Source of the DNA: Aerococcus loyolae
Lineage (GTDB): Bacteria; Bacillota; Bacilli; Lactobacillales; Aerococcaceae
Assembly (NCBI RefSeq): GCF_002871915.2
Contig: NZ_CP126958.1
Coordinates: forward strand, 1,178,001 to 1,242,000
DNA length: 64,000 nt
Reading direction: 5' to 3'
Every line of letters starts with the position of its first letter. Within the stretch, counting starts at the first letter, position 1. Both the position numbers and the translations under genes were made by a program. Positions 1-64,000 of this stretch are shown in pieces. A model generated the notes under the pieces. It saw nothing but the letters and a program-made list of their open reading frames with translations. It was not told the origin of the DNA and ran no database searches.

Positions 1-1824
1 AATGACCTTGTAGCCCTTGTCAACAAATTCTTCAGCTTCTTCAACTGAGAAGAATTGTGGACGTGGGTGTTTAGAAGTCACGATGTAGTTAATCACGTTT
101 TCAGAACTTAAAGCCTTATCCATTACGGCTAAGAGGGAGTTGGTATCTGCAGGGAGGTAAGCCCGGACAAATTCACCCTTCTTCTCTGCCAAGTGGGTTA
201 ATAAACCTGGGTCTTGGTGAGTATAACCGTTATGGTCTTGTTGGAAAGCGGTAGAAGAGGAAATCAAGTTCAATGATTGATAAGGTTTATGCCATTTGTA
301 CTCGCTAGCTTCACGCATCCATTTGAAATGTTGGGTGATCATGGAGTCAACTGTCCGTAAGAAGGCTTCATAACTAGCAAAGAAACCATGACGACCGGTT
401 AAGGTATAAGCTTCTAAGAAACCTTCCATTTGGTGTTCGGATAATTGTGAGTCAATCACACGACCAGATGGTGACATCCATTCATCGTAGTTATCCTTAA
501 TTGGTTCTAGCCATTGACGTTTGGTAACATCAAAGACCTTGTTCAAGCGGTTAGACTTAGTTTCGTCTGGCCCAAAGATACGGAAGTTGTCTGGGTTCTT
601 TTCGATAACGCCAGCAGCATAGCCACCCATTTCAATCATATCTTGGGCGTCGCGTTCACCAGGTGTATCGAAGTCAAGGGCATAGTCACGCCAGTCTGGT
701 AAGTCTAAAGGTTTAGGATCGATGCCTCCGTCAGTAATTGGGTTGGAAGCCATCCGTTGGTCACCCTTAGGCGCAATTTCAGCAATTTCTGGACGTAATT
801 GACCATCTTCAGTAAAGAGTTCTTCTGGACGGTAGGATTTCAACCAATCAACTAAAGCATCTACATGTTCCATATTCTCAGCGTTCACTGGAATTGGCAC
901 TTGGTGGGCTCTGAAGGAACCTTCAATGTCGTTACCTTCCCATGCCTTAGGACCAGTCCAGCCCTTAGGTGTCCGGTAAAGAATCATTGGCCAGTTACCC
1001 ATAGTAGCTTCTTCAGCTGAACCTTTACGCGCTTCGCCTTGTATGGATTTAATCTTTTCAATAGCTTGGTCTAAGGTTTTAGCCATGAGTGGGTGAACCT
1101 TTTCAGGATCGTTGCCTTCAACCACCATTGGATCCCAACCTAAGCCTTGGAAGTACTTAATTAAGTCTTCATTAGATTTACGTTCTAAAATAGTTGGGTT
1201 AGCAATTTTACCCCCGTTTAAGTAAAGGATTGGTAAGACGGCACCATCAGTCACTGGGTTAATAAAGCTATTAGATAACCAGCTGGCTGCTAAAGGACCA
1301 GTTTCAGATTCCCCGTCACCAATCACAGTAGCTGCAATCACGTCAGGATTATCAAGGATGGCCCCGGTAGCGTGGGATAAGGAATAACCAAGTTCCCCAC
1401 CTTCATGGATAGATCCAGGAATTTCAGCGGTCGCGTGTGAGCCGGTTCCTCCTGGGAAGGAGAAGTATTTGAAGAATTTTTGCATTCCTTCCTTGTTTTG
1501 TGGGTATTCTGGATAATGTTCACTCCAGGTCCCATCTAAATAAGCATTGGCTTGCATCACTTGGCCACCATGTCCTGGTCCTTCGATATAGAACATGTTT
1601 AGGTCATATTTATTGATGACACGGTTCAAATGAGCGTAAACAAAGTTTTGCCCGGCAATGGTTCCCCAGTGTCCGATTGGGGTGATCTTAACGTCATCTG
1701 CCGTTACTTCACGGTCTAATAAAGGATTATCCCGTAAGTACATTTGTCCGACAGATAAATAGTTAGCGGCACGCCACCAGGCATCCACTTTATCTAAATA
1801 CGCTTTTGAATCAAAATCAGTCAT
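1..1824 (-). CDS. xfp: xylulose-5-phosphate/fructose-6-phosphate phosphoketolase (3' end cut by window edge)
   Basis: Thiamine-diphosphate enzyme that splits xylulose 5-phosphate (and often fructose 6-phosphate) with phosphate into acetyl phosphate plus an aldose phosphate; it is the key step of heterolactic and pentose fermentation. I translated the open frame from the ATG at 1824 to the window edge: 608 residues of a family near 790, so the C-terminal part lies outside. Visible are GPGHGG near residue 83, a GDGE cofactor motif near 169-172 and the TPKGWTGP segment. A very strong ribosome site (AAAGGAGG, 8 bases ahead) fixes the start. It is a monocistronic-looking gene 175 bases downstream of pepT on the same strand. 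Confidence 0.95.
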
Positions 1825-1896
1825 TTTTTGATTTCCTCCTTTGAGCGAGTCGCTCTTATTTCTATTAATAATAACTTATCGCTTACCCATGACCAC

Positions 1897-1925
1897 ATGA
1901 TAACATAGTCACAATCTTTTGAGAA
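1897..1925 (-). promoter_or_regulatory. candidate promoter of phosphoketolase gene
   Basis: On the minus strand TTCTCA and TATCAT are separated by 17 bases, about 70 bases before the xfp start. The -35 is poor. No clear catabolite-response palindrome was seen, so this is a weak inference. Confidence 0.3.
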
Positions 1926-1999
1926 TAGCTTAAGAGCAAGATTTTTTGTTTATTTTCTTAAAATACAATCAAAGGAAGAAACGTTAATATGATCACTAG

Positions 2000-3250
2000 T
2001 TAAGCGCTATAATGACGGACGTTCTTGGCAATGTCGATCAGGACTGCGATCGATTGTTCAATTGTTTCAATTGTCACAAATTCGTAAGGGCCATGGGTAT
2101 TTTCAGCTCCTGAGAAGAGATTTGGGGTTGGCAGGCCCTTATGTGAGAGAATAGCTCCGTCCGTTCCGCCGCGCATAGGTGCTTCAAAAGCTTCCACCTT
2201 ATTTTTCAAATAAGCATCCCTAGCTAGATCAATTACCCAGGGGTAATCTTTTAGCACTTCGTACATATTGTCATATTGGTCAACAATCCGATAAGTAATT
2301 CGCTCTTCACCGATTTCTTGGTTTAAACGCGCGACTTGTTCTTCAAAGTAAGCCAATTTCTCTTGCATTTTTTTCTTATCATGGTCCCTTAAGTAATAAA
2401 ACTGGTTGAGATGGTCAATCGTTCCTTCTTGACGGATCAAGAAATAGAAGCCTTCCCGACCACTGGTCTTTTCGGGCACTTGGTCAGCGGGGAGACTGGT
2501 AGCTAAACGGGCACCCCATAAGAGGGCATTAATCATGGAATCCTTAGCCGCCCCGGGATGGACACTCCGTCCGGAAATAGTGACGTTGGCTTGCTTAGCA
2601 TAGAAATTCTCGTAAGTCAGGGTGCCGTACCGGCCACCATCGATGGTATAGGCAAAGTCCGCCCCAAACTGGTCGATATCAAAGTATTTCGCTCCTCGGG
2701 TGCCAATTTCTTCGTCTGGTCCAAAAGCGACCCGAATCTTGCCATGGGGAATTTCGGGATGGTTAATTAAATATTCTCCAAAAGTAACAATAGAAGTAAT
2801 CCCTGCCTTGTCATCAGCTCCCAGTAAGGTTCGCCCGTCAGTGGTTACTAGGGTATGACCAACCACATGTTTTAAGCGGGGAAAGTCCTTGGGAGAAAGC
2901 ACCATATTCTCTTCCTCATTAAGGACAATGTCTCCCCCATCATAATTTTCAATCACTTGGGGTTGAATGTTTTCGGCGTTGTAATCGGCGGTGTCCACAT
3001 GGACAATGAAACCCACAGTAGGGATATTTTCATCAGGAAGAGTGCTGGGAATCGTGGCCGTCAGGTAGGCATCCTTGGGATTATAGAAGCAGTCTTCAAA
3101 GCCCAAGGCCTCGATTTCATCCTTTAATTTAAGGGTAAATTCTTCCTGGCTGGGCGTCGAAGGAATAGTAAGCGAACTTTCATCACTGCGAGTGTTGACT
3201 TTAGCGTATTTGATAAAGCGGTCCAGAATTTGCTGTTGTTGTGTATTCAT
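2000..3250 (-). CDS. pepT: tripeptide aminopeptidase PepT
   Basis: Cytosolic M20 zinc peptidase that removes the N-terminal residue from tripeptides. The 416-residue length fits PepT. Seen: HVDTAD near residue 84, GADDKAG near 143, the PDEEIG glutamate motif near 178 and MRGGTDGA near the C-terminus, together supplying the two-zinc site. The frame stays open 17 codons further upstream, but the ATG at 3250 has the ribosome site (AAAGAGG) and matches the family N-terminus, so I place the start there. It lies just downstream of two peptide-binding lipoproteins on the same strand, consistent with peptide use, but a terminator separates them. Confidence 0.95.
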   Translation of the reverse strand: MNTQQQQILDRFIKYAKVNTRSDESSLTIPSTPSQEEFTLKLKDEIEALGFEDCFYNPKDAYLTATIPSTLPDENIPTVGFIVHVDTADYNAENIQPQVIENYDGGDIVLNEEENMVLSPKDFPRLKHVVGHTLVTTDGRTLLGADDKAGITSIVTFGEYLINHPEIPHGKIRVAFGPDEEIGTRGAKYFDIDQFGADFAYTIDGGRYGTLTYENFYAKQANVTISGRSVHPGAAKDSMINALLWGARLATSLPADQVPEKTSGREGFYFLIRQEGTIDHLNQFYYLRDHDKKKMQEKLAYFEEQVARLNQEIGEERITYRIVDQYDNMYEVLKDYPWVIDLARDAYLKNKVEAFEAPMRGGTDGAILSHKGLPTPNLFSGAENTHGPYEFVTIETIEQSIAVLIDIAKNVRHYSA

Positions 3251-3268
3251 GATTTTCCTCTTTCTAGT

Positions 3269-3301
3269 AAAAATGGGATCAAAGAAATGCTCTGATCCCA
3301 T
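3269..3301 (-). terminator. terminator after oppA paralogue
   Basis: Stem TGGGATCA / TGATCCCA (3274-3281 with 3293-3300), followed on the minus strand by a T-run. It lies 25 bases after the stop of the binding-protein gene. Confidence 0.85.
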
Positions 3302-3324
3302 TATCGGTAATATTTTATGAACTT

Positions 3325-4953
3325 TTATTCTTCGTATCTTGCGGCACGGAAATAGGATTGGGCCCCATTGGTTTGGTTAATAACCCCTTTGAGCTTAGGA
3401 TCAATCATATTAGCGAAAGCACCTTGGTAAATTGGTGCCAAAGCTTGGTCATCTTGAACCAGTGTCCGCTCAGCAGCTAACAAAGTATCCCAACGTTCTT
3501 TGGGTTGGTTAGCTAAAGTTGTCCGGGCTTGGTTTAATTGCCCATCGAAGACTTCAGAATTATAGAAACCAGTATTCAAGGTCGAATGAGATTCAAAGTA
3601 TTCTAAGTAAGCGATTGGATCGACATAGGAAGGAATAAAGGTTCCTAACATAATATCGTAATCCTTGCTTGCGGCAATACTTTGACGGCTCTTGAGGGGC
3701 ACGTTACGGATAGTGACTTCAATGCCAGGTAGGTTCTTTTGCCATTCCCCTTGTAGGAATTCGGAGGTTGATTTGGAGACATCTGTATCTGAGGTTAAGA
3801 GCTCAATACTAATCTTATCTCGTCCTAAGTCCGCCTTAGCCTTTTCAAATTCCTCTTTGGCCTTATCGACATCATAGGAGGATAGCGAACCGTTTTGGGC
3901 CCGGAAGTCTTCACCGGTTTCTGGGTCTTGGTCATGTTTTTTAGGTATCCAGCCATCAATTGGGGTTGACCCGTCTTTGAGCACGTTTTGGACAAAGGCT
4001 TCTTTATCGAATGATGAAGCTAAGGCCTTGCGTAAGTGAACATTATTTGTCGGTTCACGGGTAAAGTTAAATTGCAGATAGCCCACTAGACCAGAGGGGT
4101 CGACAGTTAAGGCTTCGTTATTTTGTTCTTGTTCCACATAAGGATTTCCAACTTTGGTATATTGAACCTTCCCATTTTCAAAGAGATTAAAGTTAGTCGA
4201 CATTTCTTTAGATACTTGCCAATTAATGGTATCCAGGTGGACATTGTCCTTATCCCAATATTGGTCATTTTTCTTTAATTGGAAGCTTTGTTCATTACCT
4301 GTCCAGCCATCAACCACAAAGGGGCCATTGAAGGCTGTGTTATCTTGGGAGGAGCCATAGTTATCGCCAACCTCCTTGGCCAGCTTCTCACTTTGAGGCA
4401 AGTAAGCTGGAGTCCCTAGTAAGCCTTTGAAATAAGGCGTAGGCGCTTCTAAGGTAAACTCTAGGGTCTTATCATCGATGGCCTTAACCCCTAATTGGTC
4501 GGTTGGCAGCTCACCATCTGAAATGGGCCGAGCATTCTTAATCACAAAGAACTTGTTGACATTTTCTGAGATCGCATTAGGGTCGACCGCTTTACGATAG
4601 GAAAAGACAAAGTCTTGGGCGGTCACTGGCTCTCCAGTTGACCAATTAGCATTGTCTCGAATCTTGAAGGTGTAAGTTAAGCCATCCTCAGATACCTCAG
4701 GTTCTTCAGCCGCTATCCCTAGCTCATTGCCGCCATCAATAGAAGGACGGTAAAGGCCTTCAGTGACATTGGCTAAGACATTTTGGGTAGGAATATCGGA
4801 AGAGGCAATACTGTTCAAGGAAGCTAGCTCCCCATCGGCAGTCGCGGTAATTTCTGTCTGCCGGGAAGACTCACTCCCACTCCCTCCTGAACATCCTGCT
4901 AAAGCCACTAGAACACTAAATAATAAGCCTAAGCCTTTAACACCTAACTTCAT
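3325..4953 (-). CDS. oligopeptide ABC transporter substrate-binding lipoprotein (second of a tandem pair)
   Basis: 542-residue family 5 solute-binding protein. It has a lipoprotein signal peptide with lipobox LAGC (Cys near residue 21), then the SBP-5 body (GLYRPS, WSTGEPVTAQDF, AFNGPFVVDGW, VGYLQFNF). It would sit on the outer face of the membrane and hand peptides to an Opp-type ABC permease. No permease or ATPase genes are in the window, so the partner must be elsewhere. It is clearly a paralogue of the neighbour at 5023-6669, with colinear motifs throughout and the shared ending VINQTNG...YFRAA, so this is a tandem duplication. Peptide specificity cannot be read from sequence. Confidence 0.9.
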   Translation of the reverse strand: MKLGVKGLGLLFSVLVALAGCSGGSGSESSRQTEITATADGELASLNSIASSDIPTQNVLANVTEGLYRPSIDGGNELGIAAEEPEVSEDGLTYTFKIRDNANWSTGEPVTAQDFVFSYRKAVDPNAISENVNKFFVIKNARPISDGELPTDQLGVKAIDDKTLEFTLEAPTPYFKGLLGTPAYLPQSEKLAKEVGDNYGSSQDNTAFNGPFVVDGWTGNEQSFQLKKNDQYWDKDNVHLDTINWQVSKEMSTNFNLFENGKVQYTKVGNPYVEQEQNNEALTVDPSGLVGYLQFNFTREPTNNVHLRKALASSFDKEAFVQNVLKDGSTPIDGWIPKKHDQDPETGEDFRAQNGSLSSYDVDKAKEEFEKAKADLGRDKISIELLTSDTDVSKSTSEFLQGEWQKNLPGIEVTIRNVPLKSRQSIAASKDYDIMLGTFIPSYVDPIAYLEYFESHSTLNTGFYNSEVFDGQLNQARTTLANQPKERWDTLLAAERTLVQDDQALAPIYQGAFANMIDPKLKGVINQTNGAQSYFRAARYEE

Positions 4954-4984
4954 AAGATCGCTTCTTTCTGTTTTATTTTATGAA

Positions 4985-5010
4985 GAGACTGTGACGAAAC
5001 TCACAGCCTC
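4985..5010 (-). promoter_or_regulatory. intercistronic hairpin between tandem oppA genes
   Basis: GAGACTGTGA and TCACAGCCTC form a stem around a short loop, between the stop of the first and start of the second binding-protein gene. There is no T-run, so it is more likely a processing or partial-attenuation structure than a full terminator. Confidence 0.4.
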
Positions 5011-5022
5011 ATTGTTCCTAAA

Positions 5023-6669
5023 TTAGTTTTCTGTTTGATAAGTTGCCGCCCTAAAGTAATTGGTGACACCATTAGTTTGGTTAATAACGCCAGTGAGTTT
5101 TGGATCCACTAAGAAGGCATAGGCCCCTTGGTAGATGGTCCCCAGCGCAGCTTCATCTTCCATCAAATAACGTTCTGCTTCTAAAAGCTTTTGGAAGCGG
5201 GCCTCGGGTTGGTCACCCAACTCATTTTGCGCTGTCGCTAAGAGTGAGTCATAGTTTTCTGAATCAAAATTAGCATTGTTTAAGGCACTTTGGCTATGGA
5301 AGTAATCCAGGTAAGCAGTGGGATCCACATAACTTGGATGGTAGGTCCCATAAACCATGTCATATTCACCAGTGTTAGTAATTTGTTGGCGACTCTTCAA
5401 AGGCACATTGCGGATTGTTACAGTCAAACCAGGCAGATTATTTTGCCATTCACCTTGTAAGAATTCCGACGTGGCTTTAGAAGTATCCGTATCTGAGGTC
5501 AATAATTCTAATTCAATATGGTCAAGACCGAGTTCTTGCTTGGCGAGTTTCCATTCGGATTGAGCAAAGTCCAAGTCATAGGCCCCTAAATGTCCATTCA
5601 TGGCCCGGAAGTCTTGACCGCTAGCTGGATCAGAGACATGGTCAGCTGGTACCCAGCCATCAAGGCTTTGAGAGCCATCTTTAAGGACAGCTTGGGTAAA
5701 GGCCTCCTTGTCAAAACCAGAACGTAAGGCTTGACGGACGTGCTTGTTTTTCAGGATAGGTTTGTCGAAGTTAAATTGTAAGTAACCAACCTTACCATTC
5801 AGGCTGGTTTGAAGAATGGGTTCTCCGGCTAATTGTTCCACATAAGGGTTACCGGTTTGCGTATATTGGACATCACCTGAATTGAAGAGATTATAGTTGG
5901 TTTGTAATTCTTTAGATACTTCCCAGTTAATGCGGTTCAATTGTACATTTTCAGCATCCCAGTAATCCGGATTCTTGACTAAGTCAAAGCTGTTTTCCGT
6001 CCCGGTCCAGCCTTCAACCAAGAAAGGCCCGTTAAAGGCTGTCTTTTTTGCAGATGACCCGTAGTCATCACCGACTTCTTCAGCCAGCTTTTGACTTTGA
6101 GGAAGAAAGGCTGGGGTTCCCAACAAGTCTTCAAAGTAAGCCGTAGGCGAAGTTAGGGTAAATTCTAGGGTCTTATCATCCAGCGCTTTAACTCCTAAAT
6201 TTTCTGGGCTTTCCTTCCCTTCTGAAATTTCTTTGGCCTTGTTAATCGGGAAGAAACGGTTAACGTTTTGGGAGAGTTCCGGTGGAGTCACCGCCTTACG
6301 GTAGGTATAGACAAAGTCATGGGCGGTCACAGGTTCACCGGTTGACCACTTAGCATCTTCACGGATTTTATAGGTATAGGTCTTGCCGTCTTCACTGATT
6401 TCAGGTTCTTCAGCAGCCATCCCTAGTTCCTTAAGTTTATCACTATCTTGAGGAGCAGGACGGTATAGACCTTCAATGGTGTTTGAAGCCACGTTCAAGC
6501 TCGGTGAATCGGAAGACTTAATCGTATCTAGCGATGCCAGTTCACCTTCTGAAGTGACGGCGATTTCCTGGCCGGCCTGGCTATTGGTCCCGCCTCCGCT
6601 GCTACTACAGCCTGCCATCACCAAGACTCCAATGAATAGCAAGCTGATTAGCTTATACCAACGCTTCAT
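5023..6669 (-). CDS. oligopeptide ABC transporter substrate-binding lipoprotein (first of a tandem pair)
   Basis: 548-residue family 5 solute-binding lipoprotein: hydrophobic signal, lipobox VMAGC, Ser/Gly linker, then the SBP-5 fold (GLYRPAPQ, WSTGEPVTAHDF, AFNGPFLVEGW, VGYLQFNFD). An in-frame GTG nine bases upstream is part of the AGAGGTGG ribosome site, so the ATG at 6669 is the preferred start. It forms a two-gene unit with its paralogue downstream. Role: extracytoplasmic capture of peptides for an Opp importer encoded elsewhere; some family members bind signalling peptides, which sequence alone cannot tell. Confidence 0.9.
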   Translation of the reverse strand: MKRWYKLISLLFIGVLVMAGCSSSGGGTNSQAGQEIAVTSEGELASLDTIKSSDSPSLNVASNTIEGLYRPAPQDSDKLKELGMAAEEPEISEDGKTYTYKIREDAKWSTGEPVTAHDFVYTYRKAVTPPELSQNVNRFFPINKAKEISEGKESPENLGVKALDDKTLEFTLTSPTAYFEDLLGTPAFLPQSQKLAEEVGDDYGSSAKKTAFNGPFLVEGWTGTENSFDLVKNPDYWDAENVQLNRINWEVSKELQTNYNLFNSGDVQYTQTGNPYVEQLAGEPILQTSLNGKVGYLQFNFDKPILKNKHVRQALRSGFDKEAFTQAVLKDGSQSLDGWVPADHVSDPASGQDFRAMNGHLGAYDLDFAQSEWKLAKQELGLDHIELELLTSDTDTSKATSEFLQGEWQNNLPGLTVTIRNVPLKSRQQITNTGEYDMVYGTYHPSYVDPTAYLDYFHSQSALNNANFDSENYDSLLATAQNELGDQPEARFQKLLEAERYLMEDEAALGTIYQGAYAFLVDPKLTGVINQTNGVTNYFRAATYQTEN

Positions 6670-6920
6670 TTCTTCCACCTCTTTTTCTCATTTATTTTTA
6701 CTTATCGGTAAATCTGCAAAGAGATACTCTTTTTAAAAGCTTCCCATAGCATACTTACTTTTAATAAGTAAATCATCATGATCTTATATTACTCCAATCC
6801 AGGGTGGAAAGTAAACTTAAACGACTTACATTTAGTTAGTATTTTCCCAGCATGATTGATCTGAATTTTCGATAGCAGAAAAATTATCGGGGTTTCCTCA
6901 TTAGAGGCAAAATGAGGCAG
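6670..6920. other. upstream region of the oppA pair
   Basis: AT-rich and non-coding. On the minus strand a TTTACT / TAATAT pair with an 18-base spacer could be the promoter. Around 6866-6886 an imperfect inverted repeat AATTTTC...GAAAAATT is present, faintly CodY-like but with the wrong spacing. Confidence 0.3.
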
Positions 6921-6963
6921 TAAAAAAGCCTAAAGGGAATCAGTCTCCCGATAGGCTTTTTTA
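6921..6963. terminator. bidirectional terminator between pepO-like gene and oppA pair
   Basis: AAAAAAGCCTA pairs with TAGGCTTTTTT around an inner GGGA/TCCC stem; there are U-runs on both sides. Most likely it ends the M13 peptidase transcript, whose stop is 225 bases away. Confidence 0.8.
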
Positions 6964-7187
6964 CAGTATCTAGTGGAACAATGGCATAGTCTTTGTTGTG
7001 ACTGTCACACTCTCTAAACCTGCTCCTGGTGCAGATCGATCTCCACTTCACTAAAGTGCAAGAAATTCTTTTCAAGAATTTTTGCTCTTTAGCTCCAGTT
7101 GCTATAGCTGTTCGAAGCGAAGAGCGAGTTACAGATATAGTATGCGTAGCTCTATCGATCTTTGGTGCATCCGTCGCACTCTGATTC
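6964..7187. other. non-coding stretch with imperfect palindromes
   Basis: No credible ORF. It holds a small perfect-looking hairpin (AAATTCTT / AAGAATTT around 7070) and AGATCGAT-type matches near both ends (7035 and 7158). It is probably the structured 3' region of the peptidase transcript or an old palindromic element; no function is assigned. Confidence 0.3.
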
Positions 7188-9092
7188 TTACCAGATAACG
7201 ACGCGGTCTTCTGGGTCTAGGTACATTTTATTTTCTGAAGAGGTTTGGTAGGCCACATGGAAGGCATCCAAGTTCTTGACTTGTTGGTTAGCCCGCCAAT
7301 AGTTAGGAGCATGGACGTCAATGGATAATAATAGGTTTTGGTATTGAGGGCGGGCCTTCATACACCAGATTCGAGCCCAATTATTGAAGAAGGCAATGGG
7401 GTCGTAGTCCTCCTCATGGGTCATGGCTTGGTAAGCCGCTTGCAAGCCGCCAGCGTCAGCAATATTTTCTGACACCGTTAAGGTCCCATTAACCTCGCCG
7501 TCTCCTAAGGGTAAACCATCGAACTGGTCAATCATGGCTTGGGCCTTGTGGGTAAAGACTTCATAGTCCTCATCCAGCCACCAGTTATTTAAATTCCCTT
7601 TCTCATCAAATTGAGCCCCATTGTTATCAAAGGCATGGGAAATTTCGTGGGCAATTACCCCGCCAATCCCACCGTAGTTTTCACTGCGGCTTTGCTTCAA
7701 GTCATAGAAAGGTGCTTGCAAGATACCTGCTGGGAAGCAAATATTATTGGCTGAAGGATCGTAGTAGGCGTTAACTGTTTCGGCAGACATATGCCAGCGA
7801 CTATGGTCAACTTCTTTCCCCCACTTAGCGAGATTGTCCTTAACCCGTTCAGCGGTAAAGGCTTTGAGATTTTGGTAGAGCGGTAAGTTACTATCCACCT
7901 TGAAGCGCTGATAAATTTCTGGGTAGCTATCAGGATAGCCCGCCATAATCGTGATAGCATCGAGTTTAACGATGGCCTTCTTAATAGTTTGTTGGGATAA
8001 CCAGGTATTATGTTTGAGCCGGTCCTTATAAACCGCAATCATTTCTTCGATCATGGCAGTCACGTCGGCCCGGGCTTCTGGGCCAAAGTACTTCTTACCA
8101 TAATAACAACCAAAGACTTGGTCAAAAGTATTGACGGTCAGATAGAAGGCGTGTTTTTCCCGGCTCATAGTCTTGGGGTTACCGGATAGAGCCAGGCTAT
8201 ACTGGCTAGCAATTTGACGCAAGTCTTCTGACAAGGCCTGAGCCCCATCACGAGCCACATTAACAATCATCCAAGACTTCAATTCTTCAAAGTGATCAGG
8301 GCTGAAGAATTCATTTAAGGCTTCAAAATACCGCGGTTCCGTTACAATGACGGTTTCTGGCTCTTGTCCGATTAATTCCTTGATAATCGCCTTAAGCGAA
8401 TAGTGAGATGAGTAACTTTCCACTTCATTAATGTCCTTAGGATTATAGGACTTGGTATAATCCGCTAATTCTTCCTGGGACTTCACATAAGGAACAAATA
8501 GCGCATCAAAGGCGATAGCTTGGTCGGTATGGCGTTGACTCAGTTCATCACTAAAGCCCATAGCCTTTAAAAGATCAACGGTCGACCGACGCCAAATTTC
8601 TAATAATTGCTTACCCGTTCCGTTATCCTCTTCATAGTAGCCCTTGTCAGGCAAAATGGTGTTAGGGCGGCTGAGATAGAGGGCATAGTTCACCGTATTT
8701 TTCATGTCGGCTTCGTTACCCAGGTTGAAGACGAAATCATGGCCAGCCAGTAACCATTGCTTAGAAAAAGCTTGAATTTGGTCAAAGTCAGTCAATTCGC
8801 CCACATTTTCCAGGTCAGCTTGGATGGGATTTGCTCCCTCTTGGTCCAAACGATCAAAGTCCATAGCTAATTGATAGAGGGCGATCATTTCTTCCATTTC
8901 GGGATTATCTAGCTTGATTTCTCCATCAGCCATTTTCTCAATGTCTGCCATGGATAATTCTTCAATCCCATCTCGTAAGGCCATGAAACCACCTGTTGAG
9001 GACTTGTCTTCCGGGATCTCGGCTTGTTCAATCCACTCCCCGTTCACGGCCATATAAAGGTCTTCTTTTGCTTGGGACATATCTACTGTCAT
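7188..9092 (-). CDS. pepO: M13-family zinc endopeptidase (PepO-like)
   Basis: 634-residue neprilysin-family metallopeptidase. The zinc motif HEISH (H482, E483, H486) and downstream ENIAD with the third ligand (E542) are intact. The N-terminus has no signal peptide or membrane segment, as in the cytosolic PepO oligopeptidases of lactic acid bacteria. The likely role is cutting imported 5-30 residue peptides, fitting the adjacent peptide-binding genes. The start ATG has an AAAGGAG site. The C-terminus ends in RVVIW, a slight variant of the family's usual C-x-V-W ending. Confidence 0.93.
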   Translation of the reverse strand: MTVDMSQAKEDLYMAVNGEWIEQAEIPEDKSSTGGFMALRDGIEELSMADIEKMADGEIKLDNPEMEEMIALYQLAMDFDRLDQEGANPIQADLENVGELTDFDQIQAFSKQWLLAGHDFVFNLGNEADMKNTVNYALYLSRPNTILPDKGYYEEDNGTGKQLLEIWRRSTVDLLKAMGFSDELSQRHTDQAIAFDALFVPYVKSQEELADYTKSYNPKDINEVESYSSHYSLKAIIKELIGQEPETVIVTEPRYFEALNEFFSPDHFEELKSWMIVNVARDGAQALSEDLRQIASQYSLALSGNPKTMSREKHAFYLTVNTFDQVFGCYYGKKYFGPEARADVTAMIEEMIAVYKDRLKHNTWLSQQTIKKAIVKLDAITIMAGYPDSYPEIYQRFKVDSNLPLYQNLKAFTAERVKDNLAKWGKEVDHSRWHMSAETVNAYYDPSANNICFPAGILQAPFYDLKQSRSENYGGIGGVIAHEISHAFDNNGAQFDEKGNLNNWWLDEDYEVFTHKAQAMIDQFDGLPLGDGEVNGTLTVSENIADAGGLQAAYQAMTHEEDYDPIAFFNNWARIWCMKARPQYQNLLLSIDVHAPNYWRANQQVKNLDAFHVAYQTSSENKMYLDPEDRVVIW

Positions 9093-9191
9093 AAATGAAC
9101 TCCTTTCAAAATTGAAAAAAACTTAGTGTTATTATATCATAGAACGGATTACATGCATTGACTGCATAAAAGACAAGGAAGGAGTTTAGCC

Positions 9192-9935
9192 ATGCGCATT
9201 GATAAAGTGATCGGAATCACAGGGAATGACACCCTCAATGACCGGGAATGGGATGAATTTTCCCGGGACTATACCCCCCACGGTTACGTCGACGGGGTCA
9301 GTCGGTCAGGAAACCTTCCCATCATCATTCCTATCCATAGCGACCTAAGACGCGCTGAAGACTATATCCAGCGAATTGACGGCTTGATATTTACCGGAGG
9401 TCAGGATGTTCACCCCTTGATGTATGGTGAAGACCCCGCTCCCCGCTTAAATGATATCTACCCGAAAAGAGACTACTGGGAAAGAGCCCTTTTTGAAGCT
9501 GCCCTTAAGTACCAAGTCCCTATCCTTGCCGTTTGTCGGGGCTTCCAACTGATTAACATTTTACTAGGGGGAACCGTTTACCAAGACCTCTCCTACTATC
9601 CTGTTAAAGACCGCCCAGCCATCCAGCACGTGCAAAAACATAGCCGGATGATTTACCCCCACCATTCAGTCACCATTAAGGAAGGCAGTGAAATGTACCG
9701 GCTCCTAGGTAACAAAGACAAAGCCCAAGTGAATTCCTACCACCACCAGGCCATCCGTGACCTCGCCCCTAAACTTGAAGCGACTGCCTGGGCCGCCGAT
9801 GGGGTCATTGAATCTTATCAATTTGGTGATGACAATGAAAAGCACCCTCTCTTAGGTGTTCAATGGCATCCAGAAATAATGATCCAAAATAACGAAGAAA
9901 TGATGCCCATCTTTGAATGGTTCTCATACTTCTAA
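9192..9935 (+). CDS. gamma-glutamyl-gamma-aminobutyrate hydrolase / class I glutamine amidotransferase-like protein
   Basis: 247-residue peptidase C26 (PuuD-type) protein. Nucleophile motif AVCRG (C115), with QWHPE supplying H226 and E228, completes the Cys-His-Glu triad; TGGQDVHP near 68-75 is the usual oxyanion region. Family members hydrolyse gamma-glutamyl bonds; the true substrate is unknown here. It is divergently placed from pepO, with an AAGGAG ribosome site 7 bases before the ATG, and ends at a strong terminator, so it is a single-gene unit. Confidence 0.85.
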   Translation: MRIDKVIGITGNDTLNDREWDEFSRDYTPHGYVDGVSRSGNLPIIIPIHSDLRRAEDYIQRIDGLIFTGGQDVHPLMYGEDPAPRLNDIYPKRDYWERALFEAALKYQVPILAVCRGFQLINILLGGTVYQDLSYYPVKDRPAIQHVQKHSRMIYPHHSVTIKEGSEMYRLLGNKDKAQVNSYHHQAIRDLAPKLEATAWAADGVIESYQFGDDNEKHPLLGVQWHPEIMIQNNEEMMPIFEWFSYF

Positions 9936-9940
9936 AGAAA

Positions 9941-10010
9941 AAACGAGACTCAATCGAGTAAGACTAGGCGACAAACGTCTACCTCTAGCACTCGGTGAAG
10001 TCTCGTTTTC
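9941..10010. terminator. bidirectional terminator
   Basis: Long hairpin: AAACGAGACT pairs with AGTCTCGTTTT, with an inner CGAGT/ACTCG pair. Runs of A on the left and T on the right serve both converging genes. Confidence 0.85.
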
Positions 10011-10014
10011 TTTT

Positions 10015-10503
10015 TTAATCAGCAGCTTCTTCGTTATCCATCATATTGTCAAGGGCAATAGCTAGTCCCACCATCACCGCTTCATAATCTTCATCATAGA
10101 CATCAAGAACAAAGGTATCCCGAATAGCAAAAATCTTATGGTTAATTGAACCAATCTTCTCACCATCAAGGGTAAGCGCAAAATTGTTATCTAGGAAATT
10201 CCCCTTCAAGTCCAAATTATAGTCAGGACTAGAAATTTTTACCTTTCTTCTAAAGAAACTTAGCCGGTCTTTAATGGTCACTTGACTGCCATCAACAAAT
10301 TTAATCTGGTATTCTGAAAAGATTTTGAAAAGTTTCCGGTTAATCTCAAAAAGCGGCTGGCCTTGTGGATCAGACACTTTGACTTTATGACCAAAGAACT
10401 TAAAGTCTTCGTCCACCCGGTAGCAGACCTGGCCCTGATCGTCTTTGATATTATAGTGGTCCGTAATTTTAAAAATCCTCTGTTTAATATATAAACGGCG
10501 CAT
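10015..10503 (-). CDS. LURP-one-related / tubby-C-like protein
   Basis: About 162 residues with the beta-rich tubby-like fold pattern of LURP1-related proteins (LYIKQRIF..ITDHYNIKD, YRVDEDFKFFGHKVKVSD, LFEINRKLFKIFSEY, DTFVLDVYDEDYE). Function is unknown across the family. Two starts are possible: ATG 10503 (MRRLYIKQ, family-like) or an in-frame TTG at 10515, which has the better-spaced AAGGA site. It is the last gene of a leftward cluster with gcvH and the ArsC/Spx-like gene, 47 bases after gcvH. Confidence 0.75.
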   Translation of the reverse strand: MRRLYIKQRIFKITDHYNIKDDQGQVCYRVDEDFKFFGHKVKVSDPQGQPLFEINRKLFKIFSEYQIKFVDGSQVTIKDRLSFFRRKVKISSPDYNLDLKGNFLDNNFALTLDGEKIGSINHKIFAIRDTFVLDVYDEDYEAVMVGLAIALDNMMDNEEAAD

Positions 10504-10550
10504 CGTCTGACACAAACCCCTTTCCTTAGTCCCAGCAGTTATCGAAAAAA

Positions 10551-10901
10551 TTACTTGGTCTCTTCTGACTTAAAGGCAGTCGGATCAAAGGTTGAACTAG
10601 GTTCTACAGCCATTAACCAGTTTAAATTATCTTTATCTGAATTTAAATCAGTAGGAGTCCCTTCAGCTTTTTCATTTTTTCCGACGACTTTACCAGACAA
10701 AGGCGCTAAGATATCGGTTACCGCCTTTTCCGCTTCAATAGAGACAAAGGCTTCCCCAGCCACCAAGTCTTGGTCGACTAAATAATTAATAAAGGAAATA
10801 TCACCAAATTCTTCTTGGCCAGCCTTAGAAAGGCCAATGATGACTTGCTTATCTGCTGTTTGAGTTAACCATAAACCGTTATCAGTAAATACTTTTTCCA
10901 T
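10551..10901 (-). CDS. gcvH: glycine cleavage system H-like lipoyl-carrier protein
   Basis: 116 residues with the lipoyl-domain hairpin; the lipoylated lysine is K59 in IEAEKAVTD, followed by APLSGKV. No gcvT or gcvP is in the window, so it may serve as a lipoyl relay or donor rather than in glycine breakdown; that is inference from the role of free-standing GcvH in Bacillus-group bacteria. It lies 3 bases after an ArsC/Spx-like gene, the same gene pair as yusI-gcvH in Bacillus subtilis, as I recall it. Confidence 0.9.
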   Translation of the reverse strand: MEKVFTDNGLWLTQTADKQVIIGLSKAGQEEFGDISFINYLVDQDLVAGEAFVSIEAEKAVTDILAPLSGKVVGKNEKAEGTPTDLNSDKDNLNWLMAVEPSSTFDPTAFKSEETK

Positions 10902-10904
10902 TGT

Positions 10905-11267
10905 TTACTTCCCTTCTTTTTCTATCCAGTAAGCCACAGTATCTTCTTTAGCCCCTGTAGTGGCTACTTCCTTGTCTGTCACTAAGGGACGTTTAATTAA
11001 CATCCCATCACTAGCTAATAGATCAACAATTTCTTCTTGGGATAAATCATCAATTTTATCCTTTAAGTTCTTTTCTCGGTAAGCCGAGCCCGACGTGTTA
11101 AAGACTTGCTTGGGTCGATCACTGCTCTCTAGGGCCCGTTTTATATCTTCCTTACTAGGCACTTGTTCGCGGATATCGTAAAACTGATAGTCAACCCCAG
11201 CCTCGTTAAAGGCTTTTTCCACTCGCCGTGAGGTAGAACACTGCTTAAGGCCATATAAACTGATCAA
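10905..11267 (-). CDS. ArsC/Spx-family thioredoxin-fold protein
   Basis: About 120 residues: LYGLKQCSTSRR near the N-terminus carries a single active-site type Cys (C10) with R15, as in ArsC-like reductases rather than the CxxC of Spx; it continues with VFNTSGSAYREKNLKDK and RPLVTDKE, typical of the family. The frame is open to 11282, but the bases there (GGAGGTGA) are the ribosome site, so the start is most likely TTG at 11267. That start overlaps the end of rodA by 23 bases, implying translational coupling. The pairing with gcvH is its best functional clue. Confidence 0.85.
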   Translation of the reverse strand: MISLYGLKQCSTSRRVEKAFNEAGVDYQFYDIREQVPSKEDIKRALESSDRPKQVFNTSGSAYREKNLKDKIDDLSQEEIVDLLASDGMLIKRPLVTDKEVATTGAKEDTVAYWIEKEGK

Positions 11268-12531
11268 GACGGTCACCTCCACTTAATTTGCGCAATAGGC
11301 GATTGAGCCAATGTTGTTGAATTTCTGCTTCACTACGGTTTTGATTGTACTGGATGGACAAGACAAAGCCCATACAGAGCATATTAGTTAATAAGGCCGA
11401 TCCCCCCTGCGAAATAAAGGGTAAGGGAATCCCTGTCAAAGGTAAGAGACCAATGGACATGCCAATGTTTTCTACAATATGGAAGAGGATCATAGAAACA
11501 ATCCCGGCAGTACCTGCGATATAGAAGGAATCGTAGGATTCATAGGCAATGGCAATCATGGTTAAGATCAATAAGAAATAAAGCAGGATCAAAAGACTGC
11601 TGCCAATAAAGCCAAAATTTTCACCTATCGTAGAAAAAATCATGTCCGACTCTCTGACAGGGACATATACTTCGAAATTACCAAAGCCCTTACCCAGCCA
11701 TTGACCGGAACCAATGGCCTTGATACTTTGACTCAGTTGGTAGGACTCCCGCCGCGTATTTTCAAAGGGAGCCAACCAGGAATCAATCCGGGCAAATTGA
11801 TAATCTTGAAAACCTAAGTGATAAAGTAAGTCACGGTTGTAAATCACCAAAAAGAGTAAGCCAGCAAAGATGGCACCAATAATTAAAGCAATGGTCAGAA
11901 TAATTCGCCAGTTAACCCCCGAAGCAAAAATCATACCCGAAAAGATCATCATAAATACCAGGGTCGTTCCAAAGTCATTCTGTAAGAGAATCAATACCAC
12001 CGGCACCGCAGTCCATAAAATCATGCGGCCAATAAATTTAAAGTCCCATTTCAACTGTTTAGACACCGGCAGAGCGTCATAATTCAAAGCTTCGGTTCTT
12101 TGATTATATTCACTGACCAAACGGGACATCATTAAGATATAAAAGAACTTCATAATTTCCGACGGTTGGAAGGACAAGGTCCCGATGGTGAACCAGGATT
12201 TAGCCCCAAACAAGGTATATTGTTGGCGGTCATAGAAAAACAGGACCAAAATCAAGAGAAAGATCCCAAAACCATACAGGACAGGAACAAATCGATAAAA
12301 GGTCTTCTTGTCAATCTGCATGACAAAGACAATGGCAATAAAACTGACCACATACCAAAAGATTTGCATCAGAGTGGGCTTTAATGAGCCGCCCCCAAAT
12401 TGTAAATAAGTGGTAGCGAAAATCACCGCGACACTCATGGCCATCAGTGCTAATAAAAGCGCGATAATGGTGGGATTAATGGATTTTGCTTGGCTAACTT
12501 TTTTTAAACGTTGGCTTCTTGAACGTGCCAT
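11245..12531 (-). CDS. rodA: SEDS peptidoglycan polymerase RodA/FtsW
   Basis: 428-residue polytopic membrane glycosyltransferase that polymerises lipid II during cell elongation. Ten or so hydrophobic segments; SEDS signatures seen are AKSWFTIGTLSFQPSE, NDFGTTLVF and the C-terminal PLTGIPLPFISQGGS. RodA rather than FtsW is suggested by FTIGTLSFQPSE and the genomic setting away from the division cluster. The start ATG at 12531 (MARSRSQ) has TAAGGAG eight bases upstream; an in-frame upstream extension lacks a site. Confidence 0.92.
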   Translation of the reverse strand: MARSRSQRLKKVSQAKSINPTIIALLLALMAMSVAVIFATTYLQFGGGSLKPTLMQIFWYVVSFIAIVFVMQIDKKTFYRFVPVLYGFGIFLLILVLFFYDRQQYTLFGAKSWFTIGTLSFQPSEIMKFFYILMMSRLVSEYNQRTEALNYDALPVSKQLKWDFKFIGRMILWTAVPVVLILLQNDFGTTLVFMMIFSGMIFASGVNWRIILTIALIIGAIFAGLLFLVIYNRDLLYHLGFQDYQFARIDSWLAPFENTRRESYQLSQSIKAIGSGQWLGKGFGNFEVYVPVRESDMIFSTIGENFGFIGSSLLILLYFLLILTMIAIAYESYDSFYIAGTAGIVSMILFHIVENIGMSIGLLPLTGIPLPFISQGGSALLTNMLCMGFVLSIQYNQNRSEAEIQQHWLNRLLRKLSGGDRLDQFIWP

Positions 12532-12566
12532 ACTTACACTCCTTAGTTTAACAGCTAACAATACGC

Positions 12567-13529
12567 TTAGTCATTCTTCTGTAAAGCTTCCGCTTGGATT
12601 GCCTTGGAGGCCCGTTTTAAGGGACTATAGGCGATTTCTTTATCATTTAAATGGGGGAAATCTGGAGATAGGTTGACCTCATACTTAATGCGTTGATCAA
12701 GATAGGTATCCGCATGTTTATAGCGATAATAAATGGTATTGACCAAGGCTCCCACAATGAGGGCCATCCCATTTAAATATAAATAAAGCATTAAGGCAAT
12801 GAAAACGCCAATGGTCCCATTTTGAACCGAGGAACCTCCGGCAAACTGGACATAGACGCCAAACAAGCTGGAAATTAAGAGAACCATTACAGCAGCGGTC
12901 ACCGAACCGGGTAAGGCATATTTCAAGGTCATCGGTTGGTTAGGAACGACGATATAGATAAATAACATTAAGATAAAGACCGAAATCAAAAGGACAGGCC
13001 ATTTTAAGCCCAGTAATAACTCCACGAAACCTAGAGGCAAAGGAACAAAATTATTAATCACCCGCAGAAGGGTCTCACCAAAGACAAAAAAGAGCGAGAA
13101 TACGCCTACACTAAGGACTAAGAGAAAGGCAATCAAGAAAGAAGCGATCCGAGTAATTACCGCATTCTTGTGGTCCGGATTGCCGTAGACCCGGTTTAAG
13201 ACCCGCTGTAAGGCGGAGAAACCAGCCGAGGATGACCAAATTACTAAGATGGTATTAATTGAAAGACTCCCGGCACTAGTGGAATCTAAATACGATTCCA
13301 AAGTAGGAATCAACAGAGGCTCAATTTCATTAGGGAGAATGGCAGTAATCCACTCTACTGCCTGGGCTGAATCAAAGGGGAGTAAAGGAATAATATTGGC
13401 CACTAAGAGTAGCATAGGAAAAATTGCCAACAAGGCATAATAAGCCAGTTCGGCTGCTGAACTACCAATACTGGCATCATGGACGCTCTGACTGGCGATC
13501 GGCACTAAGACTTCTTTGATTTTCTTCAC
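12567..13529 (-). CDS. YihY/BrkB-family integral membrane protein
   Basis: About 320 residues with six predicted membrane segments; the family signature AAELAYYALLAIFPMLLL is in the first helix region, GGSSVQNGTIGVFIALMLYLY near the end. Family function is unsettled (once called ribonuclease BN in error). The frame is open to 13598, but a promoter-like TTGACA/TATAAT sits in that stretch, and GTG at 13529 (VKKIKEVL) has a TAGGAG site 8 bases upstream; I take that as the start. 35 bases before rodA, probably co-transcribed. Confidence 0.85.
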   Translation of the reverse strand: MKKIKEVLVPIASQSVHDASIGSSAAELAYYALLAIFPMLLLVANIIPLLPFDSAQAVEWITAILPNEIEPLLIPTLESYLDSTSAGSLSINTILVIWSSSAGFSALQRVLNRVYGNPDHKNAVITRIASFLIAFLLVLSVGVFSLFFVFGETLLRVINNFVPLPLGFVELLLGLKWPVLLISVFILMLFIYIVVPNQPMTLKYALPGSVTAAVMVLLISSLFGVYVQFAGGSSVQNGTIGVFIALMLYLYLNGMALIVGALVNTIYYRYKHADTYLDQRIKYEVNLSPDFPHLNDKEIAYSPLKRASKAIQAEALQKND

Positions 13530-13563
13530 GGGGCTCGCTCCTATCTTGATAGATGTCTTACCC

Positions 13564-13594
13564 ATTATACAATAGATCCGCCTAAGTGTGTCAA
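13564..13594 (-). promoter_or_regulatory. candidate promoter of yihY-rodA-arsC-gcvH cluster
   Basis: Minus strand TTGACA, 19-base spacer, perfect TATAAT; spacing is a little long. It lies about 35 bases upstream of the GTG start chosen for the YihY protein and argues against any upstream start. Confidence 0.5.
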
Positions 13595-13632
13595 ACAAGC
13601 TGGGGCGACGCTAGCTTTTTAAATTTACCGAT

Positions 13633-13923
13633 TTAAATCGAAAGAGAATTAATAAAAGCCTTGGCAGTCTGACTCGAGAAAAGCGTCTCTCTCACTGTAA
13701 AAACATAAAGGTCAAAGTCTCCCGATATCCCTTCGGCAAAAAAGTAATTGCGGTAGGTTCCCTGGTCGACATCCTTAATATGCAGGTCCCACAATTGGTA
13801 GTAGCCCTTATTGGTTTGAATAATTGCCCCTTTGTTAAAGTCGCGCTGGTAACGGTAGCCTTTGCCTTCTAACCAGGAACGAATATTTTTGCGACAATGG
13901 TTTTCTTTATAGATCACTTGCAT
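13633..13923 (-). CDS. small protein of unknown function
   Basis: 96 residues from ATG 13923 (MQVIYKEN), preceded by AGGTGA; an in-frame GTG nine bases upstream is part of that site. Rich in Tyr and charged residues (GKGYRYQRDFNKGAII, YYQLWDLHIKD), no membrane segment, no motif I recognise. Sits between the YihY cluster and a lipoprotein gene on the same strand. Cytosolic; function unknown. Confidence 0.6.
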   Translation of the reverse strand: MQVIYKENHCRKNIRSWLEGKGYRYQRDFNKGAIIQTNKGYYQLWDLHIKDVDQGTYRNYFFAEGISGDFDLYVFTVRETLFSSQTAKAFINSLSI

Positions 13924-14235
13924 AATAATCACCTAATTTTATTTTATCGAACATGTGTTCTGCTTGCAAGTGAAAATAAGAAAAACGATTTTCAAAAGAT
14001 AAACTGGTGAGCATTCGTTTCGCTTTTGAATTTGGTCGTTAAAAAGCCATGGCATCGGTTCGAGCCCTAGTCTCTCACCTAGCGAGCTTCAAACGGCTAG
14101 TATGGCTAAAGCCTACTATCCGTATTTCACATCGCTTGCTCGTTCATGGCTAACGACTAAATTCAAAGCTCCACTACTGCTCAAAGCTATCTACCAAAAT
14201 ATTCGATAACAAGTCATTGATGAGATAAATTGAGG
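13924..14235. repeat. intergenic region with long inverted repeat
   Basis: No ORF. Arms at 14024-14051 and 14145-14168 pair (TGAATTTGGTCGTTA against TAACGACTAAATTCA, plus GCCATG/CATGGC) to give a hairpin about 145 bases long with a structured loop. Just before it, GAGCATTCGTT recurs at 18377. It may be an old palindromic element or a structured RNA. Confidence 0.45.
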
Positions 14236-14268
14236 AGCAAAAAACCAGAGCACCTGGCCCTGGTTAAT
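14236..14268 (-). terminator. terminator of lipoprotein gene
   Basis: Minus strand AACCAG...CTGGTT stem followed by TTTTTT, 27 bases after the stop of the lipoprotein gene. Confidence 0.8.
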
Positions 14269-14294
14269 TACGTGATAAATGAGGATTTAAGGAA

Positions 14295-14891
14295 TTAGTT
14301 GACCTTTTGCCATTGACCGGACACCAGGTCCATGCTGGTTAATTCACCGGTTTGGTTATTATAACGGTAGATGGCGACGAGATTAGTATGAATTTGGTTA
14401 TTAGGTGATTGGCGACGGATTTCCACTTGAACAAGATTATCATCTACCTTAGAAGGCATGAAACTATAATCTTCGCTCCGGTAGATATTATCAGTGACTT
14501 GATGGATCATAGGCACCACTTTAGCAATAATGTCATTAGAATTATTGGACGGTGTCACTGAGCTGGCAGGTTTCTCAGCAGCTTCTGCTTGGCTCTTGCT
14601 TGCTGATTGACCTGGTCCCGCTTGACCGCTTTCATTATTTGCTTTAACACTTTTACCCTTGACTTGGCTACTTGCCTTATCTGACTGACTAGCTTTTTCT
14701 TGGTCAGTATCTTGCTTCTTGTCAGTGTCCACTTTTTGGCTGCTTTCCTTAGCTTGACTGCTGGAAGTTTGCTCGGTCTTGACATCTGATGACTGCTTCT
14801 TATCGCCAAAAGACACGCCCTGTTCGGAACAAGCCGCTAGCAGGACGGCGCTAAGTGTAACCGCGATAAAGCCTTTTAAATTTTTATTCAT
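14295..14891 (-). CDS. putative cell-surface lipoprotein with Ser/Lys/Gln-rich linker
   Basis: 198 residues: signal peptide with lipobox LLAAC (Cys about residue 21), a long low-complexity linker rich in S, K, Q and D (about 30-110), then a compact C-terminal domain (SNDIIAKVVPMIHQVTDNIYR, YRYNNQTGELTSMDL). The linker would span the cell wall. I do not recognise the C-terminal domain. ATG 14891 has GAGGGA six bases upstream. Single-gene unit ended by its own terminator. Confidence 0.75.
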   Translation of the reverse strand: MNKNLKGFIAVTLSAVLLAACSEQGVSFGDKKQSSDVKTEQTSSSQAKESSQKVDTDKKQDTDQEKASQSDKASSQVKGKSVKANNESGQAGPGQSASKSQAEAAEKPASSVTPSNNSNDIIAKVVPMIHQVTDNIYRSEDYSFMPSKVDDNLVQVEIRRQSPNNQIHTNLVAIYRYNNQTGELTSMDLVSGQWQKVN

Positions 14892-15047
14892 AATAAATCC
14901 CTCATTTATTTTTAAATAAATCATTTTCTAATCGAGTGTATTCACATCGACTTTTCTTCACTTATTATTTTACCACAGCTTTTAATCCAAAAATGATCAG
15001 CCCATAATCTTTACGTTTTCCTAATTTTTGGCCCTGGAAAAGAAAAC

Positions 15048-15950
15048 TTAGGGCTTACGGTAGTTCTCTAGGTCTTTTGGATAAGGCATGGCGGTTTGAG
15101 CACCAACCTTGGTGGTAGATAGGGTTGCAGCAATCGAAGACAGACGCAGGGCCTCTTCCAGAGAAGTACCTTGAGCCATTAAAGCAGCGAAGGCGCCATT
15201 CATGGTGTCCCCTGCCCCAGTCGTATCTTTGACATCCGCTTCAATCGTTGGGATCGAAAGCACTTGGCCCTCATGGACATAGGAAATTCCTTGCGAACCC
15301 CGAGTAACAATCAACAAGGCATCGTGGGCTTGGCTCCACTCTAACATAGCTGCCTCGATTTCCGAGTCTTCAATGTCACGGCCCAACATTCCGGCAAATT
15401 CAGTTTCGTTTGGAGTGACAATATCAGCCAGGTCAATAAACTCATTAATCCCTGGGTCAAAAGGTGCTGGGTTTAAGATAGTCTTTGCCCCTTTTTCTCG
15501 TGCCATTGAGAAGGCTTGCTTTACCGTAGCTAGGGGAACTTCTAATTGGGCCAGGACAATGTCGCCTTCCTCAACCAAATCAGCAAAGTCTTCGCCAACT
15601 TCAACTAAGCCATTCGCTCCTGGCAAAACCACAATGGAATTGTCGGCTTGAACTGAAAAAATAGCCGCCATCCCAGTAAAAATATTTTTCTCTACTTTAA
15701 TATGGTCAGTGACTACTCCTTCCTTTTTGAGGTGTTTGAGGGCTTTGTCTCCAAAAGAGTCGTCACCAACGCTACCCACCATCCGCACATCACTATTTAA
15801 ACGAGCAGCCGCAACCGCTTGATTAGCTCCCTTGCCGCCCATGAAATAATTCACGGTATCACCAAGAATGGTTTCACCAATCCGAGGCAAGCGATCAGTG
15901 ACCATGGTCATATCGATATTAATGCTACCAACAACAATTACTTTACTCAT
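15048..15950 (-). CDS. rbsK: ribokinase
   Basis: 300-residue PfkB-family sugar kinase phosphorylating ribose at C5. Seen: substrate loop GGKGANQAVAAA near residues 39-50 and the catalytic/anion-hole motif DTTGAGDTMNGA near 240-251. Start has GGGAG. No ribose transporter or pyranase gene is adjacent, so the ribose may come from nucleoside breakdown; the upstream DeoR/HAD genes are on the same strand but separated by a 160-base gap. Confidence 0.93.
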   Translation of the reverse strand: MSKVIVVGSINIDMTMVTDRLPRIGETILGDTVNYFMGGKGANQAVAAARLNSDVRMVGSVGDDSFGDKALKHLKKEGVVTDHIKVEKNIFTGMAAIFSVQADNSIVVLPGANGLVEVGEDFADLVEEGDIVLAQLEVPLATVKQAFSMAREKGAKTILNPAPFDPGINEFIDLADIVTPNETEFAGMLGRDIEDSEIEAAMLEWSQAHDALLIVTRGSQGISYVHEGQVLSIPTIEADVKDTTGAGDTMNGAFAALMAQGTSLEEALRLSSIAATLSTTKVGAQTAMPYPKDLENYRKP

Positions 15951-16110
15951 TTTTGCTCCCTATCTTTCTATTCTTCACGCGACTTTATTAATGAAAAACG
16001 ATACAGTCTTTTCTTAACTATAGCGCAATCGCTTTCAGTAAGATCACCTTAAGTTTATCATCTTTTCTAGCCGCTAACAAGCTAGCTATCAAGGCCTAGA
16101 AAGACATTGA

Positions 16111-16641
16111 TCAGGTCGACTTAGGAAATGGATTTCCTTTTATCCAACCCCTTTTTCTCAGCCACCCAAAGACCAAGATGGTCAGCAAAATAAAACAAAG
16201 CGCTCCACAAGTATCCAAGTAAACATCAGCCAGGAGTCCGGTACGATTGGGGGTAAATATCTGCCGTAATTCGTCAAAAGCCGCATAGCCAAAAGTTAAT
16301 AAGGTCGCTAAAGTAGCGCGGACTGGCAAGCTTTTAACATCAATTAATAAAGAGAGGTAGGCGAGACTAGCCAAACTACCAAAGAGGACAAAATGAGCCC
16401 CCTTGCGGATAAAGAACTCAATGAAAGCGAAATAGCCCCGGGCTTGGATAGAAATTTCCTCTCCGGCATAGGTAAAAGAAAGCCCCCGGAATAAGCTTTC
16501 AGCTGGGTGATTGGCTAGGACCGAATTCAAAAGCGGGATCAGACTCTGGTCTTGGTAAGAGGTAGATGAACTGGGAAAGGTCAAGACGAGTAAGAGAATT
16601 AAAGCAATAAAGGCAAGGTTTCGAATTTGTTTTAAGGTCAC
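16111..16641 (-). CDS. VanZ-like family membrane protein
   Basis: 176 residues, four to five membrane segments. Family signature AAFDELRQIFTPNRTGLLADVYLD is present near residue 120-143. VanZ gives low-level teicoplanin resistance in Enterococcus; most chromosomal homologues are uncharacterised envelope proteins. Start is GTG with AAAGGAG six bases upstream. 30 bases after the HAD gene, so probably the third gene of the deoR-HAD-vanZ unit. Confidence 0.85.
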   Translation of the reverse strand: MTLKQIRNLAFIALILLLVLTFPSSSTSYQDQSLIPLLNSVLANHPAESLFRGLSFTYAGEEISIQARGYFAFIEFFIRKGAHFVLFGSLASLAYLSLLIDVKSLPVRATLATLLTFGYAAFDELRQIFTPNRTGLLADVYLDTCGALCFILLTILVFGWLRKRGWIKGNPFPKST

Positions 16642-16671
16642 AATAAGCTCCTTTGAAGTTAATATATATAT

Positions 16672-17496
16672 CTATAGTACCCATTGACTGAGGGCTTGGC
16701 TCACTCCATGGTCATCGTTTGAACTAGTGATTTCATCGGCCGCCGCTTGAACTTCCTCAGGCGCGTTAGCCATAGCTATTCCCAGCCCTGCTAACTTAAG
16801 CATAGGGATATCATTAAAATTATCTCCTATAGCTAGACAGTTTTCCATGGGCACTTGATAGAGTTCAGCGATTTCGCCTAAGGCATTTTCCTTGGAAACA
16901 CCCTTAGCGGTCACTTCTAAGTAATTGTCCTTAGAGAGGTAGAAGTCACAATACTGAAAGTTCAGTGATTTAAGATAAGTTTCTAAGCGACTGATTTGGT
17001 TGGGTTGATCAATGAGGAGAAATTTATTAATTCCAATCCCCTCTTCAAGTAAAGCCTGAGGGTCTTTAATAATCGGGCTATCCTGGGTAATGGCGACTTC
17101 TTCATCCGTCCAAGGGCTCTTAGCATTAGCGTACCAGTCTGCTCCGGCATAAGGGTTGATAGAAACCGTAGGAAATTGGTTTTGGAGGATGTCAATCAGT
17201 TTTCCGGCTTCATTGGGATCGATCACATGGTTAACCAGGGCTTGGTCAAGTTTTTCCGGATCGCTAGGTACAATCAAGGCCCCATTATAGGTAGCAATCG
17301 GGTTCTGATCAAGTTCTAATTCCCTGGCTAAGCCATACATGCCCCGGGGTGAGCGGGCAGAAGCTAGGACAAAGGTAATCCCCTGTTTTTTGAGAGCTTT
17401 TATCTGGTCCTTCAATTGGTCATCGACCTGGTGGTTAGAATCGAGAATGGTTCCATCAATGTCACTGATTACCAGTTTAATCTGAGCTTGTGTCAT
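16672..17496 (-). CDS. Cof-type HAD-IIB sugar-phosphate phosphatase
   Basis: 274 residues. HAD motif I SDIDGTILD at residues 10-18, motif II SARS near 45, motif III Lys near 200 and motif IV GDNFNDIPML near 223-232, with the IIB cap in the middle. Dephosphorylates a sugar phosphate or nucleotide-like metabolite; substrate not predictable. ATG 17496 (MTQAQIK) has AAAGGA and overlaps the DeoR gene by 20 bases, so the two are translationally linked and the regulator may respond to its substrate. Confidence 0.9.
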   Translation of the reverse strand: MTQAQIKLVISDIDGTILDSNHQVDDQLKDQIKALKKQGITFVLASARSPRGMYGLARELELDQNPIATYNGALIVPSDPEKLDQALVNHVIDPNEAGKLIDILQNQFPTVSINPYAGADWYANAKSPWTDEEVAITQDSPIIKDPQALLEEGIGINKFLLIDQPNQISRLETYLKSLNFQYCDFYLSKDNYLEVTAKGVSKENALGEIAELYQVPMENCLAIGDNFNDIPMLKLAGLGIAMANAPEEVQAAADEITSSNDDHGVSQALSQWVL

Positions 17497-18253
17497 GATC
17501 TTCTTCCTTTCTGTCGGTTTCAATAACTTCCAATCCATCAATCTTTTTAATCACTTCAGGGGCTTGGCTAGTGATGAGATAATCAATTTCTTCCAGGCTC
17601 CCCGCTTGGTAGTGGCCGCTTTGTTGGAACTTCTCCGCTTCGGCTAAAAGAACTATGGTTTGCGAATTTTTGATTACCACTTCCTTAAGCTGGCTGTCGG
17701 CCTGGTCGTCATAGGAGATTTTCCCATCCTTTAAACCCGCAGCGCCGATAAAGGCTACATCAAAATAAAGCTGGTCAAGCTGCTTGAGGGTATCTAAGTT
17801 AGCAAAGAAACGGTTCTTTGGATAGTACTTTCCTCCTAAGAGGTTAAAGTCTACCCTTTCCTTCTCAGTAAAAATCAAGGCATTATCTAAAGAATGAGAA
17901 TATACCGTTATAGGTCCTTCACTTATTTGGGCCAGTTGGCTAACCACGGTCGAGACATCGAAAAAGTAAAAGCCCCCCCTTTGGAGAAATTTTTGTGCGA
18001 CTTGAGCAATGGCCCGTTTAGCTTGGGTCGATTGCTTAGAACGACTCTGGTAAGGAGCAATGACTGGCACTTGCTTGGGCAATATTAAGCCCCCATGGGT
18101 ACGGTGGGCGAGTCCTTGATCTTCCAGTAAATTAAAATCCCGGCGGACCGTATCTCTTGAAACACCCAAAGCTGCCGTCATTTCCTTAGCCGTTAAACGC
18201 CCCTTGTCTTTTAATTCCTTCATGATTAGTCTTAAACGTTCCTCTTGGTACAT
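17477..18253 (-). CDS. DeoR/GlpR-family transcriptional regulator
   Basis: 258 residues. N-terminal winged helix (RLIMKELKDKGRLTAKEMTAALGVSRDTVRRDF, split here: LGVSRDTVRRD is the recognition helix) and C-terminal sugar-phosphate sensor domain with the family's FFDVSTVVSQLA and AFIGAAGLKDG motifs. Usually represses a sugar operon until a phosphorylated intermediate binds. Perfect AAAGGAGG site. Co-transcribed with the HAD phosphatase; repeats in its own upstream region suggest autoregulation. Confidence 0.9.
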   Translation of the reverse strand: MYQEERLRLIMKELKDKGRLTAKEMTAALGVSRDTVRRDFNLLEDQGLAHRTHGGLILPKQVPVIAPYQSRSKQSTQAKRAIAQVAQKFLQRGGFYFFDVSTVVSQLAQISEGPITVYSHSLDNALIFTEKERVDFNLLGGKYYPKNRFFANLDTLKQLDQLYFDVAFIGAAGLKDGKISYDDQADSQLKEVVIKNSQTIVLLAEAEKFQQSGHYQAGSLEEIDYLITSQAPEVIKKIDGLEVIETDRKEEDHDTSSD

Positions 18254-18269
18254 GGTGGCCTCCTTTCTA

Positions 18270-18365
18270 CTATATTTTTACTTGCTGATTTTATTTTAGC
18301 ATGTTTTTATGCATTTGTAAGTTATTTTAAGTAATTGTATGCTTTTATCGATGCTTTTAAGTACC
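18270..18365 (-). promoter_or_regulatory. candidate DeoR operator/promoter region
   Basis: On the minus strand the octamer AAAAGCAT occurs twice (about 18340-18362) and related AAATGCATAAAAACATGC lies beside a TTACAA / TAAAAT promoter-like pair. Repeated A-rich GCAT boxes are the usual DeoR operator style. Inference. Confidence 0.4.
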
Positions 18366-18444
18366 GATAACTTAATGAGCATTCGTTCTATTTAGAAATC
18401 TAGTCGTTTCTACTAACATTTCTATTAACTTTTTTAGTGAGCAT

Positions 18445-18494
18445 AAAAAAGAGGCCCCAAGAATGCTTTAAATTCAACATTCTTGAGTCCTCTA
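18445..18494 (-). terminator. terminator downstream of tRNA-Glu
   Basis: Stem CAAGAATG / CATTCTTG extended by GAGG/CCTC, then TTTTTT on the minus strand; begins 13 bases after the tRNA. Confidence 0.85.
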
Positions 18495-18506
18495 TTGAAA
18501 TCATTA

Positions 18507-18578
18507 TCACCCGGGCGGGATTCGAACCCGTGATTCCGCGCTGAGAACGCGGCGTCTTAACCCCTTGACCACCGGGCA
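18507..18578 (-). tRNA. tRNA-Glu (anticodon CUC), atypical acceptor stem
   Basis: Cloverleaf on the minus strand: D arm GTC AAGGGGTTAA GAC, anticodon stem CCGCG/CGCGG with loop TTCTCAG (anticodon CTC, decoding GAG), T arm GGG TTCGAAT CCC. Acceptor pairs 1-72 and 2-71 are U-G and G-U, and pair 49-65 is A-C, so the fold is weaker than a normal tRNA-Glu. CCA is not encoded. Stand-alone gene with its own terminator. Confidence 0.75.
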
Positions 18579-18780
18579 GTGTCTTGCGTCATTTCCTGAC
18601 GACAATAACTAGAATACGCCTGATCTTTTCATTTGTAAAGACTTAATTTTAATGAATGTGGTTTTATATAATCAATAATGAAAAGAAAGCTGAAAAATTT
18701 GCCTAAATCCCATATAATTACTACTATAAGGGATGAATAATCCGTATAATTAACGAAACCAATTTAGGGGAGGTTTTTCT

Positions 18781-21312
18781 ATGACAGAAAATCAACGTCT
18801 ACTCGACCAGTTTGTGCCTGACCATTATGACATCTTCTTGGACATTAGTCGCCAAGATAAGCGTTTTATTGGGACTACCACCGTCAAGGGCCAAGCTCTG
18901 GGTCAAGACATTGTTTTAAACCAAAAATATTTAACCACGGAAAAAGTCACTGTGGATGGCGAATTAGCTTCTTTCTCACAAGATGACCAAGCGGAAACCT
19001 TAACCATTGCTAATGATAAGGAAGGTCAAGTGGAAGTCGCAGTGACTTACCATGCAAACTTGACCGACTCCATGATGGGGATTTACCCTTCTTATTATGA
19101 AGTGGATGGTGAAGAAAAGCAGTTGGTCGGCACGCAGTTTGAGACTACGTTTGCCCGCCAAGCCTTTCCTTGTGTGGATGAACCTGCTGCTAAGGCCACT
19201 TTCACCTTAGCTATTAAATTTGACGAACAAGAAGGCGAAAGCATTATCGCCAACCAACCTGAGGTCAAATGCGAAGACGGCGTTCACTACTTCGAAGAAA
19301 CCGTGCGCATGTCTAGCTACCTGATTGCCTTTGTCTTCGGCGACCTGCAAAAGAAGATCACCCATACCAAGTCTGGGGTTGAAATCGGCGTCTTTGCGAC
19401 TAGGGCTCACGCGGCTAAGGAACTTGACTTTGCCTTAGATATCAGTAAACGCTCGATCGAATTCTTCGAAGAATTCTACGACACCCCCTACCCGCTGGAA
19501 CATTCCTACCAAGTGGGTCTTCCTGACTTTTCTGCCGGAGCCATGGAAAACTGGGGGCTAGTAACCTACCGGGAAGCTTATCTATTGATCGACCCAGATA
19601 ACGCCTCCCTACCAACCAAACAATTGGTGGCTACCGTGATCGCCCACGAACTCGCCCACCAATGGTTCGGTAACTTAGTCACCATGAACTGGTGGGACGA
19701 CTTATGGTTGAATGAATCCTTTGCCAACATGATGGAATATGTGGCTATCGATGCCCTTGAACCAGAGTGGAAGGTCTGGGAACTCTTCCAAACCTCTGAT
19801 GTCCCAGCCGCTTTGGAACGTGATGCAACGGATGGCGTCCAATCAGTCCACGTTATGGTGAATGACCCAGCAGAAATCGACTCCATCTTCGACTCTGCCA
19901 TTGTCTACGCTAAAGGAGCCCGTCTCTTAGTGATGGTGCGTTCCTTATTAGGTGACGACGACCTCCGTAAAGGGCTAAAAGCTTACTTTGAAAAACACCA
20001 ATACGGCAACGCTGAAGGTCAAGACCTCTGGGACGCCCTTTCTCAAGCTTCCGGCTTAGATATTGGGGCCATCATGGATTCTTGGTTAGAACAACCTGGC
20101 TATCCAGTGGTATCAGCTAAGTTAGTGGATGGCGATTTAGTCTTAAGCCAAGAACAATTCTTTATCGGTCAAGGCGAAGACCAAGGACGCCTCTGGCAAA
20201 TTCCACTCCAAGCGAATAACGACCAAGTGCCAGAAATCATGACCGAGTCAGAAGTGACGATTTCAAACTTCCAAAAAGGCGACCAAGCCTTAAGACTCAA
20301 TGTCGGAAATAACTCTCACTTTATCGTTGATTACGATGAAGAACTCTTAAATGACATCATTGATGAATTGGACCAATTAACCGCTATCGACCAACTCCAA
20401 GTCTTACAAGACTTGAACCTATTAGCCAAAGGTGGTCGTTTATCCTACGCTAAGCTTATTCCTTTACTGGACAAATTAGCTAAAGCTGAATCAGCCATTG
20501 TCCATGAAAAAATTGCCGCAATCTTATCGGTATTGAAAGACTTTGCCCGTCCAAATAGTGACGAAGAAGCAGCTATTAAGGAATATATCCGCTCACTCTA
20601 CCATGACCAAGTTGAAAAGCTAGGCGTAGAAGCTTGGGTAGGCGAAAGTCTGGAAGCCGAACTCAGTCGTCCAACGATTTTGTCTGCCTCTCTCTATGCT
20701 GAAGACAAGATGGTTATTGAGGGCCTCCATGAACTTTACTTAAACTCTGGTGGTAGAGAAAACAAGGAAAACCTACCCGCTGACCGCCGTGCCCTGCTCT
20801 TGAAGAATGAAGTGGTTAACTATGGTAGTGATGACCTTTACCAAGACTACCTCACTGCCTACCAAAAATCAGCTAACCCAAGTCTCAAGGCTGACCTCCG
20901 TCAAGCCCTAACCGCTTCTAAGGATGAAGCCTTCTTAGACCAAATTGTGGGTCACTTCCAAGAAGCTAATGTGATCAAGCCTCAAGACTTACGGGCTTGG
21001 TACCGTGGAGTTCTCGCTAACCCAGTTGGGGAAGAAAAAGCTTGGAACTGGCTACGAAATAATTGGGACTGGCTAGAAGCCAAAGTCGGCGGTGATATGG
21101 AATTTGCGACTTATATCACAGTCACTGCAGCTATCTTTAATACCCAAGAACGCCTTGAAGAATTTAAGGACTTCTTTGAAGAAAAAGTCGATGTCCCTGG
21201 ACTAGGCCGTGAAATCCGCATGGACATCAAGGTTATCGAAGGCCGGGTCGACTTTATCGAAAAAGAAAAGAATGCTGTCCTAAGCTCTATCAAAACCGCT
21301 AACAATAAATAA
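18781..21312 (+). CDS. pepN: aminopeptidase N (M1 family)
   Basis: 843-residue cytosolic zinc aminopeptidase, the main general aminopeptidase of lactic acid bacteria. Substrate motif GAMENWG at 253-259; zinc site HELAH (H289, E290, H293) with E312 in NESFAN; ERAP1-like helical C-terminal half. GGGGAGG ribosome site. A single gene whose original terminator now lies about 1.9 kb away, behind an inserted group II intron. Codon use and length are ordinary. Confidence 0.96.
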   Translation: MTENQRLLDQFVPDHYDIFLDISRQDKRFIGTTTVKGQALGQDIVLNQKYLTTEKVTVDGELASFSQDDQAETLTIANDKEGQVEVAVTYHANLTDSMMGIYPSYYEVDGEEKQLVGTQFETTFARQAFPCVDEPAAKATFTLAIKFDEQEGESIIANQPEVKCEDGVHYFEETVRMSSYLIAFVFGDLQKKITHTKSGVEIGVFATRAHAAKELDFALDISKRSIEFFEEFYDTPYPLEHSYQVGLPDFSAGAMENWGLVTYREAYLLIDPDNASLPTKQLVATVIAHELAHQWFGNLVTMNWWDDLWLNESFANMMEYVAIDALEPEWKVWELFQTSDVPAALERDATDGVQSVHVMVNDPAEIDSIFDSAIVYAKGARLLVMVRSLLGDDDLRKGLKAYFEKHQYGNAEGQDLWDALSQASGLDIGAIMDSWLEQPGYPVVSAKLVDGDLVLSQEQFFIGQGEDQGRLWQIPLQANNDQVPEIMTESEVTISNFQKGDQALRLNVGNNSHFIVDYDEELLNDIIDELDQLTAIDQLQVLQDLNLLAKGGRLSYAKLIPLLDKLAKAESAIVHEKIAAILSVLKDFARPNSDEEAAIKEYIRSLYHDQVEKLGVEAWVGESLEAELSRPTILSASLYAEDKMVIEGLHELYLNSGGRENKENLPADRRALLLKNEVVNYGSDDLYQDYLTAYQKSANPSLKADLRQALTASKDEAFLDQIVGHFQEANVIKPQDLRAWYRGVLANPVGEEKAWNWLRNNWDWLEAKVGGDMEFATYITVTAAIFNTQERLEEFKDFFEEKVDVPGLGREIRMDIKVIEGRVDFIEKEKNAVLSSIKTANNK

Positions 21313-21344
21313 AAAATGAAATATGCCAGCCAGCATAAACTGAG

Positions 21345-23228
21345 ATCGAGTAGGACTCTGTCCGTTAATCGGACAGAGGACCTCTCACACCACCGTACGT
21401 ACGGTTCCGTATACGGCGGTTCAATATCTTAAATAGGCAGACTCCGCCAGGAGGGTTAATGATTTTAATCCCCACTAGCGGAGTCTTTTTGTTGTCAGAG
21501 CGTTGTGCACCTCCGGTGTTTTAGATAGACGCCAATATTTCTTACGTGAGAAAGCAATACGTTTCGCACTATCACTATCTAATCCTAACCGCATGAGGCG
21601 TACAATCTTCGTTTGACAGCTTTTCCATCGCTTCAAAATGAGTTGCCTTAGGCGATGGTTTAACCATTGTTCTATTTCTTCAATATAAGTTTTAATATAA
21701 CCTATTCCAAAATAGTTGATCCAACCTTGTGTCACTTGGTTGATCTCTTTTACAATGGTTTTAAAGGTGCCTGGTCGCTTTCGACTTGTCAGACGTTTTA
21801 ACTTCGCTCTGAATTTCTTCTTTGCTTCATACGTCGGACGAAAACGACACCCCTTTCGGGTAGGCATGATAAGGCAACCCAAGAATTTTAAACGGGTTGG
21901 CGAACCCACTTGACTCTTCTCATGGTTAACTGTTAATCGAAGATCTTTCTCGATGTAAGTAGTAATACTCTTTAATACCCGTTCGCCTGCACGTTTTGAT
22001 TTAACGAAAATCGCAAAATCATCTGCATAGCGCACAAAACGATGCCCACGGCGTTCTAATTCTCTATCCAGTTCATTCAAATAAACATTACATAGAAGCG
22101 GTGAGATGACACCCCCTTGGGGGGTGCCCGTATAACTATCAATGAATTGACCAGACATATCGATAACGCCTGCACTCATAAAACGTCTGAGGATACGTGA
22201 TATTGCCGGATCTTTAACCATTCCTTCTAAGTAGTTAATCATCTTATCTTGATTAAAATTATCAAAACAGTTCTTGAGATCACAATCAACGACAATTTTA
22301 TAGCCGGCTTCGTAATATTCGACACACTGTTTCAGTGCACTATGTGCACTCTTACCTTTACGAAAGCCATGGCTATTTGATGATAGTTGAGGATCAATGA
22401 TTGGTTCAATAATTTGTCGAATGGCTTGTTGAACAATCCGATCCCTGACAACAGGAATGCCTAATTGACGAACTCCCCCATTGGCTTTGGGAATTTCTAC
22501 CCGTTTCACCGGTTGAGGTTTATATGTCGCGTTTATTAGTTTCTGTTGTAAGGGTTTGAGGTACTTCCTTACTTCGGCTTCCGCAGATTTCGCGGAAACC
22601 CCATCAATACCAGCTGCTCCTTTGTTCTTTCGAACCGCTTGAGCCGCTCGCATGAGGTTTTCTTCTCTGACGACGAGACTCATTAGAGACCCATCATGTC
22701 TTTTCATATATTCAATAGCTGAATTACTAAGCGCACCTACATACTTTTCAGGTTCCACCTTATGCCTTTGTAGGCTGCGTTGCTTTCGCAACTTTTCTGC
22801 TTTTCTCATAATTGAGCTACCTCCCATCTAATCAAACATTGATATTGTTCAGTCCTTCGTTTCCTTAGAAAACTACTATGACTTCGGCTGATTTCTCACA
22901 GTAAACCTTTTTCGACCGGCTTCTTATAAGGGGACTCCTGCGCCGTCTGTGAGATCTCCCTGGGTAAGAACGACAACTTTCTACTCATGTCACTGCTTCA
23001 TCTACTGTCTCAGATTCGTGCAGTATTGGACTTCACTTTGTTTCGCAAGCTCATCCATCTTTTGACAGCCTTTCTTTATGAAGTTTCTGTACGTCAGTGC
23101 AAGTATTTGCCTCCAATTTCCTTCAGATTCCACCTCACGGTGGACACCCTTGTCTTTAGCTAACAGTTCCTACTGCAAAGGTCTGTAGTGGACTTTCACC
23201 ACCTAGTTGTCGCCCATGCCAGGCGCAC
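21345..23228 (-). mobile_element. group II intron (probably class C) with its maturase
   Basis: About 1.88 kb ribozyme retroelement. On the minus strand it starts GTGCGCC at 23228 and ends CCTACTCGAT at 21345, both typical intron ends. Domain V (ACCGCCGTA pairing with TACGGTGGT, 21385-21420) and domain VI (CTCTGTCCG / CGGACAGAG, near 21355-21378) are visible just inside the 3' end. The intron-encoded protein lacks an endonuclease domain. The 5' exon is a terminator hairpin (23233-23269), the usual class C landing site. Mostly structured non-coding RNA at 21345-21474 and 22810-23228. Confidence 0.88.
21475..22809 (-). CDS. ltrA: group II intron reverse transcriptase/maturase
   Basis: 444 residues. 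RT palm with FRKGKSAHSAL, DCDLKNCFDN, GTPQGGVISPLL and catalytic YADDF; maturase X domain after about residue 330 (KEINQVTQGWINYF). No HNH endonuclease at the C-terminus, as in class C introns. It splices its own RNA and reverse-transcribes it into DNA targets. ATG 22809 is chosen because GGAGGT lies just upstream and an earlier in-frame ATG is part of that site. Appears full length and intact. Confidence 0.95.
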   Translation of the reverse strand: MRKAEKLRKQRSLQRHKVEPEKYVGALSNSAIEYMKRHDGSLMSLVVREENLMRAAQAVRKNKGAAGIDGVSAKSAEAEVRKYLKPLQQKLINATYKPQPVKRVEIPKANGGVRQLGIPVVRDRIVQQAIRQIIEPIIDPQLSSNSHGFRKGKSAHSALKQCVEYYEAGYKIVVDCDLKNCFDNFNQDKMINYLEGMVKDPAISRILRRFMSAGVIDMSGQFIDSYTGTPQGGVISPLLCNVYLNELDRELERRGHRFVRYADDFAIFVKSKRAGERVLKSITTYIEKDLRLTVNHEKSQVGSPTRLKFLGCLIMPTRKGCRFRPTYEAKKKFRAKLKRLTSRKRPGTFKTIVKEINQVTQGWINYFGIGYIKTYIEEIEQWLNHRLRQLILKRWKSCQTKIVRLMRLGLDSDSAKRIAFSRKKYWRLSKTPEVHNALTTKRLR

Positions 23229-23232
23229 GAAT

Positions 23233-23269
23233 AAAAAGCAGAAGCACCTTTCAATGCTTCTGCTTTTTT
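23233..23269. terminator. bidirectional terminator, intron target site
   Basis: AAAAAGCAGAAGCA pairs with TGCTTCTGCTTTTTT. On the plus strand it would have been pepN's terminator before the intron inserted; on the minus strand its T-run directly precedes the intron's first base. Confidence 0.85.
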
Positions 23270-23320
23270 CTTGATTAAAATTTTCAAAGGGGGCAAAAAA
23301 TAGCATATTAACCAAATAAT

Positions 23321-23375
23321 TTGACAAGTTTACTTGGCATGTTATCCTAAGAGTGTGCCAAGTATACTTGGCAAG
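23321..23375 (+). promoter_or_regulatory. promoter with two palindromic operators for the DUF6442-XRE operon
   Basis: TTGACA at 23321 with TATCCT 16 bases later. A perfect 16-base palindrome GCCAAGTATACTTGGC lies at 23357-23372, and a related half ACAAGTTTACTTGGC overlaps the -35. Two like-oriented boxes over a promoter of an operon encoding an XRE repressor suggest autoregulation. Confidence 0.65.
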
Positions 23376-23390
23376 AAAGGTGGAATAAAT

Positions 23391-23717
23391 ATGAAGGAAG
23401 AAGAAAAAGAACGCATTCTAGCTAAATATCGCTCAAACAATCAGGATGAATATCAGCAACACCTGATTAAGAAAGCCGACGACTATGGTTTCGCCGCTAT
23501 GTGCGTGGTAGCCATTATTTTAATGGCCATCAAAGCCATAAATGGACAGAGCATTGCTGATATTGAAGTCCTGTTATTTACCTTTATATCCGTGAATTTC
23601 TATAAACGCTATAAAATCAGTCAAGAAAAATCTGCCTTAATCCTTTTTATCTTTACCTCGGTATTGAATATTGCCTTTTTCATTCGCTTTATAAATTCTA
23701 GCTTTGGGGCAGCCTAA
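23391..23717 (+). CDS. DUF6442-like small membrane protein
   Basis: 108 residues: charged cytosolic head (MKEEEKERILAKYRSNNQDEY), then about three hydrophobic segments (AAMCVVAIILMAIKAI; VLLFTFISVNFY; ALILFIFTSVLNIAFFI). Small proteins of this type are commonly coupled to an XRE regulator in Firmicutes; the function is unknown. ATG 23391 follows AAAGGTGG. Its stop overlaps the regulator's start (TAATG), so the two are translationally coupled. Confidence 0.75.
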   Translation: MKEEEKERILAKYRSNNQDEYQQHLIKKADDYGFAAMCVVAIILMAIKAINGQSIADIEVLLFTFISVNFYKRYKISQEKSALILFIFTSVLNIAFFIRFINSSFGAA

Positions 23718-23938
23718 TGGATAAAGAATTAATCTTACACAACCACCTCAAAGCAATCCGTAAAGAAAGAGGCTTAAGTCAGCAGGCCTTAGCCGACATG
23801 ATCGGCGTCTCACGGAACTCGATTTCATCGATTGAAACTGGGCAATTCAACCCCACCGCTAAATTAGCCCTCATTCTTTGTATCGCTTTAGATTGTCAAT
23901 TTGAGGACATGTTTTATTTTAAAGATGAGCTGTCTTAA
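23717..23938 (+). CDS. XRE-family HTH regulator
   Basis: 73 residues, essentially a single Cro/C1-type helix-turn-helix (LKAIRKERGLSQQALADMIG, recognition part VSRNSISSIETG) with the C-terminus CQFEDMFYF typical of the small YozG/YgzD-like regulators. Likely binds the palindromes upstream of its own operon. Follows the membrane protein with a one-base overlap and ends at a terminator. Confidence 0.9.
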   Translation: MDKELILHNHLKAIRKERGLSQQALADMIGVSRNSISSIETGQFNPTAKLALILCIALDCQFEDMFYFKDELS

Positions 23939-23942
23939 AGAA

Positions 23943-23973
23943 AGACGTCTAGTTTTAGGGCTAGACGTTTTTC
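23943..23973 (+). terminator. terminator of DUF6442-XRE operon
   Basis: GACGTCTAG / CTAGACGT stem followed by TTTTTCT; it probably also serves the converging PPK2 gene. Confidence 0.8.
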
Positions 23974-23982
23974 TACTTAAAC

Positions 23983-24849
23983 TTAAATCTCATTATTACG
24001 TAATTGCTCAACAATTTGACTGGCTTTTTCTTGTTCTTCGTCTGAGAAAGTTGGATAATGAGGATCGATTTTTTCAATGACTTCAATCAAAGCTTGGGTG
24101 GCAATTTTCCGGGCTAGCCAAGGGTTGTCAGCGGGCAAGATATACCAAGGCGCATAGTCACAAGCGGTGTTTTGCAGCATCTTCTCAAAGACTTCTTGGT
24201 AGAGGTCCCACTTCTTGCGGTCCTCAATATCTGAGAAGGAAAATTCATGGTTCTTCTCCCGTTCTTCAATCCGCTCTAGGAGTCGCTCCCGTTGCTTATC
24301 TTTGGACATATGGAAGAAGAATTTGACCACAGGAAAACCATTCTCACACAGATACTTTTCAAATTGCAGAATTTGCTGGTAACGTTTTTCAACTACTTGG
24401 GGATCATCACGAATTTCACTGGGTTGGTCATCGGAATCCAGGGAATCGTGAACTTGGGGTGCAATAATATCTTCATAGTAAGACCGGTTTAAGATCGCAA
24501 TCGTCCCTCTTTCCGGCATCCCTTCATGCATGCGCCAGAGATAATCATGGGCAATTTCATCGTCTGAAGGCTGCTGGTAGGAAGTCACCTTGAGGGCCTG
24601 GGGCTGTAAGGTAGAGAAGATATAGCGGATCAACTCGTCCTTCCCCGCCGCATCCAAGGCTTGCAGAGCCACTAAGAGTCCGTGGGTTCCTTCCGCAGTC
24701 AAACGATCATGCCAATCCACTAATTGAGGGACCAAGCTTTCATAGATCTCTTCTTTCAATTTTTCGTCTTCAGCCTCACTTAAATAAGCTGTTTGAAAAT
24801 CAGCCAGGCTGAAATTGCCATCGGTTACTTTAAAATCTTTAAATTCCAT
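23983..24849 (-). CDS. ppk2: polyphosphate kinase 2 family protein
   Basis: 288 residues, PPK2 superfamily. Walker A LDAAGK (65-70), lid and Walker B region with RSYYEDIIAP and VVKFFFHMSKDKQRERL, C-terminal WYILPADNPWLARK. These enzymes move phosphate between polyphosphate and nucleotides; features resemble the polyphosphate:AMP/nucleotide phosphotransferases, but the class is inferred. AAAGGA lies about 11 bases upstream of the start. Single gene. Confidence 0.9.
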   Translation of the reverse strand: MEFKDFKVTDGNFSLADFQTAYLSEAEDEKLKEEIYESLVPQLVDWHDRLTAEGTHGLLVALQALDAAGKDELIRYIFSTLQPQALKVTSYQQPSDDEIAHDYLWRMHEGMPERGTIAILNRSYYEDIIAPQVHDSLDSDDQPSEIRDDPQVVEKRYQQILQFEKYLCENGFPVVKFFFHMSKDKQRERLLERIEEREKNHEFSFSDIEDRKKWDLYQEVFEKMLQNTACDYAPWYILPADNPWLARKIATQALIEVIEKIDPHYPTFSDEEQEKASQIVEQLRNNEI

Positions 24850-24966
24850 AGCAGATCTAATCCTTTCTTCAAAAACGTGAAAATTAATTAATTTTAATTT
24901 AACATGAAAACGTTTTTATAGAAAAAGAAAAGACTTCAGTCAAGCCTTAAAATGTTCTGTTACCCT

Positions 24967-25488
24967 TTAAAAATTTCCCTTACGAAACTCTTCTAAAATT
25001 AAAGCTGTGGCCCTTGAGTCGTTAAGACTATCATGGGCGCGATTTTGAATCCCATAATAAGCTTTCACCGTAGTTAATTTATAGTTAGGCGTGCGGATGG
25101 GACTCAATCGCGCCATCTCTAAGACATCTATGTGCGGTAAAGGACTCAGGTCAATGCCGGTATTGGCTCTCAACATAGGAATATCAAATTTCTTACTATT
25201 ATATCCAGCTATTGGCAGATCCTGGATAAATTGAATAAAATTAGTAATCACCTGGTCCATGGTGGGCGCAAAAAGAACATCTGCATCAGAAATTCCCGTC
25301 AACTGGGTAATCTTGGCTGGGATGGGACGCTCAGGATTAATCAATTGGTCAAAAGCGCCGATCTCTGTACCATCTTTAAAGTAGACGGCTGAAATCTGAA
25401 TGATCTTACTGGAAAAGCCTAGCCCTGTCGTCTCTAAGTCAAAGGCAACATATTCACTAGGGACTTGGCTAAAAATATTATAAGTCAT
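24967..25488 (-). CDS. DnaQ-like 3'-5' exonuclease
   Basis: 173-residue DEDDh exonuclease. ExoI motif VAFDLETTG (D17, E19), ExoII NSKKFDIPM near residue 98, ExoIII HDSLNDS (H152, D157). Stand-alone domain as in many Lactobacillales rather than part of DNA polymerase III. Possible roles are proofreading, repair or RNA trimming. AAAGGAGA site. Confidence 0.88.
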   Translation of the reverse strand: MTYNIFSQVPSEYVAFDLETTGLGFSSKIIQISAVYFKDGTEIGAFDQLINPERPIPAKITQLTGISDADVLFAPTMDQVITNFIQFIQDLPIAGYNSKKFDIPMLRANTGIDLSPLPHIDVLEMARLSPIRTPNYKLTTVKAYYGIQNRAHDSLNDSRATALILEEFRKGNF

Positions 25489-25640
25489 GTATCAAAAGTC
25501 TCCTTTTCTCTTGGCTAAATCAATCTCCACTAATCGATTGAAACTTAGCCGCCATTTATCGCAAGTCTATCATATGAAAATTTTCTATCCTTGAAAAGGA
25601 AAAACCACCCTTCTCCTTAACAAGAGAAAGGTGGTCCATA

Positions 25641-26915
25641 TTAAATGCCTATCAGTCTGAGGAGGTAACCTAACAAGGGACCGTAGAAGGCATAGTCGGT
25701 TTCTGCTAAGACCCGCATGATTTGTGCGTAGTCCCCTACCATAGGTAAGAGGAGAGCTTGACCAAAAATTAGGATTAAGCCATTGGTGAAGGAAGCCGCA
25801 ATCGCGCCACGTCGTCCACCAGTACTATTACCGAAAATGGCCGTGATGGCACCGGTAAAGAAGGTCGGAATTAAAGCGGGAAAGACTGGAATGGGGTAGC
25901 CAATTAGCCCTAAAACAAAGACACCCAAGAATCCTGCCAATAAACTCATTAAGAATCCAACAATCACGCTGGTGGGATGGTTAGGAAATAGCAGAGGTAC
26001 GTCCAGCCCAGGGATAGCATTTGGAATTAACTTGGCTGAAATACCGTGGAAGGCCGGAACAATTTCCGCTAAAAGCATCCGGACCCCAGTAATAATCACC
26101 GTAATCCACATCCCAAAAGTAAGGCCATTAATTAAGCTAAAGGAGAAAATATCTTGCCCCTTAGATACTTGGTCAACCACAAAGCTTGGCCCAGCTAGGA
26201 GGGAAAGTCCCAAGAACAAGGCCATCATCACTAAGGATAAGGCAATAGTCATTTCCCGTAAGAAACCGAGGGCTTTAGGAAATTGGATTTCTTCAATGTC
26301 ATGACTGCCCTTACCCACTAATTTACCTAGCAAAGCGCCAATCAATAGCCCGACTGAAGAAGAGTGCGCTAGGGTAAAGCCTTGACCGCCTTTGATATTC
26401 TTCATAAAAGGATAAACATAGGCACAGGTTACCGTTAAGTAAACGCCAAGAATAATAGCACCAATAATAACAATGGCTGCGGTAGATAAACTGGTATTAA
26501 ATTTTAAAAGCGCTGCAATTAAACCTGCATAGAAGAAGGATACATGGGCACTGAGGTGGACGAACTTTAAAGGTGTGAAACGAGCAATTAAAATATTAAG
26601 CACAAAACCTAAGGCGAAGATCAAGGCCATTTCAAAGCCGACACCTTCGAGACCACCCATGGCTTGGTCAAGACTAGGAACATTAACGTTGAGATTGAAG
26701 ATCTTAATAAACATGGGTTGGAGTGGTAACAAGGCCATCCCTAGGAATTTCCCACCCTCATTAATGAGAAGGAAACCAATCATGGCCTTAATCACAGAAG
26801 AAATCACCTTATCGAAGGACTTCTTTTGAATCAGCAATCCAATTAAGCAGACCAAACCGATTATAAAGACCGCCTGGGAAAAAATCGTTTGAATAAAATA
26901 AAGTAAAAGATTCAT
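25641..26915 (-). CDS. PTS EIIC component, ascorbate (UlaA/SgaT) type
   Basis: 424-residue polytopic permease of the ascorbate-type PTS (EIIsga/UlaA): starts with the family-like MNLLLYFIQTIFSQAVF and contains GGFEM-type repeats and HPTSVIVGF near 310. Transports and, with EIIA/EIIB, phosphorylates its sugar. Ascorbate is the prototype substrate but no ula catabolic genes follow, so the true sugar is uncertain. Overlaps EIIB by 4 bases. Confidence 0.88.
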   Translation of the reverse strand: MNLLLYFIQTIFSQAVFIIGLVCLIGLLIQKKSFDKVISSVIKAMIGFLLINEGGKFLGMALLPLQPMFIKIFNLNVNVPSLDQAMGGLEGVGFEMALIFALGFVLNILIARFTPLKFVHLSAHVSFFYAGLIAALLKFNTSLSTAAIVIIGAIILGVYLTVTCAYVYPFMKNIKGGQGFTLAHSSSVGLLIGALLGKLVGKGSHDIEEIQFPKALGFLREMTIALSLVMMALFLGLSLLAGPSFVVDQVSKGQDIFSFSLINGLTFGMWITVIITGVRMLLAEIVPAFHGISAKLIPNAIPGLDVPLLFPNHPTSVIVGFLMSLLAGFLGVFVLGLIGYPIPVFPALIPTFFTGAITAIFGNSTGGRRGAIAASFTNGLILIFGQALLLPMVGDYAQIMRVLAETDYAFYGPLLGYLLRLIGI

Positions 26916-27196
26916 CGAACAGCCTCCTCTTCGCTAACTAGGTTAAGGATTTGGCTTCTTAAATATTCTTGGTCCAACATGTTGTCCATGATAATTAAGT
27001 GTTTTACCTGTCCTTCTAAACGTTCAGCAAAGGCTGAGGAAGTGATAATCACATCATAGTCATAAGGGTTGAGTGAGGAAATATCAGCAGCTTCCACACT
27101 ACCGTCGATGCCTTCATCGGATAAAATATTTTGCGCAAACACTTTCAACATCACGCTGGAACCTACACCAGCGCCACAAACTGTTACAAATTTCAT
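26912..27196 (-). CDS. PTS EIIB component, ascorbate type
   Basis: 94 residues; phosphocysteine loop CGAGVGSS with C7 at the N-terminus, the SgaB/lactose-type fold. Receives phosphate from EIIA and passes it to the sugar in EIIC. AGGAGG site lies within the end of the EIIA gene; its ATG overlaps EIIA's stop by 4 bases. Confidence 0.92.
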   Translation of the reverse strand: MKFVTVCGAGVGSSVMLKVFAQNILSDEGIDGSVEAADISSLNPYDYDVIITSSAFAERLEGQVKHLIIMDNMLDQEYLRSQILNLVSEEEAVR

Positions 27197-27648
27197 AAGT
27201 CAGTTCCTCCTAAATGTCTTAAATCTGCTAAAATGGCTTCTTTATTACGAGCTTGAAGCCACTTCTCTTTAGTTGTTTCTGACTGCAAAAGCTGAGCCAG
27301 TTGCATCAAAGCGGCCAAATGTTTTTGACTATCAGTAGCACTCAAGCACAACATTAACTGAACGGGATCATTACTTGGATGAGAAAAGACAATCGGCTTT
27401 TTAAAAGTCACCAGGCTAAAGCCCGTTTTCAAAGCACCCTCTTCCGGTCGCGCGTGGGGGAAGGCAATTCCCGGGGCAATCACAAAGTAAGGCCCTTGGT
27501 CGCGGTAACGGTCAAGCATGGCTTGGATATAAGAGTGATTAATTAAGCCATCTGCTTCCAGCAAATTTCCGCCAAACTGAATCGCTGCCTCTGGACTATT
27601 GAGCTCGACTTGCAAGGTGATTCGATTGGGGTGGATAAGGTCTGTCAT
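27193..27648 (-). CDS. PTS EIIA component (mannitol/fructose type fold)
   Basis: 151 residues, PTS_EIIA_2 domain; phosphorylated His is H65 in AFPHARPE. Accepts phosphate from HPr. First gene of the EIIA-EIIB-EIIC operon; AGGAGA site. Preceded by a 300-base leader with two tiny ORFs and a terminator hairpin, so expression is probably controlled by attenuation. Confidence 0.92.
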   Translation of the reverse strand: MTDLIHPNRITLQVELNSPEAAIQFGGNLLEADGLINHSYIQAMLDRYRDQGPYFVIAPGIAFPHARPEEGALKTGFSLVTFKKPIVFSHPSNDPVQLMLCLSATDSQKHLAALMQLAQLLQSETTKEKWLQARNKEAILADLRHLGGTDL

Positions 27649-27696
27649 GTGCTAATCTCCTCTACTAATGATCTGAAAACTTCCGGATGAGAACAG

Positions 27697-27772
27697 AAAA
27701 AAGCCGCATAGAAAGGTTATGCGAACTTGTGTAAAAACTCACAGTTCAACATAACCGCCATCTATGCGGCTT
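27697..27772 (-). terminator. attenuator-type terminator in PTS leader
   Basis: Long stem: AAGCCGCATAGA / TCTATGCGGCTT with inner GGTTATG/CATAACC and GAAC/GTTC pairs, then TTTTTT on the minus strand, 50 bases before the EIIA start and inside the transcript. The stop codon of the second leader ORF lies in its 5' arm, so a translating ribosome would open it. Confidence 0.8.
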
Positions 27773-27797
27773 CATTCTCTTCGATTACATCCGGCAT
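27762..27797 (-). CDS. leader peptide 2 of PTS operon (11 residues)
   Basis: MPDVIEENEAA, then TAG. AGAGGAG is placed just upstream (short spacing), and its last codons (GCC GCA TAG) are the 5' arm of the terminator hairpin. No homologue is recalled; the case rests on position and ribosome site. Confidence 0.5.
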   Translation of the reverse strand: MPDVIEENEAA

Positions 27798-27826
27798 AGA
27801 CTCCTCTTCAATTGGGTAACCAAAAT

Positions 27827-27861
27827 AAAGCGAGTCTAACCGTTCTTAGTTATCTCACTTT
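27827..27861 (-). promoter_or_regulatory. upstream leader hairpin of PTS operon
   Basis: AAAGTGAG pairs with CTCGCTTT and CTAA with TTAG. Its 5' arm holds the stop of leader ORF 1; its 3' arm contains AGACTC, which could instead pair with GAGTCT (27798-27803) next to the start of leader ORF 2. Confidence 0.5.
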
Positions 27862-27902
27862 ACTCTACGCCAGCCTTGCCAAGAAATGAATACTAAAGTC
27901 AT
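27855..27902 (-). CDS. leader peptide 1 of PTS operon (15 residues)
   Basis: MTLVFISWQGWRRVK, then TGA. A strong TTAAGGAG site lies 8 bases upstream. Tryptophans at 8 and 11 and a basic end resemble regulatory or arrest leader peptides; no database match can be claimed. Stop codon sits in the 5' arm of the next hairpin. Confidence 0.6.
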   Translation of the reverse strand: MTLVFISWQGWRRVK

Positions 27903-27938
27903 GATGTAATCTCCTTAATAATGTTTTGATTTACTGAT

Positions 27939-27967
27939 AGTTTAGCCTGTCCAAGGACTACTGTCAA
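27939..27967 (-). promoter_or_regulatory. promoter of PTS operon leader
   Basis: Minus strand TTGACA and TAAACT with a 17-base spacer; about 35 bases upstream of the first leader ORF. Confidence 0.6.
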
Positions 27968-28066
27968 CTTAGGAAAAAGGATCAAGAATGATCGGTTTTA
28001 GTGGGGCTGTGATTTATTTTTGGGATTGGGTTAATTTTTTTAGTGCTTTTATGAGTCGATGTAATA

Positions 28067-28112
28067 GAAAAAGCCCTTGTTGAGCTCGCTGATGGAGGAG
28101 CTGGCAAGGGCT
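28067..28112 (-). terminator. terminator at trailer end of CRISPR array
   Basis: AGCCCTTG / CAAGGGCT stem with inner GAGCTC-type pairing, followed by TTTTTC on the minus strand; 84 bases beyond the last degenerate repeat. Confidence 0.75.
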
Positions 28113-28195
28113 GATTGCTTGGTATAAATAGTCAATCTTTGCTGAAAGAAAGCCTACAACTTTGGACCATATTTGTAATACTTAGCCGCATATTA

Positions 28196-29155
28196 ATTTC
28201 TACCTACATAAGTGTATAAATTGCGACAAGAAAAACGTATCGCTTTTTCGTTAACTGATAATTCAATCCATACAGACAAAAAGTCTGAACCCTCGTTACT
28301 AATGTTGATACTATCAGCAATTACAATTTCAATCCGTGCATGCGTGAAGTCTGCGACAAGCGAATTTCACTCATGGTTTCAACAATTCTTAATTTCAATC
28401 CACGCAGGCGCGTAGCCTGCGACGATATATGGATGATCAGAAGTTTAAGTAGGAGGATTTCAATCCACGCAGGCGCGTAGCCTGCGACCGGCCAATTTAG
28501 TCCATGGCGACAAATTGGAGCTATTTCAATCCACGCAGGCGCGTAGCCTGCGACCCGGCCAATTTAGTCCATGGCGACAAATTGGAGCTATTTCAATCCA
28601 CGCAGGCGCGTAGCCTGCGACCCGGCCAATTTAGTCCATGGCGACAAATTGGAGCTATTTCAATCCACGCAGGCGCGTAGCCTGCGACACGGCCCTAAAG
28701 AAAGATGGCGGTTAGTCCACTTATTTCAATCCACGCAGGCGCGTAGCCTGCGACCCGGTAGAAAACCCAATACCATTCGCATATTGCGATTTCAATCCAC
28801 GCAGGCGCGAAGCCTGCGACGCAAACAAGAGATCTACGACATGATCAGAAAAATGATTTCAATCCACGCAGGCGCGAAGCCTGCGACACTCACACTACCT
28901 TCTTTAAAATCTAAGCCCATATTATATTTCAATCCACGCAGGCGCGAAGCCTGCGACGTTAATGAAATACAGAAAGAAACCAGTTGTTATTATTTCAATC
29001 CACGCAGGCGCGAAGCCTGCGACGTAGAGACGAGGGGTTAACCTACGGATCAGCGTTATTTCAATCCACGCAGGCGCGAAGCCTGCGACGTCCATGATGA
29101 GGCGATCGCAGAGGTACCAAAAGATTTCAATCCACGCAGGCGCGAAGCCTGCGAC
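28196..29155 (-). CRISPR. type I-C CRISPR array, 12 good plus 3 degenerate repeats
   Basis: 32-base repeats; in transcript (minus) sense they begin GTCGCAGGC, fold CGCAGGC/GCCTGCG and end TGGATTGAAAT, the I-C pattern. Repeat starts on the plus strand: 28392, 28457, 28523, 28590, 28657, 28723, 28789, 28856, 28926, 28992, 29058, 29124; decayed copies at 28196, 28260 and 28326. Spacers are 32-38 bases. Three consecutive spacers (28489, 28555, 28622) are the same sequence. The six leader-distal good repeats have T, the six leader-proximal ones A, at one loop position. The leader lies on the cas2 side. Confidence 0.97.
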
Positions 29156-29290
29156 AGCTCTTTTTACAAGTTTTCACTATATTTTCATAATATAAGTGTT
29201 ATAAAAAGAGCAAAATAATCACTTATATTGTATTTTTGAGTCCAAAATACAAACGAAGCTACCGATACAATTCTGTGTGCTTGGGGTTCG
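29156..29290 (-). promoter_or_regulatory. CRISPR leader
   Basis: AT-rich 135 bases between cas2 and the first repeat. Contains inverted pairs AATATAAGTG / CACTTATATT and GCTCTTTTT / AAAAAGAGC, the latter ending exactly at the first repeat; the array promoter and the integration signal should be here. Confidence 0.75.
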
Positions 29291-29584
29291 TTATAAGAGT
29301 AAGACATCCTTTTCAGGGTGATAGGTATCGTCCCGTCCTAAGGTTTGTACTCGATGATCCCAATTCTTACCCAGATTATAGAAACGAATCGAGTCGACTT
29401 CACTATCTATGATACCATCTAATTTCGATTTAACGAGTGCCAATTGCCCAGGATCTAAGCTACATTCAAAAACGGAATTTTGAACGCGTTGACCATAATC
29501 AACACAGACCTTAGCCACCTTACGTAAGCGTTTCTGGCCAGCCTTACTTTCGGTATTCACATCATAAGTAATTAACACCATCAT
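29291..29584 (-). CDS. cas2: CRISPR adaptation protein Cas2
   Basis: 97 residues with the ferredoxin-like Cas2 core: VLITYDVNT (catalytic-type Asp), RVQNSVFECSLD, and DSIRFYNLG. Bridges two Cas1 dimers in the spacer integrase. Starts with two ATGs after AAAGGTGAT. Last gene of the cas operon, 12 bases after cas1. Confidence 0.96.
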   Translation of the reverse strand: MMVLITYDVNTESKAGQKRLRKVAKVCVDYGQRVQNSVFECSLDPGQLALVKSKLDGIIDSEVDSIRFYNLGKNWDHRVQTLGRDDTYHPEKDVLLL

Positions 29585-29596
29585 CTTAAATCACCT

Positions 29597-30625
29597 TTAA
29601 CTAATAAATGCCGGATAGTAGTCAATGTCTCCACGGATATACCTTGCCAATAGCTGCGCTTGCACATAGGGAATTAGGCCTATACTAATCTTTTCTTTCA
29701 GATAAGGATGCTTAATTTCCTGTTGCTTTCTTTTCTGCCAAGCATTGATCACTTTAGTTCTGCCATCATCATTTAACAAAACAGCAGAATTTTCCTTCAC
29801 TTCAAAGTCAGCCGCTTTAATTTGCTTGCGATTAATCAAAGAAACGACCAGACGATCCACTAGATAGGCCCGTAATTCTTCCATCATATCCAAGGCTAAG
29901 CCTGCCCGACCTGGTCGATCGGTATGAAAGAAACCAACATAACTATCTAATCCGACTGTTTCCAATGCCGATTGGACTTCGTGAGTAAGCAAACTATACA
30001 AAAATGACAGAGCTGCGTTGACTCGGTTGAGTGGGGGGCGTCTCGAACGAAAGACAAATTTAAAATCCTCTTTCTGGTGAAGGATAAGCGAATCAAATAA
30101 CTGAAAGTAAGTCCGAGCTCCATCACCTTCAATCCCACGCAACTCATCACTTGTTGTGACTGCTGGAATACTTAATACATTTTCTTTTATTTTATCACAA
30201 GCTATTTGAATTTCTTCTAATGAGTCTAAACGCTTCTTGTGATCGTTCATTAACCGCAAATAGTTTTTACGACTATTAATTAACTTGGCTTCGATCATCC
30301 ACTTGGCGCATTGGAGTGCTCGTTCATCATCAGCTATCCGGTACTGTTCTCTGCGCAATAGGACATTACCATTGGTTTTACCGATGAACTTCCCACAAAA
30401 ATTACCACTTGGGGTCAAAAAAGTTAAGGAGATCTTATGCTCATTACATAATTTAATTAAGGCCGGGCTAACACCCACATAATTAAAAGTAACAATATCT
30501 TCTAAAATATGAATGGGAAATCGTCTGATGATTTTCCCATCCAATTTGATAATAATGTTTTCTCCTTGACAGCCTAAATAATAATCTTCATTAGTGATAT
30601 ATAAAGTATTTAATAATTTTCTCAT
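29597..30625 (-). CDS. cas1: CRISPR integrase Cas1 (type I-C)
   Basis: 342 residues. Metal ligands E166 (GIEGDG), H234 (FFHTDRPGR) and D246/E249 are present, so the integrase looks functional. N-terminal beta domain, C-terminal helical catalytic domain. ATGA overlap with cas4. With Cas2 it inserts new spacers at the leader end. Confidence 0.97.
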   Translation of the reverse strand: MRKLLNTLYITNEDYYLGCQGENIIIKLDGKIIRRFPIHILEDIVTFNYVGVSPALIKLCNEHKISLTFLTPSGNFCGKFIGKTNGNVLLRREQYRIADDERALQCAKWMIEAKLINSRKNYLRLMNDHKKRLDSLEEIQIACDKIKENVLSIPAVTTSDELRGIEGDGARTYFQLFDSLILHQKEDFKFVFRSRRPPLNRVNAALSFLYSLLTHEVQSALETVGLDSYVGFFHTDRPGRAGLALDMMEELRAYLVDRLVVSLINRKQIKAADFEVKENSAVLLNDDGRTKVINAWQKRKQQEIKHPYLKEKISIGLIPYVQAQLLARYIRGDIDYYPAFIS

Positions 30626-31293
30626 GTTAGATCATCATCCATCGTCTTAATCATATAGGCCTCATAGTCGAAATCTGGACGCAAAGCATAAGATAAACTT
30701 ATATCCCGCAAGGAATCACCCTTATCATCGGGGGATTCTTTTAAACCAACATTTTCTTGCTTAGCGAAAGTCTTATGCATTTCATCCGCGAGCTCTTGGA
30801 CTAGCTGGCGGTATTCTTTACTTATTTCTACTTTCATTCGATGCTGGGTTTTGCCATAAAAAAGATAAGATTCGTCAATAGTAGTATTCAAGTTCTCTTC
30901 TAAGCAGATCACCTCAGCAACTAATTGAACAATATCGCGCAAATCCTGCTTCGGTTTTCCCCGTTTGAATTCAATTATCCGAGGAAGCCATTTTCCCTTG
31001 CGGTTGGCTAATTCTACCCCATGCTCTTCATCTTTTGTGAATTCGACCACATCTAAAATACCTGTTAAGCCTAATTGATTGGAAGAAACTGGAAGAGCTC
31101 GTGAAATAAAGCGATTCTTTCTTTTTTCTTTTAGATAAGGATTATCTGCTTTTTCATGCAACAATTGCCCTTCAATCGTATACTGATTATCAGCCCATTG
31201 CTGTTCTAAATGAATCAAACACCACTGGCGCTTAGAATAGTAGAAGTGCTGAATCCCTGAAAGCATCAAATAATCGTCTTCATCATAGGCCAT
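30622..31293 (-). CDS. cas4: Cas4 exonuclease without Fe-S cluster cysteines
   Basis: 223 residues, type I-C Cas4 by position and by SGIQHF..KRQW, IEGQLLHEKAD and IEFKRGKP. Nuclease residues H46, D81, E108 and K110 are kept. The four cysteines that normally bind the Fe-S cluster are missing: the usual F-C-K/P-R-Q-W is YYSKRQW (S20), and the C-terminal C-x2-C-x6-C-L-P segment is replaced by DKGDSLRDISLSYALRP. Only C25 and C130 remain. Cas4 normally trims prespacers and selects the PAM; this variant may lack the cluster. Overlaps cas7 by 11 bases and cas1 by 4. Confidence 0.9.
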   Translation of the reverse strand: MAYDEDDYLMLSGIQHFYYSKRQWCLIHLEQQWADNQYTIEGQLLHEKADNPYLKEKRKNRFISRALPVSSNQLGLTGILDVVEFTKDEEHGVELANRKGKWLPRIIEFKRGKPKQDLRDIVQLVAEVICLEENLNTTIDESYLFYGKTQHRMKVEISKEYRQLVQELADEMHKTFAKQENVGLKESPDDKGDSLRDISLSYALRPDFDYEAYMIKTMDDDLT

Positions 31294-32146
31294 GGAAATG
31301 CTCTACTTTCAGACCTGCTTCTTGGTATTTTTTCAACTTATCCTCATCGAGATGAATGCCATAATCGTCATAAGAATGAATATCTAAAGTAGGCACTTCC
31401 TCATATTTTAGGAGGTTAAAGACTTTACCACTTGATACCACTCCGATTTTACTTGGATGGTCGAACCAATAAATATCAACCACTTCCATGCTGCCCTCAG
31501 GTCTTGCTGCAGAAGCGTCATTAACAAATAAAGTGCGCAGACATTCCTTGACTAAGTCAGCATCTTCTTCAGAAAATTGAGTCTTTTCAGCAAAATAAGG
31601 ATTAATGCTGCCCTTAATGACATAGACACCATAATCGACATATTGCTTAGAACCCATGGTATCTGAGGCTCTATCATTACCTTTTTCGGCAGCGTTAGTG
31701 CTCCGTGTAATCTGCATGGAAACGACCTCAACGGGAGATAAGCTCTTGGCCATAGCAATTGAAACCGGACCACGGATTCCAATTGATTTACTATCATAAG
31801 TCACCACTTGCCCAAATGACCGTACATCCACCCAATTTTCACAGAAAACTTTAGCCATTTCTTCATTTGGCATCTTTTTTCTGTCTTTTGGTTCTCCAAA
31901 AGCGGCTTCATAACGACTTTGCAGAGAGAGATAGCCATCATCGATCCGGTCATTGGCCTTCACAAAGATTTCGTGGCCTTGGTCCTGCATCCGGTTTCTT
32001 AATTTACGCTTCAAACAAACATCAGTAATAATTCCATAACCGCCAATATCAGTGCGGGGATAATTTCCCGCTAGCGGATCCCCATTAGGATTAGCATTTT
32101 TTACTTCAATCGTTGCGATAAAATCAATCTTATGGTCTAAACTCAT
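31283..32146 (-). CDS. cas7: Cascade backbone protein Cas7 (type I-C, Csd2)
   Basis: 287 residues. Family start MSLDHKIDFIATIEVKNANPNGDP; internal RSFGQV and TRSTNAAEKGNDRASDTMG, all typical of I-C Cas7. Multiple copies line the crRNA spacer. ATG 32146 is preferred over an in-frame TTG two codons earlier, with AGGAGG 8 bases upstream. Confidence 0.96.
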   Translation of the reverse strand: MSLDHKIDFIATIEVKNANPNGDPLAGNYPRTDIGGYGIITDVCLKRKLRNRMQDQGHEIFVKANDRIDDGYLSLQSRYEAAFGEPKDRKKMPNEEMAKVFCENWVDVRSFGQVVTYDSKSIGIRGPVSIAMAKSLSPVEVVSMQITRSTNAAEKGNDRASDTMGSKQYVDYGVYVIKGSINPYFAEKTQFSEEDADLVKECLRTLFVNDASAARPEGSMEVVDIYWFDHPSKIGVVSSGKVFNLLKYEEVPTLDIHSYDDYGIHLDEDKLKKYQEAGLKVEHFHGL

Positions 32147-32158
32147 TATCAATTCCTC

Positions 32159-34132
32159 CTATTTCGCTTCTACTGGATTATTTTTACTGCTTTTCTTATA
32201 AATTTCACGTTTTTGTGCTTGATAACCTAAGATGAAGTCAAAGCCTACCTTGCGATTACCCTGCTTTGCATCAACCTCCAAGTCATCAATTTGGTTAAGG
32301 ATTTCCCGCTCAAAGCGTTCATAACGACGGTAATATTTACCATCCTTTTTCAAACGAATTCGGTAAGGCATAATTCGTTCATTGACCACTTGGAAGGCAT
32401 CCATGGGGTAATTCATCAATTGACTCCAGTACTTTTCAACATTGGTTACTTTAATTTTCTTCTTACTATCTTCTGAATCATTGACCGGAGAAGCAGTAAG
32501 TTCCATGACTTCGTAAACCGCAGCTAAACGGCCGTATAAATAACTTAAACTTTGGTTCTCTCTATCCACAGCTTCACTCACTTCTTTCTTTTCATAATCC
32601 CAATAGTATTTTTTCATAATCGCGCAGGCATAATTCACTAAAGTCAGCCAGGTTTTTCGATAGCGATTTCTTTGTGACACATTGAGAGCCATTTTTTGAA
32701 TAATATCCAAAGGAAACTTCCGACCATCCACTAAACATGGCAATAGCTTCTGATAGACGAGGTTTTGAACCTTGTCTTTAGCTGGTAAAATGCGCTTTTC
32801 TTCACTAATCCCATAAGTAAAACGAGCAATATTATAAAATGAAGGAGATTGCACATGACGATAACCAGGAGCTCCGAAGGTCCAATAGGTCGATTCATAC
32901 CAGACAGCGAGTTGGTCTACATATTGGTCTAAAGCTATCTCTCTGAAATATTTAATGGCGACTCGGCCATTACTAATCTTTTGAATAAGTAAAACAAAGA
33001 AATCTTCCAAGGTGATATCGCGATCTTTTTCCTCCATTTTGCCAATGAAGGCTTGTCGAAAGGCATTAGCATCCAGCTCATCAGGTTTATAGTCAAATGT
33101 TTCCATAGTCCCCATATCTAATAGCGATGCATCTGAAGCCGAAAAGGTATTATTATCATCTTCATTCTCGCTAAAGAAGGTTTGCCCTTCAACCAAGGGA
33201 ATCTGATTATCCTTAATATGTTTACTAGACCAAGTCAACAATACGCAACCATCCTTCATATAGGTGGCAGTTTCCCGATTATCCATCAAGTACTTCAACA
33301 TATTATGAATTTTCTGAGAGGTCTCATAACCAATACTAGTTACCTTATCCTTATCAGAAATTCTACCTTTATAGGTTTCAATATGGTTACTTACCGAAAT
33401 CAATTTGGCATTTCCGATAATACCCCGGTGATTTTTGGCACAAAACATCTCCTGACCAGAAATTTGGCAAATTTGATGAGGTAATTGATCCAATTGCGAT
33501 TGGACAAAGGCAATATAATTTTGGTGTAAAGCCTGACTATTTGAAACAGAAAAGTCTTTAGCGTCAATTTGTAAGATACGGAAAGTAATAAAAATAGTCG
33601 AATTGATAGTATTTTTCTTGTCTTGATAGTCAAATTCGATCTTTTTATCTTTTAATACCACATTTTTAGCGTCTGGAGATAAAGAATGGATAATGTCTTC
33701 TGTCAGACTTTGACTTTTCAAATAATCAAAAATAGTCTTTAAGTGCCCTTCAACAGAACTCCCTTGACTGTATGAAAACCAATCTTTTAATTGGTCCAAA
33801 TAAGCTTCAAACTTATCTTGATCAAAATCGGGACAGAGATAGGATAATTGGTCGGCTAATGCATGAGGAGCAGTCTTACTTCCCGAGCGCACGATGGATT
33901 CATGGGTAATCGGGAAAATAAGGGCCTCCCCTTCCTCTAAATAATCAGCACTATGAAATTTCCCCTGCTCATCTAAAACCACTTCAATAGTATCTTTTTT
34001 ACCTGCTGAGCGATTAGAATGAAAGATCGGTAATAGAACCGGATCCCCTTTGCTGAGATTTTCAGTTTGATCCACCAGACCATTTTCTTCACATTGTAAG
34101 TATGACTGATAGAGACTGGTTAAGACATTCAT
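32159..34132 (-). CDS. cas8c: Cascade large subunit Cas8c (Csd1)
   Basis: 657 residues, type I-C Csd1. N-terminal region reads the PAM; motifs seen include CPDFDQDKFEAYLDQLKDW, SQEMFCAKNHRGIIGNAKLIS-like segment near 240 and FHSNRSAG near 37. The gene may also contain an internal start for a Cas11c small subunit, as known for I-C systems, but I did not locate a clear one. ATGA overlap with cas5c. Confidence 0.95.
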   Translation of the reverse strand: MNVLTSLYQSYLQCEENGLVDQTENLSKGDPVLLPIFHSNRSAGKKDTIEVVLDEQGKFHSADYLEEGEALIFPITHESIVRSGSKTAPHALADQLSYLCPDFDQDKFEAYLDQLKDWFSYSQGSSVEGHLKTIFDYLKSQSLTEDIIHSLSPDAKNVVLKDKKIEFDYQDKKNTINSTIFITFRILQIDAKDFSVSNSQALHQNYIAFVQSQLDQLPHQICQISGQEMFCAKNHRGIIGNAKLISVSNHIETYKGRISDKDKVTSIGYETSQKIHNMLKYLMDNRETATYMKDGCVLLTWSSKHIKDNQIPLVEGQTFFSENEDDNNTFSASDASLLDMGTMETFDYKPDELDANAFRQAFIGKMEEKDRDITLEDFFVLLIQKISNGRVAIKYFREIALDQYVDQLAVWYESTYWTFGAPGYRHVQSPSFYNIARFTYGISEEKRILPAKDKVQNLVYQKLLPCLVDGRKFPLDIIQKMALNVSQRNRYRKTWLTLVNYACAIMKKYYWDYEKKEVSEAVDRENQSLSYLYGRLAAVYEVMELTASPVNDSEDSKKKIKVTNVEKYWSQLMNYPMDAFQVVNERIMPYRIRLKKDGKYYRRYERFEREILNQIDDLEVDAKQGNRKVGFDFILGYQAQKREIYKKSSKNNPVEAK

Positions 34133-34911
34133 TGTTCTGTTCCCTCCAATCCCATGGCTTGATATTCCTCATCGACTAGAGTCATATTTCCTTCATTAAA
34201 GGTCTTAAAATGATAATCATTGACTACTTGCTGCATTTGACAATCCTCAGGCCGACAGAAACTTATCTTACCTTTCTTCATTTGGATCGGAGTGTAATTA
34301 CTATATAGTTTTAAGTCTTCTTCTGCTTCGTTGCCAAGCTGCTCATCTGGGTAGGTGAAGCTATGGAACATAATCCCATAGCTGACATTCGACTCCCTAT
34401 AATAAGATTCTCTAGCAGTTTCATAGTAGTCTTTTTCGGATAAACGCTCGACAAAGCCCATACATTCGCTCGTTCCCAAGAAAATACTGCGTCGCCCTCC
34501 GCGCTCTAAGGACCGTAAAATAATCGCTTGGTGCTTGAATTCATTGCGGTCCTTAGCTAAATCAGGACGATTAAGGTTCCATTCAAAATGAAATTTAATT
34601 AAGTAGTCAACATCGCTAAGATAGGTATAATTGCTGAGATCATTACCCGGCTTTTTTCCGGTAGTTATAATTGGGCGAGCACCCATCGTCTCGGTCACTA
34701 TCCGGTTCATGACTACTAATTCATCAATAACAATATAAATCGTGGGTTTCCAATAAATTTGTTCAGTAATCCCTTTTATAGCTTGGTAGGTGGGAATTTG
34801 GTAGGTAAACTTCTCCCCACCGCCTTTAGTGACTGGATCTGTAAACAGCGCATAGTCTCCATATAGGCGATAATAAAAGGGTTTAGACTGAAAATGATTA
34901 GTCTCTCCCAT
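34129..34911 (-). CDS. cas5c: crRNA-processing Cas5c
   Basis: 260 residues. LYGDYALFTDPVTKGGGEKF and PTYQAIKGITEQIYWKPTI are diagnostic of I-C Cas5, which replaces Cas6: it cuts pre-crRNA at the 3' base of the repeat hairpin and keeps the 11-base 5' handle. AAAGGAG site. 37 bases after cas3. Confidence 0.95.
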   Translation of the reverse strand: MGETNHFQSKPFYYRLYGDYALFTDPVTKGGGEKFTYQIPTYQAIKGITEQIYWKPTIYIVIDELVVMNRIVTETMGARPIITTGKKPGNDLSNYTYLSDVDYLIKFHFEWNLNRPDLAKDRNEFKHQAIILRSLERGGRRSIFLGTSECMGFVERLSEKDYYETARESYYRESNVSYGIMFHSFTYPDEQLGNEAEEDLKLYSNYTPIQMKKGKISFCRPEDCQMQQVVNDYHFKTFNEGNMTLVDEEYQAMGLEGTEQ

Positions 34912-34947
34912 AAGGGCTCCTTTCTAAACATAAAATACTTAATTAGT

Positions 34948-37437
34948 TTATAAGATAAAACTCTCCATTCCCTCATCCTTCAAACCAATTTCTAAGGCAT
35001 CACCACTCTCATCAGAAGCATAATATTCTTCTAATAGGACTAGGATTTTGCCGTCCAAATATTCCTCAACCTTGCCTTGAAGCTTTCCTGAATAGTGAAC
35101 TTGGATAGTATAGGGTTGGAGGCATTTTAGTAGCCGCTTTAGATGCTTGAAGTCATAATCGTCAATGGCTTGCCGCATTTGATCCAGCAAGTCGCGGTTA
35201 TGATAAGGAACAATCACTGAAATCGTCTCTTGCTCAATAAGATTAAATTTTTTAGCGACCGTATTGAAAGCCTGGGCAATCATATATTTATCCGATTTTT
35301 TACTTTTCTTGCGCACATAGTTGTTCCAAGCTAATAAGTCGATGACGTTTTGATCTTTAAGCGGCCACTTCATCTCGAGAGTATAATTCATATCTTCAGG
35401 TGGATTTTTATATAAGTTCCGATAATAAGATGCTACCAAGGACTCTAAGGAAAAACTCTGCCCAAGTTGGTTAATCCCCTCTTGGCGTAGAACCTTTCCA
35501 GCAGCTTCCTGACTGGCTTTTATTTCCTTTAAGTAAGTTAAATCTTCTTCGGCATAATCAATTAGTTTAAACAGTCCCTTATCCAAATGACCATTGCGAT
35601 TGCAACGCCCGGCCGCTTGGACCAGGGAATCGATACCTGCCAGGGAACGATAAACAACATTGAAATCCAAGTCTACCCCTGCTTCGATCAGTTGGGTGCT
35701 GACCACAATGATGGGTTGATCGTGAGATGTTTGCATCTGCTTTTTAATCTTTTCGATTTGATTTAAACGGTGCTTAGCACACATATTAGTGGTTAAATAA
35801 TAAAGTGAATCAGCCTCAAAATACTCTTCTAGGGCTTGGACCAAAGTATTAACCGCGGATTTGGTATTTAAAACAAGAAGAATACTTTGGAATTCCTCAG
35901 CATCTTCTTTTATAAAGGCTACTAATTGATCAGTTGAAAGCCTCTGCTTACTAGTCTGATCAATATAATTAAGAGCTTCAATCCGTTGAAATGATTCCTC
36001 CGCTTCAGGATGCAAGGGAACCAGATTAGGAGACGAATCTTGAAACTGTAAAGGATAATCTAAAGACTTGTCCGCCAGGAGCGGCTGGGTCGCAGTGCAT
36101 AAGATCACCGTTGTTCCCATTACCTCAGTTAGAAAATTCATCATTAAATTAAAAGGATAAAGGACCTTAATAGGTAAGCTTTGAACTTCGTCTAAAATAA
36201 TGACTGATTGGGCTAACTGGTGAAAGCGTCTAATTTGACTAGCCTTGCCCTTAAACATGGTCTGAAAGAACTGAACCATAGTGGTTAAAACAAAAGGCGC
36301 CTGCCAAGAATCAATAAGGTATTGTTGTTGACGGTATCTCTGACTCTGCTGATCTTCCTGCCCGTCCTCTTCCACGATATTAGAATGGTGTTCAAGAATA
36401 GCATCCTCTAACCTACTTAAAACGCTTTCAATTTCTTTTGCATTTTGCTCAAGAACAGATAAAAAGGAAGTCACGTAATAAACATGGTCTTTTTCCATAG
36501 TCTTGGCTCGGTTAACCGCATAACGAAGGACTGCTTGGGTCTTACCCGATCCAGTTGGTAAAGATAATTGCAAGGCTGAATCAGTTGGATCACCAGCACG
36601 ATCCTTAAGCTGATTAGAAAAGTTCGTCCGCCAATAATTGATAGCTGAATCCCCAGCAAATTGTCCATAATAGTTAGCTTGGTCTTCCACACAATCAGCT
36701 GCTTGGTTAAAAATACCCGCCCTTTCCTGCCTATCCCAGCGATATTCAGAAAGTTCTATTTGATCCCAATTGGCTGAATCATAGATATCGCCTTCTTTAA
36801 GGATGGATAAGATAAGTCGGACTAAGCAATGGAGATAGAAATGCAAAGCATTCACCGCATAGTTTTGATCACTGTCTTCTTTAATCATCGATAGAGCCAT
36901 TTTCCTGAAACGATTCCAAAGCACTTGAAACTCAGCTACACCCTTTTGATAGATCTCTTCCAGGGAATAACCATATTTTTCTCGAGTCACTTCGCTTAAT
37001 TCTTCACAATAAGGCATGACCTGGCTGTCAAAATGATAGTTTCCATCTTCATCATAGTTAAAACGTTTTTCCATGTTAATGGTAGACGGATTCTCGAGAT
37101 CTATAGCGTCAAATAGACCATGGTGGGCATAAATCACGTATTGGAGGACTTGGCTATAAATATAGCCAGTTTGATTTTTGGGCATCACTTTTTTATTTAA
37201 ATAGTCGACTATCCTGCCCCCAGCAGAGGAGTGGTTGACTCTTATCTTTTTGCCTTTTTGGATATAATCTTGAAAATTTTGATCGGCCTTTCCCACGTCA
37301 TGAAGAACTCCCGCTAGAAAAGCTGTCCAGCCTAAATTCAGTCTGACTCCGGCTTCATAGCAATAGTCGGCCACATTGACCAAGTGATCTGTTAGCTCTT
37401 GGACTGCTCCGTCTTCATTTTTATGAGCGATTAGCAA
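34948..37437 (-). CDS. cas3: CRISPR helicase-nuclease Cas3 (type I-C)
   Basis: About 829 residues. N-terminal HD nuclease (LHDVGK, H46-D47; VNHSSAGG), then superfamily 2 helicase: LPTGSGKTQ near 298, LDEVQSLP near 400, TATQPLL, and motif VI AAGRCNRNG. Degrades DNA marked by Cascade. The frame is open to an ATG at 37491, but a perfect TATAAT lies inside that stretch; TTG 37437 (LLIAHKNEDG, matching family N-termini) has GAGGGAGGAG upstream and is my start. First gene of the cas operon. Confidence 0.93.
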   Translation of the reverse strand: MLIAHKNEDGAVQELTDHLVNVADYCYEAGVRLNLGWTAFLAGVLHDVGKADQNFQDYIQKGKKIRVNHSSAGGRIVDYLNKKVMPKNQTGYIYSQVLQYVIYAHHGLFDAIDLENPSTINMEKRFNYDEDGNYHFDSQVMPYCEELSEVTREKYGYSLEEIYQKGVAEFQVLWNRFRKMALSMIKEDSDQNYAVNALHFYLHCLVRLILSILKEGDIYDSANWDQIELSEYRWDRQERAGIFNQAADCVEDQANYYGQFAGDSAINYWRTNFSNQLKDRAGDPTDSALQLSLPTGSGKTQAVLRYAVNRAKTMEKDHVYYVTSFLSVLEQNAKEIESVLSRLEDAILEHHSNIVEEDGQEDQQSQRYRQQQYLIDSWQAPFVLTTMVQFFQTMFKGKASQIRRFHQLAQSVIILDEVQSLPIKVLYPFNLMMNFLTEVMGTTVILCTATQPLLADKSLDYPLQFQDSSPNLVPLHPEAEESFQRIEALNYIDQTSKQRLSTDQLVAFIKEDAEEFQSILLVLNTKSAVNTLVQALEEYFEADSLYYLTTNMCAKHRLNQIEKIKKQMQTSHDQPIIVVSTQLIEAGVDLDFNVVYRSLAGIDSLVQAAGRCNRNGHLDKGLFKLIDYAEEDLTYLKEIKASQEAAGKVLRQEGINQLGQSFSLESLVASYYRNLYKNPPEDMNYTLEMKWPLKDQNVIDLLAWNNYVRKKSKKSDKYMIAQAFNTVAKKFNLIEQETISVIVPYHNRDLLDQMRQAIDDYDFKHLKRLLKCLQPYTIQVHYSGKLQGKVEEYLDGKILVLLEEYYASDESGDALEIGLKDEGMESFIL

Positions 37438-37458
37438 TTTATCATCTCCTCCCTCAAA

Positions 37459-37469
37459 ATTATACAGAA
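37459..37469 (-). promoter_or_regulatory. cas operon promoter -10 with adjacent TTC PAM
   Basis: TATAAT on the minus strand at 37464-37459, 20 bases ahead of the TTG start with the ribosome site between; no good -35. TTC (37469-37467) directly precedes TGTATAATTTT, the 11-base stretch matched by the pseudo-spacer of the crRNA-like gene next door. Confidence 0.6.
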
Positions 37470-37490
37470 GTTTTCTTTTTACTGATTCCA

Positions 37491-37499
37491 TGTTATAGT
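37491..37499 (+). promoter_or_regulatory. extended -10 promoter of crRNA-like RNA
   Basis: TGTTATAGT fits an extended -10 (TGn-TATAGT). Transcription would begin about 37506, at the first base of the pseudo-repeat stem. Confidence 0.5.
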
Positions 37500-37505
37500 A
37501 ATTAT

Positions 37506-37612
37506 GTCAGTAAATCAACCGATGATTTACTGCGGATTGAAATTGTATTATTTTCACTTTAGTGAAAATTAGCTAGGTAAGGTCATTTTAGACACTACCT
37601 AGCTATTTTATG
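37506..37612 (+). ncRNA. candidate crRNA-like regulator of the cas operon (CreR-like)
   Basis: Divergent to cas3. A 10-bp stem CAGTAAATCA / TGATTTACTG (37508-37532) is followed by CGGATTGAAAT (37533-37543), identical in 10 of 11 bases to the repeat's handle TGGATTGAAAT although the stem sequence is unrelated. The following pseudo-spacer (from 37544) starts TGTATTATTTT and matches TGTATAATTTT beside the TTC PAM in the cas3 promoter; mismatches fall at positions 6 and 12, the flipped-out bases of type I guides. A terminator (TAGCTAGGTA / TACCTAGCTA, TTTT; 37570-37609) ends it. Cas5c processing and Cascade binding are inferred. Confidence 0.75.
37570..37610 (+). terminator. terminator of crRNA-like RNA
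   Basis: Stem TAGCTAGGTA / TACCTAGCTA (from about 37570) followed by TTTTAT. Confidence 0.7.
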
Positions 37613-37721
37613 AATAATATTTAAAGTAAAGACCTCTTACTATCAGCCTATGAATTTATAATGCACATATAATCGTTACAAAATTAATGCGTTTAGAATT
37701 TTTTATGTAGATCTATTGTAG

Positions 37722-38165
37722 AAAGAAGATGATTACATTAACGAGAAAGACTACTTTCAAGAAAGATTAAATGATCAAATTAATTGGTATGATTCTAAAA
37801 GTCAGCATCATCAAAAATGGTATAAATGTTTTAAAATAGTAGAACTAGTGTCTGGTTTTGGCATTCCTATAATCACTACCTTAAAATGCCCATTTTTTGA
37901 AGTTGTTAGTGTTATATTTTCAGGTCTAATATTATTTTCAGAAGGCATTATAGCTTTATATAGCCACCATGATAACTGGGTGGAATATCGTAAAATTTCA
38001 GAAATGCTTCAGCATGAAAAATATATGTTTCTTACGAATACCGGGGTGTATTCTAATGAAAAGATACCATTTAAACTCTTAGTTGAACGTGTAGAAAGTA
38101 TAATTTCTAGTGAAAATATCAATTGGGCAAATATGGAAACCGATCGTAAAGTAAAGGAGAATTAA
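37722..38165 (+). CDS. DUF4231 (SLATT-like) membrane protein, start codon unclear
   Basis: The open frame runs from just after a TAG at 37719 to 38165 (147 codons). N-terminal DDYINEKDYFQERLNDQINWYD and HHQKWYKCFKIVEL are typical DUF4231, followed by two membrane helices (IPIITTLKCPFFEVVSVIFSG region and ILFSEGIIALY) and a cytosolic tail (NWVEYRKISEMLQHEKYMF, LLVERVESII). But no ATG/GTG/TTG precedes the conserved N-terminus; the first GTG (37848) would cut it off. SLATT/DUF4231 proteins are predicted effectors of nucleotide-signal defence. Four bases before the TIR gene; probably one system. Confidence 0.7.
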   Translation, partial: KEDDYINEKDYFQERLNDQINWYDSKSQHHQKWYKCFKIVELVSGFGIPIITTLKCPFFEVVSVIFSGLILFSEGIIALYSHHDNWVEYRKISEMLQHEKYMFLTNTGVYSNEKIPFKLLVERVESIISSENINWANMETDRKVKEN

Positions 38166-38169
38166 ACCT

Positions 38170-38769
38170 ATGAGACACAAATGCTTTATTTCATTCAAAT
38201 ATAAAGATTTAGAATATAAAGAACGCCTTCAGAATGATGACACTATTAAAATCGATATGATTGATAAATCATTAGACGAACCTATCAATTCAGATGATCC
38301 CGATTATGTCATGAGAATAATTAGACGGGACTACCTAAAAGATTCTACTGTAACCTTGCATTTAATTGGTAAATATAGTGCTGAAAATTCTATATTCGAA
38401 AATCAATATTATATAAAAAAAGAACTTCAAGCATCATTATCTGATACTGACCTCTCTAGTAAAAATGGTATTTTAGGAATTGTTTTACCTGAAATGTATG
38501 ATGATATTTACATAAGGGAACGTACTTGTTCTGAATGCGGGAAAAAAATTAGTATGTTAAATTTGAACGATGATACCACTATTACAGAATTTAGTTATAA
38601 CTACTTTATCCCAAACAATAAATGCCATTGGTCATTTGATGATAGATACTGTGTTCTAGTGAAATGGGATAATTTTATAGAGAAACCAAATTTCTATATC
38701 GATTTAGCATTTGATAAGCGCGATGAACCTATTGCAAAGAAAACTAAAGTTCGTCCAAAAAAGAAATAA
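38170..38769 (+). CDS. TIR-like (MTH538/ThsB-type, DUF1863) protein
   Basis: 199 residues. [10 protein letters not shown], an Asp/Ser loop ([25 protein letters not shown]), [13 protein letters not shown] and E85 in IKKELQASL fit the TIR fold of ThsB, which makes an NAD-derived signal when phage is sensed. An insertion C120-x2-C123 ... C152 ... C161 could bind zinc. Follows DUF4231 by 4 bases; ribosome site AAAGGAG. Thoeris pairs ThsB with ThsA; here the partner is a membrane protein instead. NADase or cyclase activity is inferred. Confidence 0.75.
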
Positions 38770-38956
38770 TTTCGTATGTCTTTTCAAATATCTCTGATTT
38801 AACTGGATATTGCTCTCCGTTAACACCAGTAACTATCCAGTCTCCCTTTTTTGCAAGCAACTTACCCTCTAATGTATTAATTACTTTATCTTGAGTAGTC
38901 TGATATGCGGTTACTTTTACTGGCTTTTTTACAGCGTAAACTTTTCGTTCTTTCAT
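38744..38956 (-). CDS. small phage-type protein (VKKPV...[14 protein letters not shown])
   Basis: 70 residues from ATG 38956, which has a perfect AGGAGGG six bases upstream. [13 protein letters not shown] and the [27 protein letters not shown] ending (split: [14 protein letters not shown] / SEIFEKTYE) are common in small phage and prophage proteins of unknown function. The frame is open 40 codons further to 39076 (basic KIKRSRRAR stretch), but without a good site. Overlaps the TIR gene's end by 26 bases in convergent orientation; likely a prophage remnant. Confidence 0.6.
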
Positions 38957-39381
38957 TCTAGCCCTCCTGCTTCTTTTAATTTTGTCAACCAACTCTTTAT
39001 TATTTAACTTATATAAATCATGTATATTAAATATTACCCTAGAATACTTCTTGCCCTTTTCGGCAACTACTAGCATAGTTAATTCTTTTAATATTCGAAA
39101 AATTAACTTTGTTTCATTTCTCTTAATACTATCATAATTTCTAAATATTTTTCTTTTATACTATTCAAAAAAATAACAAAATATGATTTTCGAATCACAA
39201 TAGCAATTTGTAATATTTGTATATTTTAGATTTATTAATTTTTATAAACTGACAAAATACGTATAAGATAAAAAGTCATTTTTAAGTATTTCCTGAATAT
39301 TTATACTAATAATTTGGATATCTGTTAAAGAACTAAATATTAATATTTAACTATTTTATATAATTTAAAAATGCCGCAATT
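38957..39381. other. AT-rich intergenic region
   Basis: Very AT-rich, runs of T and A, no supported ORF, no clear terminator or repeat seen. Confidence 0.4.
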
Positions 39382-40329
39382 TTAGAGTAAACTTAAAAAT
39401 AATTTTGATTCATCCGATATTTCTATATCATTTTCATCAATTAATTTACATATTTTTTGGGGGCTTGTAATTTGGTATTCTGAAGCAATTCTTTGGTAAT
39501 AAAGCAAAACTTTTCTTACTATTTCTCTTAAATGTTTTTCATCTTTTTTAGTAATTATTTCAGGCTCACTACCATGAATATATTGTGATCTTTTATTATA
39601 TAGATTCTTTATATTTGCATAAATACTCTCTTTTTCAGATTTTGAGCCGTTAAAAAAGGTTATCAAATTTGAAGCTCTTCTAGATATTGTTTCTTTTATT
39701 TTATATTTATCTAAATTAAACAAAGACTCAAGTGAAGAAAACAATAATACAAATTTATTATCAATTTGCGTTAAATTATAAGAATCAAAATAAAAATTTA
39801 TTGCCCTTTTAAATCTATTATTCTTCTCTCCAAAATTCTCAATATAGTCAATATTAATTACCATATTTAATCGACTAATCAACTGTTGAATATCACTGTT
39901 ACTAAATTCATTAAAATTATTTTGAACAAAAAGATCTTTAGATTGAGCACTAGAATCGATAAAACCATTATTATTGTCGAAAATTTTTATCGTTGCAGCC
40001 GGGAATGATATATTAATATTGGTCATAAGTTTTAATGTCTTTTCAAGTTTTTCTGATTCTATGACTAAAAAATCTGCAAGATTTTCAGGAATTTCTTCTT
40101 CATCTATCTTAATTTGCTTATTAAAGGTCAAAATTTTACTAGCTTGTCCATTTTTTTGAAAAGCTAATTTTATTACAGCTACCGGTGAGTAAAGATAATT
40201 ATTTTGTAAATCTTTTGGTAATTTTTTCGCATCTACATCTTCGAAATGTGATTTAAAACCAGCAATTTCAATTCCTTCAATAGGATATAAGCCAGAGACT
40301 AGTAATTTCATTTTTATAATTCTTTCCAT
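39382..40329 (-). CDS. ApeA-like HEPN domain protein
   Basis: 315 residues. N-terminal beta-rich part (MERIIKMKLLVSGLYPIEGI), middle region, and a C-terminal HEPN domain: FVLLFSSLESLFN, then NKRSQYIHG giving the R-x4-H ribonuclease motif (R247, H252), then EIVRKVLLYY. HEPN proteins of this kind act as phage-triggered RNases that stop translation. ATG 40329 has GAAGGTG; an in-frame upstream extension lacks a site. Sits alone among other defence genes. Confidence 0.75.
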   Translation of the reverse strand: MERIIKMKLLVSGLYPIEGIEIAGFKSHFEDVDAKKLPKDLQNNYLYSPVAVIKLAFQKNGQASKILTFNKQIKIDEEEIPENLADFLVIESEKLEKTLKLMTNINISFPAATIKIFDNNNGFIDSSAQSKDLFVQNNFNEFSNSDIQQLISRLNMVINIDYIENFGEKNNRFKRAINFYFDSYNLTQIDNKFVLLFSSLESLFNLDKYKIKETISRRASNLITFFNGSKSEKESIYANIKNLYNKRSQYIHGSEPEIITKKDEKHLREIVRKVLLYYQRIASEYQITSPQKICKLIDENDIEISDESKLFLSLL

Positions 40330-40423
40330 ATGACACCTTCTATTGTTAAAAAATAAAAGCAAGATTGATTAATTTTTATCTGCTAAACATCACTCTTATT
40401 CAGCTAAATGCGAAACTAAATTT

Positions 40424-41216
40424 TCAAAGCCTTCTTAGCCATACCTTGCCAAAACTAAAGAACGAATTTAGCCATCGTTCAAGTCCTTTTGAGTATTGAA
40501 TCAAATCATGACGATACTCCTCATACCTTTTGCCATTAAAACACTCTTCAATCAGTCCAAACCACATTTTTCTGGACTAAAATTATTTTTTGATGTCACT
40601 ACATTGAAATTTTTATCAATTAATCCATAGTGCATCATACAATTTCTAAATTTGGTTGAGATGATTTCCTTTTTTCCATAATTTAGCAATGAATTTAATT
40701 GAGAAAGGTCTATTCTATCCTTATCGTTTTGCTGTAAATATCCTTCAAATCTATTTAACGCGATAAAAACATTATGAACATTTACATATAGAATACGAAA
40801 TACCCAGTTATTATCGACATTAAGATATCTCAATAGATAATTATTTGTGAACCCTAGTATACTAGCTAAATGAAGTAACAATAAATTTTGCTCTTTACTT
40901 AAATCTGTTCGGAATATATTATCCATTTTATCGGTATGATAATCTTTATAAAATAAAATAGGTCTTTTATTATTAAATAAAGACGCTTCTGAAAAGTCTA
41001 TAAAATATCTATTATTTTCTACTATATATGCTATTTGAGAGCTCAGTCCAGATCCTATTTCAATGCAGACTTTCTGAAAAGTTTTAGGATCATATTTTAT
41101 ATTTAAGCACAATGAAGCGTATTGTGTATCTCCTATAAAATTACCTTTTTCATCGAAAAATAACCCTATATTATAATGCCATTTAAATCGCTTGAGTATG
41201 GGAAAACGCATTAGAC
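40424..41216 (-). pseudogene. HEPN-like gene, C-terminal part (IS-interrupted and frameshifted)
   Basis: Longest intact frame is 40552-41211 (219 codons). It contains KFRNCMMHYGLID, an R-x4-H HEPN-type motif. At an A5 run near 40566 the frame ends early (EKCGLD stop); one base over, it continues WFGLIEECFNGKRYEEYR...FGKVWLRRL to a stop at 40424, which reads as the true C-terminus. Upstream the frame runs straight into the IS30 element's left target duplication (41217-41227) with codons before the apparent ATG, so that ATG is internal. The N-terminal part lies beyond the IS at 42625-42976. Confidence 0.7.
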
Positions 41217-41329
41217 TTACAAAAAAATGGTAAGTTGTAAAATGAAGTGCATAAAAAAGGACGACAAAAAACCAGTGAGGCTCTATACTTAAAAGCGTCT
41301 AAACCCAAGTAAAGGAGCACTCACTGGCT

Positions 41330-42400
41330 ATGAAACATTCTAACACGAAATCAAGATCATATGCACACCTTTCTGCAGAAAAGCGCGGAATCATTCAAGC
41401 AATGCACCATGAAGGACATAAACAGAAAGAGATTGCTAACGCCATCGGCGTTAATCAAAGCACCATATCTCGTGAATTAAAACGTGGAAAAACGCGTCAA
41501 ATGATCTACGATCATCAATATATTGATGTCTATTTAGCAGAGACTGGCTCGCGTGTTTATAAAGAAAATCGGTTAAATTCAAAGGCCAGAGGCGCTTTGT
41601 TCGGAAAGTCTACTTTTATAAAAGCCTTTGAAGAAGCCTTGCTTACGCCTAAAAAAGATCGTGTTTTCAGTGTTGATACGTTCATTCATAAGTATCGTAG
41701 AGAGCATCCTTTAGAAATCGTTCCTTGCACCAAAACCATGTATAAATATATCAACCTTGGTTTATTAAGAGTGAAAAATATTGATCTTCCTATGAAAACA
41801 CGGATTCGCCCGAGAAAGCAATCAAGTGAGCCACGTGGGATAAATAAAAAGTTATTCGGAAAGAGTATTGATCAACGATGTCCAGACGTTCTTTTTAGAG
41901 AGGAATTTGGCCATTGGGAGCTTGACCTCGTGATAGGAAAGAAGACTAAGGGAGAGCCGTGTATTATTACTCTAGTTGAAAGGAAAACGAGAAAACTTCT
42001 CACCAAGAAGACCTGGAGGTGGGATGCAGGCTCTATTGTGAAATCGATTAAAAGGATGATTCTCAAAGAGGGGCAAGCCTGTTTTAAAACCTTAACGACC
42101 GATAACGGTAGTGAATTTTCTAAACTATCTCATCTTGAATATGCTCTGAAGAATTTGGAAGTCTTTTTCGCTCATGCCTATTCTGCTTGGGAAAAAGGCA
42201 GTAATGAGAGACATAATCGCATGTTAAGAGAATACTTGCCCAAAGGGACAAGTTTTAAAAAGCTGACGTACCAGGAATTAGCACACTACACGAATACCAT
42301 AAACAATCGCTTTAGAAAGATCTTAGATTATCAAACTCCCAATGATTGTTATAACATGGAAGTTGCGAAACTTCAGGAAACCCTTAGAGAAGCAGGCTAA
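41330..42400 (+). CDS. IS30-family transposase (copy 1)
   Basis: 356 residues. N-terminal HTH (HKQKEIANAIGVNQSTISREL) and DDE integrase core: ELDLVIGKK (first Asp), TTDNGSEF (second Asp), ending ERHNRMLREYLPKGTSF with the Glu in GSNERHNRML. AAAGGAG upstream. Differs from copy 2 at scattered residues, so the copies are not recent sisters from one event. Confidence 0.96.
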   Translation: MKHSNTKSRSYAHLSAEKRGIIQAMHHEGHKQKEIANAIGVNQSTISRELKRGKTRQMIYDHQYIDVYLAETGSRVYKENRLNSKARGALFGKSTFIKAFEEALLTPKKDRVFSVDTFIHKYRREHPLEIVPCTKTMYKYINLGLLRVKNIDLPMKTRIRPRKQSSEPRGINKKLFGKSIDQRCPDVLFREEFGHWELDLVIGKKTKGEPCIITLVERKTRKLLTKKTWRWDAGSIVKSIKRMILKEGQACFKTLTTDNGSEFSKLSHLEYALKNLEVFFAHAYSAWEKGSNERHNRMLREYLPKGTSFKKLTYQELAHYTNTINNRFRKILDYQTPNDCYNMEVAKLQETLREAG

Positions 42401-42421
42401 AATGCTTAATAAAGCATAGAG

Positions 42422-42480
42422 ATTCAGGCTGGGCCAGTCAAGGTCCGCTACGCTCTCTACCTTGACAGCCCCAGCCTGAA
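42422..42480 (+). repeat. conserved hairpin inside IS30-family copy 1
   Basis: TTCAGGCTGGG...GTCAAGGT pairs with ACCTTGAC...CCCAGCCTGAA. The same structure with compensating changes is in copy 2 (55495-55555). Lies between transposase stop and right end; probably a terminator or expression-insulating structure. Confidence 0.7.
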
Positions 42481-42624
42481 CCTCTAAATAATAATCAAGC
42501 ACTTTAAGCCTAAGAAAATGGGCCAAGAATTATTGACTTTATCAGCTTTTTAGCTATTTTGCATGAAACTGGGATTTTTGAATTTAAATATGCATTTGAT
42601 ATTGCAATTTACATTACAAAAAAA

Positions 42625-42976
42625 TTATCTTGAGTTTCATCTACTTCCTTGACTTTTCTACGAGTTTTAGAATGGCCATCCGAGAAAAACTTCAGCCCGT
42701 TCCTAATATCCTTTACTTTTTTAACGAAGTCATCATTATTCATCTCTAATTCTAAAAATTCACTTGAAGAACGTATATATAAAGCCAGATAAGATGTATA
42801 AATAAATTAAAGACTCCATCATTTGTAGTTAATAACAGCCTCAAAAGGGTTTGCCCATCAAAACTAATTAAAATTTTAGATATTAAATTTACTTGTTCAC
42901 GTTGATCGATATAAAACACACTCCTCCAGCTATTTTCTATAAGTGAGAACTTATGTTCTTTATTATAACATAGCAA
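42625..42976 (-). pseudogene. HEPN-like gene, N-terminal part (split from 40424-41216 by IS30)
   Basis: Minus-strand reading: residues FSLIENSWRSVFYIDQREQV... to GVFNLFI (frame of 42752-42976), then a one-base shift near 42790 into YTSYLALYIRSSSEFLELEM and NNDDFVKKVKDIRNGLKFF...VDETQDNFFVS, which joins the IS target site and continues in frame into the part at 41211. So one former gene of roughly 390 codons carries an IS and two single-base deletions. Start codon uncertain (TTG 42976 possible). Confidence 0.6.
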
Positions 42977-43194
42977 TCTTCTATGAAAACATCAGATAAG
43001 GGCAATAAAATAGTGCGAACCGTTCCTTGTCCCTAGACCACGTCACCACCGTTAATTTGCTTTATCGTCCTCCTAATTTAACCTTTAAATTGTCTCTAAA
43101 TATATGCTTTTAACTATATTTACTACCTAAGTCAATCAACATTACTATCGCTTCTCAGAAAATAGAATTAATTAAAATATTTGAATAATTATAA

Positions 43195-43246
43195 TATCCC
43201 CCGTACAATGTATATACATAATTATACACCGTACGGGGTATATTTA
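43195..43246 (+). promoter_or_regulatory. MazEF-type operator
   Basis: Near-perfect inverted arms of 20 bases (TAT-CCCCCGTACAATGTATA against its mirror TATACACCGTACGGGGTATA) 25 bases before the antitoxin start, overlapping the likely promoter; typical site for antitoxin-toxin autorepression. Confidence 0.65.
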
Positions 43247-43270
43247 CTGTAGCTAAGAAAGGAGATTCTT

Positions 43271-43516
43271 ATGCCTTTAACAATTAATAAATGGGGGAAT
43301 AGTTCTGCTATTCGACTTCCAAAACAATTACTTGAAGAACTCAATCTATCCCAAGGCGACAAACTAGATTATCAGGTAAAAGATGGCCAGCTGATTATAA
43401 AAAAAATAACCGAAGTTCCTGAACTTACGGTTAAAGACTTGTTTGAAAATTATGATGGAGATCCTGTTAATGAAAAGCCGCAATTATTTGAACAAAAAGG
43501 AAATGAAAAATGGTAA
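43271..43516 (+). CDS. mazE: MazE/AbrB-family antitoxin
   Basis: 81 residues. N-terminal swapped-hairpin DNA-binding domain: INKWGNSSAIRLPKQLLEELNLSQGD; the acidic C-terminal tail (TVKDLFENYDGDPVNEKPQLFEQKG) should wrap the toxin. AAAGGAG site. Overlaps the toxin gene by 7 bases. Confidence 0.93.
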   Translation: MPLTINKWGNSSAIRLPKQLLEELNLSQGDKLDYQVKDGQLIIKKITEVPELTVKDLFENYDGDPVNEKPQLFEQKGNEKW

Positions 43517-43842
43517 AAGTGAAGCAGGGATCGATTATCAAGATAAATTTAGACCCGAAACAGGGACATGAACAAAAAGGCTATCGGCCCTACATTTGTT
43601 TGAGCCATGGTATTGTTACTAAGTACTCAAATATTGCAATTTTTGCACCCATTAGTCATACAAAAAGAAAATATCCATTTTATGTTGAGTTAGAACAAAC
43701 AAAAACGACTGGAAAAGTGCTATTAGATCAATTAGTTACCATCGATTTTAATGCCAGAGACTATAAGTATATCGAACAAGTTCCAGATGATATACTCATT
43801 GATTTATTAGCTAGGGTAAAAGTTCTATTTGAAAAAGAATAA
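43510..43842 (+). CDS. mazF: MazF/PemK-family endoribonuclease toxin
   Basis: 110 residues. GSIIKINLDPKQGHEQKGYRPYICLS holds the catalytic Arg (in KGYRPY), and APISHTKRKYPF the catalytic Thr/Ser stretch; LLDQLVTIDFNAR follows. Cuts mRNA at short motifs when the antitoxin decays. Target sequence not predictable. Intact operon in the defence island, ended by its own terminator. Confidence 0.93.
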   Translation: MVKVKQGSIIKINLDPKQGHEQKGYRPYICLSHGIVTKYSNIAIFAPISHTKRKYPFYVELEQTKTTGKVLLDQLVTIDFNARDYKYIEQVPDDILIDLLARVKVLFEKE

Positions 43843-43856
43843 ATTAACCAGACTAA

Positions 43857-43893
43857 AACAGTAAGAGTTCATCGTGCTCTTACTGTTTTCTTT
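43857..43893 (+). terminator. terminator of mazEF
   Basis: AAACAGTAAGAG / CTCTTACTGTTTT stem with a T-rich end; 15 bases after the toxin stop. Confidence 0.85.
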
Positions 43894-43965
43894 GTATAAA
43901 GATTAGTAAATAGAAGTTATGTAAAACGCTTTCGCACAATTAGGATATGTAGCCAAACACCCCAC

Positions 43966-45132
43966 CTAATTCTCATGATATATATCCCGGGTATAGACCT
44001 TATCATTCACATCTTCTAAGTCCTTATCCCAGCGGTTGGCGATAATAACATCCGCATCAGCTTTAAATTGGTCGAGATCACGGTAAATTTCACAGTTGTA
44101 GAAAGTATCTTCCTTTGCGACAGGTTCATAGATAATCACAGGAACGCCTTCTGCCATGATGCGCTTCATGACGCCTTGAATGGCAGATTGACGGAAGTTA
44201 TCCGAGGCTTCCTTCATGGTCAAACGGTAAATCCCCACCACTTGCGGTTGGCGCTTGAGGACCTGCTTAGCAATATGATCCTTACGCGTCCGGTTAGCTT
44301 GAACAATTGCGCTAATGATATTTTGCGGCACATCTTCATAGTTGGCCAACAACTGCTTGGTGTCCTTAGGTAGGCAATAGCCCCCATATCCAAAGGAAGG
44401 ATTGTTGTAGTGAGAGCCAATCCGTGGATCCAAACCGATCCCATCAATAATTTCTGCCGCATTCAATCCCTTGATCTCAGCATAGGAATCTAACTCATTG
44501 AAGAAAGATACCCGCATAGCTAAGTAGGAGTTCGCAAACAATTTGATCGCTTCGGCTTCTGTGGAATGGGTTAATAAAACCGGAATATCTTCATCCAATG
44601 CCCCTTCCACTAATAAATCCGCAAATTTCTGCCCCGCTTCACCATGAGAACCAACCACAATCCGACTGGGATGTAAGTTATCATAAAGTGCTCGTCCTTC
44701 TCGTAAAAATTCCGGAGAAAAAATGATCCGATCAGTTTGATACTTCTTACGAATGGCTTCAGTGTAACCCACTGGAATGGTAGATTTAATAACAATTGTC
44801 GCCTCAGAACCACTGGCTAAAATATCCTCAATCACTGATTCAACCGCAGAGGTATCAAAATGATTGGTCGCATCGTCGTAATTAGTTGGCGTTGAAATAA
44901 TGGAAAAGTCCGCTTTACGATAAGCTTCTTGATATTCAGTTGTCGCTCTTAAATTTAAGTCGGCATTAGCTAAATAATCAATAATTTCCTTGTCATCAAT
45001 CGGTGACTTCCCTGCATTAATGAGGTCCACCTTATCTTGAACAATATCAATAGCTGAAACTTGATGATGCTGTGCCAATAAAATTGCATTGGACAATCCC
45101 ACGTATCCTGTACCAGTGACTGTAACTTTCAT
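43966..45132 (-). CDS. ugd: UDP-glucose 6-dehydrogenase
   Basis: 388 residues. NAD site [11 protein letters not shown] at the N-terminus; catalytic Cys in [17 protein letters not shown]-terminal UDP-binding domain. Oxidises UDP-glucose to UDP-glucuronate, a capsule precursor, suggesting an acidic polysaccharide. ATG 45132 has AAAGGATC; the frame is open 7 codons more. Last capsule gene in transcription order, 44 bases after the interrupted reverse transcriptase. Confidence 0.95.
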
Positions 45133-45196
45133 AGTGATCCTTTCTATAAACATATCTATTTATTTTTTAAAAGCCGACTTATACAAATATTTTAGA

Positions 45197-46144
45197 TTAG
45201 AATTTAAATTTGAGGTCATCTCCAAAAGATACAAATTTCACCCCATTAGAAAGTAAATAATCATAAAATCTTGTTGTTCTATCATTAGCAGTTTTAGACT
45301 TTATATAAATCCAGTTTAATTCTGATTGATATCTCTTTTTATGATCTTTTTTTATATCTTTTTTAATATAATAGTCATTAATATCAATGATTTCATAGTC
45401 GATTAATGAATAGATAAAATATCTTAAAAACCAAAATTTTTCATTAAATCTTACTGTTTCTTCTTTATCTTCATCTGGGTTTTTATATTTATTTTTACTT
45501 TCAAAATAAATATTATGAGTTTTATTTAATAATTGATCTATTGAATTCAGTGCATCAATAAGTATGTCAGTATTATTCTGACGATATATTAAAATAAAAA
45601 CTAAAACCAAAGTTAAATCATCAGTCTTACAATCTATTAAATTTAATAATATTTCTGAAGAAAAAAGAGATTCTTCATTAAAGAAAACACAATACAATAA
45701 ATATTGGTAGAGTTCTTGATTTTCCTGATGCTCATGATAATGCTTAATATGCTCATAAATTTTTTTATGATATTTTTGAAAGTATCCGTGTACTATTTCG
45801 TCCAACCTTATTTTAGACACTCCCAAGCATATGATGTTTTCTGTAAATTCAATAAATTTATTAACTAATTTTGAATCATTAAAAGATAAGTCTAAAAGCT
45901 CCTCAAATATACAAAATTCTGAGAATTCATCTCTTTCAGTTAGAATTAATGTAATCTTTTTATCATTTAATTTTTTTAGTTGAATAGTTACTGTACTATA
46001 TATACACTTAATTGCTCCCTTATTTCCTTTTGATTCTTCATCCATACAAAAATCTATAAAATTTGAAATTCTATCAACCCAAGTAGAATTATAACTATGC
46101 TTTGATATCGAATCAAAATATGAAAAGATTGCTTGCTTGTCCAT
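45197..46144 (-). CDS. C-terminal half of frameshifted Abi-like reverse transcriptase
   Basis: 315 residues, alpha-helical, no motif of its own. It is out of frame by one base with the RT gene upstream: at the A6 run 46177-46182, one extra A would join ...NDKKTKIKEFPFSNEM to this frame and give one protein of about 600 residues, the size of AbiA/AbiK-type proteins whose C-terminal halves are helical. Independent translation from ATG 46144 is possible but has no good ribosome site. Confidence 0.65.
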   Translation of the reverse strand: MDKQAIFSYFDSISKHSYNSTWVDRISNFIDFCMDEESKGNKGAIKCIYSTVTIQLKKLNDKKITLILTERDEFSEFCIFEELLDLSFNDSKLVNKFIEFTENIICLGVSKIRLDEIVHGYFQKYHKKIYEHIKHYHEHQENQELYQYLLYCVFFNEESLFSSEILLNLIDCKTDDLTLVLVFILIYRQNNTDILIDALNSIDQLLNKTHNIYFESKNKYKNPDEDKEETVRFNEKFWFLRYFIYSLIDYEIIDINDYYIKKDIKKDHKKRYQSELNWIYIKSKTANDRTTRFYDYLLSNGVKFVSFGDDLKFKF

Positions 46145-46167
46145 TTCATTACTAAATGGAAATTCTT

Positions 46168-47001
46168 TTATTTTAGTTTTTTATCATTGATATGTAAATT
46201 AAATTTATCACATAAGTCCCTAAAATCCCTAAAAAATTTTAAACGTTCTTCTTCATAGTTAAAAGGAAAAACAATATCATCAACGTAACGGGCATAAACA
46301 TACTTGGATTCCAAAATTGAATCAATATGGCACATATAATATTCAGTAATGATTCTACTCAATAAATTTCCAACTGGAATTCCATATGAATCTCCATATT
46401 GACTTTGCTGAATAAGGTAGTCAATATTATTTGCAAATCCGCCCTTTTTATTTTGTTTTGCTATTTCCTTACCGTTCACTACCCAAGGAATACTGTGAGT
46501 ATATAAAGTATGATAAAAATTTGCTAAATCTAAATAAAAACGTTTTTTCCCATTCATGAGCAAATTTTTCTTGATTTTTTGAGTAATTTTATACTTAATA
46601 TCAAACTGATTAAAATATTTTGAAGTAGAGTATTGATTATTTTCGAAAGTAAATATTAATACTTTTTTATTATCATTTATGTAATTAGCCAATATGAGAT
46701 AGTTATATATATTAGGTAATTTATACAAACGTCTACTAGATTCATTTTTGGGAATTGAAAAATAAATTGGTTCAGTTACAGGAACATTACTAATTTTTAA
46801 GAACTTTTTTATTACTTCTTTATCTTCTTTAATTATTTCAGCTAAATCATTCATATTAAATATTTTTTCATATACAGTAGGAGAATACGCATATTCTAAA
46901 ATATCATCTACATCAGTCTCTTTTTTTATTTCAAAGTCATAATATCCATATCGAACTAAGAAATCTAAATCTAATATTCTTTCGTATGAATAATTCAACA
47001 T
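46168..47001 (-). CDS. N-terminal half of Abi-like (UG/DRT group) reverse transcriptase
   Basis: 277 residues. RT palm motifs: YLDLANFYHTLYTHSIPW (motif A with the first Asp), GIPVGNLLSRIITEYYM, and catalytic YARYVDDI, then a stop after NDKKLK at a homopolymer. The THSIPW and GIPVGN motifs mark the abortive-infection/DRT RTs rather than introns or retrons; which subfamily I cannot fix. These RTs make untemplated or templated DNA to block phage. Placed inside a capsule operon, between wzx and ugd, it looks like an insert. Confidence 0.75.
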   Translation of the reverse strand: MLNYSYERILDLDFLVRYGYYDFEIKKETDVDDILEYAYSPTVYEKIFNMNDLAEIIKEDKEVIKKFLKISNVPVTEPIYFSIPKNESSRRLYKLPNIYNYLILANYINDNKKVLIFTFENNQYSTSKYFNQFDIKYKITQKIKKNLLMNGKKRFYLDLANFYHTLYTHSIPWVVNGKEIAKQNKKGGFANNIDYLIQQSQYGDSYGIPVGNLLSRIITEYYMCHIDSILESKYVYARYVDDIVFPFNYEEERLKFFRDFRDLCDKFNLHINDKKLK

Positions 47002-47097
47002 AAAGAATCACCTAACTATGTTAATTACAGTAGCAATTAGAAAATTTTATAAAAAAGCACAAGATATTTTAATGCTCAGAAACACTAACCTATATAT

Positions 47098-48336
47098 TTA
47101 GTAGTTTTCCCTTCTGGTTTGACTTATAGAATGATTTATTATAAGAACCATAATAATCAAACGAAGTATATTTGCTAATAAGACCCCCAAGCAAAATCCA
47201 AAAAGGCCATGCTTTTGCGATAGTAATGTAGCAAATAACAAATAAAAAATTAAATATATAACTTGAATTACTAAAGACCACCGGGGATGACAAAACCTCA
47301 ATAAAGTTGGCTGTACAGTATTACCCAAAATAAGAATAATCACGCCCAAATTCGCAATTACAAAATATTGCTTAGCCTTACCAAAAAGAGTTGGATACAA
47401 CATATATGTTACAGGATAACCAATTGTGACAATCATTATAAAAAAAGCAAAGGCTATAATTGAAAAAATAACTAGGCGTTTCCAGAAAGCCCGTTTATCA
47501 ATATAATCTTCTTTGGAATAATATGAGAGCAATACACCACTGATAGGTCCCATTACTATTCCAGCAGTCTTTCCTAAGAAAGAGGCAGCCGTATATACAG
47601 AAACTATTTGAGAACCGAGGATTGGAAAAATTAAAAATCTATCCATATATAGCATGAAATTTGCTAAAGAATTTGCAGTTAAATAAAATAAATAAGATTT
47701 AATTGTATCTTTAAAATAAATAGTTTTTCTTAAAGGATCTCGTATAATGCTTGTGGAACAAAGTAAATAAACAGCAGAAAATATCTCTCCTGTTAGAAAA
47801 ATTAAATACCAATTTTTCAAATATATAAGCCAAATTATTCCCAACAAATATCCAATGCAAGTCACAAAATTGTTTATTAAAGTTTTTTTATAGTTAATAA
47901 TTATTCTATATTCAACTGTAAAGTAAGACCTAAAGGATGTAAAAAATATTAAAATACCTATCCATATTGAATTCTTATTAAAAACATATAGAATAAATGA
48001 GAAAAGAAAAATTAATAATGACGATGCATAAAAAATATTATTAAAATCACCTAACAGTTGTTTTTTTTCATATTTTTTTTGGGCCAACAAACGCGTATTA
48101 TTTATAGTACTACCTAATGTGACACCTATAGCGTTTATTAGCCCCATTGAAGTCAATATAGTTCCATATTCATACGCGTCATAATATCTACTAAGTAAGG
48201 GGTAAATAAATAATTGAGTACTTGCAGTTAAGAGTAGAGATGCAAGAATATTTAAACTAGAATCAACCAAAAAAAATTTTGACTGTGAAAATAATATCAT
48301 TAACCGATAATAAATTATTTTTATTAAATTATTCAT
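47098..48336 (-). CDS. wzx: oligosaccharide flippase (Wzx)
   Basis: 412 residues, about 12 membrane segments, MATE/PST-type polysaccharide exporter (LLSRYYDAYEYGTILTSMGLINAIG). Flips the lipid-linked repeat unit across the membrane for polymerisation. Lower GC than housekeeping genes, as for the whole 45-52 kb stretch, which suggests horizontal exchange. Overlaps the upstream glycosyltransferase by 8 bases. Confidence 0.88.
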   Translation of the reverse strand: MNNLIKIIYYRLMILFSQSKFFLVDSSLNILASLLLTASTQLFIYPLLSRYYDAYEYGTILTSMGLINAIGVTLGSTINNTRLLAQKKYEKKQLLGDFNNIFYASSLLIFLFSFILYVFNKNSIWIGILIFFTSFRSYFTVEYRIIINYKKTLINNFVTCIGYLLGIIWLIYLKNWYLIFLTGEIFSAVYLLCSTSIIRDPLRKTIYFKDTIKSYLFYLTANSLANFMLYMDRFLIFPILGSQIVSVYTAASFLGKTAGIVMGPISGVLLSYYSKEDYIDKRAFWKRLVIFSIIAFAFFIMIVTIGYPVTYMLYPTLFGKAKQYFVIANLGVIILILGNTVQPTLLRFCHPRWSLVIQVIYLIFYLLFATLLSQKHGLFGFCLGVLLANILRLIIMVLIINHSISQTRRENY

Positions 48337-49507
48337 TATTAACCTCAGATTTACAATACTTTAAACTCTGAACAGCAATATTAGAATACAAAAATTTTTT
48401 TGACTCATTAGACGTTGCACTAGTTAACATATCACTGTAGATTTCATCATTATTTATTACCTTAGCTAAAACCTTCTTCATCTCAACAAGGCTATCATCT
48501 TTAAGGTAAAGTACATTTCTACCTAAATCAATGTGCGTTGTTCCTTTCCAATACTTAACAATCATTGGTTTTCCTATACCAGCTACCTGCTCCCAATACA
48601 CAGAATGTCTTCCTGGAAATACAGCTAAATCTGAAATAGAGAATAATTGATAACTATCTTCTTCATTAACCCAACCTACGTTTATAATTGATACATTATT
48701 GGCCAATTTGAAAAACTTATCTTCAATATCGCTATCAATTGATCCAAATATGATTAATTTTACATCTTTATTATTAAGATCATTTACTGCTTTCATTAAA
48801 GTCAATACTTGTTGTTTTGCTTTATCAATTTTCCCCCCAGTGATAATTACAAAGTCGTTTAGAGATATTCCTAATTTCTTTCTTATATTATCTCTTACTT
48901 TCGAAGAACTATATTTAATGACTAAATTATCATCTGCTCCCATCAAAAGTAATTCAGTTTTATTTTCAGGAATAGAATATAATTTTTGTAAAAACTCTAC
49001 TCGAGCAGGTAGTACTCCTAAAAATTTTACTGTATAAGGACTAATTAATTTAGCCATAAACTTCCACAATATTTTATGCAAAATAAACTTCGATATAAAA
49101 TTTGTAGCACTATTCGAGAAATCAGCATGATTATCTATTATAAGTTTTACTCTAGGATTATTTTTTATATATCTTTTTATAGTTAGAATATCTAAAAATT
49201 GGACACCATGAACAAATATTAAATCTGGATTTTCTTGGTCAACAGAGTTATATAAGCCTTTGTATATTTTTAGTTTCGAATTTATATTTGTGTTAAATTT
49301 ATTATCCAATCTGATAACTTTAACACCATCGCTATTGTAGTATCTATTCCTATTATCTATACTAACTTTCCCCTTCTCATACATATATCGAGAAGCAACT
49401 ATACTTACTTCGTGTCCTAATTCTTTATGGAATTTTGTTAGTAAATTTTCTTGATAAGTCAAACCATCTGTCATAGGACCGCACAAACATAAATGAACGA
49501 TTTTCAA
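48329..49507 (-). CDS. GT4-type glycosyltransferase
   Basis: 392 residues; GT-B fold: N-terminal MKIVHLCLCGPMTDGLTYQENL, C-terminal donor domain with VIITGGKIDKAKQQVLTLMKA and SISDLAVFPGRHSVYWEQ. Adds one sugar to the capsule repeat unit at the inner membrane face; donor and linkage unknown. ATGA overlap with wzy. Confidence 0.8.
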   Translation of the reverse strand: MKIVHLCLCGPMTDGLTYQENLLTKFHKELGHEVSIVASRYMYEKGKVSIDNRNRYYNSDGVKVIRLDNKFNTNINSKLKIYKGLYNSVDQENPDLIFVHGVQFLDILTIKRYIKNNPRVKLIIDNHADFSNSATNFISKFILHKILWKFMAKLISPYTVKFLGVLPARVEFLQKLYSIPENKTELLLMGADDNLVIKYSSSKVRDNIRKKLGISLNDFVIITGGKIDKAKQQVLTLMKAVNDLNNKDVKLIIFGSIDSDIEDKFFKLANNVSIINVGWVNEEDSYQLFSISDLAVFPGRHSVYWEQVAGIGKPMIVKYWKGTTHIDLGRNVLYLKDDSLVEMKKVLAKVINNDEIYSDMLTSATSNESKKFLYSNIAVQSLKYCKSEVNNE

Positions 49508-50796
49508 CTAAACTCCTCCTTTCCTGATCGCTTTTTATTTATTCTTTTAACAAATAAACCTCTGATTAATAGTGAAAATGAGAATAAGATAAAAAATAAA
49601 AATTGACTTCTAAATAAGATTAATGGATTATAGAGAAACCATCTTGGAGAACTTACAATTAGTACTAAATAAGCTAAGTTAAAATATATATTATCTTTTC
49701 TTCTAAATTTATTCATCATTAAAACAACAACAAAACTACCTAGAACAACTCCTAATATACCTAGCCAAAAATAAAAATGGCTAGGAAAAATTCCCCCTCC
49801 AATATTCTGAAAATAATGGTCAGATACAAATCTTGTTACATTTCCTATATCGTTTGAACCTCCGAAAAATATAGATTTTATAAATTTAAATAAGGAATCT
49901 ATACGATATTCTAAATTTATATTTCCATAATTAACCGCGGCTACATGCGTTGCAGAAGCATAAAAAGAATAAGTAGAAGTGTCAAACACAAACATATTAT
50001 TTATCATCTTTTTAAATATTTTTATAATACTCTCACTGGTCAAAGAATAATTAATTCTATAGGCACCAACCAAGCTATTTATAAAAATACCTAAAATAGC
50101 AAAAGAAAAAATATTTTTAGTTTTTATCTTTTGAATCATATTAAAATAGAAAAAAACTATAAAAAGTTGTAAAGAAGTAATTCTTCCCCCATAATAATAA
50201 TCTTGCAATATAAACAAAATCAAAAGAAAATTTATCAAATAACGAATGACCCTAGAGTTTGTAAAAAAATATAAAATTATAAAAAATAAATATGAATATT
50301 CATATAATGACGAAATTTGAACATTATAAAAATCAGCTCGTGTCCTGTTCACTCCAAATATTCCAATTAACATTAGTGCTATGAAAAAAATTAGCTGTAT
50401 TATAGGGCTATTATAGACAGTTTCATTTTTTTTATTATTAATGGCTTTCTTCTTATTTTTATTTACAAAAATAAGAATAGTTGTAATAAAAATTAAAAGA
50501 GTATTTATTGTAGCACCATAAATTTCAACCGTTTTTACTTGATTCATTGGAACAGTTAATAATTCTGGAAATAGAAATTCTCCTACGAAAATACTATAAA
50601 TGCAATACGAAATGAAAATGCCCATTATAAATAATAATTTATCCGATTTAAATTTTAAAATAAATAATATACTTAAAAAAAATGATAAAAAAGCATTAAT
50701 TATATTAAATGAAGGGTTTAAAGGAGAGATCAGCATATACAAAATAAATATAGCATACAGTAATAACGAAAAATGTTTTCTTAGTTTAAAAAACAT
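49504..50796 (-). CDS. wzy: capsule repeat-unit polymerase (Wzy-like)
   Basis: 430 residues, around ten to twelve hydrophobic segments and a large outer loop (roughly 265-330) typical of Wzy; highly AT-rich. Called from topology and position between glycosyltransferases and wzx, since Wzy proteins share little sequence. Polymerises flipped repeat units. Confidence 0.75.
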   Translation of the reverse strand: MFFKLRKHFSLLLYAIFILYMLISPLNPSFNIINAFLSFFLSILFILKFKSDKLLFIMGIFISYCIYSIFVGEFLFPELLTVPMNQVKTVEIYGATINTLLIFITTILIFVNKNKKKAINNKKNETVYNSPIIQLIFFIALMLIGIFGVNRTRADFYNVQISSLYEYSYLFFIILYFFTNSRVIRYLINFLLILFILQDYYYGGRITSLQLFIVFFYFNMIQKIKTKNIFSFAILGIFINSLVGAYRINYSLTSESIIKIFKKMINNMFVFDTSTYSFYASATHVAAVNYGNINLEYRIDSLFKFIKSIFFGGSNDIGNVTRFVSDHYFQNIGGGIFPSHFYFWLGILGVVLGSFVVVLMMNKFRRKDNIYFNLAYLVLIVSSPRWFLYNPLILFRSQFLFFILFSFSLLIRGLFVKRINKKRSGKEEFS

Positions 50797-50825
50797 ATTT
50801 ATACTCCAATCTAACTAATCTATTT

Positions 50826-52004
50826 TTATGTAAGTGAGTTATATAACTCCAAATATGTCTCTACCATATGCTTTACACTATAATTTAAAGCATTATTTCT
50901 ACATTTAGAAATAATATTTTTATTTTTTTTAGGGCATCTAGAAATAGCTCTTATTAATTCATTAAAATTACCTTTTTTAATTACTTTGCCAGTCCCTTTA
51001 ATAATCGATTCGCCTGCTCCACCAGTATTGAAGGTAATTACTGGTGTTCCACACGCTTGAGCTTCTATATTTACAGAAGGGAAATTATCTTCTAGTGTTG
51101 GGTTTATTAAAATGTCTGCTTCTGAATATAATTTTGCTAATTCATCCACATTCTCCACCCTTCCATAATACTTTATATTAGGGTTTATTTTATTTTTATC
51201 AGCATCTCCAATTAATTTAATCGAATACATATTATCCAAAATATCTGCTAATTTATTTATAAAAAACAGCCCCTTACTTTCATTCCAATAATTTGAAACC
51301 GCAATAATTTTAAATTTTTTGGAGAAAGTGTAACTACGTGGATAGAATTGGCTGAGATCTAATCCATTGTAAATTAAAAATATATTCTTATTTGATAAAA
51401 ATGAATTTTTTACGATATTTAATAGCCACTTAGAAGGAACAACTATCGTAAGATTTGGTATATCAAATATATACTTTTTCTTTTTATAATTTCCTAACGC
51501 ACTATGTGAATTAATATATATATATTTAGGATAGTTATGACTAATTAATTTTAATAGTTTTTTATCAGGATGTTCCCAATTTATTTTTTTCTCATCATAA
51601 ATAGCAGAACTCCCTGATAAAGCCCATTTATCATGAAAAAGCCATACGACTTGAATCTTACTATTTTTTAAAAATGTAAAAAGCATCTTATAATTTACAT
51701 AATATCCATGTATATTATGTAAATGAATAATATCAGGATTGATTTCAATAATTTTTTTAATAATTAGCTTTGTAAAAAATATATTAAATTCTCCATGCTT
51801 ATTCATTGTTCTAGTAAAAAGAAAGTCGATAAACTGAGAGGCTATTGAACCTATTTTAAAAACATTCTTGTCTTTATATTTTTTTCCTCTACCATAAATA
51901 ACATAACTTTCGTGACCTTTTTCGAGTAAATATTTATGAATATTATGTACAATTCTGCCAGTAGAACCAAATTTATATACTGAATTTATTTGAAGAATTC
52001 GCAT
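50826..52004 (-). CDS. GT4-type glycosyltransferase
   Basis: 392 residues, GT-B. Glycine-rich start MRILQINSVYKFGSTGRIV, DIIHLHNIHGYY, donor-site SEADILINPTLEDNFPSVNIEAQACGTPVI with the E-x7-E-like motif, all GT4 marks. Builds the capsule repeat unit. Its start touches the stop of the epimerase gene (1-base overlap). Confidence 0.88.
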   Translation of the reverse strand: MRILQINSVYKFGSTGRIVHNIHKYLLEKGHESYVIYGRGKKYKDKNVFKIGSIASQFIDFLFTRTMNKHGEFNIFFTKLIIKKIIEINPDIIHLHNIHGYYVNYKMLFTFLKNSKIQVVWLFHDKWALSGSSAIYDEKKINWEHPDKKLLKLISHNYPKYIYINSHSALGNYKKKKYIFDIPNLTIVVPSKWLLNIVKNSFLSNKNIFLIYNGLDLSQFYPRSYTFSKKFKIIAVSNYWNESKGLFFINKLADILDNMYSIKLIGDADKNKINPNIKYYGRVENVDELAKLYSEADILINPTLEDNFPSVNIEAQACGTPVITFNTGGAGESIIKGTGKVIKKGNFNELIRAISRCPKKNKNIISKCRNNALNYSVKHMVETYLELYNSLT

Positions 52005-53131
52005 TAATAATTACTCCACACCACACGATTTACATAATCTGTATAAGAAACAATAATTCTCAATACCTTATCTGAGACATTTGGCATTGAATAATCAGCA
52101 ACCTGTCTTAGGGTGCCTTGCTCCTGTGTTTCTAAGATAGCTAGCCCTTGTAGAATACGTTCCTTATTTAATCCAACCATCATCACTGCGGCTTCTTCCA
52201 TTGCTTCTGGTCTCTCGTGAGCTTCACGTAGATTGAGAGCTCTGAAACCTAAGATGGAAGACTCTTCAGAGATTGTTCCGCTGTCGCTAAGAACTGCTTT
52301 AGCATTTAATTGAAGATTATTATAATCAATAAATCCCATTGGCTTCATGAGACGAATAAGGTCGTTAAACTTAACACCTTTTTCTTCAATCATTTTTCGT
52401 GTTCTTGGGTGAGTTGAAACAATAACTGGTAATTGATAGTGCTCAGCCACTGCGTTGAGAGAATCAACTAAATTTAAGAAGTTTCTTTCTGAAGAAATAT
52501 TTTCATCACGATGGGCTGATACCACAAAATATTTTCCTTTTTCTAAGTTCAATTTTTGGTAACTTTCGGATTTTTGAATCTCATCCAACTTATTATGAAG
52601 CACCTCAAACATTGGGCTTCCTGTCTTAATAACTTGATCAGCATGTAAACCTTCTGCTAAGAGATATTCCCTAGCAATATCTGAATAGGTTAGATTAATA
52701 TCTGATATGTGGTCAACAATTTTTCGATTAGTTTCTTCTGGCACACGTTGGTCAAAGCAACGGTTACCCGCTTCCATATGGAAAATAGGAACATGGTGGC
52801 GTTTTGCTGCAATAGCACACAAACAAGAGTTAGTATCCCCTAGAACTAAGAAAGCATCAGGTGCTTCATCATTCAGGATAGGCTCAATATTAGCTAGAAT
52901 TTGTCCCACAGTGGCCATTGGTGAACTACCTGCTGCATTGAGGAAATAGTCAGGTTTTCTAAGGCCAAAGTCTTCAAAGAAAACTTCATTTAATTCATAA
53001 TCATAATTTTGACCTGTATGGACAAGAACATGCTCGATTGCATCTGAGTTTTCTAATTGTTGAATTACAGCAGATAAACGAATAATTTCTGGACGTGTTC
53101 CAACTACTGTCATCACTTTTAATTTTTGCAT
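52004..53131 (-). CDS. capG: UDP-N-acetylglucosamine-type 2-epimerase (CapG/FnlC)
   Basis: 375 residues, non-hydrolysing epimerase of the WecB family: VGTRPEIIRLSAVI, HTGQNYD, HMEAGNR, SDSGTISEES. In the CapE-F-G pathway this step epimerises UDP-acetamido-dideoxy-talose at C2 to UDP-N-acetyl-L-fucosamine; that assignment follows from its two neighbours. One-base overlap with capF. Confidence 0.9.
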   Translation of the reverse strand: MQKLKVMTVVGTRPEIIRLSAVIQQLENSDAIEHVLVHTGQNYDYELNEVFFEDFGLRKPDYFLNAAGSSPMATVGQILANIEPILNDEAPDAFLVLGDTNSCLCAIAAKRHHVPIFHMEAGNRCFDQRVPEETNRKIVDHISDINLTYSDIAREYLLAEGLHADQVIKTGSPMFEVLHNKLDEIQKSESYQKLNLEKGKYFVVSAHRDENISSERNFLNLVDSLNAVAEHYQLPVIVSTHPRTRKMIEEKGVKFNDLIRLMKPMGFIDYNNLQLNAKAVLSDSGTISEESSILGFRALNLREAHERPEAMEEAAVMMVGLNKERILQGLAILETQEQGTLRQVADYSMPNVSDKVLRIIVSYTDYVNRVVWSNY

Positions 53132-54243
53132 TATTCAACCTCCAATGGATAAGTATCTGGATTATATGGATCATACATCTCATTTACCCACATAACTGTT
53201 ACCAGATCAGTCTCTCCAGTATTAACAATAGAATGAGCATATCCTGTAGGAATATCAACGACTTCTAATTTATCTCCAGAAACAGGGTATTCAATGACTT
53301 CACTATCATTTAATTTTCTAAACTTTACTACACCTTTTCCCGAGACCACTAGAAATTTTTCGTTTTTAGTATTGTGCCAATGATCTCCTCTAGTGATCCC
53401 TGGCTTAGAGACATTGATAGAAACTTGACCCGCATAAGGTGACTTTAAAAACTCCGTAAAAGAGCCACGGGGATCCTCATGCATAATCAATGGATAGGAA
53501 AAATCACTTTCAGGTAAGAAATTGAGATACGTAGCATAAAGTTTATCAGTAAAGTCATCAGCTAAGTTTGGTAGTACGCGATTATCACGGTAGTCTTTAA
53601 AATTTTCCAGTAATTTTACTATTTCGCCCAAAGTTCTTGGATAAGTAATCGGCACTTTATAATACTTTCCATCGGAATGTCCCTTACCATGCATAGCACG
53701 TATAAACTCATCGACAAGATCATCGATATAAATAAGATCAAGGACCGTATTTGGGTCATTGACTTGAATGGGCAAATCTCTAGCAATATTATGGCAAAAG
53801 GTAGCAATCACTGTATTGTAGTTAGGGCGTGACCATTTTCCAAAAACATTAGAAAGACGGTAAACAAAAACGTTAGTATTAGTATTTTTTTCATAGGAAA
53901 ACACATAGTCCTCCGCTTGCTTCTTACTAAGTCCATAAGCATTATCTCTATCAGCCTGGATAGAGCTTGTCACTAAAACAGGCACTGTATTCTCATTTTT
54001 AACCAGTAAGTCTAGTAAAGTCTGAGTCAGATCGGCATTTCCCCTTTTAAAATTTTCTTCATTTGTTGTGCGATTAACGCCTGCTAAATGAAAAATAAAG
54101 TCAGCTTCTTTAGTATAAAAATCTAAATCTTTTAGAGAAGACTCAGAACCGTACTCTAGGATTTCTATATTGTCCATATAGTTGAGCCGAGCAACTAAGT
54201 TTCGCCCAATAAATCCCTTAGCACCAGTTACTAACACTTTCAT
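53131..54243 (-). CDS. capF: CapF-like reductase with C-terminal cupin
   Basis: 370 residues: N-terminal SDR (VTGAKGFIGRNLVARL; YGLSKKQAEDY with the Tyr-Lys pair) and C-terminal cupin (HWHNTKNEKFLVVSGKG). This two-domain plan is diagnostic of CapF/FnlB, which epimerises at C3 and reduces C4 of the CapE product. One base before capE's stop region; 1-base overlap with capG. Confidence 0.94.
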   Translation of the reverse strand: MKVLVTGAKGFIGRNLVARLNYMDNIEILEYGSESSLKDLDFYTKEADFIFHLAGVNRTTNEENFKRGNADLTQTLLDLLVKNENTVPVLVTSSIQADRDNAYGLSKKQAEDYVFSYEKNTNTNVFVYRLSNVFGKWSRPNYNTVIATFCHNIARDLPIQVNDPNTVLDLIYIDDLVDEFIRAMHGKGHSDGKYYKVPITYPRTLGEIVKLLENFKDYRDNRVLPNLADDFTDKLYATYLNFLPESDFSYPLIMHEDPRGSFTEFLKSPYAGQVSINVSKPGITRGDHWHNTKNEKFLVVSGKGVVKFRKLNDSEVIEYPVSGDKLEVVDIPTGYAHSIVNTGETDLVTVMWVNEMYDPYNPDTYPLEVE

Positions 54244-54244
54244 T

Positions 54245-55294
54245 CTATCTTTCTTCCTTCCATTTGCGTAATTCCTCTTGGATAAGTGGAACGGTTAGTA
54301 GCTTTTCTTTCACTTCATCGACAGTCATTAAAGTAGTGTTATTTGAATTAAACTCCTCTAAAAGGTTACGATCTTCATCGCCCTCTTTGAAGTATTTATC
54401 ATAGTTTAAATCACGTTTATCGGCTGGTACCCGATAGAAATTCCCCATATCAACAGCATGAGCGCACTCTTCATTAGTTAAGAGGGTTTCATACATTTTT
54501 TCACCGTGACGAATACCAATAATTTGGCTAGGAGCATCAGGATTAAAGAGTTGTCTAGTCGCTTCCATTAAATCACCGATCGTTGATGCTGGTGCCTTTT
54601 GAACCATAATGTCACCAGATTCAGCGTTTTCAAAAGCGTAAAGAACAAGTTCTACCGCTTCTTCTAAAGTCATAATAAAACGTGTCATTAGTGGATCAGT
54701 GACAGTTAAAGTCTTTCCTTTTTTCATTTGGTCAATAAAGAGTGGAACAACAGAACCACGAGAAGCTACGACATTTCCATAGCGTGTACAACAAATCATA
54801 GTGTCTTCTGGATCTACTGTTTTAGATTTTGCGACAATTACCTTTTCCATCAATGATTTAGACATTCCCATTGCATTAATAGGATAAGCAGCCTTATCAG
54901 TTGATAAACAAATAACCTTCTTAACCCCAGCATCAATCGCTGCCGTTAAAAGATTTTCAGTACCTAAGATATTGGTTTTAACAGCTTCAATAGGGAAAAA
55001 TTCACATGAAGGAACTTGTTTTAGAGCCGCAGCATGGAAAATATAGTCTACATCTCTAACGGCAGGTCTAATACTGTTTATATCACGCACATCACCAATA
55101 TAAAATTTTAATTTATCACTAAATTCAGGAGCAATTTGTTGGTACTTGTGGCGCATATTATCTTGCTTTAACTCATCACGGGAAAATATGCGGATTTCTT
55201 TTAAATCACTCTTTAGAAATTGATCTAGAACAGCATTACCAAATGAGCCAGTGCCACCTGTAATTAATAAGGTTTTATCTTTAAATATTGACAT
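54245..55294 (-). CDS. capE: UDP-N-acetylglucosamine 4,6-dehydratase/5-epimerase (CapE/FnlA)
   Basis: 349 residues. GGTGSFGNAVLDQFL NAD motif, FHAAALKQVPSCEF, STDKAAYPINAMGMSK (catalytic M/K in the usual SDR Tyr region). First enzyme of UDP-L-FucNAc synthesis from UDP-GlcNAc. Ribosome site AAAGG. An IS30-family copy now sits 66 bases upstream, between capE and the rest of the operon, so its transcription may depend on read-through from the IS. Confidence 0.95.
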   Translation of the reverse strand: MSIFKDKTLLITGGTGSFGNAVLDQFLKSDLKEIRIFSRDELKQDNMRHKYQQIAPEFSDKLKFYIGDVRDINSIRPAVRDVDYIFHAAALKQVPSCEFFPIEAVKTNILGTENLLTAAIDAGVKKVICLSTDKAAYPINAMGMSKSLMEKVIVAKSKTVDPEDTMICCTRYGNVVASRGSVVPLFIDQMKKGKTLTVTDPLMTRFIMTLEEAVELVLYAFENAESGDIMVQKAPASTIGDLMEATRQLFNPDAPSQIIGIRHGEKMYETLLTNEECAHAVDMGNFYRVPADKRDLNYDKYFKEGDEDRNLLEEFNSNNTTLMTVDEVKEKLLTVPLIQEELRKWKEER

Positions 55295-55494
55295 ATTATT
55301 CTACCTTTCATTAATTAATTTTTCGAATTGATCCATGAGCAATTCTTTAGAAAAATATTTTGGTAAATTGCAATATCAAGTGCATATTTATTTTAAAAAA
55401 TCCCAGTGTCATGCCAAATAACTAAAAAGCTGATAAAGTCAATAATTCTTGGCCCGTTTTTCTCTAGCTTAAAGTGCTTGATTATCATTTAGAG

Positions 55495-55555
55495 ATTCAG
55501 GGTGGGGCTGTCAAGGTGGAGAGCGAAGCGGACCTTGACTGGCCCACACTGAATC
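55495..55555 (-). repeat. conserved hairpin inside IS30-family copy 2
   Basis: GATTCAGGGTGGGGCTGTCA pairs with TGACTGGCCCACACTGAATC around AAGGT/ACCTT. Matches the hairpin in copy 1 with base changes on both arms. Confidence 0.7.
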
Positions 55556-55575
55556 TCTATGCTTTGTTAAGCACT

Positions 55576-56646
55576 TTAGCCTGCTTCTTTAAGCGTTTCC
55601 TGAAGTTTCGCAACTTCTAGGTTATAACAGTCGTTAGGGGTTTGATAATCTAAGACCTTTCTAAAGCGATTATTTATTGTATTCGTATAGTGTGCGAGTT
55701 CCTGGTATGTCAGCTTTTTAAAGCTTGTCCCTTTGGGCAAGAATTCTCTTAACATGCGATTATGTCTCTCATTACTGCCTTTTTCCCAAGCTGAATAGGC
55801 ATGGGCGAAAAAGACTTCCAAATCCTTCAGAGCATACTCAAGCTGAGATAGTTTAGAAAATTCACTGCCGTTATCGGTCGTTAAGGTTTTAAAACACGCT
55901 TGACCCTCTTTAAGAATCACCTTTTTAACCGATTTTACAATGGAATCTGCATCCCACTTCCAAGTCTTCTTGGTGAGGAATTTTCGCGTTTTCCGTTCAA
56001 CTAGAGTAATAAGACATGGCTCTCCTTTAGTCTTCTTTCCTATCACGAGGTCAAGCTCCCAGTGACCAAATTCTTCTCTTGAAAGGACGTCTGGGCATCG
56101 CTGATCAATGCTTTTTCCAAATACCTTTTTATTCGTCCCACGCGGTTCACTAGGTTGTTTTCTTGGACGAATCCTTGTTTTCATAGGAAGATCAATATTC
56201 CTCACATTTAATAAACCAAGATTGATATATTTATACATGGTTTTGGTGCAAGGAACTCTTTCTAAAGGGTGTTTTCTGCGGTAATCATGAATAAACGTAT
56301 CAACACTGAAAATACGGTCTTCTTTAGGTGTCAGTAAGGCTTCCTCAAAGGCTTTAATGAAGTTAGATTTTCCATACAAAGCGCCTCTGGCTTTAGAATT
56401 TGACCGATTATCTTTATAAACACGCGAGCCAGTTTCTGCAAGATAGACATCAACGTAGGTATGATCATAGTTCATTTGACGTGTTTTTCCACGTTTTAGT
56501 TCACGAGATATGGTGCATTGATTGACGCCAACGGCGTCAGCAATCTCTTTCTGTTTATGTCCTTCTTGGTGCATTGCTTGGATAATTCCGCGTTTTTCTG
56601 CAGAAAGGTGTGTATATGATCTAGGTTTCGTGTTAGAATGTTTCAT
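55576..56646 (-). CDS. IS30-family transposase (copy 2)
   Basis: 356 residues, same length and motifs as copy 1 (HTH HKQKEIADAVGVNQCTISREL; DDE core ELDLVIGKK, TTDNGSEF, GSNERHNRML). Full length with AAAGGAG; likely active. Confidence 0.96.
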   Translation of the reverse strand: MKHSNTKPRSYTHLSAEKRGIIQAMHQEGHKQKEIADAVGVNQCTISRELKRGKTRQMNYDHTYVDVYLAETGSRVYKDNRSNSKARGALYGKSNFIKAFEEALLTPKEDRIFSVDTFIHDYRRKHPLERVPCTKTMYKYINLGLLNVRNIDLPMKTRIRPRKQPSEPRGTNKKVFGKSIDQRCPDVLSREEFGHWELDLVIGKKTKGEPCLITLVERKTRKFLTKKTWKWDADSIVKSVKKVILKEGQACFKTLTTDNGSEFSKLSQLEYALKDLEVFFAHAYSAWEKGSNERHNRMLREFLPKGTSFKKLTYQELAHYTNTINNRFRKVLDYQTPNDCYNLEVAKLQETLKEAG

Positions 56647-56737
56647 AGCCAGTGAGTGCTCCTTTACTTGGGTTTAGACGCTTTTAAGTATAGAGCATCA
56701 CTGGTTTTTTGTCGTCCTTTTCTCTATGCACTTCATT

Positions 56738-57922
56738 TTACAATTTACCAGAAAAATATTTTTCAAAATACTTGCGTGAATTTATTGACATCTCTTTTAA
56801 TTCTTTTTTATCCATATTAATAAATTCTTTTATTAATAGGGTGAGTTTCTTATACTCTCCTGCCTGACAGGTTAACCCTGACTGACTTTCCTGAACTATC
56901 TCTTCAACCTCTCCACTAGCACTTACTAATAGAGGTTTACCACAAGCCATATAAGTTTGCAGTTTTGCTGGAATGGTTTTGCTATAAATAGGATGTTGAT
57001 CGAAACTTAGAAAGGCAATATCTACCTCAGCTAAAATATCAGATATCATATTGGAAGGTTGACGATCTATAAATTGAAAATATTCTTCAACACCTAACTT
57101 GGAAATACTATTCAATAAATCTTCTTTAGCTCGTCCATCTCCCACTATGACAAAAAGAACTTGTTCTTCTTCTTTTTTTAATTCACTAGCTACTTTTGGT
57201 AGAATTTGAAGTCCCTGTGCATAGCCAATATTTCCTGCAAATCCTATGGTAAATTTATTGTTATTTTTAACCCATTCATACTTATCTTTAGGTTTATCCA
57301 AGGCATAGTAAATTTCTTCAGCGTATTGAGGCCAATATCTAACCTTATTTGAATCAATATCATAATCATTCTGAATAGACTTTACAAAGCTTTTTGATGA
57401 AGCCATGATTACATCAGTATTCCTATAAATATAAGTCACCATTTTTTTAACAGCATTAATAATTGAAGGGTTTCGTATTCCTGCTGCCACTTCTAAATTT
57501 TCAGGCCATAAGTCTAATACGTATAAGAAAGATTTAACCTGTAATCGCTTAGCTAACCAAGGTCCGATAAGTGCTTGAGTCATAGGACTGACCTCGTATG
57601 TAAAAATTACGTCAGGTTTAAGATTCGTTGTGCGAACAAAGTGATATCCTGATGCTATGAAGGACATATAATTTAATGCTAGCCTTACAGAGGATTTTCC
57701 ACGGGAAATTAAAGGTATTCTTATGATTTCGACCCCCCGGTAATGCTCTATTCGTTTCGATCGATAATTATACCCTTCATAAAATCTCCCCTCGGGATAG
57801 TTAGGAATCCCTGTTAATACCTTCACTTCATATCCCCTGTTAGCGAGCTCTATAGCAATATCATTAATTCTAAAATCTTCAGGATAAAAGTACTGACTAA
57901 TTATTAGTATCTTTTTTACCAT
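56738..57922 (-). CDS. GT4 glycosyltransferase (WbuB-like), C-terminus clipped by IS30
   Basis: 394 residues. GT-B: ILIISQYFYPEDFRINDIA, SFLYVLDLWPENLEVAAGI, GFAGNIGYAQGLQ, YMACGKPLLVSASGEVEEIV; this style is common for WbuB-type L-FucNAc transferases, fitting the CapE-F-G genes downstream. The last four codons and stop come from the IS end. Removing the IS and one target copy restores SKELLMDQFEKLINER and a TAG just before capE, so about 16 residues were lost. Activity may survive. Confidence 0.85.
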   Translation of the reverse strand: MVKKILIISQYFYPEDFRINDIAIELANRGYEVKVLTGIPNYPEGRFYEGYNYRSKRIEHYRGVEIIRIPLISRGKSSVRLALNYMSFIASGYHFVRTTNLKPDVIFTYEVSPMTQALIGPWLAKRLQVKSFLYVLDLWPENLEVAAGIRNPSIINAVKKMVTYIYRNTDVIMASSKSFVKSIQNDYDIDSNKVRYWPQYAEEIYYALDKPKDKYEWVKNNNKFTIGFAGNIGYAQGLQILPKVASELKKEEEQVLFVIVGDGRAKEDLLNSISKLGVEEYFQFIDRQPSNMISDILAEVDIAFLSFDQHPIYSKTIPAKLQTYMACGKPLLVSASGEVEEIVQESQSGLTCQAGEYKKLTLLIKEFINMDKKELKEMSINSRKYFEKYFSGKL

Positions 57923-57923
57923 A

Positions 57924-58769
57924 TTACTCCTTGTCCCGTAATGACAATTTGATCGATATCTCCAAGCTTACATTTTGAGTGCGATTATTCATCATCTCAT
58001 CATAATAAAGATCCCCAAATACTTTATTTAAAGTTTCTTGTTTGATCATTTTAGTAATTAAAGGATTCATAAATTGTGGTTTCAATATTCGATGATTTGT
58101 CAGTTTACTGATTCGATAAACCATTTGACTAGTGCAAGTATACTCCCTATTCTGCGGATGAAAATAACCTGATAATTTCTTATCTACAATAGCCTGTAAT
58201 TCTGCCATTAAGTTATCAACATAAATCATACTTCTTTTATTATCATAATCAGGGAAAATAGGAGTGATTTTAGCTAGCTTGACAAGTTTTGGAAAGTTCC
58301 CCTTTGATCCGGGTCCATAAACCATGGGTGGACGAACAATGGCTACTTTAAACTGATCCTCTCCTAATTCTCGCAAACCTGCTTCTGCTTGTAATTTACT
58401 ATCCCCATAGAAATTATCAGGATTGGTTGGCGTATCTTTTGTAATCTTACTTACCTTAGAACCAAAAACTATAATGGAACTCATAAAGATAAATTGACCG
58501 ACGCCTTCTGCTTTTGCTTTCTTTGCTGCTTCAATGGTGAGATCTCGATTGACTTCATAGTATAGGTCTTCCAATTTTGGATCGGAGGAGTTATGAGCAA
58601 TTCCTGCCACATGCAAGATCGCATCATAAATTGACCAATCACTTTGCCGCCAAGATCCATTTCGAAGACTTCCTTTGACGACTTCATAGTCTTCCGACCA
58701 TTGTTTTAACCATCGCTCAAATTGGTTTCCGATATAAGAATGTTTTCCCGTCACTAGGATTTTCTTCAT
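57924..58769 (-). CDS. NAD-dependent SDR epimerase/reductase of capsule locus
   Basis: 281 residues, extended SDR: VTGKHSYIGNQF, HVAGIAHNS, FMSSIIVFGSK, NFYGDSKLQAE with the Tyr-x3-Lys pair, RPPMVYGPGSKGNF. Probably a UDP-sugar 4-ketoreductase or 4-epimerase acting before or with the sugar transferase; the pairing with the transferase (4-base overlap) suggests it makes that enzyme's substrate. Product uncertain. Confidence 0.8.
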   Translation of the reverse strand: MKKILVTGKHSYIGNQFERWLKQWSEDYEVVKGSLRNGSWRQSDWSIYDAILHVAGIAHNSSDPKLEDLYYEVNRDLTIEAAKKAKAEGVGQFIFMSSIIVFGSKVSKITKDTPTNPDNFYGDSKLQAEAGLRELGEDQFKVAIVRPPMVYGPGSKGNFPKLVKLAKITPIFPDYDNKRSMIYVDNLMAELQAIVDKKLSGYFHPQNREYTCTSQMVYRISKLTNHRILKPQFMNPLITKMIKQETLNKVFGDLYYDEMMNNRTQNVSLEISIKLSLRDKE

Positions 58770-59395
58770 TTATCTTCTTCCTCCAACTCTTGCTTGGCTT
58801 TGTCAATAGCTCCGGTGCCACCTTCAACCACTCCCTCATGACGAATCACACTAACAATAGTCCCAAAGAAGCATTTTATATCCATCATTGGTCCCATATT
58901 TTCAACATATTGGCCATCGAGACGGGCCTTGACGTCAATCGGGAGTTCATCACGACCATTAATTTGCGCCCAACCGCTTAAGCCGGGCAAAACATCATTA
59001 GCCCCATATTTATCCCGTTCATCTGCTAAATCATCTTGGTTCCAGAGGGCGGGACGAGGACCAATAATGGCCATCTCTCCTTTTAGGATATTAATTAACT
59101 GAGGCAGTTCATCCAGACTAGTCTTTCTTAAGAAGGCTCCTGACTTAGTAATAAAGGCAACTGGATTATTTAATAAGTGAGTTGGCATATCTGCTGGGGT
59201 TTCCGAGAGCATAGAGCGAAACTTGTAAATATAAAAAAAATCTCTATTTTTACCAATGCGCTTTTGTTTAAAGAAAACTGGGCCTTTTGAGTCCAGTTTT
59301 ATCCAGAGTGCTATTAATAAAAATAGAGGAGAAAGTATGATTAGGCTGATGAGAGCTAATATAAAATCGATGACTCTTTTTACTTTTAAATAATT
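58766..59395 (-). CDS. initiating sugar-1-phosphate transferase, start codon not visible
   Basis: Polyprenyl-phosphate sugar transferase (WbaP/PglC fold). ATG 59212 would give only 148 residues (FLRKTSLDELPQ, IGPRPALWNQ, LSGWAQINGRDELP). The same frame continues upstream through SPLFLLIALWIKLDSKGPVFF, GKNRDFFYIYKFRSM and a membrane helix VIDFILALISLIIL to NYLKVKR at 59395, the full 200-residue family length. But no ATG/GTG/TTG starts it, although AAGGAG sits in place at 59404. One G inserted in AATTAT would recreate ATG TAT (MYLKVKR). Missing start implies loss, a non-standard start, or a sequence error. Confidence 0.8.
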   Translation of the reverse strand, partial: NYLKVKRVIDFILALISLIILSPLFLLIALWIKLDSKGPVFFKQKRIGKNRDFFYIYKFRSMLSETPADMPTHLLNNPVAFITKSGAFLRKTSLDELPQLINILKGEMAIIGPRPALWNQDDLADERDKYGANDVLPGLSGWAQINGRDELPIDVKARLDGQYVENMGPMMDIKCFFGTIVSVIRHEGVVEGGTGAIDKAKQELEEEDK

Positions 59396-59411
59396 ACTTT
59401 CTCCTTATCGT

Positions 59412-61229
59412 TTACTCTTCTTCAACATCACGGTGCACAAAGGTGGTCAATTTTTCACTTAACTTGTCATCATGACCACTAAGGTCTAAACCTTCCACAA
59501 AGTCTCTGATTTCCTTCAAGCTCTTGTTATGGACTTTGCCCACAAAGATCTTGTCATCGACTTTACGGTCAGTGGTTTCATCATCCAAGAGCAGGGTTTC
59601 ATAGAGTTTTTCACCCGGACGCATGCCGACATATTGGATTTCAATTTCATCCTCACTGTAGCCACTAAGGGTAATCATCTTACGAGCCAGGTCTTTGATA
59701 TAGACTTCCTTCCCCATGTTAAGGATAAATAATTCCCCACCTTCAGCCAGAGCGCTGGCTTGAATAACCAAACGGCTAGCCTCTGGGATGGTCATGAAGT
59801 AACGTCGCATGTCTGGATGGGTCACCGTAACGGGACCACCAGCGGCAATTTGCTTCTTGAAGAGCGGGATAACAGAGCCCCGGCTACCTAAGACATTGCC
59901 AAAGCGCACAGCAGAAAAGGTACATTGGCTGTTTTCATTGAGACCAGTGACGATCATTTCGGCAATCCGCTTGGTCGCTCCCATGACATTAGGTGGATTA
60001 TTGGCCTTGTCGGTGGAAATCATAACAAAGCGTTCCACGCCATTATCTTCCGCTGCTCGAGCTACATTATAGGTTCCATAGATATTATTCTTCACCGCTT
60101 CAGTAGGATTATATTCCATCAAGGGCACATGCTTATGAGCCGCGGCGTGGTAGATAATATTGGGTTGGTAAAATTTGATTAAGTCATTAATATGTTCGCG
60201 GTCTTGGATATCGGCAATAATGGGGACAATCTGAACCCCACTTTGGTTCAATTGGTTGAGTTCTCGGTCAATGAGGTAGATCGAATTTTCGCCATGTCCC
60301 AGTAAGAGTAACTTAGCTGGGCCAAATTTAAGCAGTTGCCGGCAGATTTCTGAACCAATCGAGCCCCCTGCTCCAGTCACCAATATGGTTTTCCCACCGA
60401 TGGTATCAATGGCCGCTTGGTCATCGAGTTCAATTTCTTCTCTTCCTAAGAGGTCGTTGATTTCAATATCACGCATAGCGACTTGGAGGTCACCCGCCAT
60501 GACTTTTTCCACTTCCGGCATTTGCTTGACTGAAACGTCTTTCTCATTGGCCAAGCGGATTACTTCTTCCACCTTTTCAGAAGGAAGAGATGGCGCGGTA
60601 ATGGTAATTTGATCCACTCGTTTAGCCTTGATTATCTCTGGAATTTGGTCGATTTGCCCTAAGACGGGATAACCCCGTAAGTAAACATCCTGCTTGTTAG
60701 GGTCATCATCGACTAACCCGACAATGGAGAAGCGGTCACCGGCCTTGGCGAAACTTTCAATGAATAAGTTACCAGCGTCGCCAGCACCAACTAATAATAA
60801 ACGTGGCGCATCACTTTGGGTTTTGGCTCTGACGTGGTTCTTTTCGTCGACATAGGTCCGCCACAACATCCGTGCCAATAACATAAAGGCAGTCGCAAAG
60901 AATAATAAGAGGAAACTGTAACGGTTACTTACCCGGCTGAATACCATGGTGCCAGTAATAAAAGCTACCGCCCCGGCGATAACATTAGCTAAAACTAGCT
61001 GCCTAGCATCCGAGAAGTTAAAGAAACGGATAATTCCTGAGAAACTATGCTGCTTGAAAGAGACTAATAAATAGACCAGTAGGTAGATGCTGGCTATGGT
61101 CGCGTATTGGAATAAATTATTATGGACGTAGAACTGGATCAAATAGACCGACAAGCTCGCACTTAGCAAAACACTAAGGGCATCACTTAAGATGATCGTT
61201 GCCTGCTTCCTTCTTCGGGTTAATTTCAT
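59412..61229 (-). CDS. CapD-like nucleotide-sugar 4,6-dehydratase (FlaA1/PglF type)
   Basis: 605 residues: four N-terminal membrane helices, a first Rossmann domain (LLLVGAGDAGNLF near 145), and a second catalytic SDR domain (VTGAGGSIGSEICRQL near 285; MISTDKANNPPNVMGATK). Makes a 4-keto-6-deoxy UDP-sugar used to start the repeat unit. Followed at 10 bases by the ribosome site of the sugar transferase. Confidence 0.92.
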   Translation of the reverse strand: MKLTRRRKQATIILSDALSVLLSASLSVYLIQFYVHNNLFQYATIASIYLLVYLLVSFKQHSFSGIIRFFNFSDARQLVLANVIAGAVAFITGTMVFSRVSNRYSFLLLFFATAFMLLARMLWRTYVDEKNHVRAKTQSDAPRLLLVGAGDAGNLFIESFAKAGDRFSIVGLVDDDPNKQDVYLRGYPVLGQIDQIPEIIKAKRVDQITITAPSLPSEKVEEVIRLANEKDVSVKQMPEVEKVMAGDLQVAMRDIEINDLLGREEIELDDQAAIDTIGGKTILVTGAGGSIGSEICRQLLKFGPAKLLLLGHGENSIYLIDRELNQLNQSGVQIVPIIADIQDREHINDLIKFYQPNIIYHAAAHKHVPLMEYNPTEAVKNNIYGTYNVARAAEDNGVERFVMISTDKANNPPNVMGATKRIAEMIVTGLNENSQCTFSAVRFGNVLGSRGSVIPLFKKQIAAGGPVTVTHPDMRRYFMTIPEASRLVIQASALAEGGELFILNMGKEVYIKDLARKMITLSGYSEDEIEIQYVGMRPGEKLYETLLLDDETTDRKVDDKIFVGKVHNKSLKEIRDFVEGLDLSGHDDKLSEKLTTFVHRDVEEE

Positions 61230-61277
61230 TCACTAAAACCTTCCATCTTTATCAATCCTTTAAATTCTGACATTTAC

Positions 61278-62045
61278 TTAAAACAAACCCAAAAACTTCT
61301 TCTTTCGCACCGAACTCACCCCGCCAATATCAATAGGATCGCCATTAACTAAGTCACGGGCAGTCTGGTCAAAGCGCTGGCTGACTCCCTTACCGAAGTG
61401 CTTCTCCACTTGACCATATGCCTGGGCTAAGTCAAAGGGACGGCGTTTAGGGTGGTGAGCATCTGATGCCACCACATGAATTAAATTAGCTTCAATTAAA
61501 TCTAAAGATAGCCGCTTGACTTGCCGGCCTAGTTTGCCATTCAAAGAAGCTGCCGTGACTTGACCTAAGGCTCCTTTTTCCACCAAATCTTTTAGGATCT
61601 CGGGATTTTTTTGAATGGCCTTATTGCGTTCCGGATGGGCGATTACCGGCCGGATGCCATAAATTCCCAGTTCATAGAAGACCTGGTCGGTGTACTGAGG
61701 CACCCCACCAGTAGGAAACTCAATCAAAAGATACTTGCCAAATTCATCGTAGAAGCAAATCTCACCCTTTTTAATGTTTTCTAGGATTTCCCCATGTAGG
61801 CGGAGTTCTTGACCAGGAAAGAGGGTGATATTGATCCCCTCTTGGTCTAAGCAACTTTGAAAATTATCAACTGCTTGAACTACCTGGAGTCTGGGATTGA
61901 TCCAGGACCTATTCATGTGATGGGGAGTGCAGACGATGTGCGTTACCCCCTGGTCTTCAGCTTGCCGTGCCAAGGCCAGCGAATCTTCAATCCGCTTGGG
62001 GCCATCATCCATGCCCATTAGAATATGGCAGTGTAAATCAATCAC
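61278..62045 (-). CDS. capsule regulatory PHP-type tyrosine phosphatase (CpsB/Wzb-like)
   Basis: 255 residues, polymerase-and-histidinol phosphatase fold: MIDLHCHILMGMDDGP, CTPHHMNRSW, GQELRLHG, PVIAHPERN, VASDAHHPKRRP; these His/Asp sites bind metals. Dephosphorylates the BY-kinase next door to control chain length and export. 21 bases after the kinase gene. Confidence 0.93.
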   Translation of the reverse strand: MIDLHCHILMGMDDGPKRIEDSLALARQAEDQGVTHIVCTPHHMNRSWINPRLQVVQAVDNFQSCLDQEGINITLFPGQELRLHGEILENIKKGEICFYDEFGKYLLIEFPTGGVPQYTDQVFYELGIYGIRPVIAHPERNKAIQKNPEILKDLVEKGALGQVTAASLNGKLGRQVKRLSLDLIEANLIHVVASDAHHPKRRPFDLAQAYGQVEKHFGKGVSQRFDQTARDLVNGDPIDIGGVSSVRKKKFLGLF

Positions 62046-62066
62046 AGGGCTTGACTCCTTCTTGCT

Positions 62067-62774
62067 TTATTCTTCCTCGTAGTAGTAATAGTAATCTTCG
62101 GTTCTTTCAGTTCGGTTCATGATCACACCTAGGACATTGGTGTTGACCTTGTCTAAGAGGGCTTGGCTTTCTTTAACTTCATCCTTAGTACATTGACCAT
62201 AAGGCACCACCACTACCGTGCCGTCTACCCGAGCTGATACCACTTGTGCATCAGTGGCTGCCAGAACTGGTGGGCAGTCCAAGACAATGATTTCAAAGAT
62301 ATTACGCAATTGTTCCATTAAGCCTTGCATCCGTTTCGAAGCTAGGAGTTCGGACGGATTAGGCGGAATCGCTCCACAAGTTAAGTAGAACAAGTTAGGC
62401 ACGTAAGACTTCTTAATCACTTGGTGGATCTCTAGGCGGTTATCGGTCAAGAGATTGGTTAGCCCTCTATCGTTAGGAACGCCAAAGGTCTTATGGACAG
62501 TCGGTTTACGCATATCAGCGTCCAATAAGAGAACCCGTTTATCATCACTAGCAAAGGCAGCCGCAATATTAGCAGCTAAGAAGGATTTCCCTGATGAGGG
62601 ACCTGGTGAAGTGATATTGAAGGTCTTTAATTCCTTATCTAGCATGGAGAACTGGATATTGGTCCGGATAGTCCGGAATTGTTCGGCCATGGCTGAAGTG
62701 GGATTATCAACCACCACCAAACCGGGACGGTCGGCTGGCTTCTTGATTTCTGTTTTTTTCTTTCTACCAAACAT
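62067..62774 (-). CDS. bacterial tyrosine kinase (CpsD/CapB-like)
   Basis: 235 residues. Walker A SPGPSSGKSF (56-65), Walker A' LLLDADMRK (82-90), Walker B VLDCPPVL, and a C-terminal tyrosine cluster of five (228-232). Autophosphorylates on that cluster and, with the Wzz-like protein upstream, governs capsule polymerisation. Confidence 0.94.
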   Translation of the reverse strand: MFGRKKKTEIKKPADRPGLVVVDNPTSAMAEQFRTIRTNIQFSMLDKELKTFNITSPGPSSGKSFLAANIAAAFASDDKRVLLLDADMRKPTVHKTFGVPNDRGLTNLLTDNRLEIHQVIKKSYVPNLFYLTCGAIPPNPSELLASKRMQGLMEQLRNIFEIIVLDCPPVLAATDAQVVSARVDGTVVVVPYGQCTKDEVKESQALLDKVNTNVLGVIMNRTERTEDYYYYYEEE

Positions 62775-62785
62775 GGTTAACCTCC

Positions 62786-63550
62786 TTAAACACGTTCACG
62801 TTGCCGCTGACCACGGTCTTGGTCAGGGTGGTAAATTTGTTGTAATTCGTTAGCCTGGTGGGTAACTTTCAAGTCATTTTCAGACAATTCACTGACCCGG
62901 CCTAACATGTTCCAGCCAATTTCCTTAGTCAAGAAGTCCACGTCCTTGACGGTGTTATCGGTGAGTTCATGAATGAAGGCAATCACGAGACCCACGCCCA
63001 TTCCTAGAACTAGACCAATTAAGAGAGCTAAAGCCTTACGTGGCGAAACCGGTGCCTGACTGGCTTGAGCCTTAGAGATGATTGAGACATTATCGATATT
63101 CATCATTTTACGGATAGCCTTTTGGAAGATGTCTGCCGTGGTGTTAGCGATGGTAGCCGCTTGTTCGGGATTAGGATCCTTTACAATAATGGAGAAGACC
63201 TGGGAATTATTCTTACTTTCCACTGAAATTTTTTCCCGAAGTTGGTCGGGATTTTCTTGTAGATTGAGTTGGTCAATCACTGGACTTAAAACGACTTCAT
63301 TTCGAATAACATCAGAATAAGTATTAATTAATTGCAGGGAAGCGTTAATGTCCTGGTTGAGGGTATTGGTTTGACTCTTATTATCACTTTGGTTAACTAA
63401 GATCTCGGTAGAAGATTGATAGATAGGCGTCGCTAAGATGAAGGCATAAGCCGCTGCTAGGAGCAGTCCTACCAAACTACTAATAAAAATTACATAGAAG
63501 TGTTCTTTGATAATCTGCCAGAGATCTAATAAACTAATTTCTTCTTCCAT
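62786..63550 (-). CDS. Wzz-type chain-length regulator / kinase activator (CpsC/CapA-like)
   Basis: 254 residues. Two membrane helices (VIFISSLVGLLLAAAYAFIL near 16-36 and ALALLIGLVLGMGVGLVIAF near 170-190) flank an outer domain; PRKALA just before the second helix is the usual proline-rich motif. Its cytosolic tail activates the BY-kinase. First of the three regulators, 11 bases before the kinase gene. Confidence 0.92.
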   Translation of the reverse strand: MEEEISLLDLWQIIKEHFYVIFISSLVGLLLAAAYAFILATPIYQSSTEILVNQSDNKSQTNTLNQDINASLQLINTYSDVIRNEVVLSPVIDQLNLQENPDQLREKISVESKNNSQVFSIIVKDPNPEQAATIANTTADIFQKAIRKMMNIDNVSIISKAQASQAPVSPRKALALLIGLVLGMGVGLVIAFIHELTDNTVKDVDFLTKEIGWNMLGRVSELSENDLKVTHQANELQQIYHPDQDRGQRQRERV

Positions 63551-63594
63551 CGCTAATCAACACGACCTTTCCTAATTTATTGCTTTATGCATGG

Positions 63595-63622
63595 AAATAG
63601 CGCTTGATTAGAGCGCTATTTT
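63595..63622. terminator. hairpin between LCP gene and capsule operon
   Basis: AAATAGCGCT / AGCGCTATTTT. Short T-run on the plus side, poor on the minus side, so partial termination after the LCP gene is likely, letting some transcripts read into the capsule genes. Confidence 0.55.
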
Positions 63623-63645
63623 GTTAGTTACTTCATATGAGAGTG

Positions 63646-64000
63646 TTAGAGATTGAGTTCCTGTTTTAAGGCTTGGGAAGCCTGATTGATATTTCCTTCC
63701 GGAATCATTTCATAGTAGACGCCATCAATCATTTGTCCTGAGCCCTTCAATTGGGCCTGATTAATAGTATTGGCTGCTCCCCGGTAATTGGTGAAGAGGT
63801 CCTTCATATCAGAAAAGGCCATATTAGTTTGAACGCTACTACCAATAGTGTTTAAGATTTCTTGGTAGTTAGGCAGCGAGGACAGAGAAGCTGCTTCCTT
63901 GAGACAGGCCAGGATGACTTGACGTTGGCGGGCTTGACGACCATAGTCCCCTTCTGGATCATCATAGCGGTTGCGGACATAGGCTAGAGCGGCTTCACCA
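63646..64000 (-). CDS. LytR-CpsA-Psr (LCP) family protein, N-terminal part outside window
   Basis: The C-terminal 118 codons are visible, ending at 63646. GEAALAYVRNRYDDPEGDYGRQ (split here: ALAYVRNRYDDPEG, then RQARQRQV) is the LCP signature carrying the catalytic-site arginines. LCP enzymes attach capsule or teichoic polymers to peptidoglycan. First gene seen of the capsule operon. Confidence 0.92.
   Translation of the reverse strand, partial: GEAALAYVRNRYDDPEGDYGRQARQRQVILACLKEAASLSSLPNYQEILNTIGSSVQTNMAFSDMKDLFTNYRGAANTINQAQLKGSGQMIDGVYYEMIPEGNINQASQALKQELNL

Follow-up and report, generated by a model that had tools for sequence, protein, structure and literature searches.

A solitary CRISPR RNA-like element opposite cas3 in Aerococcus loyolae: a candidate type I-C guide for repression of the cas operon

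Why should a solitary repeat-like unit with a guide of its own stand opposite cas3, and which site would such a guide address? The question is raised by a 64,000-nucleotide stretch of the Aerococcus loyolae genome, referred to here as the window, in which a reading of the sequence alone (the original prediction) had placed a crRNA-like gene whose guide matches the -10 box of the cas operon promoter. The window contains a complete type I-C operon on the minus strand, in the order cas3-cas5c-cas8c-cas7-cas4-cas1-cas2 and followed by the CRISPR array, the subtype being assigned by the NCBIfam models for Cas5c, Cas8c, Cas7 and Cas1c. The cas3 gene extends over 34948-37437, the remaining genes of the operon (cas5c, cas8c, cas7c, cas4, cas1c and cas2, named from NCBIfam) over 29291-34911, and the array, with repeat GTCGCAGGCTNCGCGCCTGCGTGGATTGAAAT, over 28326-29166 on the minus strand and in the same reading direction as the cas operon. 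A promoter site does lie opposite the element, as predicted; the ATG at 37491 of the open reading frame gave way to TTG 37437 as the most likely cas3 start, because the nearest other Cas3 found (Aerococcus P0002, 91% identical to the Cas3 of the window) begins at that residue. GGGAGGAG at 37453-37446 reads as a fitting ribosome site for TTG 37437, and with this start the guide target therefore lies upstream of cas3.

The surroundings hold several further features. Within the array, three successive spacers (28493-28653) are identical or almost so, and the spacer at 28958-28991 matches the Streptococcus phages Javan326 and Javan351 (97% and 94%, 31 nt), with CTC on the PAM side of both matches. 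The distal end of the array (28240-28345, minus strand) carries two degenerate repeat units, one of which, CGGATTGAAATTGTAATT, has 15 bases in common with the handle and guide start of the solitary RNA. Parts of a group II intron (Rfam) lie at 21345-23144 on the minus strand. On the plus strand, a DUF4231 gene (37848-38769) lies just downstream of the guide RNA and adjoins a ThsB-like TIR gene; its frame has no standard start codon from the preceding stop to GTG 37848, and a truncated gene or a rare start codon is possible. The same strand carries a transposase-like gene (HTH_38, rve; 41330-42400), about 4 kb from the guide RNA, and a MazE/PemK-like pair (43271-43842).

The element itself occupies 37506-37605 on the plus strand and consists, by sequence and fold, of GT, a 10-bp stem-loop, the CGGATTGAAAT handle, a guide and a terminator-like stem. 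An extended -10, TGTTATAGT (37491-37499), read by eye from the sequence, would place the start of the guide-RNA gene near 37506. The pseudo-repeat (37506-37532) is formed by GT and a 10-bp stem, CAGTAAATCA/TGATTTACTG (37508-37517/37523-37532), around a 5-nt loop, and is followed by the 5' handle CGGATTGAAAT at 37533-37543. Direct reading bore out that this handle is identical to the array handle, TGGATTGAAAT, at 10 of 11 positions; the exact GGATTGAAAT stands at 37534-37543, beside cas3 and about 8 kb from the array. The guide or pseudo-spacer (37544-37556), which reads TGTATTATTTT from 37544, matches the cas3 promoter target at bases 1-5, 7-11 and 13. According to the fold, a second hairpin (37550-37569), within which guide bases 7-14 lie in the free RNA, precedes a terminator-like stem (37570-37605), interrupted by an internal loop and followed by ATTTTATG. 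The RNA at 37506-37612 folds at -36.1 kcal/mol (z -6.41, none of 200 shuffles being as good). There is no second handle core on the plus strand of the window and no second repeat after the guide, and the stem of the solitary unit differs in sequence from the array repeat, so that no canonical repeat-spacer-repeat with array-like repeats is present. The hairpin had been described as unrelated to the CRISPR repeat stem, and this is correct for the sequence of the stem, which has been replaced, yet the pseudo-repeat keeps the 5' GTC of the array repeat and therefore looks like a degenerate repeat. The extended -10 and the terminator, likewise part of that description, are recognisable by eye and from the fold, but a consensus scanner called neither: at these sites it found no terminator, nor did it assign a sigma-70 promoter to cas3 or to the RNA. 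The scanner requires a -35 hexamer, and the cas3 promoter has no consensus -35. The extended -10 and the GTC-led stem at the handle are compatible with transcription, and with processing by the crRNA nuclease.

The putative target lies on the minus strand at 37456-37469 and comprises the PAM TTC (37469-37467) and TGTATAATTTT (37466-37456), inside which stands the TATAAT at 37464-37459. Aligned with the minus-strand TTC-TGTATAATTTTG, the guide TGTATTATTTTC matches at positions 1-5, 7-11 and 13 and mismatches at 6 and 12, which agrees with the original prediction of a match at 10 of 11 from base 1 with these two mismatches. The target precedes the probable cas3 start by 29 nt, no gene standing between the two, and lies about 40 nt upstream of the presumed start of the RNA itself. 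Among the 2764 TTC sites of the 64 kb, it is the only one with a 10/10 seed match, two others reaching 9/10, and the same seed finds a 10/10 match in none of 160 other promoters; the matched target is better than chance. Past base 12 and up to base 17, the guide matches at 13 only, and the binding of this particular guide may therefore be weak; most members of the family described below match at 13-16, and the matches of Trichococcus (L001) and Enterococcus CU12B (L020) are longer. Such an element might be a relic repeat-spacer unit whose promoter match is a coincidence in AT-rich DNA. The sequence is indeed AT-rich, and the distal array end (28240-28345) has degenerate units too, one of them starting with CGGATTGAAATTGTA as the solitary guide does. 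Set against this, the seed match is missing from all 160 other promoters, and for the two distal units the 64-kb window offers no match of at least 9/10 beside a TTC, although one has a CTC-flanked 9/10 match at 8876.

Type I-C loci in other genomes were also surveyed. A Cas3 alignment of 20 sequences led to 40 loci, and Cas5c searches led to further loci: 229 Cas5c places were recorded, some of them repeated, and 140 regions were taken by hand, places with weak matches or at contig ends being mostly skipped. Of the 181 loci pooled, L108 had no Cas3 match, and from the remaining 180 a further 19 were set aside as duplicates or for having less than 150 nt upstream, leaving 161 with the window included. 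Two loci (L095, L158) were taken out of the guide test, their hits being arrays; L002, a copy of L001, was kept in the locus counts, score tests and tree and dropped from the pairing-pattern and stem analyses. Close relatives of the window were not recovered by a search of genome contigs with its Cas3, and blastn of the promoter region against plasmids gave no match; tblastn against plasmids gave at most 31% identity among the best 40 of 87 matches. In 76 genomes of the family of genome G319, five Cas5c matches were found, the best of which (63% identical) is the closest Cas5c in any genome reached. The handle core was taken from the repeat of each locus itself (GGATTGAA in 73 hits, GGATTTAA in one, L084), and, over positions 1-5 and 7-11, each guide was scored against the TTC sites lying between -350 and +80 relative to the estimated cas3 start in its own locus and, as control, in the other loci.

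Of the 161 type I-C loci, 25 possess a solitary handle and, close to their own cas3, a PAM-flanked site matching its guide, a number that is not an unbiased frequency, because regions were hand-picked and most places with weak matches or at contig ends passed over. That homologous loci should conserve the seed-promoter match was a test set beforehand, and its outcome favours the original prediction, with the restriction that not all of these sites are the cas3 promoter; the other 136 loci have no such element under the criteria used. By draw, the positives were 12 of 26 for the Lactobacillales, 8 of 39 for the Cas3 scan and 1/11, 0/10, 2/59 and 1/15 for the others, plus the window. Thirty-eight solitary handles, located from 1.5 kb upstream to just inside cas3, could be tested, and their scores are bimodal: 17 reach 10, one reaches 9, none falls at 7-8 and 20 lie at 6 or below. 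Scores of at least 9 were thus obtained by 18 of 38 (17 of 37 without L002), with a null of 0.18%. Over whole loci, 21 of 170 exact solitary handles score 9-10/10, where 0.4 are expected; the corresponding figures for one-mismatch handles (5 of 2097 vs 2.9 expected) give no clear excess, and hence the exact handle matters. Array spacers of the same loci yielded no 10/10 match and seven at 9/10 among 3379. Given these controls, local base composition does not explain the matches, and the lack of a clear excess among the one-mismatch handles speaks against a relic as well.

The composition of the 25 depends in part on individual decisions. L093, the only one of the five matching one-mismatch handles to be kept, was chosen after these had been seen, on the ground that its guide and that of L081 are the same at the 14 scored positions; the other four (L010, L012, L119, L157) were treated as chance, their class being without clear excess. 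Four of the 20 solitary handles unmatched at first were matched later, namely L184 with a wider promoter window and L007, L079 and L078, which are counted only from a whole-locus search with any PAM for 11 unmatched solitary units. In L007 and L079 the TTC-flanked target is 601-746 nt upstream, and in L078 the PAM is CTC. A 10/10 match with ATA in L084 and a 9/10 match with TTT in L106, from the same search, were not counted. A counted target is therefore absent for 16 solitary units (L004, L006, L009 on the plus strand, L016, L037, L076, L084, L094, L106, L128, L136, L138, L144, L150, L157 and L181), some of which seem to lie in coding sequence (for instance L016, by eye) and some of which keep the GTC stem (L106, L144). 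On a Cas5c tree of 142 of the 161 loci, built with FastTree only, presence of the element requires 18 changes against 23.4 when labels are shuffled, with none of 500 shuffles as low; presence is clustered but scattered, the details of the tree being unsafe on account of long branches.

The pattern of pairing in a set of 21 members (L002 omitted, L093 included) is informative, as several positions played no part in selection. Positions 6, 12 and 18 match in 5, 8 and 6 of the 21 guides, that is 19 of 63 against 19.3 when shuffled, which is the background level. Positions 13-16, unused for selection, match in 20, 16, 19 and 14 of the 21; over positions 13-17, 78 of 105 are matched as compared with 35.7 in shuffles (maximum 55 in 2000), the matching falling off at position 17, with 9 of 21. 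A weak remainder is seen at positions 19-23 (42 of 105 vs 33.2 shuffled, with 2.9% of shuffles as high). In type I-E, every sixth guide base is described as flipped out of the guide-DNA duplex (PMC5904413), and the 6/12/18 pattern is that to be expected if the same holds in the type I Cascades putatively served by these guides. The suggestion that the two mismatches of the window fall at unpaired type I positions is supported by the background level of 6, 12 and 18 across the 21 members. Furthermore, guide and target vary together, as would be expected from the original prediction: in five related loci (L078, L087, L090, L091, L092), the guides show 46 pairwise differences, and at 42 of them the target has changed as well and pairing is kept, counted over 14 scored positions in each of 10 pairs, which are not independent of one another. 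Taken with the bimodal scores, the 6/12/18 pattern and the co-variation across loci make it very unlikely that the element is a relic.

Twenty-six pseudo-repeat stems were compared, and five look-alikes picked for their stem (L007, L078, L079, L106, L144) were left out, so that 21 remained. Stems led by GT and of at least 3 bp occur at 15 of 21 guide-selected handles and at 108 of 2100 one-mismatch control handles, and GTC-led stems of at least 4 bp at 13 of 21 and 4 of 2100, respectively; a plainer stem score of at least 5 is reached by 11 of 21 handles as against 95 of 2100 controls. The stem varies between members of the family without loss of pairing: among 20 GT-led stems, 19 have C-G as the outer pair, and the third pair may be C-G, T-A, G-C, A-T or T-G. 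An A-T second pair occurs in 12 of the 15 family stems led by GT, compared with 13 of 102 array repeats and 1 of 21 readable repeats of the positive loci.

With the correct PAM and seed, the element could in principle be a self-targeting spacer by which the chromosome is cut. In the type I-C system of Xanthomonas oryzae, which uses a TTC PAM, killing is reported to need at least 27 matching bases (PMC8406640), whereas here 11 bases match up to base 13; on this basis shorter matches should bind without cutting. Moreover, a lethal guide would not recur with co-varying targets as this one does, and we regard autoimmunity as practically negligible.

The position of the targets in the other loci bears on which gene would be controlled. 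Twelve of the 21 members, including L081 and L093, have their target no more than about 105 nt from the estimated cas3 start; it coincides with the -10 box (the window), lies near the -35 (L032) or in the leader (L020), or falls just inside the gene (L040), promoter elements being read by eye. In L081 and L093 (-104), a terminator-like hairpin separates the target from the cas3 leader, and the target may therefore drive a very short RNA. Five loci (L078, L087, L088, L090, L092) have an ORF for a hydrophobic protein of 27-56 aa between target and cas3; by eye, these are alike in four of the five, that of L088 being different. The matched TTC-flanked site of L142 (-257) and L184 (-363) is just upstream of the solitary RNA itself, and these guides are possibly self-limiting. 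In L072 and L198, the RNA gene is 2.2-2.5 kb downstream of the cas3 start and its guide matches a site 47 nt before that start (9/10 in L198). These arrangements raise the alternative that repression by the RNA is directed, in addition or instead, at the promoter of the RNA itself or at an adjoining gene, and that cas3 is controlled secondarily. The target about 40 nt upstream of the presumed RNA start, the sites upstream of the solitary RNA in L142 and L184, the small hydrophobic ORFs and the hairpins of L081 and L093 would all suit this alternative. It is nevertheless unlikely, since the match in the window falls on a TATAAT box that precedes the cas3 start by 29 nt and since 12 of the 21-member set have their target within about 105 nt of the estimated start of that gene.

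The anatomy, the PAM, the guide/target match, the recurrence and the co-variation, all of them features read from the sequence, argue instead for a type I-C equivalent of CreR by which Cascade would be directed to repress cas3, a reading to which we give a probability of about 0.86 and under which transcription, processing, binding, repression and feedback would take place as follows. We propose that 37506-37605 encodes a type I-C crRNA-like small RNA, the transcript of which would begin at the pseudo-repeat and end at the terminator rather than at a second repeat. Cas5c, which processes crRNA in type I-C in place of a separate Cas6 (PMC7684278), would trim the transcript at the base of the stem and expose the handle. 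The RNA would then be loaded into Cascade (Cas5c-Cas8c-Cas7-Cas11c) and guided to its cas3 promoter site, TTC and TGTATAATTTT; 10-11 base pairs would be enough there to occupy the -10 box and exclude RNA polymerase, and too few for cutting by Cas3. An abundance of free Cascade or a shortage of ordinary crRNAs would lower cas transcription, and occupation of Cascade by crRNAs or inhibitors would raise it. For type I-E, as few as five seed pairs are reported to suffice for Cascade binding, and targeted binding at promoters represses (PMC5904413). The same source describes binding in E. coli that left transcription unaltered, and binding alone is therefore not repression. The location of guide bases 7-14 in a predicted hairpin of the free RNA counts against the mechanism. 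The autorepression of the cas operon that was originally predicted is supported, as regards targeting, by the seed match, the recurrence, the 6/12/18 pattern and the co-variation, and would act through repression of the promoter.

If this reading is true, many type I-C operons, which belong to one of the commonest subtypes and have a minimal Cascade (PMC7684278), would possess a built-in thermostat that senses free Cascade; such a device would keep self-damage down and could react to anti-CRISPRs. As an evolutionary readout, the natural guides would also show which positions are relevant for binding (1-5, 7-11 and 13-16, not 6, 12 and 18), which would be useful for type I-C gene-silencing tools. 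A wider and rather doubtful proposal, which we offer tentatively, is that type I-C systems across Bacillota possess a broad class of regulatory guides with a single pseudo-repeat and a terminator end, set apart from most array repeats by the A-T second pair of their GTC-led stem; these guides would sense free Cascade and adjust cas expression accordingly. In one branch of the Lactobacillales, they would control in addition the small membrane protein ahead of cas3, and if Cascade were lost or inhibited, a membrane effector would then be switched on together with new Cas proteins.

Elements of this kind have precedents. Shmakov et al. (2023, NAR) reportedly found standalone repeats, mostly of type I, with guides partly matching cas promoters; the window element resembles these as a standalone repeat with a cas-promoter guide, and differs in that theirs are said to be often mini-arrays of two repeats. 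Type I-C elements may thus already have been catalogued in earlier work. The long-form tracrRNA of Cas9 (Workman et al. 2021) is likewise said to be a natural guide that turns the effector on its own promoter, although it is a type II, tracrRNA-based system and the RNA is unrelated to the element of the window. Regulation by type I-C systems is the subject of PMC10949514 and PMC11150851; a type I-C report of such an RNA was not found among the matches listed from the open-licence PMC literature.

A different kinship would be with the RNA anti-CRISPRs (Racr), solitary repeat mimics that include type I-C; one of them, RacrIC1, is a lone repeat unit of type I-C and inhibits a system of that subtype (PMC10651486). 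As such a decoy, the element would soak up Cas5c or Cascade and have no DNA target, and a transposase-like gene (HTH_38/rve, 41330-42400) is indeed about 4 kb away. As described in PMC10651486, Racrs are encoded by mobile elements and act by mimicry on Cas proteins, with no matched promoter target. The solitary element of the window adjoins the cas operon, and its guide does have a target, at the neighbouring cas3 promoter. For a decoy, a matching guide is unnecessary, yet the guides match a PAM-flanked site both here and in other loci; we therefore consider a decoy alone highly improbable, although a titration brake could coexist with targeting.

The targeting of Cascade to the cas3 promoter has its closest counterparts in CreA and CreR. 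In CreTA of Haloarcula hispanica (type I-B), guide positions 1-5 and 7-11 of CreA pair beside a TTC (PMC8501985). The element of the window shares with CreA one pseudo-repeat followed by a guide and a T-rich terminator, and the pairing of 1-5 and 7-11 with a TTC-flanked promoter site; the two differ in that CreA is described as repressing a toxin RNA (PMC8501985), whereas the site in the window is at cas3, with no toxin gene identified between target and cas3 in the window. The cas-regulating RNAs or CreRs (Liu et al. 2023 Cell Host Microbe; described in PMC13131331, PMC12948488 and PMC12737573) are crRNA-like RNAs with partial complementarity to their own cas promoter and autorepression through their own effector, the last of which is probable for the window. 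As in CreR, a repeat-derived handle stands outside the array within the CRISPR-cas locus, and the guide has seed-type complementarity to the cas promoter beside the correct PAM; the window element is made of one pseudo-repeat and a terminator-like stem. The CreR/CreA-type label of the original prediction fits as a mechanism, but type I-C is outside the subtypes I-B, I-E and V-A named for CreR in PMC13131331, while PMC12737573, which speaks of 'Type I and Type V-A' and gives no subtypes, does not exclude a type I-C CreR. The element is thus best described as CreR-like, and a type I-C case would extend CreR beyond the I-B, I-E and V-A systems for which it has been named.
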